DNA of 44,379 bases from Rickettsiales bacterium (GTDB lineage Bacteria > Bacteroidota > Bacteroidia > Cytophagales > Cyclobacteriaceae). The position numbers and the translations under genes were made by a program. Shown here one piece after another: positions 1 through 44,379 of the stretch (the first letter of the stretch is position 1; every line of letters starts with the position of its first letter). The notes under the pieces are model-generated. The model saw nothing but the letters and a program-made list of their open reading frames with translations. It did not search any database and had not been told where the DNA came from. The stretch is from contig PBTY01000017.1 of the NCBI GenBank assembly GCA_002729235.1, positions 89,073 to 133,451 of the forward strand, read 5' to 3'.

Positions 1-212
1 TGCGTATACTCTGCTTCAGAAAGACGTTGTTCTTCCTTATACTTGATAGATTTCACCAGCTCTTTAGCTTGCTCTACCACTGTATGTTTTTCAGGATATG
101 TTGATATCCATTGATTCCAGAAATGATCACTCTCTTTGTTCGGGTTCAGAACCCAGTTCACAAAGAACTCATCCTGTAAAAAATCTTCTATATCGTAATT
201 GCGGTAGTCCAT
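1..212 (-). CDS. FecR-family anti-sigma factor, N-terminal part (runs off window)
   Basis: The leftward reading frame opens at an ATG at 212 and stays open to the window edge, giving about 70 residues. It begins MDYRNYDIEDFLQDEFFVNW and continues with a Trp-rich, helical stretch (FWNQWISTYPEKH), which is the usual N-terminal cytoplasmic segment of Bacteroidota FecR-type anti-sigma factors. Its place directly downstream of an ECF sigma gene on the same strand supports this. Such proteins hold the sigma factor at the inner membrane and respond to a TonB-dependent receptor. The membrane helix and FecR periplasmic domain would lie outside the window. A purine-rich stretch (AGAAGGAAG) precedes the ATG. 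Confidence 0.8.
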   Translation of the reverse strand, partial: MDYRNYDIEDFLQDEFFVNWVLNPNKESDHFWNQWISTYPEKHTVVEQAKELVKSIKYKEEQRLSEAEYT

Positions 213-283
213 CTGGTTTTCTTCCTTCTACCTTTAAAAGGAATAAAACTCCTAGATGTCCATAGTTTATTGAAATATTTACA

Positions 284-298
284 ATCTATTCAATAGAT
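284..298. promoter_or_regulatory. 15-bp palindrome upstream of the fecR-like gene
   Basis: The 129-nt gap between the sigma stop and the FecR-like start contains ATCTATT-C-AATAGAT, a perfect 7-bp inverted repeat around one base. It lies about 70 nt before the FecR start. It could be an operator or only a small RNA hairpin. Nothing else in this gap stands out, and no terminator is visible, so sigma and fecR are probably co-transcribed. Confidence 0.25.
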
Positions 299-341
299 CC
301 AAACATTCTTCAATACACAAATCAACAAAACAATAATTTAA

Positions 342-962
342 TTACTGATTTGCTAACAATGATAATGATAGCATAGTGAGAATTTCCTCTTTATGAGGAC
401 CTAAAATTTTTCCCAAAGATTCGGTAGATCGGTAGATCAATGCTCTAGAAGATTTTACTTTGATTCCCAGCATTTCTGCGATTTGCTCATACTTCAACCC
501 TTCGAAAAAGTATAATACCAAAGCTTCCCTTTGAAGTGCTGGCAACTGATTGAGACTTTCCTGAATCAATTTTTCCTTTCGCTGATCCAATTGACCATTG
601 ATCCATCGAGCCTCAGCAGAAATAGTAACCAAGAAAGAATCTTTACTGGAATCATCCTCCATTGCTCTCCTACGTTGAGTTTTTTTAATCGCCTTGACGA
701 GTTTATTTCTAAAACTCTTCATCAAATAAAACTTGATGGAAGAAGTGGCCCCTAAACGCTCTCGAGAGTTAATTAAATCAATAAATAAGTCCTGTAGGGT
801 ATCACGTACCAAATCTCGGTCATCAACAAACTGACAACCATAATTGAATAATACATTGGAGTAGGTACGATAGATATAAGTCAGTGCTGTTTCATTTCCC
901 GATTTGAATCGTTCCCAGATAAGATCCTCACTCTCCTGATAGCTATCAGAATTAGGGTGCAT
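342..962 (-). CDS. ECF-type RNA polymerase sigma factor
   Basis: This is a sigma-70 family extracytoplasmic-function sigma factor that would redirect RNA polymerase to a small regulon. Region 2 is visible near the N-terminus (IWERFKSGNETALTYIYRTY, then LVRDTLQDLFIDL). Region 4 is near the C-terminus (LPALQREALVLYFFEGLKYE followed by the helix-turn-helix IAEMLGIKVKSSRALIYRS). The frame is open back to an ATG at 1016, but I prefer the ATG at 962. The 962 start begins just before the usual ECF N-terminus and has AAGGAAAG upstream, whereas the 1016 start would lie directly against a palindromic operator. The downstream FecR-like gene makes a standard sigma/anti-sigma pair, which in this phylum usually controls a SusC/D-type transport locus, here outside the window. 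Confidence 0.88.
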   Translation of the reverse strand: MHPNSDSYQESEDLIWERFKSGNETALTYIYRTYSNVLFNYGCQFVDDRDLVRDTLQDLFIDLINSRERLGATSSIKFYLMKSFRNKLVKAIKKTQRRRAMEDDSSKDSFLVTISAEARWINGQLDQRKEKLIQESLNQLPALQREALVLYFFEGLKYEQIAEMLGIKVKSSRALIYRSTESLGKILGPHKEEILTMLSLSLLANQ

Positions 963-1012
963 CACCAAGGTTCTTTCCTTAGCGTTTGGTTGATGATCGG
1001 GGGAAAGGCTGG

Positions 1013-1040
1013 ACATATACGTAAGTATTACGCTTATAAA
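1013..1040. promoter_or_regulatory. Palindromic operator upstream of the ECF sigma gene, matching the galK/Nudix-regulator site
   Basis: The core at 1020-1032 is CGTAA-GTA-TTACG, perfect 5-bp arms around a 3-bp spacer. The flank TTACGCTTATAA (1028-1039) is the exact reverse complement of 12 bases at 4387-4398 in the galK/regulator gap, where the second arm also recurs with one mismatch and the same 3-bp spacer. It lies on the sigma-gene side of the gal terminator, about 55-75 nt before the preferred sigma start. I infer a binding site for the Nudix-type regulator encoded at 4444-5136. Confidence 0.6.
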
Positions 1041-1109
1041 TTTAACAAAAAAACACGAATAATCGGAAGCTTTTTTATCATTTTATCAAAAACAAAAGAC
1101 CAAACCGCT

Positions 1110-1145
1110 AAAAACAAAAAAACCGAACAAGAAACTCGTTCGGCT
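1110..1145 (-). terminator. Rho-independent terminator of the galKTE operon
   Basis: Read leftward, a 9-bp stem (CCGAACGAG / CTTGTTCGG, one G-U pair) closes a TTT loop and is followed by a run of seven T, a G and four more T. It starts about 25 nt after the galE stop. It separates the gal operon from the sigma gene, so the sigma gene needs its own promoter. Confidence 0.85.
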
Positions 1146-1169
1146 TTAACCCAATAAAAATGATGATCT

Positions 1170-2162
1170 TTAATACTTTCCTTTGCGCTCTCCTGATTTC
1201 CAGGCCCAGGCAGTTTTAATTATTTCTTTTACGTCTTTGTATTTAGGATCCCAACCCAATTTATCCAATGCAAGCTTCGCATCGGCGATCAGTTTGGTTG
1301 CATCACCTTGACGTCTTCCTTCATATTCTGTTGGCACTTCTTTACCAGTAACCTCGGCCGCAGCATCGATCACTTCCTTCACCGAGTAACCTACACCAGT
1401 TCCCAGATTAACCGCGATGCTATCATTTCCTTTTCCTAAGTACTCTAGTGCTTTGATGTGCGCATCACCTAAATCGTTCACATGAATGTAATCTCTTACA
1501 GCAGTACCATCCGGTGTGTCGTAATCTGTTCCAAATACTTTGATTGCTGGACGATCACCTTTGATCGCATCCAAAATCAAAGGAATCAAGTGAGTCTCCG
1601 GATCATGATCCTCTCCTATCACTCCATCCTCAGATGCTCCAGATGCATTGAAATATCTTAGGAATACATATTTCAAGTTGTAGGCAACTTCGTAATCTTT
1701 AATGATCTGCTCCAATACATACTTGCTCTTACCGTATGGACTTACTGGTACTTGTGGATGCTTTTCATCCAATGGCATGTACTCAGGATTGCCATAGGTA
1801 GCGCAGGTACTAGAGAAGATAAACTTCAAACATCCGTGATCTACCATGGTCTTCAATAAGGTCAATGGCTTCACCACGTTGTTCACATAGTATTTGTGCG
1901 GATGAGAAACAGACTCTCCTACATAGGCATATGCCGCAAAATGCAATACCGCCTCAAATTGATGTTTTTCAAAAAGTGTATTCAACAACTCCTGATCTCC
2001 AATATCGCCTTTTACCAATTCTACGGAATCATCAACGATTGCTTCCGGGTGACCGTAAATCAGGTTGTCTAATACTATTACTTCGTAGCCTTTTTGAACA
2101 AGCATACGTACGGTGTGTGAACCGATGTATCCTGCTCCTCCTGTTACTAATACTTTACTCAT
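1170..2162 (-). CDS. galE: UDP-glucose 4-epimerase
   Basis: GalE interconverts UDP-galactose and UDP-glucose, the last step of the Leloir pathway, using bound NAD. The 330-residue length is typical for this short-chain dehydrogenase/reductase. The Rossmann motif [10 protein letters not shown] (residues 7-16, Gly8-x-x-Gly11-x-x-Gly14) opens the protein. The catalytic set is present as SST (117-119), Tyr143 and Lys147 in SPYGKSK, and RYFNASGA follows. Its ATG overlaps the galT stop as ATGA, so the two are translationally coupled. It is the last gene of the operon before a terminator. It also supplies UDP-sugars for cell-surface glycans. Confidence 0.96.
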
Positions 2163-3196
2163 TGTTGTTTATAGTGTATTTCAGAAAGTGATCTCAACGT
2201 ATTGGCTGCCATCTCAGCGGTAATGTCTCGCTGTGGATTGGCGAACATTTCATAGCCCACCATGAACTTCTTCACAGTTGCGGACCTCAGCAAAGGTGGG
2301 TAAAATGAGTAATGAAAGTGCCATCCTGTGTAATCTTTTCGATCAGTAGGACGCTGCTGCATCCCTGCTGAATACGGAAAAGACGTTTTGAACAGGTTAT
2401 CATATTTGATGGTAATGATGGAAAGCATAGCCGCAAAAGCTTCTTCCTCCACTTCCGTCATATCCGTTACTGCCTGAAAATGACGCTTTGGAATGATCAT
2501 CGTTTCATAAGGCCAAACTGCCCAGAAGGGCACCAGACAAACAAAGTGATCATTCTCCGAAATGATTCGCTCTCCTGCAGCTAATTCCTGCTTTAAGTAA
2601 TCACCCAACAAAGAAGTACCTTTTTCAGCAAAGTATTTTTCTTGTGTTGCGGTACGTTTGGCTATTTCATTGGGCACACTACTCTGCGCCCAGATCTGCC
2701 CATGTGGATGAGGATTGCTGCACCCCATAATTGGACCTTTGTTTTCAAAAATCTGCACATTACCGATGTAGTCAACAGCTCCAAGCTCTTCGAACTGCTC
2801 CTTCCACACCTTAACAACCTTAGTTAAATCCTCCACGCTCATTTCAGGCATGGTTAGCGAGTGGTTAGGCGAAAAACAAATCACCCTGGACGTACCTTTT
2901 TCTTCCAAAGAGCGAAGTAATCCATCATTATGCTCCTCCACTCCCTGATCTTCCATCAGCGCAGCAAAGTCGTTCTGAAAAACATATGTCGATTGATAGG
3001 CAGGATTGTACTCCCCTCCCATTCGCTCATTTCCAGGACAGAGATAGCAACCAGGATCATAAGTTGGACGCTTTGCTTCCTCTATGTCCTCGGTCTTTCC
3101 TTGCCACGGACGTTTGGTTCGGTGTGGAGACACCAGCACCCATTCATCCGTCAGGATATTGTACCGCTTGTGCGGCTTTTCAATATTTAAACTCAT
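2159..3196 (-). CDS. galT: Galactose-1-phosphate uridylyltransferase
   Basis: GalT swaps UMP between UDP-glucose and galactose 1-phosphate to give UDP-galactose and glucose 1-phosphate. The family signature NPHPHGQIW is present, with the active-site His-Pro-His near residues 163-165. The N-terminal HRTKRPWQG and the [12 protein letters not shown] zinc-site Cys pair are also there. I chose the ATG at 3196 ([13 protein letters not shown]), which lies 7 nt after the galK stop and matches the usual N-terminus. An in-frame ATG at 3223 would add nine residues and overlap galK by 20 nt. The gene sits between galK and galE in one transcription unit. Confidence 0.95.
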
Positions 3197-3203
3197 TGCT
3201 GAA

Positions 3204-4364
3204 TTAAATTCTTTTGACACCATCGGAAATCACCACCTTGATCGGAGTAATCTCTTTATTGAATTGTTCTTTGTATGCTGCATTTAATTCAGAAATAAAT
3301 TGATCTTCTGAACCTTTATTGACCAAATTGATGGTACAGCCTCCAAAGCCCCCACCCATCATACGCGCCCCAACTACATCTTCGCGATTGTTCGCAAAGT
3401 CAGCCATGAAATCAATTTCAGGACATGATATCTCGTATCCTGAACGCATACCTTCCTGAGCAATGGTCAAGATTTCACCAAGTGCATCAATCTCACCAGC
3501 TTCCATAGCCTTCGTCATACTCATCACGCGCTCATTTTCCTCTATCACGTACTTACATCTTTTGTACACGACATCAGAAAGTTCAGATTGATGGGCATTA
3601 AGTTGTTCTAACGAAACATCTCTAAGTGATTTTACCTCTGGGAAATACTTTTGCAACAGACTTACTCCCTCCTCACATTGCTTTCTACGAATATTGTATT
3701 CCGAATCAGCAAGATTGTGTGATACATTGGAATTGCACAATACAATGATATGGTCTGTTAATTCAATAGGGAAATGTCTGTATTCTAAAGACTCACAATC
3801 CAGCAGCAACGCATGATCAGCCGAACCCATCATGCTGGCAAATTGATCCATGATTCCACACATCACTCCAGCATAATTATGCTCGGCTTTTTGAGACATC
3901 TTCACCATTTCTACTTTGGGAATGGACAAGTCAAAAAGCTCATTCAGAGCAAAGCAAGTTCCGCACTCTAAGGCTGCAGATGAGGACATTCCAGAACCTT
4001 GAGGTACATCACCAGAAAACACGATATTGAATCCAGTCACTTCACGTCCAGATTTCTGAATCTCAGCCACAACTCCCATCAGGTAGTTGGCCCAGAGCTT
4101 TTCTTTTGTTGGCTGAAAATCGTTGATTGAAAACTCAAACGTCTGGTCCATATCAAGTGAAACCAGCGTAGATTCTGAAGAACCTGATTTACCTATAGCT
4201 AAGTAAATGGCTTGATCTACGGCAGCCGGCAGTACAAATCCATTATTATAATCGGTGTGTTCACCAATTAAATTGATCCTTCCTGGTGCTTTAATAACGA
4301 TGGGCTCTACACCAAATCGTTGTTCAAATGAGGATCTAACCTCATTTACTATCTTTTCATTCAT
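3204..4364 (-). CDS. galK: Galactokinase
   Basis: GalK phosphorylates alpha-D-galactose at C1 with ATP, committing galactose to the Leloir pathway. All three GHMP-kinase motifs are visible: the galactokinase signature [13 protein letters not shown] (28-40), the ATP-binding [10 protein letters not shown] (123-132), and the C-terminal [11 protein letters not shown]. The catalytic Asp is Asp173 in [10 protein letters not shown]. The length of 386 residues is normal. It is the first gene of galKTE. The 79-nt gap upstream is shared with the divergent Nudix-type regulator and contains a palindromic operator, so galactose-dependent derepression is likely. Confidence 0.96.
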
Positions 4365-4386
4365 CAGTTTGGGGTATAATAAGTTA

Positions 4387-4414
4387 TTATAAGCGTAAAT
4401 TTAACGTTTAATAA
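4387..4414. promoter_or_regulatory. Palindromic operator between galK and the Nudix-type regulator
   Basis: The core at 4394-4406 is CGTAA-ATT-TAACG, an inverted repeat with one mismatch and a 3-bp spacer, inside a longer AT-rich imperfect palindrome. Its first 12 bases (TTATAAGCGTAA, 4387-4398) recur exactly, inverted, next to the sigma gene at 1028-1039. Its position between divergent genes fits a site that both autoregulates the regulator and controls galKTE. Confidence 0.65.
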
Positions 4415-4430
4415 AGTAAATACAAAATAC

Positions 4431-4438
4431 TATTTTTG
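4431..4438 (+). promoter_or_regulatory. Possible Bacteroidota -7 promoter box of the Nudix-type regulator
   Basis: TATTTTTG matches the Bacteroidota -7 consensus TAnnTTTG exactly. It ends 5 nt before the ATG at 4444, so transcription from it would give a leaderless or nearly leaderless mRNA. No convincing -33 TTTG element is seen, and the match could be chance in AT-rich sequence. Confidence 0.3.
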
Positions 4439-4443
4439 AATTA

Positions 4444-5136
4444 ATGACTTACAATCACCCCAAGATACTAGTGGCAATCGACTGTTTGGTATTCGGTTAT
4501 GACACTGCTGAAAACGACCTTAAGGTTCTCTTATTTCAACGTGAGGTAGAGCCATTCGCTGGTGAATGGTCACTTATTGGTGGCTTTGTGAATGAAGATG
4601 AGAACCTTTCTGATGGAGCTGAACGTGTTTTAGAGAAATTTACTGGTCTTAAAGATGTATTTCTGGAGCAGTTGTCCACTTATGGAAAAGCTAATAGGGA
4701 TCCTGGAGGACGTGTGGTCTCTATTTTATATTGGAGTTTGATCAAGCTCGACGAGCTGCACAGAGACATTGCTAACGAACATGGTGCCAGGTGGTTTGAT
4801 TTGGATGAGCTACCAAAACTCGTTTTGGATCATGAAGACATGGTACGATTGGGTGAAGAGAAACTGGTACAAAACGCCAAAAGCAGACCTATTGGATTCG
4901 AATTGCTACCGGAAGATTTCACACTGCCACAGCTTAAGCAGTTATATGATGCCATCTATGGAAAAAGTATCGATGACCGTAACTTCCGTAAAAAGATTTT
5001 GTCCACTGATTTGCTGATTAAAACGGACAAAAAGGATAAATCCACCTCAAAGAAAGGAGCTTTTGTTTATCAATTTGATGCAGAAAAATACAACGATCTT
5101 AGGAAGCAAGGTTATCATCTGGACTTGAATGTGTGA
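4444..5136 (+). CDS. Nudix-fold winged-helix transcriptional regulator (NrtR/AraR-like), probable galactose regulator
   Basis: Residues 5-145 form a Nudix fold and residues about 150-230 a C-terminal winged-helix DNA-binding part (FTLPQLKQLYDAIYGKSIDD, then NFRKKILSTDLL). This is the architecture of the NrtR family and of the Bacteroides arabinose regulator AraR. The Nudix box is degenerate: G47 and E53 and R61 are kept, but the REUxEE catalytic stretch reads R61-V-L-E-K-F, so the metal-binding glutamates are largely lost. Hydrolysis is therefore unlikely and a ligand-sensing role is favoured. It is divergent from galKTE with a palindrome between them, so I infer control of galactose genes. 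The effector is unknown. Confidence 0.85.
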   Translation: MTYNHPKILVAIDCLVFGYDTAENDLKVLLFQREVEPFAGEWSLIGGFVNEDENLSDGAERVLEKFTGLKDVFLEQLSTYGKANRDPGGRVVSILYWSLIKLDELHRDIANEHGARWFDLDELPKLVLDHEDMVRLGEEKLVQNAKSRPIGFELLPEDFTLPQLKQLYDAIYGKSIDDRNFRKKILSTDLLIKTDKKDKSTSKKGAFVYQFDAEKYNDLRKQGYHLDLNV

Positions 5137-5143
5137 GTGCCTA

Positions 5144-5803
5144 TCATGAAGTAGGCTGACTTATTTGAGGTAGTCTAAACTCAAATGTCGTCCCTTCCCG
5201 CACCGTGGAGGAAACGGAAATCTCACCATCCATAGCCAACACCAAATTCTTAACGGTGGCCAAACCAATTCCACTACCAACATTGCCATACCGATCCTCG
5301 GTATGGACACGAGTAAAAATATCAAAAATGGTATGCTGATATTTTTCATCAATGCCCATTCCATTATCCGAAACGCTAAAAATATTCTGGTTGTTTCCTG
5401 ATTTCATCATAACTGAGATCCTATTAAAATCCTTGTCGTTGTATTTGATAGAATTGGTTATCAGATTTAGGAAGATCTGCTTCAGACCAATAGGATTGGC
5501 ACGAAATGAACTCACCTCGTAATCGACCGTAAGTTCCTCTTGATTCAATGAAGGGAACAACAGCCTGACTTCCTCAAAAAACTCTTTTGCCTCAATCTCT
5601 TCGAATGTTAACGATGTATTTGTATTACGGCTATATTCCAAAATACCATCAACCAGATTGACCACATTATTAGAAGATTTACTCACCACACCTAAAATTT
5701 CTTTCATCTCTTCGGACAATTGATAATTAAATCCGGTAGACAAATGATTTGTTAACCCAGATATGGCTGTCAATGGAGACCGAATGTCATGAGCCAAAAT
5801 CAA
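5144..5803 (-). CDS. Histidine kinase core, 3' fragment of a frameshifted GAF-kinase gene
   Basis: This frame carries the whole kinase core. The H-box is LAHDIRSPLTAIS with His5, the N-box is LITNSIKYND with Asn117, the G1 box is SDNGMGID, an F-box-like IFDIFTRV follows, and G2 is GSGIGLATVKN (177-182). The ATG at 5803 lies inside the dimerisation helix, so the fragment cannot start a natural kinase. Upstream of the ATG the same frame reads TQHLEKFALILAHD, exactly what normally links a GAF domain to a HisKA helix. It overlaps the end of the GAF frame at 5787-6362. Both almost certainly belong to one sensor kinase gene broken by a one-base indel. No membrane segment is seen, so it would be cytosolic. 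Its stop is 7 nt from the convergent Nudix regulator. Confidence 0.8.
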   Translation of the reverse strand: MILAHDIRSPLTAISGLTNHLSTGFNYQLSEEMKEILGVVSKSSNNVVNLVDGILEYSRNTNTSLTFEEIEAKEFFEEVRLLFPSLNQEELTVDYEVSSFRANPIGLKQIFLNLITNSIKYNDKDFNRISVMMKSGNNQNIFSVSDNGMGIDEKYQHTIFDIFTRVHTEDRYGNVGSGIGLATVKNLVLAMDGEISVSSTVREGTTFEFRLPQISQPTS

Positions 5804-6362
5804 CGCAAATTTCTCTAAGTGCTGGGTTTTTTCGCTGGAGCTGCGTCATCATTTCCTCTAGCTGCAATCGCTTTCTCCTGAGCTCCATTAGATTGATCAC
5901 TTGTTGAGACAGAGCTTTCAAAGTCTCTCGTTGCTCAGAAGTCAGCTTTCGCGGTTTCTTATCGATAACGCATAATGTTCCTAAAGCAAAACCCTGATCA
6001 TCCACCAATGGTATTCCCGCATAAAATGCTATGTGTGGATCATTAATTACATTCGGATTATTTTGAAATCTAGGATCCAAAGTAGCATCTTCTACTTCCA
6101 AAATCTGCTCCGGGTCATTGATAGCATGTGCGCAAAAAGCTTCGCTCCGAGGTGTTTCATCTGCCTCTATGCCTTTTTTAGCTTTGAACCATTGTCGATT
6201 ATTGTCAATCAATGAAATTAATGAGATGGGTGTACCACATATCTCCGAAGCTATCCTTACCAGGTTGTCAAAATCCGGATCAGTAAGGGAATCAAGAATG
6301 GAATAGCTATAAAGTGCATCAAGCCTTTCCTTCTCATTTTTTGGTTTCTCAGGTAAAATCAT
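5787..6362 (-). CDS. GAF-domain protein, 5' part of a frameshifted GAF-histidine kinase
   Basis: The 191-residue frame opens MILPEKPKNEKERLDALYSY and contains one GAF domain (about residues 20-165). It has the familiar RQWFKAKKGIEADETPRSEA and FCAHAI, then AGIPLVDDQGFALGTLCVID. This type of N-terminus is common in cytosolic hybrid or GAF-only sensor kinases of Bacteroidota. It ends in a coiled linker (MELRRKRLQLEEMMTQLQRK) and then runs into a short out-of-frame tail (NPALREICVDFGS). Skipping one base in the A6 run (plus strand 5827-5832) would join it directly to the kinase frame. Its N-terminal half is intact; the ligand is unknown. Confidence 0.8.
   Translation of the reverse strand: MILPEKPKNEKERLDALYSYSILDSLTDPDFDNLVRIASEICGTPISLISLIDNNRQWFKAKKGIEADETPRSEAFCAHAINDPEQILEVEDATLDPRFQNNPNVINDPHIAFYAGIPLVDDQGFALGTLCVIDKKPRKLTSEQRETLKALSQQVINLMELRRKRLQLEEMMTQLQRKNPALREICVDFGS
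5827..5832 (-). other. Homopolymer run, probable frameshift site in the GAF-kinase gene
   Basis: The coding strand has AAAAAACCC here. With five instead of six A the reading becomes QLQRKTQHLEKFALILAHD, a seamless GAF-to-kinase linker. This may be a real mutation, a phase-variable tract, or a sequencing/assembly error. Confidence 0.6.
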
Positions 6363-6545
6363 TCATTGTAGGTACTGGTTCCTAAGATTAATTTAGAGTA
6401 TTTTGATAAAAAAAATCAACAATGATTAGCCAATAAGATTATTTGTTGAAATCCGTTCATTTATGCTTGACCACAACATTAAACCTAGTTTCTCTTCGTC
6501 CGTACAAGTAAAAGACTGAATTCAACCTAATCTTTCCATCATAAT

Positions 6546-7502
6546 ATGAGACCAACTATAAGTCTCCTAATTCTACTTCTCTTACTTTTTGATAGTATCC
6601 AAGCTCAAAATCTTCCAATTAGACCCAACCAGATTAATTCTGAAGGACTAAAAGAAGGTGATTGGGTATACTATTATTCTCAGGATTGGGAGGAAGTAAA
6701 TGATCCAAAGCATGCTGCATTTTATAGACTTATCTCCTACCGGTCAGGTAAACCAATAGGAAAGGTTGGCGACTACTTCGCCAATGGAAAACCACAAATG
6801 ATAATCGATTCATTGGTTACGGAAGATCCAATGGTTTTTGAAGGAATGTTGGCAGAATACAGTCAAGATGGAAACATGGTTTTGGTTGAGTACAAATACC
6901 AACAGATTCTAGACACCTCAAGGACCATTAAAAAATTTAAAGACTTGATCACCACGTATCAAAAGAGTATACCAAACCATCCAGATTTAGCCTATACTGC
7001 CAACAATCTGGCCTACCTCTATCGAGAAAACGGCCAGTATGATGCTGCTGAGATATATTATCAAATGGCCACAGATATTCGTAAAACAGCTCTGGGAACG
7101 GAGGATGTTCTTTATGCTAACTCGTGTAATAAGCTAGGGTATGTTCTTTTGAAACAACGAAAATTTACAGAGGCTGAACCTTACTATGAAGAATCTTACA
7201 GAGTGCATGCTAAAACACTTGGAAGGGATAGTGATTACACTAAAAACAGCGAATCCAACCTGGCCTATATTGCCCTGGAAACAGGACAATTTGATAAGGC
7301 TCTGGAACGATATAAAGCAATCAATAACTATATATCAGATCAAAGCTCTAAGCACTATAAGTACAATTGTTTTCAACTTGCTAAAACGTATGCCAAAATG
7401 AATAACAAATCAGCAGCTCTTGAATTTTACATGATCTCAAAAGAGGTGAAAGACAAGTCGGATGTCGATGCTATGTGGTTTGAAGAATTACTTGACAAAT
7501 GA
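6546..7502 (+). CDS. Exported TPR protein with MORN-like N-terminal region
   Basis: A signal peptide (MRPTISLLILLLLLFDSIQA) directs the 318-residue protein out of the cytoplasm. Residues about 25-115 resemble MORN-type 'GLKEGDWVYYY...GKPIGKVGDYFANGKP' repeats seen in Bacteroidota. Residues about 135-300 contain kinesin-light-chain-like TPR units (LAYTANNLAYLYRENGQYDA, CNKLGYVLLKQRKFTEAEPY, NLAYIALETGQFDKALERY). TPRs bind partner proteins, and no catalytic motif is seen. The stop overlaps the next start by 4 nt (ATGA), so it is translationally coupled to the S41-type peptidase and probably acts with it. The precise role is unknown. Confidence 0.75.
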   Translation: MRPTISLLILLLLLFDSIQAQNLPIRPNQINSEGLKEGDWVYYYSQDWEEVNDPKHAAFYRLISYRSGKPIGKVGDYFANGKPQMIIDSLVTEDPMVFEGMLAEYSQDGNMVLVEYKYQQILDTSRTIKKFKDLITTYQKSIPNHPDLAYTANNLAYLYRENGQYDAAEIYYQMATDIRKTALGTEDVLYANSCNKLGYVLLKQRKFTEAEPYYEESYRVHAKTLGRDSDYTKNSESNLAYIALETGQFDKALERYKAINNYISDQSSKHYKYNCFQLAKTYAKMNNKSAALEFYMISKEVKDKSDVDAMWFEELLDK

Positions 7503-9160
7503 TAAAACTCAAGCAACTACTCTTAGTAGTCACCCTATTGGTCTCCGCTCAGTCTTATGGTACCTATCAAAATAAAAAATCAATCGATGAAACTGAGAAG
7601 ATATTTCTAACCGCTAAAGTCTGGGGATTTTTAAAATATTACCACCCTTCGGTTGCTAGTGGGAATTATAACTGGGATGAAGTATTCTATAGATGGGTAA
7701 AAGAAGTTCACATGATTGACTCAGCAGATCAGTTATCTGATTATTTGTTGGATGAAATCAAGCTTTTAGGAGAAATGGAAGCATGTAAAAAATGCAGAAA
7801 ACCTTCTAAAGAAATCTATTTTGAGAAGAACTTTGATCTCTCCTGGATTTCTGATTCGTCTAATTTTTCAAGTGACCTGATTGAGCAACTCTTACATATT
7901 GAGGCAAACCGATTCATCAAAGATCAATACTATGTCGAGCCAGATTATGCTCAGCATGTTAAATTCATCAATGAACCTGATTATTCAGGTGAATTGTGGG
8001 TGAAAGAAGAATTTAGACTTCTTACCTTGATTAAGTTCTGGAACGCTGTGGAATACTTTTATCCCTACAAGTATTTAATAGATGAGAAGTGGGATAATGT
8101 TCTGAAAGAAATGATCCCCAGATTCATGGATGTTACTGATGAATTGAAATTTCATCTATTAATCAGAGAATTGACGATAAAGATCGATGACTCACATGCT
8201 TTTTTCAGAAGCCCTAAGCTCAAGGAGTTTTTTGGCGAAAAGCAATTCCCATTCAACTACACATTCGTGGATGATCAGGTGGTCATTACACATCTTTTGG
8301 ATGATTCTTTGGCCCGTATCAATGATTTTCAAGTAGGAGATGTAATTCTAGAGATCGATGGCGAAAGAGTGCTGACAAAATACGAGCAAACAAAGAAATA
8401 TTACAATGGATCCAATGAGCTTACTAAAAGGAACTATTCGTTTGTTGGTCTTCTTCGAGGACACACCGATCAAGTCAGTATGACTTATGAACGGGGTGGA
8501 GTGATTTCTACTAAAACTGTTAATCGATACTCACGATCGGAAATCTCATTTAACTACCCTGAAAAGCCTCTGTGGAAAAAGATCAATGAGCATATTGGAT
8601 ATGTGGATGTCACCTCATTGACCGAGAAGAATCTAGACGAAGTGATGGAATCTCTTTTTGAAATGAAAAGTATCATATTTGATGTGAGAGGTTATCCTGA
8701 GTTCATACTTTATGAACTTGCAAAATACACCTTAAATGAACCTGTTGAATTTTTCCGGGCAATCAGACCGGATTATACCTATCCTGGAAAATTCATCTGG
8801 AGAGATACTTTCACTATCGGTAAGCGAAATAAAAATGCCTATTCTGGCAAGGTGATTATTCTCATCAATGAAGACACGCAGAGTTTAGCTGAATTCACGG
8901 CTATGTCTCTACAAGCCGTGGAGAACTCCATCACCGTGGGTCATCAAACATCTGCGGCCAATGGAGACGTATCTACATATACTTTTTTTGATGAATGTAC
9001 TACCTGGATATCTGGTCTTGGTGCCTATTATCACAACATGGATCAGACTCAACGAATAGGCCTGAAGGTAGATGTTGAAGTTTACGAAACACTCGAAGGT
9101 ATTCGAGAAGGTAGAGATGAATTATTAGAGAAAGCAATCCAAGTGGCACAGAAGAACTAG
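7499..9160 (+). CDS. S41-family (C-terminal processing/tricorn-like) peptidase homologue
   Basis: The 553-residue protein starts with a signal peptide (MIKLKQLLLVVTLLVSAQSYG). An N-terminal helical region with WGFLKYYHP and FWNAVEYFYPYK is typical of Bacteroidota S41 proteins. A PDZ-like segment follows (FQVGDVILEIDGERV). The protease core contains IIFDVRGYPE and LINEDTQSLAEFTAMSLQ, in which Ser of SLAE is the expected nucleophile. The catalytic Lys of classical Ctp proteases, about 25 residues later, is not evident (HQTSAANGD), a pattern I associate with a non-canonical S41 subgroup. The Cys-x-x-Cys near residue 97 is notable. It forms a coupled pair with the TPR gene. Substrate unknown. Confidence 0.82.
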   Translation: MIKLKQLLLVVTLLVSAQSYGTYQNKKSIDETEKIFLTAKVWGFLKYYHPSVASGNYNWDEVFYRWVKEVHMIDSADQLSDYLLDEIKLLGEMEACKKCRKPSKEIYFEKNFDLSWISDSSNFSSDLIEQLLHIEANRFIKDQYYVEPDYAQHVKFINEPDYSGELWVKEEFRLLTLIKFWNAVEYFYPYKYLIDEKWDNVLKEMIPRFMDVTDELKFHLLIRELTIKIDDSHAFFRSPKLKEFFGEKQFPFNYTFVDDQVVITHLLDDSLARINDFQVGDVILEIDGERVLTKYEQTKKYYNGSNELTKRNYSFVGLLRGHTDQVSMTYERGGVISTKTVNRYSRSEISFNYPEKPLWKKINEHIGYVDVTSLTEKNLDEVMESLFEMKSIIFDVRGYPEFILYELAKYTLNEPVEFFRAIRPDYTYPGKFIWRDTFTIGKRNKNAYSGKVIILINEDTQSLAEFTAMSLQAVENSITVGHQTSAANGDVSTYTFFDECTTWISGLGAYYHNMDQTQRIGLKVDVEVYETLEGIREGRDELLEKAIQVAQKN

Positions 9161-9312
9161 AAGAACACCTTAAGAATTTATGATGGAAGTTACTCTTGTT
9201 TGATCGGAGCCAAACATTTGAGTTTATTTCAGCATCGATGATTTTGCATTTCCCATCAAATATGGACCAAATGATATCATATGACTAGTTGTTCATTGGA
9301 AAAGACAAAAGT

Positions 9313-10509
9313 CTAATACCCCAAACCAAACCTGACACCCATTTCTAAGCCAGATAATTCGGCCAATCCTTTCATCCGACCTATGGTGGAGTACCCCGGA
9401 TAAAATGAACCTGACCTGCTCATATCATCCAACAACAGATGGCCGTGATCTGGGCGAACGGGTATCGACACATCTGATCTACCTTCTTCCATCCTTCTAG
9501 CTTGTTCCTTAACAATCTCGGTCATCAAAGCTGCCATTGGTGCACTTCCTTCTAAATGATTGGCCTCATAGAAACAATCATCTTCCTGATGCTGAACACT
9601 TCGCAAGTGCAGAAAATGCACTCTTGAACCAAACTCCTTAAAAAGAGCGACTAGATCATTGTCCCTTGAAGCACCTAAGGATCCTGTACAGAAAGTGATT
9701 CCGTTGGACAAAACATCCACCTCTGACATCAAATAATTTAGGTCTTCTCTATTTTTCACAACGCGTGGAAGACCAAAAATTGGCCTTGGAGGATCATCCG
9801 GATGGATGCAGAGATTGACACCTAAATCAGCGGCGGCAGGAGCTACCTGAACCAGAAAATTGATCAGGTTCTTACGCAATTGATTCGCATCGATATCTTG
9901 ATATCGTTCTAAATGATCTCTGAAGGTCTCCAAAGAGATCACATCTCGTGTACCTGGCAAACCCGCCATCAAAGTCTTTTGTAAGGCCTGAAATCCCGTT
10001 TCGTCCAAATGATCAAAATAGCTTTTTGCTTTTAGCTTAATATCCTCAGCATGCTCCTCTTCAGCCCCTTCTCTTCTCAAGACATAAAGATCAAATGCTG
10101 CATATGCCACATGATCGTACCTCAGCGCATGGCGTCCATCAGCCAGTTTATAATTAAGATCAGTTCGTGTCCAGTCAAGCACTGGCATGAAATTGTAACA
10201 TACCGTCCGAATATCATTTTTTGAAAGATTGGCCAGAGTTTCAATATACTTATCGATCAAAGCCTTGCAGTTGGTTCCGTTGGTTTTGATCTCTTCGTGT
10301 ACATTCACACTTTCTACCACTGACCATTTCAATCCAGAGGATTCAATCTCATCTTTTACGGATTTTATGGCTTCCGTCGACCAAACTTCCCCTGTTGGAA
10401 TCTTATGCAAAGCAGTGACAACACCTGTAGCCCCAGTTTGCCTTACATCATTGAGCGTAACGCCAAAATCGGGACCAAACCACCTAAAAGTTTTCTCTAA
10501 TAATTCCAC
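9313..10509 (-). CDS. uxuA: Mannonate dehydratase
   Basis: UxuA dehydrates D-mannonate to 2-keto-3-deoxygluconate in hexuronate catabolism. The 398-residue TIM-barrel enzyme begins MELLEKTFRWFGP and contains NFMPVLDWTRTDL. Probable metal ligands are His236 (CIHPDDPP), Cys274 (TFCTGSLGAS), His301 (HFLHLR) and Asp354 (RPDHGH), spaced much as in characterised family members. No signal peptide is present, so it is cytoplasmic. It starts 24 nt after the GH9 gene and should be co-transcribed with it. In a xylan locus with a GH67 glucuronidase it would process glucuronate after isomerase (UxaC) and reductase (UxuB) steps, which are not encoded in this window. Confidence 0.95.
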   Translation of the reverse strand: MELLEKTFRWFGPDFGVTLNDVRQTGATGVVTALHKIPTGEVWSTEAIKSVKDEIESSGLKWSVVESVNVHEEIKTNGTNCKALIDKYIETLANLSKNDIRTVCYNFMPVLDWTRTDLNYKLADGRHALRYDHVAYAAFDLYVLRREGAEEEHAEDIKLKAKSYFDHLDETGFQALQKTLMAGLPGTRDVISLETFRDHLERYQDIDANQLRKNLINFLVQVAPAAADLGVNLCIHPDDPPRPIFGLPRVVKNREDLNYLMSEVDVLSNGITFCTGSLGASRDNDLVALFKEFGSRVHFLHLRSVQHQEDDCFYEANHLEGSAPMAALMTEIVKEQARRMEEGRSDVSIPVRPDHGHLLLDDMSRSGSFYPGYSTIGRMKGLAELSGLEMGVRFGLGY

Positions 10510-10533
10510 TTAGTCAATCTAACTGGATTCGTA

Positions 10534-12282
10534 TTATTTAGAAAACCTTTCTTGATATATTGAATGAATAGCGCCAGCAACATAAACTAACGGAGCATTC
10601 CAATTGATTGCGACTTCATTGGTGGAATAACTGCATTCTTCGTCTATGTAACATTTGGCTGGTAATTGTTCCTTGTAGGAATCAGCGCCACAATCCTGGT
10701 GTATATTTCTTGGATTTGGACCTCCGACCAAAAATCCTGGAATTGGCTCCTTCACATGATCAGCAGCTGATTGGCGATGATGAATGTTCATTGGAGACTT
10801 AGCGCCAAATCCAGTAACAAAACAGTAGCCTGTGGCATTTCTTCCGAGTACGTAATCCAATCCTGAAACCGCTGCTTCAAAATACTCAACATTTCCAAGA
10901 GCTCTGTAAGCATTGATTAAAACCAGGCTTTCGTTTAAAATGACCGAATTACTTCCCCAGGCAAAACGCTCAATAGTCACCCTGTAAGGTGATTCTCTCC
11001 ATTGTGTAATAAGTCGTTCAGATAATTCTTTGAGTTCATCAGAGGCTTTTTTCTTGAGTCCGTTGTTTATATCACTAGAGGCTAGAGATATCAAACCAAG
11101 CGTCTCGACCGAAGACCAATCTGGCACCTCAAAACTACCAAGCGATTCAATTGAGTAATTTTCCAAATAGGATTCATTACCTGTGGCCAGGTAAAGCTCC
11201 GTAGCAGCCCAAAAAAACTCATCCTGAAAATGACCATCACCATATTCTCCAGTTCGAATGGATGGATATTTTGGATCATTAGACACCGGATTTTTATAGA
11301 CTACTTCTGGGTGTTTTATTGCCCAATCCCAAGCAGCATTAGCCTTTACCAATAACAATTCAGCGTAAGAGGAATCAATTTCTTTTATGATAGTACTTGT
11401 TTTGGCCATGACTGCCGCAAAATCCAAAGTAGCAGCAGTACCCTTTTTCACAACGAAACGCTGAGAGGATGCTTTGTCTGCTTCCATAAATCCTTCAAAA
11501 TCAGCTGTAGTGGTCTTGTGATAGACACCTCCATCCAATGTATCCTGCATGGTTTCCATCCAGCGCACATTCCATAAGATCTCATCTATTAGATCCGCCT
11601 GATCATTTACACTTTCTGGGATGTTCCAGGTAAGTGAGTCATACAAGGCTGAGTAGTGTTCATAGGCGATCAATAGAGTGTAAGTGGAAATTCCAGAATT
11701 CACCACATATTTATTGAAATCCCCTGCATCATACCAACCATATGGAGTGGAGATGGAAGTACCCGCACTCATAAAATCCCCTGCTGCTGATGCGTGAACA
11801 ACAACCGCTGTATCAGGATGTGAAAAGGGACGTTGGTAAATTCCCGCATACTTTTCTGGCAATTCAGTAGTAGCACGATTAAAGTAAAAGGTCTTGGCAG
11901 ATGACTTAATTAATTCCGTATAGGGCTGGTCAGAGATTTGAAATTTTTGAGATTTAGCATTACCAGACTGTAGGTAATAAGTTCCCTGGTGGTTAAATTC
12001 CGAGAAATCAAGAATAGACACCTTCTCATCGGAAAGGTCCCAATATTCTGGTTGTAAGACTTGTCCCGTATAGACCACCTGACCATCCAAATTTCTAATT
12101 TCAAATTGATCGAGGTTTGGACTAACCACCGCAGCGACTTTCACTCCAGCAGTAGGATATCCAATCTGATTCAATCTTACGATTGATTCGGTTTCTCTAT
12201 ACTTATCTGTGAATGCACATTGATTGAGAATACACAGCAGGATAAATCCAGAACAAAACTTAATTAACCCTGTAACTTTCAT
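10534..12282 (-). CDS. GH9 family glycoside hydrolase, lipoprotein
   Basis: The 582-residue protein has a lipoprotein signal ending ILNQC (Cys22). An N-terminal Ig-like CelD_N domain (about residues 30-125, IVRLNQIGYPTAGVKVAAVV) precedes a GH9 (alpha/alpha)6 barrel. Catalytic residues are visible: Asp185/Asp188 in WYDAGDFNKYV and the general acid Glu556 in STNEVAINWNAP. GFLVGGPNPRN is also typical. The family holds inverting endo-beta-1,4-glucanases and exo-acting glucosidases or glucosaminidases, so the substrate is not fixed. No acidic cluster follows the lipid Cys, which suggests the periplasmic face rather than the surface. It follows the SusCD-SGBP genes after a hairpin and leads into uxuA. 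Confidence 0.92.
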   Translation of the reverse strand: MKVTGLIKFCSGFILLCILNQCAFTDKYRETESIVRLNQIGYPTAGVKVAAVVSPNLDQFEIRNLDGQVVYTGQVLQPEYWDLSDEKVSILDFSEFNHQGTYYLQSGNAKSQKFQISDQPYTELIKSSAKTFYFNRATTELPEKYAGIYQRPFSHPDTAVVVHASAAGDFMSAGTSISTPYGWYDAGDFNKYVVNSGISTYTLLIAYEHYSALYDSLTWNIPESVNDQADLIDEILWNVRWMETMQDTLDGGVYHKTTTADFEGFMEADKASSQRFVVKKGTAATLDFAAVMAKTSTIIKEIDSSYAELLLVKANAAWDWAIKHPEVVYKNPVSNDPKYPSIRTGEYGDGHFQDEFFWAATELYLATGNESYLENYSIESLGSFEVPDWSSVETLGLISLASSDINNGLKKKASDELKELSERLITQWRESPYRVTIERFAWGSNSVILNESLVLINAYRALGNVEYFEAAVSGLDYVLGRNATGYCFVTGFGAKSPMNIHHRQSAADHVKEPIPGFLVGGPNPRNIHQDCGADSYKEQLPAKCYIDEECSYSTNEVAINWNAPLVYVAGAIHSIYQERFSK

Positions 12283-12323
12283 TTCATCATTTAGCGGTTA
12301 TCATTATCATCCCAAGGATAATA

Positions 12324-12343
12324 ACCCCGGCAGATGCCGGGGT
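12324..12343 (-). terminator. Strong GC hairpin between the SGBP and GH9 genes (terminator or attenuator)
   Basis: ACCCCGGCA and TGCCGGGGT form a perfect inverted repeat in an otherwise AT-rich 82-nt gap, folding with CCCCGGC/GCCGGGG around a 4-nt loop. Read leftward it is followed by TTATTATCCTT, only a weak T tract. It may end most susC-SGBP transcripts and lower expression of GH9-uxuA, or stabilise the upstream message. Confidence 0.6.
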
Positions 12344-12364
12344 ATTATCAATATATTCTTTGAA

Positions 12365-14473
12365 CTATTTTCTTTCAAATCTTACATTATCGATGTAAAA
12401 ATCTAGAGCAGTCGTTCCTCCCTGGAATGTAAAGGCAGCTCCAAATTCTCCTCCAAGATCACCAATATCTGTAGGTGAGTTAGTTCCAGTACCAAAGGCA
12501 TCTTTGAATTCAGACATTTCCACCGTAACAGTCACCCATCCTGAGGTTGCTGCAATAGTCTCTCCGGCAGGACTTGTTGGCCCATACAAGTAAAAGAAGT
12601 CACCCGTATCACCCTTCAATCTGAACTTTATTTCTCCTTGTTCAATAGGTTTATTCACCTGGATATCAAACTTGAAGACAAAATTACCAGGATCTTCTCC
12701 TGATAAAGAGGTAGGGAAGTTGTCTGATCCATTTCTAAAGAAGAGCGATTGCCAATCTCCTCCTGCCTCAACAAGATTTATGTGACCATAAGCGGTACCA
12801 TCAGCTGAGGTAGCTGCATCCTCTACAATAGCTACATCTCCCCACCATGAATTCTTTCCATTGAAGTCAAAAATAACCAAATCAGGATCAGTCACCGGAT
12901 CATTGGACTTATCAAAACCAACACGATCTACATACATTACTTCTCCTCCAGCTGTTCCTTCCATTTTAAAAATGATATTGTTGACATCCGTCAAATTCAC
13001 ATCTGGATAACTAGATAGGTCTATTTTGAATTGAGTCCACTTACCTTCTTCTATAGTTACAGTGTTGTAGTTACCCCAAGTATTACTTAAAATAATCGCA
13101 ACTTGCTTGCCTGAAGTTCCTGGGCCTCCAAATAAGGAAAATGCGAAAGCATCCAAATTCGAAGCATCTACTCCGCTTAAATTACCGATTTGAAGTCCAC
13201 CATCAGTCCCAGTGTATGTGATTTTAGCAGATAAGCTACCAGAATAGAATTGATCTCCACTGGCAAAATCAGTATCACCTCCCCAGCTCCAGTTTTGACC
13301 ATTGAAGAAAAATGCATCATCATAAATACTCAATGGAAGTGGTGGTGGTCCGTCACCAGGAACAATCAATGTAACTCCTAAACCACCCGAAAAACCATGT
13401 ATGGTAGTATAGTTAATAGCACCATTATCTGACCCTTCTGGTACTGACACTACTATTTCCGTGGAGGATTGACTTACAAATTGATCCACTATTCCTCCCG
13501 CCGGAAATTCAAGTGATGCTACCAAATCCAAATCTGTACCAACGATTGTTAAATCATCCTCACCAGGAACCGCCGGTGAAGGACTGAGACTTGTGCCCAC
13601 AGGCAAAATAATTGTTAGCTCTTCTGAAGTAACCACATCAACTGGAGAAGCTTGTTTCAATGTGAGAGTACCAGCTACCACATTAGCAGGAACCGCTAAT
13701 ACGATTTCTGAGGCAGACTGACTCTTAAACTCAGATTTCAATACCGTCACTTCTTCAGACAAAACAACTGAGGTTACCAAATCCAGGTCCGTCCCTTTGA
13801 TGGTCAAATCATCGGTATGACGAATGGAAGCAGGACTAAGTTCAGTTACTGCAGGGAGAGTCACCTGAAGCTGAGATTCGGTACCAAAGGTCATTGGTTC
13901 TGTACCTCCTGAGGAGAATATCAAGAAACCAGATTGAGCCTCCATCGGCACTTCCACAACCAACTCTTTCAAAGACTGACTAACAAAATCCTCCTTATCC
14001 AAAGTGATATCGGCTGGAAATGTGATAGTTTCAATCCAGTTAAGTTTATCACCTGTTATAGTCAGGTTAGTACCAGGTTTTGTCTCTGATGTAAATCCAC
14101 TAATTACTACAGGTACCTCGAAATTCAAAATAGTCTTGGTTTCAAGGGTGTTACCATCTGATACGTTCAGTGTGATAGTACCTGCCTCTGCGGCAGCAGG
14201 AACATTGAGCTTTATTTGTCCAGCATTATGGGAAGTGAATCCATCCTTTGATACCTCCACATCTGGTTTGAAGACTATGGAATTGATTTTATCCAGGTTG
14301 GTTCCTATAAACACTATTTCCTCTCCATGTTTCACACCTGCAGGCCCGAAGCTCAATACTTCTACCTCAGAAGTTCCCACTTCGTCTTCCTCACAAGCTG
14401 TCGTGAAGACCAGTGCCAGCAACATCAAAAGAGTTGCTGACCACTGAAATATATTTTTAGATATTATTTTCAT
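12365..14473 (-). CDS. TIG-repeat surface glycan-binding lipoprotein with two C-terminal binding modules
   Basis: The 702-residue lipoprotein has a signal ending FTTACEEDE. The acidic residues right after the Cys resemble the lipoprotein export signal that puts proteins on the Bacteroidota surface. Four IPT/TIG (Ig-like) repeats occupy about residues 38-372, recognisable by 'GTNLDKI', 'GDKLNWI' and 'GTDLDLV' after a Pro/Gly turn. Two beta-sandwich modules follow, at about 383-525 (FFNGQNWSWGGD...) and 531-702 (FDFNGKNSWWGD...). The second resembles the C-terminal domain of SGBP-B proteins from xyloglucan and beta-glucan loci. Trp/Phe-rich loops are likely binding platforms. It lies 12 nt after the shorter SGBP. 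The glycan is inferred to be xylan from context only. Confidence 0.85.
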   Translation of the reverse strand: MKIISKNIFQWSATLLMLLALVFTTACEEDEVGTSEVEVLSFGPAGVKHGEEIVFIGTNLDKINSIVFKPDVEVSKDGFTSHNAGQIKLNVPAAAEAGTITLNVSDGNTLETKTILNFEVPVVISGFTSETKPGTNLTITGDKLNWIETITFPADITLDKEDFVSQSLKELVVEVPMEAQSGFLIFSSGGTEPMTFGTESQLQVTLPAVTELSPASIRHTDDLTIKGTDLDLVTSVVLSEEVTVLKSEFKSQSASEIVLAVPANVVAGTLTLKQASPVDVVTSEELTIILPVGTSLSPSPAVPGEDDLTIVGTDLDLVASLEFPAGGIVDQFVSQSSTEIVVSVPEGSDNGAINYTTIHGFSGGLGVTLIVPGDGPPPLPLSIYDDAFFFNGQNWSWGGDTDFASGDQFYSGSLSAKITYTGTDGGLQIGNLSGVDASNLDAFAFSLFGGPGTSGKQVAIILSNTWGNYNTVTIEEGKWTQFKIDLSSYPDVNLTDVNNIIFKMEGTAGGEVMYVDRVGFDKSNDPVTDPDLVIFDFNGKNSWWGDVAIVEDAATSADGTAYGHINLVEAGGDWQSLFFRNGSDNFPTSLSGEDPGNFVFKFDIQVNKPIEQGEIKFRLKGDTGDFFYLYGPTSPAGETIAATSGWVTVTVEMSEFKDAFGTGTNSPTDIGDLGGEFGAAFTFQGGTTALDFYIDNVRFERK

Positions 14474-14485
14474 TTTACTGCTCTG

Positions 14486-15748
14486 TTAAGGTTGAACAAA
14501 TCGAATGTTGTCAATGTACATCTCGACATAGCGACCATCACTTTCGGGAGAACCAATCAGCCAGGTACTCAATGATCCAGCAGCTGTTTCAATGAATTTC
14601 TGACCACCTGTATAGACAACATCACCAGGAACATCAATAAAATATTGGAAATCTGTCATCGGAATAGTCACAGTAATCCACTGACCATCAGTCGTATACT
14701 CATCACCAGTTTCTGACCATGGCCCCCAAATAGCTCGGGCATTGATGCTATTACTCCATACTTCCTGATTACTTCCTGTGTGTTCTGGAGGAGCAAGACA
14801 AAAATTCAGATAGCCACCGTACCAGGTATTTACTTTTACTTCAAACTTCATCACATATTCCTGGTATGAATTAGGATAATATGGATAGAAATTTGAATCT
14901 CTGTTTGGATCACTTCCACCCCAGTATTCCATCATCTTGGTGGATGATGCTGGTGCTCCTGGCCCTTCATCTCGTTCATTGGCAGCGATTTCACCACCAA
15001 CGATTAAGTAGTTGCCATCAATTGGGCCATCCGCATTGTCTAGCGCACCAATTCTCCAACCGTTTGGATTTAATCCATCAAAATCAAGAACTACATTCCG
15101 TGAATCCCAAACATGGAAAGTAGAAGTAGCTTCGCCAAAATTGGTTGTGATTACAACAGCTCCTTCAGTGGCTCCGTCAGGAACTGGTATTTCCAATTGA
15201 TTTTGGCTTAGCACAGTAGCCTCTACTACAGCGCCTCCTCCGGTAAACTCAACTGTTACAGGAGTTACATCAAAAAAGTAGTTCCCATTGATAATTAGAC
15301 TTTCTCCAGCCAGGGGCCATTCATTTAAGGCACTGTAAATTTCCGGTGCTGGAATGGTCACCTCAAAATCATGCGCCACTGTATCTAAATGGTCATCCAC
15401 CAAATAGAGCTTATTGGTCACTTCTAAAGGTGCAATACTTGGCACTGAAACAATGATCGTTTCATTGGTCACCCAAGATGGCGTCACAACAGCCTGTCTA
15501 TCATTAAACCAAACTTCCCTGGTACCACCGAGGTTTTCACCCATTATCACTATACCAGCGCCTAATTCACCTCTCACTAGCAGGGAATCACTTTGGTCAG
15601 GATCAGTTACTCTGATGTAACTTATAATAGGCGCACCATTTGGTTCTTCTCTTGGGACACCATCATCTTCTTCGCAAGAACCCAGTATGAACAATGCCAT
15701 CACCAAAACTGGCAACAGAGCATTATGTATATATTTTCTAAAATTCAT
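14486..15748 (-). CDS. SGBP-B-type surface glycan-binding lipoprotein
   Basis: From the ATG at 15748 the protein has 420 residues and starts MNFRKYIHNALLPVLVMALF with a lipobox ILGSC. CEEDDG after it suggests surface export. Two TIG/Ig-like repeats (IVIMGENLGGTREVWFND, then LIINGNYFFDVTPVTVEF) are followed by a C-terminal domain starting LDFDGLNPNGWRIG and ending YIDNIRF, which matches the SGBP-B glycan-binding domain type. An in-frame ATG at 15769 would overlap susD by 8 nt and is less likely. It is the third gene of the susCD operon. It would capture polysaccharide at the cell surface and pass it to SusD/SusC. Confidence 0.85.
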   Translation of the reverse strand: MNFRKYIHNALLPVLVMALFILGSCEEDDGVPREEPNGAPIISYIRVTDPDQSDSLLVRGELGAGIVIMGENLGGTREVWFNDRQAVVTPSWVTNETIIVSVPSIAPLEVTNKLYLVDDHLDTVAHDFEVTIPAPEIYSALNEWPLAGESLIINGNYFFDVTPVTVEFTGGGAVVEATVLSQNQLEIPVPDGATEGAVVITTNFGEATSTFHVWDSRNVVLDFDGLNPNGWRIGALDNADGPIDGNYLIVGGEIAANERDEGPGAPASSTKMMEYWGGSDPNRDSNFYPYYPNSYQEYVMKFEVKVNTWYGGYLNFCLAPPEHTGSNQEVWSNSINARAIWGPWSETGDEYTTDGQWITVTIPMTDFQYFIDVPGDVVYTGGQKFIETAAGSLSTWLIGSPESDGRYVEMYIDNIRFVQP

Positions 15749-15761
15749 TTCAGTCAATTTT

Positions 15762-17471
15762 TTAGTCAAAACTGTATTCTTCAGCTGGTGTGTCTTTTCT
15801 AAGCAAAGGATTGGATATTACCTCTTGCCCTGGAACGGGTAAGATCATATCATCCGCCCCGAAAGTGACCACAGGATCATTGTTTACGTTGGTTGGATTG
15901 CTACCAACTCCACCACCTGCTGCTACCAACTCATAACCAGAAGGATCATTCTCCAGGTCATCCCCAGAATCAATCCTGTAGTATCTATTGGTTCTGTTTT
16001 GGCCATTTAGATAATTCAATGCATCTGAAGAGTTTCTGTAAAATCTTCTTTTCACATCTAGCCAGCTTTGAGCCTCCAAGCCAAGTTCCACTCTTCGTTC
16101 ATTGAAAAGATCCTGATAGGTCATATTTCCATCAGCTGGTGCACTCAATCCAGCTCTCGATCTCACTGCCAGATATGCCTGATAGCCTGGCCCACTACTC
16201 AAGGAAGAATTGCTTCCAAGTAAGGCCTCAGCATACAATAAATAAACATCGGATAGTCTTAGCATGTAGAGGTCTAAAGGTGAGTCCTGATTGGAGATCA
16301 CATACCCGTGATCATTCACACCACCTACTACATATTTTTTCAAACTATTCAATGTTGGCGTAGCTCCTTCTAGTTGAACTCCCTCATCATCGCGTGAAAC
16401 GTATTCGTACTCATATCCTTCACCGATATAGCTGTAGAAATCACCAATCTCCATGAAAATAGCTCTTCTTCTTAGGTCAATTGCACCCTCGGCATTGTTT
16501 TCAATATTATTGAGGTAGCTAACCGTCATACATTTGCCTCCACCCCACGCTTGTGCATCGCCGGTAATTCGAGAGTGTCTTGCAAATCGAGCCTGACGGC
16601 TATTTCCGTATGACCATCCTTGATTGATGCACTGAATAGCCCAAAGTATCTCGGAATTATGCTCATTGTCAATTTTGAACATGTCCTCGTAGTTTGCATA
16701 AAGGACAGCTCCACTGTTATTGATAACATCAGCAGCATAAGAAGCAGCCGTATTGAAATCCTCCAGGCTGCCAATACTTCCACCACCAACAGCTCTTTGA
16801 GCTAGTGAAAGGTGAAGTTTGGCGAGCATTCCTTTCGCAGCCCAGGAAGTTACTCTTCCAGGAACCTCTGTTGCTGGTAAGTTTTCTGCTGCATAGGCGA
16901 AATCTCTACGTGCAAACTCATACAAACTCCCAGCAGTATTTTTAGGTAAATACAGGTTACCTGCTACCACCTTTTCAGCTGGTTTTTCGATAATCGGCGC
17001 CTCTTCCCAGTATTCTACTAAGAAGAAATAGGCAGCTCCTCTGAAAAACCTGGCTTCCGCCAATCCTGCATTGACTACATCCTGGCTGACGCCATAATTG
17101 GAAGCTACTGCAGGCATGTCATCAATAATTAGGTTGGCATAGGAGATAACATCATATAATCCTTGCCACCCACTGGCTATGTAACTATTGTTTTCATTGA
17201 ACGATTTATAGAAAAACTGTCCTTCCTGATCCCAGTTATGGTGCATATCACCAGCCATCAGATCACCAGCCAACCAGCTAAACTGATCTGAGTATCCCCA
17301 CCATGGGCGACCGTAAAGAGCCGCTGTAGACTGTCTTATCTCTTCACGATTTCTATACCATGCATCCACAGTAGCTTGATCCTCTGGAATGAATTCCAAA
17401 AAATCATCCGCACAAGCACTCGATAAAAATACGAGTACTGTCACTAGCATATAGTTTATATATCTTTTCAT
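15762..17471 (-). CDS. SusD/RagB-family nutrient-binding outer-membrane lipoprotein
   Basis: SusD proteins cap the SusC pore and bind the incoming oligosaccharide. The preferred start at 17471 gives MKRYINYMLVTVLVFLSSAC, a lipoprotein signal with CADDF after the Cys. The N-terminal TPR-like scaffold contains GLAEARFFRGAAYFFLVEYW, a SusD hallmark, and the C-terminal part has MLRLSDVYLLYAEALLGS and LFNERRVELGLEAQSWLDVK. It ends in the usual LRKDTPAEEYSFD-type tail. The length of 569 residues is normal. It starts 19 nt after the susC stop. An upstream ATG at 17504 would overlap susC and lacks support. Confidence 0.95.
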   Translation of the reverse strand: MKRYINYMLVTVLVFLSSACADDFLEFIPEDQATVDAWYRNREEIRQSTAALYGRPWWGYSDQFSWLAGDLMAGDMHHNWDQEGQFFYKSFNENNSYIASGWQGLYDVISYANLIIDDMPAVASNYGVSQDVVNAGLAEARFFRGAAYFFLVEYWEEAPIIEKPAEKVVAGNLYLPKNTAGSLYEFARRDFAYAAENLPATEVPGRVTSWAAKGMLAKLHLSLAQRAVGGGSIGSLEDFNTAASYAADVINNSGAVLYANYEDMFKIDNEHNSEILWAIQCINQGWSYGNSRQARFARHSRITGDAQAWGGGKCMTVSYLNNIENNAEGAIDLRRRAIFMEIGDFYSYIGEGYEYEYVSRDDEGVQLEGATPTLNSLKKYVVGGVNDHGYVISNQDSPLDLYMLRLSDVYLLYAEALLGSNSSLSSGPGYQAYLAVRSRAGLSAPADGNMTYQDLFNERRVELGLEAQSWLDVKRRFYRNSSDALNYLNGQNRTNRYYRIDSGDDLENDPSGYELVAAGGGVGSNPTNVNNDPVVTFGADDMILPVPGQEVISNPLLRKDTPAEEYSFD

Positions 17472-17490
17472 CTTTTTCGGATTTTGAGTT

Positions 17491-20400
17491 TTAGAAATCA
17501 ACATTTACGCCGATAGTATACACTCTTGGAGATGGGTAACGACCCATGTCGATGTTCTGTCGCATTGGTTCCTGATTGAAGGCTCCAATTTGAGGGTCAA
17601 GGCCAGAGTAGTTAGTGAAGGTTGCCACATTCTGAATATTGGCATATACCTGGAACCGGGCCATTCTCACTGTTTGAATCAAATTGGCTGGCAACTCATA
17701 AGACACTTTCACATTTTGAAGTCTCACATAGGTACCATCCTCAATCCAACGTGTAGACATGTAGTGGTTGTAGTTTTCAGCTCCATTATCAAACCTTGGC
17801 ATATCGGTTTCTGGATTGATTAACTCTACATCGTTGATATTATTGATATCAGTTCCTCCTTCAATCAGTTGGGTTCGAGCTCTGTTTTGAACTGTCACTG
17901 ATTGATTATCAAAATTCCCAACCATCTGCTCATTTCTTGCACGGCTATAGTTGAGGATATCTCCACCGACCGATCCAATCACATAGGCATCCAATCTAAA
18001 AGGACCGTATGTGAAGCTGTTATTGAACCCAAAAGTGAAATCGGGATTAGGATCACCAATTATGGTCTGATCCTCAGCAGTGATGTATCCATCTCCATTG
18101 ACATCTTTCCACTTCACATCTCCCAGCCATAGTCCTGTGGTGCGATCAATCAGGTTGGCACCGTCACCATTATCGATTTGAACAGCGTGATTCTCAATTT
18201 CCTCTTTGGAGGTGAAGATACCTTCCATCACATAACCATAGAATTGCCCTACAGGATAATCAGCCAAGGTTGTCGTTGCTGTTTGGAATCCAGTATACCA
18301 GTAAAGATTTTGGAAGTACTGTGCTCCTCCAATATCCACCACCTTATTTCGGTTAACAGAAATATTTGCATCAGTGGTCCATCGGAATTTACCAAGATCA
18401 AGATTGACTGAATTGATCGCTATCTCAAACCCTTTATTCTCCATACTTCCCACATTGGCTCTTGGCCCTTCTATTTGATTACCAAACGTGGCTGGAAGGT
18501 TAACCTGAAGAAGCAAATCATCAGTACGTTTGTTGTATGCATCAACAGTGATGTCTAATCGGCCTTTAAATAAGCCAATATCCAATCCTATATTTATCAT
18601 TTCTGTAGCCTCCCATTTGACGAATGGGTTTGAATAAGCATTATTTCTAGTAGCCTGACCAAAGTAGGTTGGTAAAGTGGTCAAAGAAGAACCAAACGCG
18701 TAATTGGCGATTTCCTGATTACCGACAATACCCCATCCAGCTCTCAACTTTAAGTTGTCTACCAAAGTAGTTTGTGGCATGAAGGCTTCATTGGAAATTC
18801 TCCAACCAACAGAAGCAGACGGGAACCAACCCCACCTATTTTCAGGACCAAACCTCGATGATCCATCACGTCGGATTGTTGCCGTAACCAAATACTTATC
18901 CTGGAAGGAATAGTTTGCTCTGGCAAAATAGGAGTTCAGGGAATTCCAGTTTTTACCCCCAGTATTCTGGATATTGGAAATATCTCCCTGGTTCATCACT
19001 ACAATATCATTTGGAAGGTTGATTTTGTAAGCAGTAAAGCTTTCCCAACTTCCTCGTTGTGCTTCAGTACCGATCATTCCTGTAATGTCATGATCATTGA
19101 TCTTCACATTGTAGGTAGCATAGTTCTTCCACAACCAAAAGAATGTTTGATCAGCTCGTTGAGCAAATTGACTCGTATTATTCACCAAAGTTCCCCACTG
19201 GTAAGTAGGAATGAATGCTTTGTTTGTGGTATTACCAAAATCTACAGCAATCTCACTTCTCAGTTTTAATCCTTTCATCAGTTGAGCCTCACCATACATG
19301 TTGTTCATGATTCGGTTGTTGAGAACAGTGTTATTTCTCAATAGAGCAAGAGCAACCGGGTTGGAACCAATCTGGGAAGAGATATTTTGCTGATCAGGTC
19401 CAGCGAATGTTCCATCAAAATTTCTGACAGGAATATGTGGAGGCATTTGAGCCGCCTGAGAGATTACTCCATCTCCTCCATCCTGCAAGGTGATTTTTTC
19501 GTCCTTCCTGGAAAGTGAGATACTTGTTCCAACTTTGAACCAATCTTTCACCTGGCTATCAATATTTAGCCTCGTGTTAAGACGGTCGAAATTAGATCCA
19601 ATGATAATTCCTTCTTGGGCAAAATAACCAGCGGAAACCATATACTGTGTTTTATCCGAACCGCCTGTAATGGTCAAGGAGTGAGACTGCATTGGAGCCT
19701 TTTGGAAGATGGCTTCCTGCCAATCGGTACCTTCACCAAGAAGGCTTGGATCCGCAAAATTTGGATTTGAATTGATGGTCGAAACTTCTTGAGCTACCTC
19801 GTTATTATACTCTGCATAAGCTCGCAGATCCATCATATCAAATGTCTTATAGACATCCTGAACTGCGTAAAAGCCATTGTAAGTAATTTTGGCGTCACCT
19901 TTCTTACCTCTTTTCGTTGTGATAATGACCACACCATTTGAAGCACGGGAACCATAAATAGCAGTAGCTGAGGCATCTTTCAATACTTCTATGCTCTCAA
20001 TATCATTCGGATTAATGGATGCCATGGGGTTACTGGCGGCTCCTTGCTGGCCACCGGATCCTCCTTGCCAGTCGAACCCGGCAATTCCCTGTCCAGCGCC
20101 ACCTACCTGAATACCATCAATGACATAAAGAGGTTCACTACTTTGTGTCAACGAGGTAGTACCACGAATACGAATGGACACTGCTCCACCAGGCTGTCCT
20201 GAGTTTTGCGTCACCTGAACCCCTGCCACTCGACCTTGCAATGCCTGATCAACACTGGCGGTAATGGTTCCTCTCAACTCTTCTCCACCTAATGAAGAGA
20301 TAGCACCAGTTAAATCACTTTTCCGTTGAGTACCGTATCCGACAACTACTACTTCCTCCAAAGTAGAAACATCTGGAGCCATGCTGATATTGATGGAGGT

Positions 20401-20706
20401 CTGATTTCCCACCACCATCTCTTCTGTCTTAAAACCAACAAAAGAAACAACCAATGTAGCACCAGGTCCACTGACAGTAATTTTATAATTACCATCAATA
20501 TCTGTGATTGTTCCATTGCCAGTGCCTTTTTCTAGAATAGTCACTCCTGGTAGCGTACTGCCATCTTCAGAAGAAGTGATAATTCCGGAGACCGTCTTTT
20601 CCTGAGCTGTTGCGGTTAGAACAAACAGCATCAGTAAGAAGGCAAACATTGGGGATAACCACCGCTGTTGCGATTTGTTATCCCCACTTGTAGAATTACT
20701 TCTCAT
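17491..20706 (-). CDS. SusC/RagA-family TonB-linked outer-membrane transporter
   Basis: The 1071-residue protein imports oligosaccharides through the outer membrane with energy from TonB. After a signal peptide (cleavage near TATAQ) comes a carboxypeptidase-regulatory-like domain (VSGIITSSEDGSTLPGVTI...VSFVGFKTEE). A TonB-box/linker (EEVVVVGYGTQRKSDLTGAI) leads to a plug domain with the SusC-type IRIRGTTSL and NDIESIEVLKDASATAIYGS. A 22-strand barrel follows, with GDVKWKDVNGDGYITAEDQ near the C-terminus. It is the first gene of the operon susC-susD-SGBP-SGBP. The substrate is inferred to be xylo-oligosaccharides from neighbours. The 467-nt region upstream carries a direct repeat that may be regulatory. 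Confidence 0.96.
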   Translation of the reverse strand: MRSNSTSGDNKSQQRWLSPMFAFLLMLFVLTATAQEKTVSGIITSSEDGSTLPGVTILEKGTGNGTITDIDGNYKITVSGPGATLVVSFVGFKTEEMVVGNQTSINISMAPDVSTLEEVVVVGYGTQRKSDLTGAISSLGGEELRGTITASVDQALQGRVAGVQVTQNSGQPGGAVSIRIRGTTSLTQSSEPLYVIDGIQVGGAGQGIAGFDWQGGSGGQQGAASNPMASINPNDIESIEVLKDASATAIYGSRASNGVVIITTKRGKKGDAKITYNGFYAVQDVYKTFDMMDLRAYAEYNNEVAQEVSTINSNPNFADPSLLGEGTDWQEAIFQKAPMQSHSLTITGGSDKTQYMVSAGYFAQEGIIIGSNFDRLNTRLNIDSQVKDWFKVGTSISLSRKDEKITLQDGGDGVISQAAQMPPHIPVRNFDGTFAGPDQQNISSQIGSNPVALALLRNNTVLNNRIMNNMYGEAQLMKGLKLRSEIAVDFGNTTNKAFIPTYQWGTLVNNTSQFAQRADQTFFWLWKNYATYNVKINDHDITGMIGTEAQRGSWESFTAYKINLPNDIVVMNQGDISNIQNTGGKNWNSLNSYFARANYSFQDKYLVTATIRRDGSSRFGPENRWGWFPSASVGWRISNEAFMPQTTLVDNLKLRAGWGIVGNQEIANYAFGSSLTTLPTYFGQATRNNAYSNPFVKWEATEMINIGLDIGLFKGRLDITVDAYNKRTDDLLLQVNLPATFGNQIEGPRANVGSMENKGFEIAINSVNLDLGKFRWTTDANISVNRNKVVDIGGAQYFQNLYWYTGFQTATTTLADYPVGQFYGYVMEGIFTSKEEIENHAVQIDNGDGANLIDRTTGLWLGDVKWKDVNGDGYITAEDQTIIGDPNPDFTFGFNNSFTYGPFRLDAYVIGSVGGDILNYSRARNEQMVGNFDNQSVTVQNRARTQLIEGGTDINNINDVELINPETDMPRFDNGAENYNHYMSTRWIEDGTYVRLQNVKVSYELPANLIQTVRMARFQVYANIQNVATFTNYSGLDPQIGAFNQEPMRQNIDMGRYPSPRVYTIGVNVDF

Positions 20707-20850
20707 AGATCATCATTTATGTTTAGGATAAAATTTTTATCGGCTTCTGCTAAAAACCATATCAATATTACCTAGATGATCAAAGCGCTACATACATCAT
20801 TTGCACTGGATTGGGTATCAAAATGTCAATTATAATTTTTCAAACACCAA

Positions 20851-20993
20851 CATATCATTTAACAAAATAAAGAGAATGATAATTGTATTATTTAAACACA
20901 ACCATATATTTAAAATCTTCCACTAAAGAGAAGACCCTCCATTAATTACGCATATCACAAATGATTTAACAAATAATTATGAAAATGATAATT
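20851..20993. repeat. Imperfect direct repeat upstream of susC
   Basis: Two copies of CATATCA...TTTAACAAA...AATGATAATT lie at 20851-20884 and 20951-20993. Within each, TTTAACAAA and AATGATAATT are identical, with small length differences between them, and the TTTAACAAA blocks are 107 bp apart. They sit 145-290 nt upstream of susC. Paired sites about ten helical turns apart could bind an activator, but AT-rich sequence makes chance similarity possible. The rest of 20707-21110 is AT-rich with no ORF and no clear -7 box. Confidence 0.4.
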
Positions 20994-21110
20994 TACCCTG
21001 AGAAACATTGCTAAAAAGGCAGTTGAAAGCTTCTAAATACACAAATAATGTACCTCGAAAGCACATTTGATCCTTGTATGGGACTTTAAGAGTAATATTT
21101 GTTAGAACGC

Positions 21111-21142
21111 ATAAAAAAAGCTGTGCCTTTCGGCACAGCTTT
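21111..21142 (-). terminator. Rho-independent terminator of the GH3-GH10-GH10 unit
   Basis: AAAGCTGTGCC and GGCACAGCTTT form a perfect 11-bp stem with a 4-nt loop. Read leftward it is followed by a run of T (GCTTTTTTTAT). It begins about 30 nt after the GH10 stop at 21174 and separates this unit from the susC promoter region. Confidence 0.9.
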
Positions 21143-21173
21143 ACCCTAAGCTAGTTATCAGGAAATCAGGATG

Positions 21174-22262
21174 CTACTCAAAGTCAACTACTTTGTAGAA
21201 AGCTTCCTTCGGCTGATGATTTTGGTCGAACAAAAGAGGATAGTCTTTACGGTTAGGTACTGGGAAGTTGTCCAGCCAACTATACTTGTCGGAGATATTC
21301 CAAAAAGTAACGGCATTCAAATCATTCTTATATTCTCGAAATACTCGAAAAATCATTTCATATTGCGCTATTTGCTTTTGTCGTTGTTCTTCCGTGAATT
21401 CGCTTGTGTCTGTTTCTTTTTTATCTCTTCCAGAATGTTCTTTGGGGTAGACCGAAACATCCAATTCAGTGATTTGAACTTTCAGCCCCAGAGAAGTAAA
21501 CCCTTCAATTGATTCTCTCAAGGTTTGCTCACTTGGCTCATAAATAGACCAATGCCCTTGAATACCTACTCCGTCAATAGGCACTCCTGCTTCTTTTAGG
21601 TTCTTCACCAGCTGATAGATCTTCTCTCGTTTTACTGGGTTGATAACCTCATAGTCATTATAGAACAATTCAACGTCTGGGTCTGCTGCACGGGCATATT
21701 CAAAAGCTTTAGCTATAAATTCTTCTCCACAGATCTGAAACCATTTAGAATCACGGTAGAACTCATCCTTTTTATCAGATATTGCTTCGTTTACGACATC
21801 CCAGGCATAGATATCATCCTGATATCTAGTTACGACTTCCGTAATATGCTCTTTTAATCGGTGAAGCAATACCTCTTTGCTTACCAACTCACCCTGCTCA
21901 TCAACAAATATCCAATCAGGTGCCTGATTGTGCCAACACAATGCATGTCCTCGCATTTTTAAATCATTCGCTCTAGCGAAAGACACTATTCGGTCAGCTG
22001 GAGCCCAATTGAAAGAATCTTCTTGCGGATGAATCGGGCCCATTTTCATTACATTTTCTGGAGTCATGCTTTCAAAGTGCTCCTTGATAAGCTCAGCTTC
22101 GGGACCTGGATCAAGAGCCTCCGGATAAACAGCTACCCCCATCGGGAAGTAATTCTTATAGTAATCCTTCAGACCTTTCATTTCGTCCTGATCCATTTTG
22201 GAGTTGCAGGACCATAATGTAGACGTCAGAACCAATAATATTACTTGCCTGATGTTATGCAT
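21174..22262 (-). CDS. GH10 endo-beta-1,4-xylanase, lipoprotein
   Basis: GH10 enzymes cut the beta-1,4-xylan backbone with retention. From the preferred ATG at 22262 the protein has 362 residues, with a lipoprotein signal ending STLWSC (Cys19). The barrel shows ESMTPENVMKM, the canonical WHNQAPDW, acid/base Glu159 in DVVNEAI, and nucleophile Glu266 in ITELDVSVY. It begins 1 nt after the stop of the preceding GH10 (TAA-C-ATG), so the two are translationally coupled. An ATG at 22289 lies inside the neighbour's coding end and is unlikely. Membrane anchoring suggests it trims xylo-oligosaccharides in the periplasm or at the surface. Confidence 0.93.
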   Translation of the reverse strand: MHNIRQVILLVLTSTLWSCNSKMDQDEMKGLKDYYKNYFPMGVAVYPEALDPGPEAELIKEHFESMTPENVMKMGPIHPQEDSFNWAPADRIVSFARANDLKMRGHALCWHNQAPDWIFVDEQGELVSKEVLLHRLKEHITEVVTRYQDDIYAWDVVNEAISDKKDEFYRDSKWFQICGEEFIAKAFEYARAADPDVELFYNDYEVINPVKREKIYQLVKNLKEAGVPIDGVGIQGHWSIYEPSEQTLRESIEGFTSLGLKVQITELDVSVYPKEHSGRDKKETDTSEFTEEQRQKQIAQYEMIFRVFREYKNDLNAVTFWNISDKYSWLDNFPVPNRKDYPLLFDQNHQPKEAFYKVVDFE

Positions 22263-22263
22263 G

Positions 22264-23463
22264 TTATTCGACTTTAAGTTTTTTGACATAGCGCTTACCC
22301 GATATCGTTTGAATGGACACCATATAGACTCCTGGTGGGGTATCTTCTGGTAATTGAAGTTTCTTAGAAGAAGTCTTCAATAACTGTTGTCCAAATAAAT
22401 CAATCACTATAACACCCTTTACTGGTTCACCCGCGATTATTTCTAAATAATCAGAAGCAGGATTAGGATAAAGAGTCCAATTCATCTCTTCAGATTGTGT
22501 CAAAAGGAAAGAAGCGTTCTCAACATATTCTCGAAGCCAGATTAGGGCAGGTCTTTCCGATCCATCCGTATCAATCAGATAGGCTTTTTGTGCATTCCTC
22601 CAAAGTCCGGGTCTAAATCCCCATAAAGTGATACCCATAACAGATGGATGCTCCCATAGCAGTGGAAATATCCGTTGATATTCCTCTAATTGCTCCTGAC
22701 TTGTAGGTCCATCGATATCCAACTCAGTAACCATGATAGGCAGTTCAGTGGATGCCAACAAATCCAGCACGGTTTGCATGGTACCATTGTCAGTAGTAGT
22801 CGTAAAAGCATGCCCCTGAACACCAATTATATCAATCAAACCTTCTTCTTTCAGCAAATTGATGATGGTCACATACCTGTTTGCATCAGTGGGATTGTTG
22901 AGGATGTTGTAGTCATTGATCATCAATGGAACATTTGGGAAACGCTCCTTTGCCATTCGAAAACCAGTTACTATCCAATCATAACCTGTGGTACCTGTTC
23001 CCCCAAGAGCTTGAAGGTAATTACCATTTCCAGAACCACTTGGAGGATCATGTAGAGGTTCGTTGATCACTTCCAAATAATCAATATCTGGATAACGAGC
23101 AGCAACTGTATCCATCCACTCCTCAATTTCCTCAAGTTGCTCCTCAGGATCTAATGACTCAATCCATGATGGTTGCTGATTGCCCCACAATAACACATGG
23201 TATCTAAATGGAAAACCATTCTGTTTTGCAAAATCATAGGCAGCATCTAATTGAGTAAAGTTGTAAACATCTCTAGTACTTTCAACACTCCCCCATTTCC
23301 CGGCATTTTCTGGAGTTACCTGATTCCAATACTGCTCAAAATCCTGAATTTGAGTGTCGCTATGGATACTTCCCAAAAATTTCTCTTTACCATCAGCAAT
23401 CGGATTTTGTGATTGCGCTGCAAGAAAACTGACTAAGAATAAAGCTGGTAGTAGTTTTATCAT
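22264..23463 (-). CDS. Secreted GH10 endo-xylanase with T9SS C-terminal sorting domain
   Basis: The 399-residue protein has a signal peptide (MIKLLPALFLVSFLAAQSQN), a GH10 barrel (about 21-310) and a C-terminal type IX secretion tail (about 328-399, WTLYPNPASDYLEI ending KRYVKKLKVE). Acid/base Glu135 is in VINEPLHDP and nucleophile Glu247 in VTELDIDGP. The subsite -1 WH motif reads LLWGNQQPSW, with Gly where His is usual, marking a different GH10 subgroup from its neighbour. The T9SS tail means release or attachment at the cell surface, so it is the likely first attacker of polymeric xylan. It lies 6 nt after the GH3 gene. Confidence 0.93.
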   Translation of the reverse strand: MIKLLPALFLVSFLAAQSQNPIADGKEKFLGSIHSDTQIQDFEQYWNQVTPENAGKWGSVESTRDVYNFTQLDAAYDFAKQNGFPFRYHVLLWGNQQPSWIESLDPEEQLEEIEEWMDTVAARYPDIDYLEVINEPLHDPPSGSGNGNYLQALGGTGTTGYDWIVTGFRMAKERFPNVPLMINDYNILNNPTDANRYVTIINLLKEEGLIDIIGVQGHAFTTTTDNGTMQTVLDLLASTELPIMVTELDIDGPTSQEQLEEYQRIFPLLWEHPSVMGITLWGFRPGLWRNAQKAYLIDTDGSERPALIWLREYVENASFLLTQSEEMNWTLYPNPASDYLEIIAGEPVKGVIVIDLFGQQLLKTSSKKLQLPEDTPPGVYMVSIQTISGKRYVKKLKVE

Positions 23464-23469
23464 GAATTG

Positions 23470-25656
23470 TTATTTTAAAGTCAAAGTGGCTATCTCAAAA
23501 GCTGAAGCACCAAGTTCCAGACTTCTTTTAGTCGGCAATGAGCCTCCAACTGAAATAGTGAATTCACCTTTTTCCAGTTTAGAATTCCCAGCCTCGTCAA
23601 TTAATTGGAGCATTTCAGTACTGATTGAGAAAGTGACTTGCTGAGTCTCTCCAGCCTTCAAGGAAACTCGTTGAATTCCTTTCAAATCAAATAGAGGAAC
23701 TCTCACAGATGCCTCTTGATCTGTGATGTAGAGCTGAACAATTTCATCAACATCAAATGAACCTGTATTCTTTAAACTAATTGAAGCCTTTACCTCGCCC
23801 CCTTTTCTAATGGTATTGGACGAAAGTTTTAAATCACTATACTCAACTGCAGAATAAGACAGTCCAAAACCAAAGGGGTACAATGGCTCAGCCGTCATGT
23901 ATTTATAGGTTCTCCCAACCATACTGTAGTCTTCATAATCAGGTAGCTGATCCAAAGACTTTGGAAAGGTTATGGGAAGTCTTCCACTAGGTGAAGTTTT
24001 ACCGAAAACAACATCTGCAACAGCATTGCCCCCCTCTTCTCCCGGATACCAAACCAATAAAACTGCATCCGCAATTTCATGTACCTCCGCTAAATTCATA
24101 GGACTTCCACCTGTTACGATAGCAATTACAGCATTGTCGTTACCATCCTTTAGTTTCTTCAAATAATCAATTTGATTTTTTGGGATATTGTAATCCAAAC
24201 GATCCCCAAAATGCTCCGAAGCAATGGATGCACCTTCCTCGCCTTCCAGATCACCAGTAATTCCCATGACCATAAAAGTGGCTTCCGAAGTATGAGCAAC
24301 ACCCGAAGACCAGTCTATTGGATTGCGATTGTCTCGGTCTAATAAAGTGCCTGTGTTGAATTGAACCTGACTGCCTGGAGAAATCGCTCCAGCTATGCCC
24401 TCCAGAAACGTGACCATATTAGGATTCACTCCAAAATAATTACCAATCAAAGGCTGGATGGATGCCGCATTGGGTCCAGTCACAAAATATCGTTTGTAGT
24501 CATTTCTCAACGGAAGAGCCCCATTATTCTTTAGCATCACTATCGATTTGGTGGCTACTTCCCTTGCCAGGGCCCTGTTGGATGCACTGTTTACCACTTC
24601 TGGCCCAATTTGATTGTATGGGTTTGACTTATAGCTATCAAACAATCCCAACTTGAAACGGGTCTCTAATAACTTAACCAAAGCATTATCAATTTCTTCT
24701 TCGGAAATCATACCCTGACTAACAGCTTCGATTAATGCCGGATATGAATTACCACAGTTTAAGCTAACTCCCGATTTCACGGCCATGACAGAAGCCTCAG
24801 CAGCATTTGCAGCCACTCCATGTCCATTTTCAGCAAAAAAATCAACAATCGCCCAGCAGTCACTGAGGATGTGACCATCAAATCCCCACTCTTCTCTTAA
24901 CAAATCACCAAGTAATGTTTGATGTGCACAACACGCTTCTCCATTCGTTCGGTTGTAAGCACACATAATAGCTTCAACATCTGCATCCACCAGAGCTTTG
25001 AATGCTGGCAAATACGTTTCATACATATCTTTTGGTGAGGCCACAGCATCAAATTCATGTCGCAATCGCTCCGGGCCACTGTGCACAGCAAAGTGTTTCC
25101 CACAAGCTGCCGTTTTCAAATATTGAGGATGATCTCCCTGTAGACCCTTTACAAAAGATACACCTAATAAAGAGGTCAGGTATGGATCTTCTCCATACGT
25201 TTCCTGACCTCTTCCCCATCTTGGGTCCCTGAAAATATTAACGTTAGGTGTCCAAAAAGTTAGTCCGCTATATCTTAAATAATTACCCTGAGCAGATGCT
25301 GCATTGTACATAGCTCTAGCTTCATCTGAAATGGCTGAAGAAACTCGATAAGCAAGATCTTCATCAAAGGTTGCTCCCAGACCAATGGCTTGTGGGAAGA
25401 CCGTAGCTACACCTGCTCGCCCTACTCCATGTAGGGCTTCATTCCACCAATCATAAGGTGGTATACCTAATCGATCTATTGCTGGTGTATTCATCACCAT
25501 TTGAGCTACCTTCTCTTCCAGCGTTAATTGGGCAATCAAATCACGAGCACGCTCCTCACTACTCAAAGACTCATCGAGATAGGCCTGAGCATGCAGTTGT
25601 ATAGAGAATGGTAATCCGATGATCAGAATTACCAGACAAATCAAATTTTTCATCAT
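23470..25656 (-). CDS. GH3 family beta-glycosidase, probable beta-xylosidase
   Basis: From the preferred start at 25656 the protein has 728 residues with a signal peptide (MMKNLICLVILIIGLPFSIQ, cleavage near LHAQA). A GH3 N-terminal barrel contains GKHFAVHSGPERLRHEFDAV and the nucleophile Asp266 in HILSDCWAIVDF. The GH3 C-terminal domain has KNNGALPLR and WYPGEEGGNAVADVVFGKTS, and a fibronectin-III-like domain ends the protein. SDC rather than SDW at the nucleophile is common in xylosidase-type GH3, but GH3 specificities vary, so xylosidase is inferred mainly from the GH10/GH67 context. It is periplasmic and first in a three-gene unit. The upstream ATG at 25725 is disfavoured because it would bury the signal peptide. 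Confidence 0.9.
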   Translation of the reverse strand: MMKNLICLVILIIGLPFSIQLHAQAYLDESLSSEERARDLIAQLTLEEKVAQMVMNTPAIDRLGIPPYDWWNEALHGVGRAGVATVFPQAIGLGATFDEDLAYRVSSAISDEARAMYNAASAQGNYLRYSGLTFWTPNVNIFRDPRWGRGQETYGEDPYLTSLLGVSFVKGLQGDHPQYLKTAACGKHFAVHSGPERLRHEFDAVASPKDMYETYLPAFKALVDADVEAIMCAYNRTNGEACCAHQTLLGDLLREEWGFDGHILSDCWAIVDFFAENGHGVAANAAEASVMAVKSGVSLNCGNSYPALIEAVSQGMISEEEIDNALVKLLETRFKLGLFDSYKSNPYNQIGPEVVNSASNRALAREVATKSIVMLKNNGALPLRNDYKRYFVTGPNAASIQPLIGNYFGVNPNMVTFLEGIAGAISPGSQVQFNTGTLLDRDNRNPIDWSSGVAHTSEATFMVMGITGDLEGEEGASIASEHFGDRLDYNIPKNQIDYLKKLKDGNDNAVIAIVTGGSPMNLAEVHEIADAVLLVWYPGEEGGNAVADVVFGKTSPSGRLPITFPKSLDQLPDYEDYSMVGRTYKYMTAEPLYPFGFGLSYSAVEYSDLKLSSNTIRKGGEVKASISLKNTGSFDVDEIVQLYITDQEASVRVPLFDLKGIQRVSLKAGETQQVTFSISTEMLQLIDEAGNSKLEKGEFTISVGGSLPTKRSLELGASAFEIATLTLK

Positions 25657-25800
25657 CAGAGGGGTTTGTGATCCATCTACACTAAGATAGATGCGTAAAA
25701 CCCTACTTAATGGTCGTTTTGACAATATGTAACCCTAAAATCAACAAACGATCCATTGGTTAGACAATTGAACGATTCGTGATCTTACTAACTTGCTCAT
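25657..25800. promoter_or_regulatory. Divergent promoter region between GH3 and GH67
   Basis: This 144-nt gap must hold promoters for both the GH3-GH10-GH10 unit and GH67. Visible elements are a 6-bp inverted repeat (CATCTA at 25674-25679, TAGATG at 25688-25693) and two copies of AACGAT (25747 and 25771) 24 bp apart. No TAnnTTTG box was found. Shared control of both directions is an inference from the layout. Confidence 0.4.
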
Positions 25801-27915
25801 ATGAAAGTCGCAATAAGATCTACGGTAATTGCATTCATTTTGCTAATCTCTCAAACCACTCGCGCTGAGAACGGCTATGACCTGTGGTTGAGATATGCTC
25901 CAATAGAGGATCAACAACTACTCAACACCTATCGAAATCAAATTGATGGATTCAAACTAAACGGAAACTCTGAGACTATTGGCGTTATAGAAAGAGAGCT
26001 AAAAAGAGGCCTTTCATCACTTTTAGATCAACCCATCAAACGCTCCGATACATCACTTTTAGAAATTGAAATCAATCACCCAGATGTTATCAATCAACTT
26101 ATTAAGCTAAAAGATGATGGATATATCATCAAACAAGTGGACAATCGTCTGATCATCTCATCCAAAACGGAAATTGGCCTACTCTATGGCTGCTTTGGAC
26201 TTTTAAGAACACTACAAACAAGAAAACCTCTTAAAAATATTCATTTGATTGATCAACCCAGAATCCAGCACCGGATCCTCAATCATTGGGATAATCTGGA
26301 TCGAACCTCTGAAAGAGGATATGCTGGTTTTTCCATTTGGGACTGGCATAAACTACCAGGTTATATTGATCAGCGTTACATTGATTATGCCCGAGCCAAT
26401 GCTTCAATTGGGATAAATGGCACTGTGTTGACCAATGTAAATGCCAATGCTTTGGTACTTACACCCACCTATTTGAAGAAAGTAAAAGCCCTGGCTGATG
26501 TATTTCGTGCATACGGAATCAAGGTATATCTCACCGCCAGATTTAGTGCACCCATAGAGACTGGTGGTCTTAAAACAGCAGATCCACTAGATCCAGAAGT
26601 AATTAGATGGTGGACTGACAAAGTCAATGAAATATATCAATACATCCCTGATTTTGGAGGATTCCTTGTTAAAGCCAATAGTGAAGGTCAACCTGGACCT
26701 CAAAACTATGGACGATCTCATGCCGATGGTGCAAATATGATGGCCAAAGCACTTCAACCATATAATGGGATTGTAATGTGGAGAGCATTTGTGTACAGAA
26801 ATGAGGAACCTGAAGACCGGGCAAAGCAAGCTTATAATGAATTCATGCCTTTGGATGGTCAATTCGAGGAGAATGTGGTGATTCAAGTAAAAAATGGACC
26901 CATCGATTTTCAACCTCGAGAACCTTTTCATCCTCTTTTTGGAGCGATGAAGGAAACCCCTCTTGCAATGGAGTTTCAAATCACGCAGGAATATCTTGGG
27001 CAAGCTACCCAGCTCGTCTATCTAGCACCTATGTACAAGGAATGCCTGGAATCGGACACCTATGCCAAAGGCAAAGGATCTACAGTCGCTAGAGCCATTG
27101 ATGGAAGTCTTTACGATCACAAACTCAGCGCGATTTCTGGTGTAGCGAACACCGGAACCGATATCAATTGGACAGGGCATCCATTTGGCCAATCCAATTG
27201 GTATGCATTTGGCAGGCTAGCATGGGATCACCAACTTTCATCAGAAACAATTGCCAATGAATGGACTCAAATGACCTGGGATTCGAAAGCCACTGTAATT
27301 GATAACATCCAGTCTATCATGATGACCTCATGGCCTGCAGCAGTTAACTACATGACACCACTGGGGCTGCACCATTTAATGGGTACGGGTCATCATTATG
27401 GTCCCGCTCCGTGGGTAAACAACCTTCCTCGAGCGGATTGGAATCCGGCCTATTACCATAAAGTGGATACAATAGGTATTGGTTTTGACAGAACCACATC
27501 AGGAAGTGATGCTGTCAGTCAGTACTTTCCGGAAGTAACGCATCTACTCAACGATCCTAAAACGTGCCCTGAGAAATTTCTGCTGTGGTTCCATCATTTA
27601 CCCTGGGACTATCAAATGAAGTCAGGTAAAGATTTATGGACCGAACTTTGTTTGAGCTATCAGACCGGAATCAACCAGGTAAGAACCATGCAGAAGAAAT
27701 GGAGTTCTCTCCAATCTGACATTGATGCCGAACGATTCCAGAGTGTAACCATGCTATTAAAAATACAAGAAGAAGAGGCCATCTGGTGGAAAGATGCTTG
27801 TCTTTTGTATTTTCAACAATACGCTCAACGACCTTTCCCAAAAGAGGTAGAGACACCTATAAAGTCACTTGAATACTACCAGAGTCTTCAATTTCCATAT
27901 GCTCCTAGACATTGA
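25801..27915 (+). CDS. aguA: GH67 alpha-glucuronidase
   Basis: GH67 enzymes remove terminal (4-O-methyl)-glucuronic acid from xylo-oligosaccharides. The 704-residue length and the opening ENGYDLWLRYAPI are typical. The likely catalytic residues are all present: Glu295 in ANSEGQPGP, Asp369 in NGPIDFQPREP and Glu397 in ITQEYLG, with spacing like characterised enzymes. The C-terminal part has WVNNLPRADWNPAYYHK. A signal peptide (MKVAIRSTVIAFILLISQTT, cleavage near RAEN) places it in the periplasm. It is divergent from GH3-GH10-GH10. Together with uxuA it indicates that glucuronoxylan is the target of the locus. Confidence 0.96.
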   Translation: MKVAIRSTVIAFILLISQTTRAENGYDLWLRYAPIEDQQLLNTYRNQIDGFKLNGNSETIGVIERELKRGLSSLLDQPIKRSDTSLLEIEINHPDVINQLIKLKDDGYIIKQVDNRLIISSKTEIGLLYGCFGLLRTLQTRKPLKNIHLIDQPRIQHRILNHWDNLDRTSERGYAGFSIWDWHKLPGYIDQRYIDYARANASIGINGTVLTNVNANALVLTPTYLKKVKALADVFRAYGIKVYLTARFSAPIETGGLKTADPLDPEVIRWWTDKVNEIYQYIPDFGGFLVKANSEGQPGPQNYGRSHADGANMMAKALQPYNGIVMWRAFVYRNEEPEDRAKQAYNEFMPLDGQFEENVVIQVKNGPIDFQPREPFHPLFGAMKETPLAMEFQITQEYLGQATQLVYLAPMYKECLESDTYAKGKGSTVARAIDGSLYDHKLSAISGVANTGTDINWTGHPFGQSNWYAFGRLAWDHQLSSETIANEWTQMTWDSKATVIDNIQSIMMTSWPAAVNYMTPLGLHHLMGTGHHYGPAPWVNNLPRADWNPAYYHKVDTIGIGFDRTTSGSDAVSQYFPEVTHLLNDPKTCPEKFLLWFHHLPWDYQMKSGKDLWTELCLSYQTGINQVRTMQKKWSSLQSDIDAERFQSVTMLLKIQEEEAIWWKDACLLYFQQYAQRPFPKEVETPIKSLEYYQSLQFPYAPRH

Positions 27916-28015
27916 TTTTCATAAGTCATTGATCAATGCTCCAAATATTCGATTTACGTGGGATGCCAATAAGATGAGTTAAAATAGACACCTTTGTGGT
28001 GAAAAGGACAACGTA

Positions 28016-30184
28016 ATGTTGATAAGAACACTATTCTATTGCTGTGCGTTAATCATTTGTCTAGCTAGTCATGGACAAAAACTAACGAATATATTGGTTC
28101 AGGATCATGAATCAAAAGAACCTCTAATTGGAGCACTAATTGCTATTGAAGATTCTGATATTGGGGTTGTGACCAGCATCAATGGGAAAGCATCTCTTGA
28201 AATACCAGATGGACCTTACACACTTGTCATTTCCTTTGTTGGGTACGAAACAAAAACACTGTCGCTGATATTTCCATTAAAAAAATCAGAACTGATTATT
28301 GAACTGGAAAGTGGCGAAGAGCTGGAAGAAGTGATAGTAACAGCTACCAGAAGCAGTCGATCAATTGAAAACACACCAACACGAATTGAAGCAATTACTT
28401 CCGAGGAACTAGGCGAGAAAGCCGTAATGAATTCATCGAATATCTCAATGCTTTTGCGAGAAAGTTCAGGAATAATGGTTCAGCAGACCTCCGCAAACAG
28501 TGGAAATCAAACCCTCAGAATTCAAGGACTGGATGGTCGGTACACTCAGTTGCTTAAAGACGGTTTTCCGTTGTTTGGTGGTTTTGCAGGTGGACTTAGC
28601 ATCATGCAAGTTCCGCCATTAGATCTTCAACAAGTCGAGGTGATAAAAGGTAGTGCTTCTACCCTTTATGGTGGTGGTGCGATAGCAGGACTTGTAAACC
28701 TGGTCAGTAAGCAACCACAAGAAGACAATCTAGAACTAAGCCTGATGTTGAATCAAACTTCGGCAGGAGGAACAACCCTAAATAGCTTTTATTCTCAACA
28801 CTATAAAAAAACTGGACTGACCCTTTATGCTGTCGCAAACAGGCAAGATCCTTATGACCCAAATAGGGATAACTTCTCAGATATACCGAAAGTCAGAAGC
28901 GTGAGTCTGAACCCTAAATTTTTCTGGTATCCTTCAAATAAAACAAAGTTATGGATCGGTTTGAATGGAACCATTGAAAATCGGATCGGAGGCGATCTTG
29001 ACGCGATTAAAGGAAACATTAGTCCCACGCATGATTTTTCTGAACAGAATCTATCAGACCGATACTCTTCTCAGGCTCATTTTGAACATCGTTTTTCTGA
29101 TCAATCTCACCTGACCATTCGAAATAGTATCAATTACTTTGATCGTGAAATTACCATTCCGGACTATGCATTTCACGGACAGCAGTTGGGTACCTATTCT
29201 GAAATCACTTATGCTATCAATCAGCATAAACTGGATTGGATTATGGGAGTCAACTTTTATACAGACTCCTTCAAAGATGTTGAAAATTCCACTGAAAATC
29301 GTGACTATCAATTAATTACCGAAAGCCTATTTGCTCAAAACAACTGGGATCTATCAGATAAACTTGTTTTAGAAAGTGGCTTTCGCCTAGACCACAATCA
29401 TACCTATGGCTATTTTCCTTTGCCAAGAATCTCCGTTCTCTTCAAAAGCAATAAGAATCTAACCTACAGAGTTGGTGGTGGATTAGGTTACAAATTACCC
29501 ACCATTTTCAATGAAGAGAGTGAAGTACTATCCTTCCAGGGAATTGAAGGATTGGATCAATCAATAGTTGATGCTGAGACATCACGAGGAGTAAACTTCG
29601 ATATAAACTACGATGTGCTAATTGGAGATAAGTTCACACTGTCGGTGAATCAACTTTTCTTTTATACTCAACTGAAAAACACCCTTATCCTACAAACATC
29701 GACCGATGACACTTATTACTTCGACAATTCACCAAACCCAGTTCGAAGTGTTGGTTTTGAAACGAATATCAAATTGGGACTTGATGATTTTAAGCTCTTT
29801 TTACAGTACAGCTATACGGACGTGGAGCAGTTTAACAATGGTGCAAATCGTCAAAAACCACTCACTGCTAAGCACAACTTTGGCGCAACACTGATGTATG
29901 AAGTAGAAGAAAAGTGGCGAGTGGGGTATGAATTATATTACATTGGAAACCAGTATCGAAGTGATTATACCCAAACTCAGGATTACTGGATGATGGGAAT
30001 CATGGCCATGAGAGAATTTGAGCGATTATCTATTTTCTTAAATTTTGAAAACTTCACAGATACTCGTCAATCCAGATTTCAAGATATGATCATCCCTCCA
30101 GCGACCACCCCTACCTCCACTGAGATCTGGGCACCAACTGATGGTTTTGTTGCAAATGGTGGAGTGATGATTCGTTTCATGTAG
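28016..30184 (+). CDS. TonB-dependent outer-membrane receptor without a SusD partner
   Basis: The 722-residue protein has a signal peptide (ending ASHGQ), a carboxypeptidase-regulatory-like domain (about 25-100, NILVQDHESKEPLIGALIAI), a plug (EEVIVTATRSSRSIENTP, IRIQGLDGRYTQLLKDGFPL, VEVIKGSASTLYGGGAIAG) and a beta-barrel ending GGVMIRFM. The IEVIKG/YGGGA pattern and smaller size are those of classical BtuB/FecA-like receptors rather than SusC. It follows GH67 by 100 nt on the same strand and could take up a product of the locus, but metal-chelate or cofactor uptake is equally possible. The next gene converges on it with 6 nt between the stops. Confidence 0.88.
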   Translation: MLIRTLFYCCALIICLASHGQKLTNILVQDHESKEPLIGALIAIEDSDIGVVTSINGKASLEIPDGPYTLVISFVGYETKTLSLIFPLKKSELIIELESGEELEEVIVTATRSSRSIENTPTRIEAITSEELGEKAVMNSSNISMLLRESSGIMVQQTSANSGNQTLRIQGLDGRYTQLLKDGFPLFGGFAGGLSIMQVPPLDLQQVEVIKGSASTLYGGGAIAGLVNLVSKQPQEDNLELSLMLNQTSAGGTTLNSFYSQHYKKTGLTLYAVANRQDPYDPNRDNFSDIPKVRSVSLNPKFFWYPSNKTKLWIGLNGTIENRIGGDLDAIKGNISPTHDFSEQNLSDRYSSQAHFEHRFSDQSHLTIRNSINYFDREITIPDYAFHGQQLGTYSEITYAINQHKLDWIMGVNFYTDSFKDVENSTENRDYQLITESLFAQNNWDLSDKLVLESGFRLDHNHTYGYFPLPRISVLFKSNKNLTYRVGGGLGYKLPTIFNEESEVLSFQGIEGLDQSIVDAETSRGVNFDINYDVLIGDKFTLSVNQLFFYTQLKNTLILQTSTDDTYYFDNSPNPVRSVGFETNIKLGLDDFKLFLQYSYTDVEQFNNGANRQKPLTAKHNFGATLMYEVEEKWRVGYELYYIGNQYRSDYTQTQDYWMMGIMAMREFERLSIFLNFENFTDTRQSRFQDMIIPPATTPTSTEIWAPTDGFVANGGVMIRFM

Positions 30185-30190
30185 CCATGA

Positions 30191-32608
30191 TCACTCACTT
30201 CTCAATGCTTTGATTGGATTGTCTACCGCAGCTTTGTATGCATAGTAAGCCACGGTGACCCACGAAATGATCATAACCAACACTCCACTTAACAATAGCA
30301 GCCAGACTGAATTATCAATTCTATAAGCAAAACTCTCGAGCCATTCATTGAGACCCCACCAGGCAATAGGAAGTGCAATAACTGAAGAAATCAGTACCAG
30401 TTTGATGTAGTCTTTGGACAGGAGAAGTACAATATGATTGATACTCGCTCCCATTACTTTTCTTACGCCTACTTCCTTGGCTCTTCGCTCCACTACAAAT
30501 CCCATCAATCCGAATAATCCCAAACAGCAAACAAAAATTGCCAATCCAGAAAACAAGACAAATAATTGTCCGGTAAGCTTTTCAGCTTCGTAATATTGAG
30601 CCATTGATTCATCCAAATAGTTGAATTCAAACAGTTGATCAGGAGCGAATTTGGACCACAGACCATCCAATGACGCTATTGCCTGACTCATATTTCTAGG
30701 GTCCAATCTGATGGCAGCAGCTCTAACCTGCGGAGGGAAACCACTGCTAGCCAATATGAATGGACCAACGGGTTGATACAATGGCTCTATCTGAAAATCT
30801 TCAACCACCCCAATGATTGTCATGGAAAACTCTCCATCCAATATTACCTTATTCACAGCTTCATCAGGAGTCCAGCCCATATACTTCGCTCCTGTTGCAT
30901 TCAGAATGACTTTGGACGGATTCTCAGATTCTTTATCCACCTCGTTGAGTCGGAAATTTCTACCAGAAAGAAGCTCAAAACCCATTGTAGGAATAAACTT
31001 CTCATCCACATTGAGTGAATTCATATTCACCCAATTTTCTTCTTGTTCCATATTTCTAACAGCCATTCCTGTGCGAATGCCATCAATTGGAAAACTACTA
31101 ATAGACACATTATTTACTCCAGGTAATTCAATCGCTCTATTAGCAAACGTCATTATCTTTTCGTCATTAAAAGGTAGTTTACTAACACTTATAACTTGCT
31201 CCTTATCAAAGCCAAGGGGTTTATTCGAGATAAAGTGCATTTGCCTGTAGACAGTGGTGGTTCCTGCCAATAAAATCACGGCTATACACAGCTGACCTAC
31301 CACTAAAGCATGTCGGAGACGCTGCTTACCATGTACAAGCAATACTTTTTGAAAAATAGCGGAAGGCCTAAAATGTGAAAGATACAGGGCAGGATAAAAT
31401 CCAGCGAGCAAACCCAATAGGATTGGCGTCAATGATAATAACGCAAGATAAATTGGTTCTGAGAAAACATCCAGCGAAATAGATTTACCTATAATCTGAT
31501 TGAAATAAGGGATGAATAGCTGAGTGATGGGCAACGCAATTAACAAAGCCACAAGGCTAAGAAGCGTGGATTCCATCAAATACTGTTTTATTAAGTCGTT
31601 TCTACTTGCGCCCACGGTCTTTCGAATTCCAACTTCTCGTGTTCGTTGTGATGCTCTTGCGGTTGCAAGATTTACGAAGTTGACTATTGCCATCAATAAA
31701 ATAAACACGCCAACAATGGCGAAAAAATACACGAATAGTTCACTGGAATTAGCCTCGAATTCACCTTTCAAATTAGAGTATAAGTGGATTGAGGTTAGCG
31801 GTTGTAAAAAATACCGATAATAGTTACCTGCATTCAACCACTCCTGATAACCATCGTCACCAATTGATTGATGTTGCTCCGATATTTTATTGATTTTATT
31901 AGTCAATTCAACAATATCTGTTTCTTCATGGACTTTGATATAGCCATACATGGCCCAGGTGCCCCAAGATTTCATGATCCAATCTGGGGGGTGTATTGCT
32001 TCCATACTACAGATGACTTCATAACTAAAATGACTGGTGGCTAATGGGTCTGCGATAACAGCTTCCACAACAAAAGACTGTTTTTGTTCGCCTAGAATCA
32101 TCTGGAATACACGACCAATTGCATTTTCATTTTTGAAAAATTTTTTAGCTGCTGATTGGGTAAGAATAAGTCCATCCTTACGCTTAAAAAAATCATTAGT
32201 GACTTGCCCATGAAGCACAGGAGTTTTGAACAAATCAAAAAATCCAGAATCCACGACTGTAATTGATTCTTCCTGCATTTTTTGCCCTTCTGGTGCAAAC
32301 ATGAGCTTTTCCGGATAAAAACGGGTGTAATTCTCTACCTCCGGAAGAATCTCAGTTATTGTGGGGGCAACTATTGGAGCAATAGCAGCCCAGGTCTTTT
32401 CCTGATTTGGGTAAATTCTATTGAGCGCGATTCGATAAATATTTTCTGAATTCGGATGATGCTTATCGTAAGACAACTCATAATGAACATAAGAAACAAT
32501 GATCAGACATGCTGCCAGACCGATGGCCAATCCAGCAATGTTCAATATAGTGTGAAGACGATGTTTTAAAAGGTTTCTCCAGGAAGCGAGTAGGTATTGA
32601 TAAAGCAT
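30191..32608 (-). CDS. FtsX/MacB-type ABC transporter permease (solo)
   Basis: The 805-residue inner-membrane protein contains two tandem MacB-periplasmic-core plus FtsX units. The first membrane helix is NIAGLAIGLAACLIIVSYV (about 22-40). Further helices occur near 287-310 (FAIVGVFILLMAIVNFVNLA), 345-370, 385-410, and in the second half near 685-710 and 735-795. ASQRTREVGIRKTVGASRND and RRAKEVGVRKVMGASINHI are FtsX cytoplasmic-loop signatures, one per half. No ATPase gene is adjacent. Such stand-alone duplicated permeases are abundant in Cytophagales and their substrates are mostly unknown. It is transcribed away from the hemicellulose genes' neighbours and is probably not part of the xylan system. 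Confidence 0.88.
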   Translation of the reverse strand: MLYQYLLASWRNLLKHRLHTILNIAGLAIGLAACLIIVSYVHYELSYDKHHPNSENIYRIALNRIYPNQEKTWAAIAPIVAPTITEILPEVENYTRFYPEKLMFAPEGQKMQEESITVVDSGFFDLFKTPVLHGQVTNDFFKRKDGLILTQSAAKKFFKNENAIGRVFQMILGEQKQSFVVEAVIADPLATSHFSYEVICSMEAIHPPDWIMKSWGTWAMYGYIKVHEETDIVELTNKINKISEQHQSIGDDGYQEWLNAGNYYRYFLQPLTSIHLYSNLKGEFEANSSELFVYFFAIVGVFILLMAIVNFVNLATARASQRTREVGIRKTVGASRNDLIKQYLMESTLLSLVALLIALPITQLFIPYFNQIIGKSISLDVFSEPIYLALLSLTPILLGLLAGFYPALYLSHFRPSAIFQKVLLVHGKQRLRHALVVGQLCIAVILLAGTTTVYRQMHFISNKPLGFDKEQVISVSKLPFNDEKIMTFANRAIELPGVNNVSISSFPIDGIRTGMAVRNMEQEENWVNMNSLNVDEKFIPTMGFELLSGRNFRLNEVDKESENPSKVILNATGAKYMGWTPDEAVNKVILDGEFSMTIIGVVEDFQIEPLYQPVGPFILASSGFPPQVRAAAIRLDPRNMSQAIASLDGLWSKFAPDQLFEFNYLDESMAQYYEAEKLTGQLFVLFSGLAIFVCCLGLFGLMGFVVERRAKEVGVRKVMGASINHIVLLLSKDYIKLVLISSVIALPIAWWGLNEWLESFAYRIDNSVWLLLLSGVLVMIISWVTVAYYAYKAAVDNPIKALRSE

Positions 32609-32942
32609 ATTCGTAAAATTTGGAATTAGGTAAATTATCTTTTCCCACTACTATGCCACCCAACACTTATACCTGATTTACAGACACTTAACGATTATTT
32701 AAGCAAATCCATTCTGTTTCACTTTGACACAGCCTGTTTCATATCGTAACAATCGAAGAAACAACAAAAAACCTGTATATCAATCACTTAAGGAACATAA
32801 TAAAATTTTTCCAGAGAGTATCATCCTTCCACCGAATACTTGCCCCTGATTGGATGTTCATTATTTGTTCGAGCTATTTGAATTGATCCTTCTCAAATCC
32901 TTTTCAAACCTATTTTTCTTTTAAATTGCGCCCTAGATAACT
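32609..32942. other. Divergent intergenic region with a 20-bp-spaced direct repeat
   Basis: This 334-nt AT-rich stretch has no convincing ORF. It holds CTGTTTCA twice (32714-32721 and 32734-32741), exactly 20 bp apart. The second copy is the right arm of an imperfect palindrome with TGACACAG (32725-32732): the two arms flank a single base and differ at one position. The spacing of about two helical turns suits a regulator binding one face of the DNA upstream of the permease gene. No clear -7 box or terminator was seen. Confidence 0.3.
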
Positions 32943-33587
32943 ATGAAAAAGAATATCATCATCGCCATTGCCGTAGTTGTTGGATTTTACTTAATCCTCT
33001 ACTTCTGGAATCAAGAAAATAACTCAGAAAAACAACATCCGACTATTCATAGTTCGGCTGCCAAACCAGATGACTTCCTAATGGAAGCCAAGGACTATGA
33101 AGAAATGGCCAGACATGATCGCAGCGCTTATAGCCTGGAGCAAGCTATTCAGGCGATCTGGAAATTGGAGAAGGATGTGGATGACGAAAGTTTTGATCGA
33201 CTGGAGCACACCATTCGCAAACTAGAAGAGGTGCACAAACACATTCTTCGTGACTCTATTCCTTCATCTGAGATGTTAAAAGCATTCGAATATGCATTGG
33301 GTAATCTTGCACATGCAGAACTAGAAGTGGCTGAAAAGTATTCTAAATCAAATCAAACAAGCAAAGCCAAAACAGCTCTGAAGTATGCTCAGGTGCACGT
33401 CAAAAACGCTTTACTACTTCATCACTCAGAGGATTCTACCAGGCAATCTGGACTGCATTTGCTACATGAAATGGATAGCCTTTTCGGTCTGGAAAGTTTG
33501 AGTGACCCTGAAAATACTGCATCCCTGGATCAGTTAATTAAAGAAGTAGATGCTCTGGTTTCTAAAATTGATGACTCCAAAGAATAA
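32943..33587 (+). CDS. Membrane-anchored helical protein of unknown function
   Basis: I do not recognise a family. The 214-residue protein starts with MKKNIIIAIAVVVGFYLILY, a single N-terminal membrane anchor or uncleaved signal, followed by an Asn/Glu/Gln-rich linker. Residues about 45-200 are strongly helical and charged (YSLEQAIQAIWKLEKDVDDE, FEYALGNLAHAELEVAEKYS), resembling TPR-like or coiled bundles. It contains no Cys or obvious catalytic motif. It is transcribed alone, divergent from the permease and convergent with GH26 (11 nt between stops). Codon use looks like that of its neighbours. It is probably a real gene, but its function is unknown. Confidence 0.65.
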   Translation: MKKNIIIAIAVVVGFYLILYFWNQENNSEKQHPTIHSSAAKPDDFLMEAKDYEEMARHDRSAYSLEQAIQAIWKLEKDVDDESFDRLEHTIRKLEEVHKHILRDSIPSSEMLKAFEYALGNLAHAELEVAEKYSKSNQTSKAKTALKYAQVHVKNALLLHHSEDSTRQSGLHLLHEMDSLFGLESLSDPENTASLDQLIKEVDALVSKIDDSKE

Positions 33588-33598
33588 GTATTGAGGAT

Positions 33599-35293
33599 TT
33601 ATTCTACTAGAATTTTATACCCTTTCATACCTCTTTCCGTCCATAATCTCACTAAATAGATACCTCGATTCATCTTTCTGAGATCTAGTGTTTGACGGGT
33701 ACCTACACCTGCTGTAGGTACTCTCATCTCATTTCCGTTCAGATCATAGACTTTCAATCTGGAGATGGGTAGGCTGGGTGATTCTAAGTACAAGTAGTCA
33801 CTTGTTGGGTTAGGAAAAATCCTTACCGACATCTGTTCAGGAAGAGTCAAAATAGTTTCATCAGGAAAATCAGGACTTTCGTAATTGTAAAAATCAGGCA
33901 ATTCATCAAGTGTCAACACGTAATCATGCTGATAAACTTCCACGACATGACTCACTTCATTCTTCTGGCCATCCATTATAAAATCACCGCTCCAAACCAC
34001 AAACCAGCTCCATCTTGCTTTTTGATCATCTAGAGCTGAAGGATCTGGTATAGTCCCCGTCTCTGAGAGGGTGATAACTTTCTTTCCTTCATGAACGCCA
34101 GCCATATCATCAAACATGCTAAAGTTGGTTGCATAATTACCATTCTCTAGATAGATATCAGCTCCTATTATATCAACAAATTGATCTCCAGGATACCAAT
34201 CAAGAGCATGTTCAGAATTGGTACCGGTCCAAACCCAGATGAGGTTATTCAACCCATGTTCATCCGTCAATCGATCATACATCAGTTTCCACAACCAGAC
34301 ACAAACTTCAGGTCCTTTGCTTCCCCACCAAAACCAGGTGCCTTCGGCTTCATGTAGTGGACGCCAAAGCACAGGAACTTTAGCGTCTTGTAGCTTTTTT
34401 AATTCAGCTGCAATGACATCAATATCTCTAATGAGCAACTCATACTCCTCTGAATTCTGATCATTCATAGCGATGGTAGGATCAAAAGTGGTCGCATAGG
34501 AATAAAATCCACTCCACCATGGCGCATCATCTGTATTCAGTAGGTCTTTGGGAGCATTCCAATGCCACATCAAGGAAACAATCCCTTTGTCCTCTTGCCA
34601 CCACTCAATGGCCAAATCAGTTTGCTCTGAAGAAGTCCCATTCGCTACACGGCTAGGAGAATAATCAATAAGATCAAATCCTTTGATTGCGGGCAGATAA
34701 CCTGTTCGATCACCGATGTAATCCAATTCCAGATCCCCTCCATCACTGGCTTGCTGACCAGAGATGATTCGATGCCCATAGTAATCTCTTAGAAAGAGAA
34801 ACAGCGTCTCAGTTTCAAAACTCGAATTTTCAGTTACCAGCTCAGTTGAATAGTTATGTATTTCATTCGGAGTGGTAGGAGATACTCTCACAAAATCCAC
34901 ATCAAAATACCCCCAGTTCTTCACTATTTTTACTTTATTGACACCCTCCTCCAGCATGATCTTTCCGAAATATCCCTCCTGAAAGGTTTGAGAACTCGGA
35001 AATATTTGACTCCCCACATAGCCGCCGTTCACATAGATATCATTGGTCTTTTCTCCATTAGGCGCAGCAAATCCAACCCAAAGATCAAAAAGACCAGCTG
35101 CATCAACTGAAACAGAAATGGAAACCGCATCACCATCATTATCAAAACTCGTTACATAACCATCACCAGAATACCCAGCTCTGGAATTGGCGATGGAGGT
35201 TCCAGTAAGTGTGCCGGTTTCGGCTTCAAACTTCTGTGCATGAAGGACCAATCCAATAGTGTAAAGGATGGTAAAAAAGGTATATCTAAACAT
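33599..35293 (-). CDS. Secreted GH26 beta-mannanase with CBM35-like module and T9SS tail
   Basis: From the preferred ATG at 35293 (MFRYTFFTILYTIGLVLHAQ) the protein has 564 residues. A CBM35/CBM6-like sandwich fills about residues 20-145 (KFEAETGTLTGTSIANSRAG, VNKVKIVKNWGYFDVDFVRV). The GH26 barrel follows with acid/base Glu315 in WRPLHEAEGTWFWWG and nucleophile Glu411 in LSETGTIP. A T9SS tail ends the protein (RIFPNPTSDYLYLE ... GYKILVE). GH26 enzymes are mostly retaining endo-beta-1,4-mannanases, with a few xylanases and other activities. Type IX secretion indicates attack on polymeric mannan outside the cell. It follows the HTCS gene on the same strand. The upstream ATG at 35332 overlaps a hairpin and is unlikely. 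Confidence 0.92.
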   Translation of the reverse strand: MFRYTFFTILYTIGLVLHAQKFEAETGTLTGTSIANSRAGYSGDGYVTSFDNDGDAVSISVSVDAAGLFDLWVGFAAPNGEKTNDIYVNGGYVGSQIFPSSQTFQEGYFGKIMLEEGVNKVKIVKNWGYFDVDFVRVSPTTPNEIHNYSTELVTENSSFETETLFLFLRDYYGHRIISGQQASDGGDLELDYIGDRTGYLPAIKGFDLIDYSPSRVANGTSSEQTDLAIEWWQEDKGIVSLMWHWNAPKDLLNTDDAPWWSGFYSYATTFDPTIAMNDQNSEEYELLIRDIDVIAAELKKLQDAKVPVLWRPLHEAEGTWFWWGSKGPEVCVWLWKLMYDRLTDEHGLNNLIWVWTGTNSEHALDWYPGDQFVDIIGADIYLENGNYATNFSMFDDMAGVHEGKKVITLSETGTIPDPSALDDQKARWSWFVVWSGDFIMDGQKNEVSHVVEVYQHDYVLTLDELPDFYNYESPDFPDETILTLPEQMSVRIFPNPTSDYLYLESPSLPISRLKVYDLNGNEMRVPTAGVGTRQTLDLRKMNRGIYLVRLWTERGMKGYKILVE

Positions 35294-35308
35294 AGCCAGA
35301 CAAAAACA

Positions 35309-35336
35309 GATCGAGTGACCGGCAAAGATCACTCGA
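35309..35336 (-). terminator. Hairpin directly 5' of the GH26 start (HTCS terminator or leader structure)
   Basis: TCGAGTGA (35311-35318) and TCACTCGA (35329-35336) form a perfect 8-bp inverted repeat with a 10-nt loop. Read leftward it is followed by TCTGTTTTTGT. It looks like a weak terminator for the HTCS message, but it lies only about 18 nt before the GH26 start codon, so it could instead act as an attenuator or mask translation initiation. Confidence 0.5.
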
Positions 35337-35472
35337 CCAATAGTTCAATTGTTTTGCGAACATGACAATGTCTTCGTAGCAAGAAGTTCATTGACCATTG
35401 ATCAATATTAACTAACTCAAACGCTTTTTCTAGGTACCATTTTCACCGAGAAAGGGGTCATTTTGTATCTAG

Positions 35473-38400
35473 TTACAATTCAGTAGCATTCTTCTCTTCA
35501 GCAGCCTGAGCATACTTGGATGGAAGCATCTTGTAGGCTTTCTTAAAATACTTGGTAAAGTATTTCGGATTATTGAACCCCACACTATAAGCCACTTCTG
35601 CGACATTCAACTGACTCTTCTCAAGTAATGCGGCCGCTCTTTTGATCCGAACTTCCCGAATAAACTCAATAGGTGTCTTACCAGTTAGTTCCAGAATCTT
35701 CTTATACAATTGCCCTCTACTAACAGCCATTTCACTACTCAGTTCCTGCACGGAGAAATTCGCATTTGAAATATTCGCATCCACCACATCAAGAGCCTTG
35801 GTAATAAATTTCTCATCGAGAGATGTGATTTCAATCTCTTTTGGTTTGGCTTCTACCCGATGCTCCTGAGCATGAATCAATTTTTGTAATTGGATGGCCG
35901 ACTTGATAGCCTGTACAAGAATCTCGAAATTAAAAGGCTTGGTGATGTACTCTATGGCTCCTGCCTCGAAACCTTCTAGTTTTTGATCATCCGAATAATG
36001 TGCTGTCAGAAGAATTACAGGAATATGAGCTGTACGTGGATCGTTTTTAATTTTCTTACAGAGCTCAATTCCATTGAGCTCTGGCATCATAATATCCGTA
36101 ACCACCAGATCTGGCTGATTGGCTAATATCTTCTTCCAGGCTTCTTTACCATTTGGTGCTTCGTAGATATTATAGAACTCTTTCAAGTTATCTTTTAGGT
36201 AGAACCTAAAATCCGAGTTATCATCAGTCAGCATAATCGTGGCCTCATTGTCCTGATGTATGATTGGCATCTCTTCCTCTTCTAGAGAATCGATCAGATC
36301 AGTAGGTTCATGATATTCTGTGAGCTTTTTCATTGGCAGCTCAAAAATGAAACTACTACCCTTTTCTACTTCACTCTCCACCCAAATATGACCGTCATGC
36401 ATCTCCACAAACTCTTTGGTAATAGACAGCCCGATCCCACTTCCATGATTTAGATTCTGTGATGACTTGCTATCTACCTGGAAGAATCGATTGAATACAT
36501 CATTGAGCCGCTCCTGTGGAATTCCAATTCCTGTGTCAGTCACTACAATTCTTATGGTATGCACATCTTCCCGATAGGCCACATCCTTGACTGTAACATC
36601 AATTTTTCCACCAGAATGAGTAAACTTAAAGGCGTTGGAAAGCAAGTTGAAAAGAATTTTCTCTATCTTATCACGATCGAAAAGCGTCAGAAAATCATTC
36701 ATGTTGGAATGAAAATGTAAACGCACCCTTCTATCATTGGATAAGTCAGAAAACGACTCAGTAATACTTTTAATAAAGTCTACCAAATCACCAGTGGCTA
36801 AAGACAAACGATGTTGATTAGCCTCCATTTTACGGAAATCCAGCAGTTGATTCACTAAAGTCAATAACCGCTTGGCATTCCGTTGAATCATCTCAAAATG
36901 TTTCAGATCACTGTGATCAGTACCGGTCTTCAGCAATCGCTCAATTGGAGTCAAAATCAGTGTCAATGGTGTTCTAAACTCATGACTGATATTCGTAAAG
37001 AACTTAATCTTCATCAAGTCCAACTCGTGCAGTCTTTTGGCCTCAAATTGATCCTGTTCTACTCTCGCTCGGAAGCGTTCCTTATTGATAATGGATCGTC
37101 GTGTTAAGAACAGAATAACCATAAGAATCAAAGCATACCCGGCATAAGCATATGGAGTCTGCCACCACGGTGAAAGGATCTGAATATTTAACGTTTTGGC
37201 CTTACTATTCCATCGCTGAGTTTGATCACTAGCCATTACTTCAAACGTATAAAAACCTGGATCCAGGTTCGTGTAATTGGCTCGATGAATGTTGGGTCTC
37301 ACCACCCACTTATCATCAAATCCAATCAATCGATACTTATAATTGATATTTTCCTGTCGGTAAAAGCTCAGAGAGGTAAACTCAACAGTAAAGGAATTTT
37401 CATCGTGCTTTAGGACAAGATCCTCCGTATTATTCAGTCCATTCTCAAACCAAACACGTTCGTTGAAAAGATCCCCAGGCTTCACTTGCTGGTTGGATAT
37501 GAAGAAGTTTAGAAAGACCAATTCGCTTTCTTCATCATTGACTTTGATCTTATCCGGATCAAAAATGTTTAATCCATTCTTTCCTCCAAAGGCAAGGTCT
37601 CCGTTTCTCAGCTTCAGTACTGATCGTTCATTGAACACATCTCCCTGTAGTCCATCCGAGATATCGAAATTATGAAATGTAGGTTTTGAGTCTTTGAATG
37701 TCAACTTGGAAATCCCCTTTGGTGTGCTCAACCAGTAGGCACCTTCATCATCCTGGGCCGTAGCAGCCACAATATTCTCAGGCAGTCCTTCCTCTTTGGT
37801 GTAATTGGTGAATTTATCCGTTTCATGGTTGTACTTACTCAAACCATACATGGTTCCTATCCACATATCATTATCCTGATCACAGAAAATGTGTAAAATG
37901 GAATTATTACTCAACGATTCTGGATTTCCAGTTTCACGAAGTATGTGTCTAAGGTTCTTAGGATCGCCATCAAATACCTGCAAGCCATACCCGGTACCAA
38001 TCCACATCCTACCATCTTGGTCTTCACTAAAACTGGTGATATAGTCAGAGTTGAGGGTTTGATTGCTCAAACCAAAGTGATACAGTTTATTAAAATTCTC
38101 ATCATAGACATCTACACCACCTTTCAAAGTACCAACCCAGAGTCTGTTTTTGCTATCCAGCAGTAGATTCCATACGCTGTTGTCTGAAATGGAGTTAGAG
38201 TCCTCCTCATTGTGATAAAAAGACTTGAATTTTTTCCCATCAAAATAATTCAATCCTCCAAAATAAGTCCCAAGCCAAAGTCCTCCCTTTGCCCCTTGAC
38301 ACATGCTTACAACGATATCGGTACTTAGGCTGTTAGGATCAGATGGATTGTGAGTGTAATTGGTGTATTTACCTGTTTTAAGATTAAAATGGGTCAACCC

Positions 38401-39531
38401 CCCACCATCGGTACCCAGCCACAAACTACCTCTTTTATCCTCAACAATTGGCCAGATATCGTTGGCATTGGTAGGATGAACACCTTGTTGCTTATAGAAA
38501 TTAAAAGAGACAGCCTCGCTCGAAAAATAATTAACTCCTCCTTTATTGGTTCCCAACCATACCAACCCATTATTATCCTGAAACATGGAAATGATACTAT
38601 TGTGGCTTAAGGACTTTGGATCTGATGGATTGTTAACAAAACTAATGTAAGACCAATCTGACTTATTGATCAGCGTCATCCCACCATGATCCACTCCAAC
38701 AATGATACGATCATTTTCATCCTGAACGATACCGGTCACGATATTTGATCCCAACTCATTTACCCCATAGTGTTTATGAGCATTGTTTTGTGGTTCGTAA
38801 TAGCAAATCCCAAACGAATTATCTTTACTGTAAAACCAATAACCACCCGTATTATCTACAAAAGTCATGAGGTCATTCATGCCCTGCAAATGATCCGGAT
38901 ACGTCATGAACGTGGTGTTATTCGCATCCTTTACATTTACCAATTCAATTTCACCGTCTGAGTGAATTAGAGCAATATTGCCTAACCCATCCAGATTCAT
39001 ACTGGTCACATCACGATAAGATCCACCGTAGTGATAAACCCGCTTTTCACTGGTGATGTATTTCTTAACCCCGACATTGTCTATGACAAACCAGTAATTT
39101 CCAACCGGATCTTTCAGTACGTCGGTCAGGTTATAGTTATTTACCTGAAGCTCGGTGAGCAAAGCAGTGATATCTACGAACTGTTCCTTATGGATATCAT
39201 AGGCAAACACTCCGTAGTGAGACTTGACCCAAATTCGTTGCTCTGGTCCTTCTTTTAACCAAACGACATTTGGATCACTAGGTGAGAAAGGATCACTTTC
39301 GTCAAACTCCAACACTTCAATATTGTGGCCATCGTAGCGGTTGAGTCCCGATCGTGTTCCAAACCACATAAATCCAAAGTTATCCTGGTATATGGTTCCA
39401 ACTCTGTTGTGAGACAATCCATCTCTAATGTCGAGATGCTCGAACCTGATCTGTGGGGTTTGTGACCAGGTGTTTAAAACTCCTCCTATCAAAAATAGAA
39501 GTAAGCTGGTTTTGAGGGATTTAAACATCAT
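35473..39531 (-). CDS. Hybrid two-component system sensor/regulator (HTCS)
   Basis: HTCS proteins fuse a periplasmic sugar sensor, histidine kinase and transcription factor in one chain. The 1352 residues contain a signal sequence, two-bladed-propeller type Reg_prop repeats (about 30-690, e.g. QDNFGFMWFGTRSGLNRYDG), a Y_Y_Y domain (about 700-775) and one membrane helix (about 795-815). Next come HisKA (His near 850 in NISHEFRTPLT), HATPase (N-box LLSNAFKFTHSGG, G1 DTGIGIP, G2 GSGIGLSITKEF) and a receiver (Asp near 1146 in VVTDIMMPELNG, KPFN). An AraC-type HTH closes the chain (about 1260-1345, VAYSVGFNNPKYFTKYFKKA). It sits between the two GH26 units and probably senses a mannan or xylan oligosaccharide and activates these genes. 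Confidence 0.96.
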   Translation of the reverse strand: MMFKSLKTSLLLFLIGGVLNTWSQTPQIRFEHLDIRDGLSHNRVGTIYQDNFGFMWFGTRSGLNRYDGHNIEVLEFDESDPFSPSDPNVVWLKEGPEQRIWVKSHYGVFAYDIHKEQFVDITALLTELQVNNYNLTDVLKDPVGNYWFVIDNVGVKKYITSEKRVYHYGGSYRDVTSMNLDGLGNIALIHSDGEIELVNVKDANNTTFMTYPDHLQGMNDLMTFVDNTGGYWFYSKDNSFGICYYEPQNNAHKHYGVNELGSNIVTGIVQDENDRIIVGVDHGGMTLINKSDWSYISFVNNPSDPKSLSHNSIISMFQDNNGLVWLGTNKGGVNYFSSEAVSFNFYKQQGVHPTNANDIWPIVEDKRGSLWLGTDGGGLTHFNLKTGKYTNYTHNPSDPNSLSTDIVVSMCQGAKGGLWLGTYFGGLNYFDGKKFKSFYHNEEDSNSISDNSVWNLLLDSKNRLWVGTLKGGVDVYDENFNKLYHFGLSNQTLNSDYITSFSEDQDGRMWIGTGYGLQVFDGDPKNLRHILRETGNPESLSNNSILHIFCDQDNDMWIGTMYGLSKYNHETDKFTNYTKEEGLPENIVAATAQDDEGAYWLSTPKGISKLTFKDSKPTFHNFDISDGLQGDVFNERSVLKLRNGDLAFGGKNGLNIFDPDKIKVNDEESELVFLNFFISNQQVKPGDLFNERVWFENGLNNTEDLVLKHDENSFTVEFTSLSFYRQENINYKYRLIGFDDKWVVRPNIHRANYTNLDPGFYTFEVMASDQTQRWNSKAKTLNIQILSPWWQTPYAYAGYALILMVILFLTRRSIINKERFRARVEQDQFEAKRLHELDLMKIKFFTNISHEFRTPLTLILTPIERLLKTGTDHSDLKHFEMIQRNAKRLLTLVNQLLDFRKMEANQHRLSLATGDLVDFIKSITESFSDLSNDRRVRLHFHSNMNDFLTLFDRDKIEKILFNLLSNAFKFTHSGGKIDVTVKDVAYREDVHTIRIVVTDTGIGIPQERLNDVFNRFFQVDSKSSQNLNHGSGIGLSITKEFVEMHDGHIWVESEVEKGSSFIFELPMKKLTEYHEPTDLIDSLEEEEMPIIHQDNEATIMLTDDNSDFRFYLKDNLKEFYNIYEAPNGKEAWKKILANQPDLVVTDIMMPELNGIELCKKIKNDPRTAHIPVILLTAHYSDDQKLEGFEAGAIEYITKPFNFEILVQAIKSAIQLQKLIHAQEHRVEAKPKEIEITSLDEKFITKALDVVDANISNANFSVQELSSEMAVSRGQLYKKILELTGKTPIEFIREVRIKRAAALLEKSQLNVAEVAYSVGFNNPKYFTKYFKKAYKMLPSKYAQAAEEKNATEL

Positions 39532-39623
39532 TTCAGGGGTAGGGTTTAGTATAAATTTAATAAATTCACACCGGGGAAAAGTGAGAATCCATGTCTAATT
39601 TGTTTTACATCACATATAAGTTC

Positions 39624-41513
39624 TTATTCCTCTATTTCTATTCTAAAAGGCACAGCTGGTAATTCCTCCTCGTTGTACAAAGTAGCTTCAGGATTATCAC
39701 CCCAGGCATAGGAAACTGATTTTGGGTTCTTCACATTGCTTGCTGAAACAATCACCACATCTCCTTTGATCTCTGCATCGGCCCATTCCCAATCTCCATT
39801 GCTATCCTGAAGAGCAAAGCCTTTTAATTCTCCTTTACTCATCAAGCCAGATCCAACATGGTCAAAAGTTATTTTGACCATCCCTTCATCTTTTACAGCA
39901 CTTTTTACCATCGGGCCTGAGAATACCACATCCTCACCATAGCTTACCTTTTTGGCTGCCAACCATAGTCGCTTACCTACATCCTGTTTGTTACGAGGAT
40001 GAATATCATCAGCATTTCCAATATCAATTGTCACAGCCATAGCTGTATTAGGTAAAGCAAGTGTCTGAGTTTGAGCTTCGCGCAATTCCGCCCATTGACT
40101 TTCCACAGGTTGTTCTTGTCGTTTCATGAAGTTGGCTAACTGGACGTAAAGGAATGGAAGATCCTCGCCCCAAAGGTATCTCCAATCTCCAATCATGTTT
40201 CCGAACAATTCTTGGTAATACTGTGGTTTGTCAGCATTAGACTCACCCTGATACCAGATGACGCCTCTTGCTGTATATCCTCCGATTGGGGCAATCTTGG
40301 CATTGTAGAGAAAAGATGGCATCTGAAACATCTTGACAGCCATGGGAATCTTTGGCTCGATATCATTGGAATACTTCCAATTCCCCTCAAGGGATACTTT
40401 GACACCATTCACTTTCAACCACATTTCATTCGGGCGACCGAAATAGACATTGTTATCCCATGAATTAGCAACGCGATAGGTGATGACATTTTTACCCGAT
40501 TGAACCAATTCAGGATTTATCGCCAATGGTTTTGTATCCTCATTCCATTGTTTGGACCAGAGCAACTCTCCGTTGAAAAAGACGAAAGCTTCCTGCACCA
40601 CATTGCTAATGAATAATTCTACTTCCTGAATGGTATCTGGAGATAATTGAACGTCCCGACGCAACCAGGCTAAATCGGTCATCTTACAATTACACGGCAA
40701 ATCGTATTTCTGCCAATTACTGTCATCAAAATCCACCATTTGAGCACCACTAGCCACAGCGCCAGCCTCATCTCTCATTAGCTCCCACTTTCGCTCATCT
40801 TTTTGCTCGTTTTCTTTTTCAACTTCTGTCCAGGGTTTCTTAGGATGAAGAATCGTATCAGCAATTTCCTCATAACCTGTAGTCCTTGTCAAGGTCTCAA
40901 TGGATGTCCAAGCCTCCGCGGGAGTACCTCCCCAATGACTTTCAACTACACCAACAGGCACTCCCTTTTCAAGATGGTTCTGTTTTGCAAAAAACCAGGC
41001 TACGGCAGAAAATTTTGGACTATTCGTATCACATGCAATCAACCACTCACCTCCAGAAATATCTTGCAATGGTTTGGAAGAATAATCATTAGGCACTTTA
41101 TAAACTCTGACTTGTGGATAGTTAGAATCTTTCACTTCAGCTTCCCAATCATTCACATTCCATTGGAGCTGCCACTCCATATTGGATTGCCCTCCAGCGA
41201 TCCAAACATCTCCGACCAACACATCTGAAAATGTAAGAACACCCTCCGAATCCGAAACTGTCATGGTATAAGGACCACCAGCTTTCTGAGCTTTTAAAGA
41301 TCCTTCAAAGTAACCAGTTTCATCTGCCTTGATCTTTTGACTTTCTCCGTTGAAAGCCAAAGTCACTTTGGACTTGGGGCCAGACCATCCCCAAACTTTG
41401 ATGGGTTGGTTTCTTTGTAGTACCATATGATCTGCAAAAAGCTTTGGCAATTTCAGTTGGGCCTGAGCAGAGTAGGTAAGGAATAGTACAATTATGATAA
41501 ATAGCTGTCGCAT
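39624..41513 (-). CDS. SASA-family (sialate O-acetylesterase-like) carbohydrate acetylesterase
   Basis: The 629-residue secreted protein (signal MRQLFIIIVLFLTYSAQAQ) opens with an Ig-like domain containing LFADHMVLQRNQPIKVWGW. An SGNH/GDSL-like esterase core shows the nucleophile Ser110 in IAGGQSNMEW, RGVIWYQGESNA, and the Asp503/His505 pair in DDIHPRNKQDVGKRL. A jelly-roll insertion lies at about 235-390 (LAWLRRDVQLSPDTIQEVEL). Proteins annotated as sialate O-acetylesterases often remove acetyl groups from hemicelluloses, and a related xylan esterase family (CE20) is known from Xanthomonas. It begins 8 nt after the GH26 gene at 41522, so deacetylation of acetylated mannan is the most likely role, an inference from context. 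Confidence 0.9.
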   Translation of the reverse strand: MRQLFIIIVLFLTYSAQAQLKLPKLFADHMVLQRNQPIKVWGWSGPKSKVTLAFNGESQKIKADETGYFEGSLKAQKAGGPYTMTVSDSEGVLTFSDVLVGDVWIAGGQSNMEWQLQWNVNDWEAEVKDSNYPQVRVYKVPNDYSSKPLQDISGGEWLIACDTNSPKFSAVAWFFAKQNHLEKGVPVGVVESHWGGTPAEAWTSIETLTRTTGYEEIADTILHPKKPWTEVEKENEQKDERKWELMRDEAGAVASGAQMVDFDDSNWQKYDLPCNCKMTDLAWLRRDVQLSPDTIQEVELFISNVVQEAFVFFNGELLWSKQWNEDTKPLAINPELVQSGKNVITYRVANSWDNNVYFGRPNEMWLKVNGVKVSLEGNWKYSNDIEPKIPMAVKMFQMPSFLYNAKIAPIGGYTARGVIWYQGESNADKPQYYQELFGNMIGDWRYLWGEDLPFLYVQLANFMKRQEQPVESQWAELREAQTQTLALPNTAMAVTIDIGNADDIHPRNKQDVGKRLWLAAKKVSYGEDVVFSGPMVKSAVKDEGMVKITFDHVGSGLMSKGELKGFALQDSNGDWEWADAEIKGDVVIVSASNVKNPKSVSYAWGDNPEATLYNEEELPAVPFRIEIEE

Positions 41514-41521
41514 AAAAATGG

Positions 41522-42676
41522 TTACTTAAGTGCTTTCCCCTTTTTATAGGGATTTTTCATATCCTTCTCAAAATAAGTTAAAGGATCCACATCAAACAAT
41601 TGAAAGTCAGGAACGCTTGGATGGCCCTGATAAGGAGCATAATGATGTGTGGTATTTGCATTTCTCCAAACCAACAGCCAGGCTATGTCTATATCTTCAT
41701 CATTTGCTTTTATGGGTTCCAAAATCACCTGGGTAAACCAATCAGATCTTGTCACACCTTCTAAACCTGTCTCTGTTAAAGCAGCTACCTTCCCTTTTTC
41801 ACGAGCAATTTTGGTAATCAACTTCAAACTCTCCACGAAGTACTGTGCCTGTTGCTCTGGACTATCTCCGCCTCCAGCTCTCCCAACATCTCCATAATTA
41901 TCTATCCCAATAATATCCACATAATCATCTCCGGGATAACCCCACAGATAGTTTTGCTCCGGTATGGTATCTAATCGCAATCTACTTCGATCAGGAGAAA
42001 AGGCATATAATAAATGGTGAAGTCCCTTCTCATTTTTCAGATAATCGACAGTGAATCGAAACAATGCGATATAATCCTCCTCTGAAACATTCCCTTTGCC
42101 CCACCAAAACCAATCTCCATTGTGTTCATGCCATGGACGGAAGATGATAGGAATTTTTTGAAATGCAGATTGGAAGGAATTGAAGAGGTCGGCCAAAAGA
42201 TCCAATTGCTTGACAAATTCCTCGTGTTTGGATCCTCCAGGAAGTAAATCTGGGACGGACGGAGTTTTATCCCAACTATTGCTACCAGTAGTCAGGTTAT
42301 CCAAGTGCCAGGAGAAGGTATTGATAGCTCCCATTTTGTAAGCTTTCTTCACCCACTTGCGCATGTTGTCAAACTTCACCTGATCAATATTGGATTCATT
42401 CGATAATCGACTTCCTACATCCCAACCATGTACAGCCGGAAAAGTCCCAAGAACATCCTTTACATCAGACCGTCCACGTTCAGCCTTCCAACCAACACCA
42501 TAAGCCTGATCATCCTGATGACCAAACATGAATCCTGTTTTAGAAATCTCGTGGAGGTTTATCAATAAGCATTCGGTTTTCTCTGTGGCTTGCTCATCAA
42601 TGGGCATCTGAGCCAGTACCACAAGCGGTAACATCAATGACACCATGAAAGCCCATTTCATCATTCTCCTCATCAT
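41522..42676 (-). CDS. GH26 family beta-mannanase
   Basis: The 384-residue protein has a signal peptide (MMKWAFMVSLMLPLVVLAQ) and a single GH26 barrel. FMFGHQDDQAYGVGW is a family hallmark, with acid/base Glu184 in FRPWHEHNGDWFWWG and nucleophile Glu302 in ALTETGLEG. There is no T9SS tail, lipobox or CBM, so unlike the other GH26 it is probably periplasmic and trims imported manno-oligosaccharides. It forms a two-gene operon with the SASA esterase (8-nt gap). The start may be the first, fifth or sixth codon, since Met recurs in MMRRMM. A strong inverted repeat lies 43 nt upstream. Confidence 0.92.
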   Translation of the reverse strand: MMRRMMKWAFMVSLMLPLVVLAQMPIDEQATEKTECLLINLHEISKTGFMFGHQDDQAYGVGWKAERGRSDVKDVLGTFPAVHGWDVGSRLSNESNIDQVKFDNMRKWVKKAYKMGAINTFSWHLDNLTTGSNSWDKTPSVPDLLPGGSKHEEFVKQLDLLADLFNSFQSAFQKIPIIFRPWHEHNGDWFWWGKGNVSEEDYIALFRFTVDYLKNEKGLHHLLYAFSPDRSRLRLDTIPEQNYLWGYPGDDYVDIIGIDNYGDVGRAGGGDSPEQQAQYFVESLKLITKIAREKGKVAALTETGLEGVTRSDWFTQVILEPIKANDEDIDIAWLLVWRNANTTHHYAPYQGHPSVPDFQLFDVDPLTYFEKDMKNPYKKGKALK

Positions 42677-42718
42677 TTGGTTAGTTGATACAGCAACATT
42701 TCTTCTGGGGTCGGTAAC

Positions 42719-42749
42719 ACAAGGGATGAACCGTCAAATCATCCCTTGT
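42719..42749. promoter_or_regulatory. 11-bp inverted repeat upstream of the GH26-SASA operon
   Basis: ACAAGGGATGA (42719-42729) and TCATCCCTTGT (42739-42749) are perfect arms around a 9-nt spacer, 43 nt before the GH26 ATG. No T tract follows on either strand, which argues against a terminator. It is either a dimeric regulator site or a stable 5'-leader stem-loop. The rest of the 308-nt gap up to the SIMPL gene is AT-rich with no ORF and no clear promoter box. Confidence 0.5.
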
Positions 42750-42984
42750 CACCAAAAAATTGAAGAAGTGTAAACTTGTTCTATTCCTTAATAATACGTG
42801 TGATTGATCGATTTACAATCAGCTGTGAACATTTGAACCACCCATTGAAACGATTTATGACACTAGAATTCCTCTCCGAGTGATTTATGTAGCGAATAGA
42901 GGATAATTTACTCATTGAGGTTACCTTATGTTATCATAAAGTATTAATACAAAATAATCTTTAAATATTAATATTTTCATCGCC

Positions 42985-43680
42985 ATGAAAAACATAATGA
43001 TTCTGTGCCTAATGGCACCCCTGGTAGCTTTTGCTCAATACGAAAGCCGATCAATTACCGTTTACGGTACTGCTCAACAGGAAATCAAACCGGACGAAAT
43101 CTGGATTGATGTTCACTTTGAAGAGCACACCAAACTGAAGAATTCTATGATGGATGATCAGGTCAAAGAATTTCAGTTGATATTGTCTAAGTGGGATATT
43201 TCTCAGGACAATGTAGAGATGACAGATTTTACCAGCTCACGCTACAGCACCAATACCAATGGACGAGTATCACTGAGCAAGGAGTATCGATTAAAGTTGA
43301 CCAACTACAGAATAGTTAATCAGCTATTGATAGATATTGTAGCCACCGGAGCCCAACGGGTTTTCATCTCCGACCTTAAGTACAATGATCTGGAAAACAT
43401 GAAGCTTGAGGTCACCAAAGAGGCTATTGAGAACGCTCGCAACAAAGCAGCAATGATGGTGGAAGCCCAGGGTGACCAATTAGGGAAAACGCTATCCATT
43501 AAAGAGTATGGAGCAGAGGACTCAGAATACAGTTCCTATAGGTATGAATCCACATTTACCTACAGAAGCAGGATGAATGCAACAGGCGCAGTTAGCCGGT
43601 CGATGCCTGCTCAGGAAGAATTCAATGTCAAAGAGGTCATTATCAACTCCAAGGTGAAAGTGACATACATGCTGCAATAA
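42985..43680 (+). CDS. SIMPL-domain (DUF541) periplasmic protein
   Basis: The 231-residue protein has a signal peptide (MKNIMILCLMAPLVAFAQ) and a SIMPL/DUF541 domain. Typical features are SITVYGTAQQEIKPDEIWID near the N-terminus, a middle YRLKLTNYRIVNQLLIDIVA segment and AIENARNKAAMMVEAQGDQL followed by a variable loop and a C-terminal beta strand (INSKVKVTYML). Family members such as E. coli YggE are linked to oxidative-stress tolerance or envelope functions, but the biochemical role is not known. It is transcribed alone, divergent from the GH26-SASA operon, and ends at a hairpin. No link to glycan use is visible. Confidence 0.88.
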   Translation: MKNIMILCLMAPLVAFAQYESRSITVYGTAQQEIKPDEIWIDVHFEEHTKLKNSMMDDQVKEFQLILSKWDISQDNVEMTDFTSSRYSTNTNGRVSLSKEYRLKLTNYRIVNQLLIDIVATGAQRVFISDLKYNDLENMKLEVTKEAIENARNKAAMMVEAQGDQLGKTLSIKEYGAEDSEYSSYRYESTFTYRSRMNATGAVSRSMPAQEEFNVKEVIINSKVKVTYMLQ

Positions 43681-43704
43681 TCAACCGATTATGTTTCAAT
43701 TAGG

Positions 43705-43726
43705 GAGGCTATCATTCGATAGCCTC
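43705..43726. terminator. Hairpin terminator between convergent SIMPL and ankyrin genes
   Basis: GAGGCTATC and GATAGCCTC form a perfect 9-bp stem with loop ATTC. It lies in the 50-nt gap between two convergent stops and probably ends transcription from both sides, though T tracts on either side are short. Confidence 0.75.
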
Positions 43727-43730
43727 TGCT

Positions 43731-44231
43731 TTACCATAAATCAAGTTTCCCTGCTTTTGCATTCTTGGCCTCCAGATATGACAAGAGTTCTTTTGCATCT
43801 TCTCCTCCTTTCTGAGCATGGTGTATCAGGGTAAAACCGTGAGGTCCTGCACTATTGATCAACTGGGGATATTCATCAAGTATTGGTTTGACAAGATTGG
43901 TTTTACCAAGCATCGTCAAAGCATGAATAGTGGGACGAGCACCTAGTTCTATTAAGTAATTGACAACCTCCTTATTTCCTACATGACCACCAGCGCCAAT
44001 ACCTGTTTCAAAATCTCCTCCACCCCAATCCCAGGAACTATAAATCAAATTAGGAAACTCTGAAATAAGTTCTTTGACCTTATCAAGGTCTGAATGTGAA
44101 GCTCCCACGAACTGACGAACAACGTCCTTTTGATATGCCTCTGGTTTGTCCTGACCCAGAATGGTATTAGGTGCTACAATCAATCCTGTAGTTAGCAAAC
44201 CTGCTCCTTTCAAAAATGAAGATCTTTTCAT
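43731..44231 (-). CDS. Small exported ankyrin-repeat protein
   Basis: The 166-residue protein starts MKRSSFLKGAGLLTTGLIVA, a Tat-like signal in which the usual twin Arg is Lys-Arg before SSFLK, with cleavage probably near TILGQD. The mature part contains ankyrin-type helical pairs: SDLDKVKELISEFPNLIYSS, VGNKEVVNYLIELGARPTIH and GKTNLVKPILDEYPQLINSA then GFTLIHHAQKGGEDAKELLS. Ankyrin repeats bind partner proteins and no enzyme motif is present. It follows another leftward gene after 76 nt and may be co-transcribed with it. Function unknown. Confidence 0.8.
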   Translation of the reverse strand: MKRSSFLKGAGLLTTGLIVAPNTILGQDKPEAYQKDVVRQFVGASHSDLDKVKELISEFPNLIYSSWDWGGGDFETGIGAGGHVGNKEVVNYLIELGARPTIHALTMLGKTNLVKPILDEYPQLINSAGPHGFTLIHHAQKGGEDAKELLSYLEAKNAKAGKLDLW

Positions 44232-44307
44232 GTGAATGTGGTTTAGAACTTATATACGGAACCTTCATTTGAGCCAGCTAAATAATTACATCAATGGTGT
44301 GAGTCGA

Positions 44308-44379
44308 TCAATCTTTCGCTACAGGTATAATACCACGTGCAGCATTGTCATCAATCAACCCTTTAGCATAATCCCAAAG
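44308..44379 (-). CDS. 3' end of an unrecognised gene (runs off window)
   Basis: A leftward frame enters at the window edge and ends at a TGA at 44308-44310, giving the C-terminal 23 residues LWDYAKGLIDDNAARGIIPV followed by AKD. Too little is present to name a family. Its strand and distance to the ankyrin gene suggest a possible shared transcript. Confidence 0.5.
   Translation of the reverse strand, partial: LWDYAKGLIDDNAARGIIPVAKD

Follow-up and report, generated by a model that had tools for sequence, protein, structure and literature searches.

A predicted galactose-responsive repressor of the NrtR family probably gates two ECF sigma/anti-sigma pairs in the genome of this marine bacterium, as Fur gates fecIR. 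Its predicted site lies at the gal genes and at the starts of two sigma genes, and the machinery for galactose polymers is therefore probably opened by two keys. The original prediction, in which the gal regulator may also control an ECF sigma/anti-sigma switch, is supported by the clustering of the motif and by its conservation. To our knowledge, little is known about what sets the expression of ECF sigma/anti-sigma pairs themselves. Along with HTCS, these pairs are the commonest regulators of Bacteroides polysaccharide loci (PMC11501099). If the reading is true, a monomer-sensing repressor would be a simple way to avoid costly uptake machinery for unprofitable polymers and would explain the tying-together of loci for related polymers. 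Further, a family whose known sugars in Bacteroidota are arabinose and xylose would gain a galactose specificity, with a residue-to-base hypothesis.

An operator shared by gal and sigma genes

The window (the whole stretch of DNA analysed, 44,379 nucleotides) carries the following gal features:

4444..5136, plus strand: NrtR-family Nudix/winged-helix regulator, predicted galactose-responsive repressor (Pfam NrtR_WHD 2.2e-26, AraR_C 4.5e-14, NUDIX 5.3e-12)
4388..4412, no strand assigned: operator 1, 25 bp, TATAAGCGTAAATTTAACGTTTAAT, in the spacer that separates galK from the divergent regulator gene (matrix score 28.9)
3204..4364, minus strand: galK, galactokinase (NCBIfam TIGR00131 gal_kin, above cutoff)
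2159..3223, minus strand: galT, galactose-1-phosphate uridylyltransferase (NCBIfam galT_1 3.3e-152)
1170..2162, minus strand: galE, UDP-glucose 4-epimerase (NCBIfam galE 1.8e-132)
1116..1143, minus strand: hairpin (CCGAAC..GTTCGG) and T-run, likely galKTE terminator, read by eye

Domain matches confirm the gene context read at the outset: galKTE is encoded on the minus strand, galK (-) diverges from the NrtR gene (+), and a FecR gene follows the ECF sigma gene. The gal terminator placed ahead of the sigma pair likewise has its counterpart by eye in the hairpin and T-run, which lie between galE and the sigma1 gene.

The motif first noticed at both loci was located exactly. The 12-mer TTATAAGCGTAA occurs at 4387-4398 (+) and 1028-1039 (-) and nowhere else as an exact copy in the whole 6.55-Mb genome assembly, and the palindrome CGTAA-N3-TWACG stands at 4394-4406 and 1020-1032. 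These short forms by themselves are weak proof, with window counts of 5 against 3.1 expected for the 12-mer with at most two mismatches, and 4 against 1.6 for the 13-bp palindrome with at most one, a count that 12 shuffles reached. The real unit is a 25-bp palindromic operator, (A/G)CGT-N7-ACG(C/T) with A/T flanks, at 4388-4412 and 1014-1038.

A scoring matrix was built from 12 training sites, all from other genomes and one (L056) belonging to a D-K regulator. The sites were chosen by eye in the upstream regions of regulator homologues for their resemblance to the window motif, and the matrix is thus partly circular. It gives 28.9 at the gal site and 22.1 at the sigma1 site, and every other window position scores below 6. 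First-order random DNA (4 x 6.55 Mb, 26 Mb) held one match of at least 17 and none of at least 20, while under a zero-order model a score of at least 22.1 is expected 0.13 times per genome and 0.0009 times per window. At a score of at least 17, the real matrix found 121 sites in all DNA scored and five in 93 kb of C18, the contig of the window, against none for the reversed matrix in either case.

The original prediction depended on the motif not being common genome-wide, and it is not scattered: the operator pattern with at most one mismatch is found at four places in the genome, all inside one 34-kb region that contains the gal genes and two sigma/FecR/SusCD loci. IUPAC pattern counts were rejected as proof of excess, as the reversed control pattern gave similar or higher counts. 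Real versus reversed counts were 4 vs 5 (at most one mismatch) and 240 vs 514 (at most three) in the own genome, 48 vs 36 in 16 relatives and 38 vs 33 in 13 more (at most one), 59 vs 91 in the two closest relatives (at most two) and 18 vs 26 in 148 genomes (none).

The five C18 operators precede galKTE/the regulator gene, sigma1-FecR, galM, sigma2-FecR and an esterase gene, the last three lying 20-34 kb left of the gal operator. The sigma2 operator is weak (17.8); the zero-order model expects about two such sites per genome, and two own-genome sites elsewhere outscore it, on C21 (19.7) and C54 (18.7). The own-genome scores come from selected stretches, which covered C18 40000-133451 and 12 of the 20 two-mismatch places, with the three-mismatch places lying outside the scored set. 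The sigma2 protein was identified by similarity and by a profile made in this analysis, not by Pfam. The C54 site (C54:6354) adjoins genes with no evident sugar link.

A regulator with an altered pocket and DNA-reading helix

The regulator joins a Nudix domain to an NrtR-type winged helix (Pfam NUDIX and NrtR_WHD above cutoff), which places it in the NrtR family, and its closest PDB match is BtAraR (5bs6, E 9.5e-67). Its Nudix box is degenerate: the alignment gives RVLEKFTGL for REUXEEXGU (as defined in PMC4666351), with the catalytic glutamates lost. On the NCBIfam model TransRepNtr (cutoff 400) it scores 126.4 bits, too low for an NAD-type, ADP-ribose-responsive NrtR. Its sequence marks the regulator as an AraR-like member of the NrtR family in which pocket and DNA-reading residues are altered.

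The arabinose hydrogen-bonding residues of AraR (Arg34, Arg86, His131) are conserved as R33, R85 and H130, while Phe36 and Phe129 are replaced by Val35 and Leu128, so that the full AraR arabinose-residue set is incomplete. Prevotella AraR proteins also vary at both Phe positions (Met, Ser; PMC4666351), and Val35/Leu128 alone therefore cannot exclude arabinose. The gene linkage and the DNA contact of the AraR subgroup are absent as well. The regulator gene is divergent from galKTE, and the operators of its relatives precede gal genes, not arabinose genes; in addition, Asp178 stands for Lys179, and the half-sites are ACGT/GCGT, not GTGT. Lys179 of AraR reads G7. The BtAraR-DNA crystal contains GTGT-N7-ACAC, with the same spacing as CGT-N7-ACG here (PMC4666351).

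The genome encodes six more NrtR-like proteins (9 match segments in total), and family half-sites are alike: the C21 site that takes 19.7 from the gal matrix precedes the gene of an AraR-like paralogue. The sigma site might accordingly be bound by another NrtR paralogue, or by a sugar regulator with a similar motif, in which case sigma control would not be tied to galactose. We regard this as unlikely, though foremost among the alternatives. The D-D reading helix, which goes with ACGT half-sites, is found in none of the five other NrtR-like proteins whose match covers the Lys179-equivalent residue, whereas the AraR-like paralogue has D-K and GTGT/ATGT; moreover, TTATAAGCGTAA is identical in both window sites. 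Across homologues, a site of at least 15 lies within 400 nt for 28/64 D-D regulators and 4/33 others, including the AraR-like one of GTGT type, although this residue-to-motif link is partly circular.

Sigma-gene operators and their conservation

The second operator of the window stands at the start of a sigma gene:

1014..1038, no strand assigned: operator 2, 25 bp, minus-strand sequence TATAAGCGTAATACTTACGTATATG, at the ECF sigma1 gene start (matrix score 22.1)
342..1016, minus strand: ECF sigma factor 1 (Pfam Sigma70_r4_2 5.6e-15, Sigma70_r2 1.8e-5)
1..212, minus strand: FecR anti-sigma gene, 5' end (FecR 3.4e-19, FecR_C 7.7e-19)

The site had been described as just upstream of the sigma/FecR pair. 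It is indeed at the sigma gene, but it takes in the start codon, as the last three bases of operator 2 are the sigma1 ATG (1014-1016), and the sigma1 mRNA may be leaderless or nearly so. The ATG is backed by codon-like conservation, with three of four base changes in codons 2-18 synonymous in Marinoscillum pacificum. An alternative weak start at residue 19 was dropped, since M. pacificum does not conserve its Met but does conserve the preceding codons.

The FecR gene runs left beyond the window (C18:88265-89284) and is followed by SusC (TIGR04056) and SusD (6.4e-38) genes, so the sigma gene has the adjacent FecR and SusC/SusD of an ECF sigma/FecR PUL switch. The SusC N-terminal extensions, about 130 residues long, matched no signalling domain: searches of Pfam (E<=0.5), NCBIfam and PDB brought up nothing STN-like.

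Alternatively, the regulator could bind both sites as an activator or a sugar-requiring coregulator, its occupancy turning the sigma genes on. This ranks second among the alternatives and is improbable: BtAraR, the best-studied homologue, leaves DNA upon sugar binding (PMC4666351), and a start codon inside the sigma operator is a repressor-like position.

Conservation at both loci in relatives, a check named with the original prediction, was found in M. pacificum, where all five C18 operators have counterparts (gal 30.3, sigma1 22.1). Operator 1 is also conserved in Marinoscillum sp. MSM7 (31.2). Operator 2 keeps 22/25 positions in M. pacificum, compared with 32/50 in the adjoining 50 upstream columns; identity over the compared stretch is 89% (about 11% divergence), and conservation there is thus a modest test. 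The sigma2 operator is present in three species (G000, M. pacificum, MSM7), beside galM/gal genes. A chance match that regulates nothing and persists in M. pacificum through close kinship would fit that low divergence and the lack of the site at more distant sigma1 orthologues, but ranks last in probability given the score of 22.1 against none of at least 20 in 26 Mb of random DNA, a spacer more diverged than the operator beside it and a second sigma gene that independently has an operator in three species.

The named genera in which the motif tracks relatives of the regulator number at least eight (Marinoscillum, Fulvivirga, Splendidivirga, Agaribacillus, Reichenbachiella, Marivirga, Lutibacter and Zunongwangia); there it stands before galK, galT, galE or a mutarotase gene. 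None of the four sigma1 orthologues that come closest in other genera has the sigma1 operator (0/4), and the count is 0/9 with five further homologues included (sites of at least 11); three of the five sigma2 orthologues examined (G007, G088, G061) lack theirs. These counts indicate that the sigma link is lineage-restricted, with three closely related Marinoscillum genomes and a single further genus yielding sigma operators overall.

A sigma gene lies downstream of 7/121 operators, compared with 20/1431 ORFs, in a count covering 289/321 loci and excluding those retrieved by sigma queries. General enrichment is marginal (binomial P about 0.055, both directions counted), and no family-wide claim is made. 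Six of the seven sigma-linked operators belong to Marinoscillum or the own genome, and for one of these six (L318) the target is ambiguous. Column-permuted matrices, run at a threshold of 8 owing to too few matches at 17, placed a sigma domain start 20-200 nt away at 2/424 sites and within 1 kb at 6/424.

A proposed two-key gate and known systems

In the scheme that we infer, the regulator (4444-5136) would bind as a dimer to the operators at galKTE/its own gene (4388-4412) and at sigma1-FecR (1014-1038), and to the promoter regions of galM, sigma2-FecR and the sugar-esterase gene. The repressor would leave the DNA in response to galactose or a close derivative, and the sigma and anti-sigma genes would then be transcribed, with FecR keeping the sigma factor inactive until the cognate SusC/SusD transporter engages an outside polymer. 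The polysaccharide loci would fully open only with both signals, cytoplasmic galactose and extracellular polymer. A similar logic operates where Fur gates fecIR while FecA signals via FecR; Fur is unrelated to NrtR. We lean, by a small measure, towards the fuller version, in which a galactose-specific repressor (its sugar specificity new and owed to Phe36 to Val and Phe129 to Leu in the AraR pocket, with Lys179 to Asp retuning the DNA code) controls ECF sigma/anti-sigma synthesis, each locus answers its polymer only once the monomer is cytoplasmic, and sigma genes have been recruited more than once.

The nearest relatives in Bacteroides, BtAraR (BT0354) and XylR (BT0791), share the Nudix-like sensor with an inactive Nudix box, the winged helix, N7-spaced half-sites and a regulon extending to SusC/SusD polysaccharide loci, some under dual control with surface-sensing HTCS (PMC4666351, PMC3878776). 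Unlike them, the regulator here is gal-linked rather than ara/xyl-linked, with operators at the ECF sigma genes themselves, and it differs from BtAraR in the base-reading Asp and the pocket Val/Leu. Neither a galactose NrtR regulator nor an NrtR/ECF link was found in the titles and abstract starts searched in open-licence literature, or in the available parts of PMC5507952 and PMC5613140.

In Fur/fecIR of E. coli, the site of a cytoplasmic metabolite repressor likewise overlaps an ECF sigma/FecR promoter, with surface signalling as second input (PMC9249621); the metabolite here is a sugar instead of iron, and a predicted inducer instead of a corepressor. Bacteroides PUL ECF sigma/anti-sigma pairs also take a SusC-like transporter as signal source, and the available parts of the sources mention no sugar-responsive repressor of the sigma genes (PMC3878776, PMC11501099, PMC10766802). 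In B. thetaiotaomicron, the ECF sigma gene SigR-1 falls in the expression module of the cytoplasmic regulator PerR, a further case in Bacteroidota; it differs in concerning oxidative stress, in coming from expression modules and, in the parts available, in stating no sugar or FecR link (PMC12596196).

The shared operator and its place in the genome

The original prediction placed one palindrome between galK and a divergent Nudix/winged-helix gene (the NrtR-family regulator, 4444-5136, +) and another upstream of an ECF sigma gene (sigma1, 342-1016, -). Both were recovered as exact matches: the 12-mer TTATAAGCGTAA at 4387-4398 (+) and 1028-1039 (-), and CGTAA-N3-TWACG at 4394-4406 and 1020-1032. 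The gene setting also agreed, with galK, galT and galE on the minus strand and FecR behind the sigma gene. These are the only exact copies of the 12-mer in the whole assembly (6,553,609 bases), and 28 more places match with one mismatch.

A longer palindrome was seen upstream of regulator homologues in other genomes, and a 25-bp matrix (consensus TATAAACGTA..TACGTTTATA) was built from 12 such upstream sites chosen by eye, none from this genome. Within the window, which occupies bases 89073-133451 of contig C18, only the gal and sigma1 sites scored 6 or more. First-order random DNA (4 x 6.55 Mb) yielded six matches of at least 15, one of at least 17 and none of at least 20, and a less favourable zero-order model predicts 0.13 matches of at least 22.1 and about two of at least 17.8 per genome. 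The reversed matrix gave no match of at least 17 vs 121 distinct real ones in the same DNA, which came largely from around such sites or regulators, so that 121 is not a genome rate.

Across the genome, an IUPAC form of the motif with at most one mismatch was confined to four places within 34 kb of C18 (59262, 73751, 90088 and 93462). A reversed control pattern occurred at five places, making the number unremarkable; the clustering, unlike the count, is unusual. By matrix, five operators lie in 93 kb of C18, including one before a second ECF sigma/FecR pair (sigma2).

Operators on contig C18 and the sigma2 gene
Window 4388-4412: galKTE/regulator operator, score 28.9
Window 1014-1038: sigma1 operator, score 22.1
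C18: galM operator, score 26.3; gene product Aldose_epim (2e-87)
C18: sigma2 operator, score 17.8, 83 bases ahead of the sigma gene
C18:71770-72399: sigma2 gene, TTG start, followed by FecR (7e-18), SusC, SusD (1e-44) and GH43 (1e-63)
C18: esterase operator, score 18.6; SASA-type esterase (2.5e-18)

Further GH43 proteins and an alpha-L-rhamnosidase are encoded in these loci. In the part of the genome scored by the matrix, two more sites reach at least 17, on contigs C21 (19.7, before an AraR-like NrtR paralogue) and C54 (18.7).

Conservation of the sigma link

The operators are conserved in close relatives. In Marinoscillum pacificum MRN461, whose regulator is 91% identical, the order is susC-fecR-sigma1-(22.1 site)-galE-galT-galK-(30.3 site)-regulator, and with galM (26.9), sigma2 (17.3) and the SASA esterase (21.1) all five operators are matched. 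In its sigma1 operator, 22 of 25 positions are identical. Of the three changes, two affect the central spacer and the third a position variable among relatives; 32 of 50 columns are kept immediately upstream and 263 of 300 coding columns downstream. Marinoscillum sp. MSM7 has the order sigma2-(20.6 site)-galM-galE-galT-galK-(31.2 site)-regulator, with sigma2 70% identical. Conservation of the motif at both loci thus holds in M. pacificum but fails at the four nearest sigma1 orthologues elsewhere (L098-L101, 56-62% identical), which have no site of at least 11. Five further sigma1 homologues likewise have none of at least 11, and sigma2 orthologues in three other genomes (G007, G088 and G061, 57-67% identical) none of at least 10. 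Because these orthologues are without a site, the sigma link is a lineage feature; sigma2 has an operator where it lies beside galM or the gal genes.

At 7 of the 121 distinct operators of at least 17 (sigma1 twice, sigma2 three times, genome G066 and locus L318 once each), a sigma domain begins 117-156 nt away, counted from the first operator base, a marginal excess over 20 sigma genes in 1431 ORFs (P ~0.055); column-permuted matrices at a threshold of 8 gave 2/424. In G066 (L133), the ECF sigma gene (Sigma70_r4_2, 4.9e-12) follows a 23.1 site, with no FecR neighbour in the stretch examined. In Splendidivirga corallicola, a 30.2 site precedes galT and an ECF sigma gene 10 bases apart. A 19.3 site in M. 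pacificum has a sigma-FecR pair on one side and a divergent GH43-like gene on the other, which makes its target ambiguous. Separately, at L166, L169, L227 and L059 an NrtR-family gene has ECF sigma and FecR genes immediately after it (at L227 also SusC and SusD), which links the two kinds of regulator genetically in a way distinct from the gal operator.

Regulator residues and proposed control

Sugar-responsive NrtR regulators reaching SusCD loci are already known (AraR, XylR), and some AraR loci are described as common to HTCS sensors (PMC4666351). For iron, an ECF/FecR pair under the control of a repressor is already known. Neither a galactose NrtR regulator nor an ECF sigma gene controlled by an NrtR protein was named in any title or abstract opening among the matches listed.

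The regulator's nearest solved structure is BtAraR (5bs6, E 9.5e-67), which L-arabinose releases from DNA; the sugar is held by Arg34, Arg86 and His131, with Phe36 near C4/C5 and Phe129 near C2, and Lys179 contacts G7 of GTGT in half-sites GTGT-N7-ACAC (PMC4666351). Alignment with BtAraR indicates that the regulator keeps the polar contacts (R33, R85, H130), with Val35, Leu128 and Asp178 replacing Phe36, Phe129 and Lys179, and its operators, (A/G)CGT-N7-ACG(C/T), have the same spacing. Because D-galactopyranose is L-arabinopyranose with an additional CH2OH at C5, the Phe36-to-Val change could make space for galactose. Both Phe positions are reported as variable in Prevotella AraR (PMC4666351).

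The D-D pair in the DNA-reading helix, whose second residue aligns with Lys179, was found in none of the five own-genome NrtR paralogues with a match spanning the residue (the match of a sixth, on C65, stops short of it). The C21 paralogue has a D-K helix, a Phe/Phe pocket and the site AAGTGTA..TACATTT. Among 97 distinct regulators at the loci examined, a site of at least 15 lay within 400 nt upstream of 28/64 D-D regulators vs 4/33 others, a tally partly circular because the matrix derives from such regions. At L055, L265/L058 and L056, the helix residue and half-site pair as D with ACGT, K with GTGT and N with AAGT; one K regulator has a mixed site. Residue and half-site appear to covary, which suggests a possible base-reading code in the NrtR family.

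We propose that the apo-regulator would repress at its operators, that galactose or a derivative would be the inducer, and that sigma1, sigma2 and their FecR partners would be produced only on induction, the sigma factors being freed by surface signalling. A signalling role of SusC N-terminal extensions was not confirmed. The start codon forms the last three bases of the sigma1 operator, and the codons for the N-terminus are conserved. If that start is correct, the promoter therefore lies inside or upstream of the operator, and the leader may be very short or missing. The Fur site reported in the -10 region at fecI (PMC9249621) is a parallel, a repressor site at a sigma gene promoter.

Wider candidate targets and neighbouring genes

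Genes preceded by high-scoring sites in relatives (several products, gal genes among them, assigned by eye from protein starts)
galK: L043, L045, L046, L128, L144, L151, L153, L154
galT: L048, L155, L156
galE: L054, L147, L302
GH2-like: L122, L131
Sodium/sugar symporter-like: L123, L129
Aldose-epimerase-like: L143
SusC: L132, L314

Many other matrix matches sit before genes without an evident sugar role. At two M. pacificum loci (L313, L312), high-scoring operators precede sulfatase-like and GH2-like genes (by eye) adjoining another sigma-FecR-SusCD set, and the regulon may reach sulfated galactans. A LacI-family-like gene (by eye) is divergent to the gal regulator at L041 and L042, sharing its operator region, and is first in the gal operon at L047, again with a common operator region. 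There may thus be a second galactose regulator that uses the sites jointly or has swapped them. Palindromes of this type, overlapping in tandem, precede unrelated-looking genes at L093 and L094 (G071 and G125).

Beside the regulator in the window lie two further ORFs:
5144-5803 (-): histidine kinase ORF (HisKA + HATPase)
5787-6362 (-): ORF upstream of the histidine kinase

The two share 17 bases but are read in different frames; the pair (5144-6362, -) is a split kinase or else reflects a frameshift.
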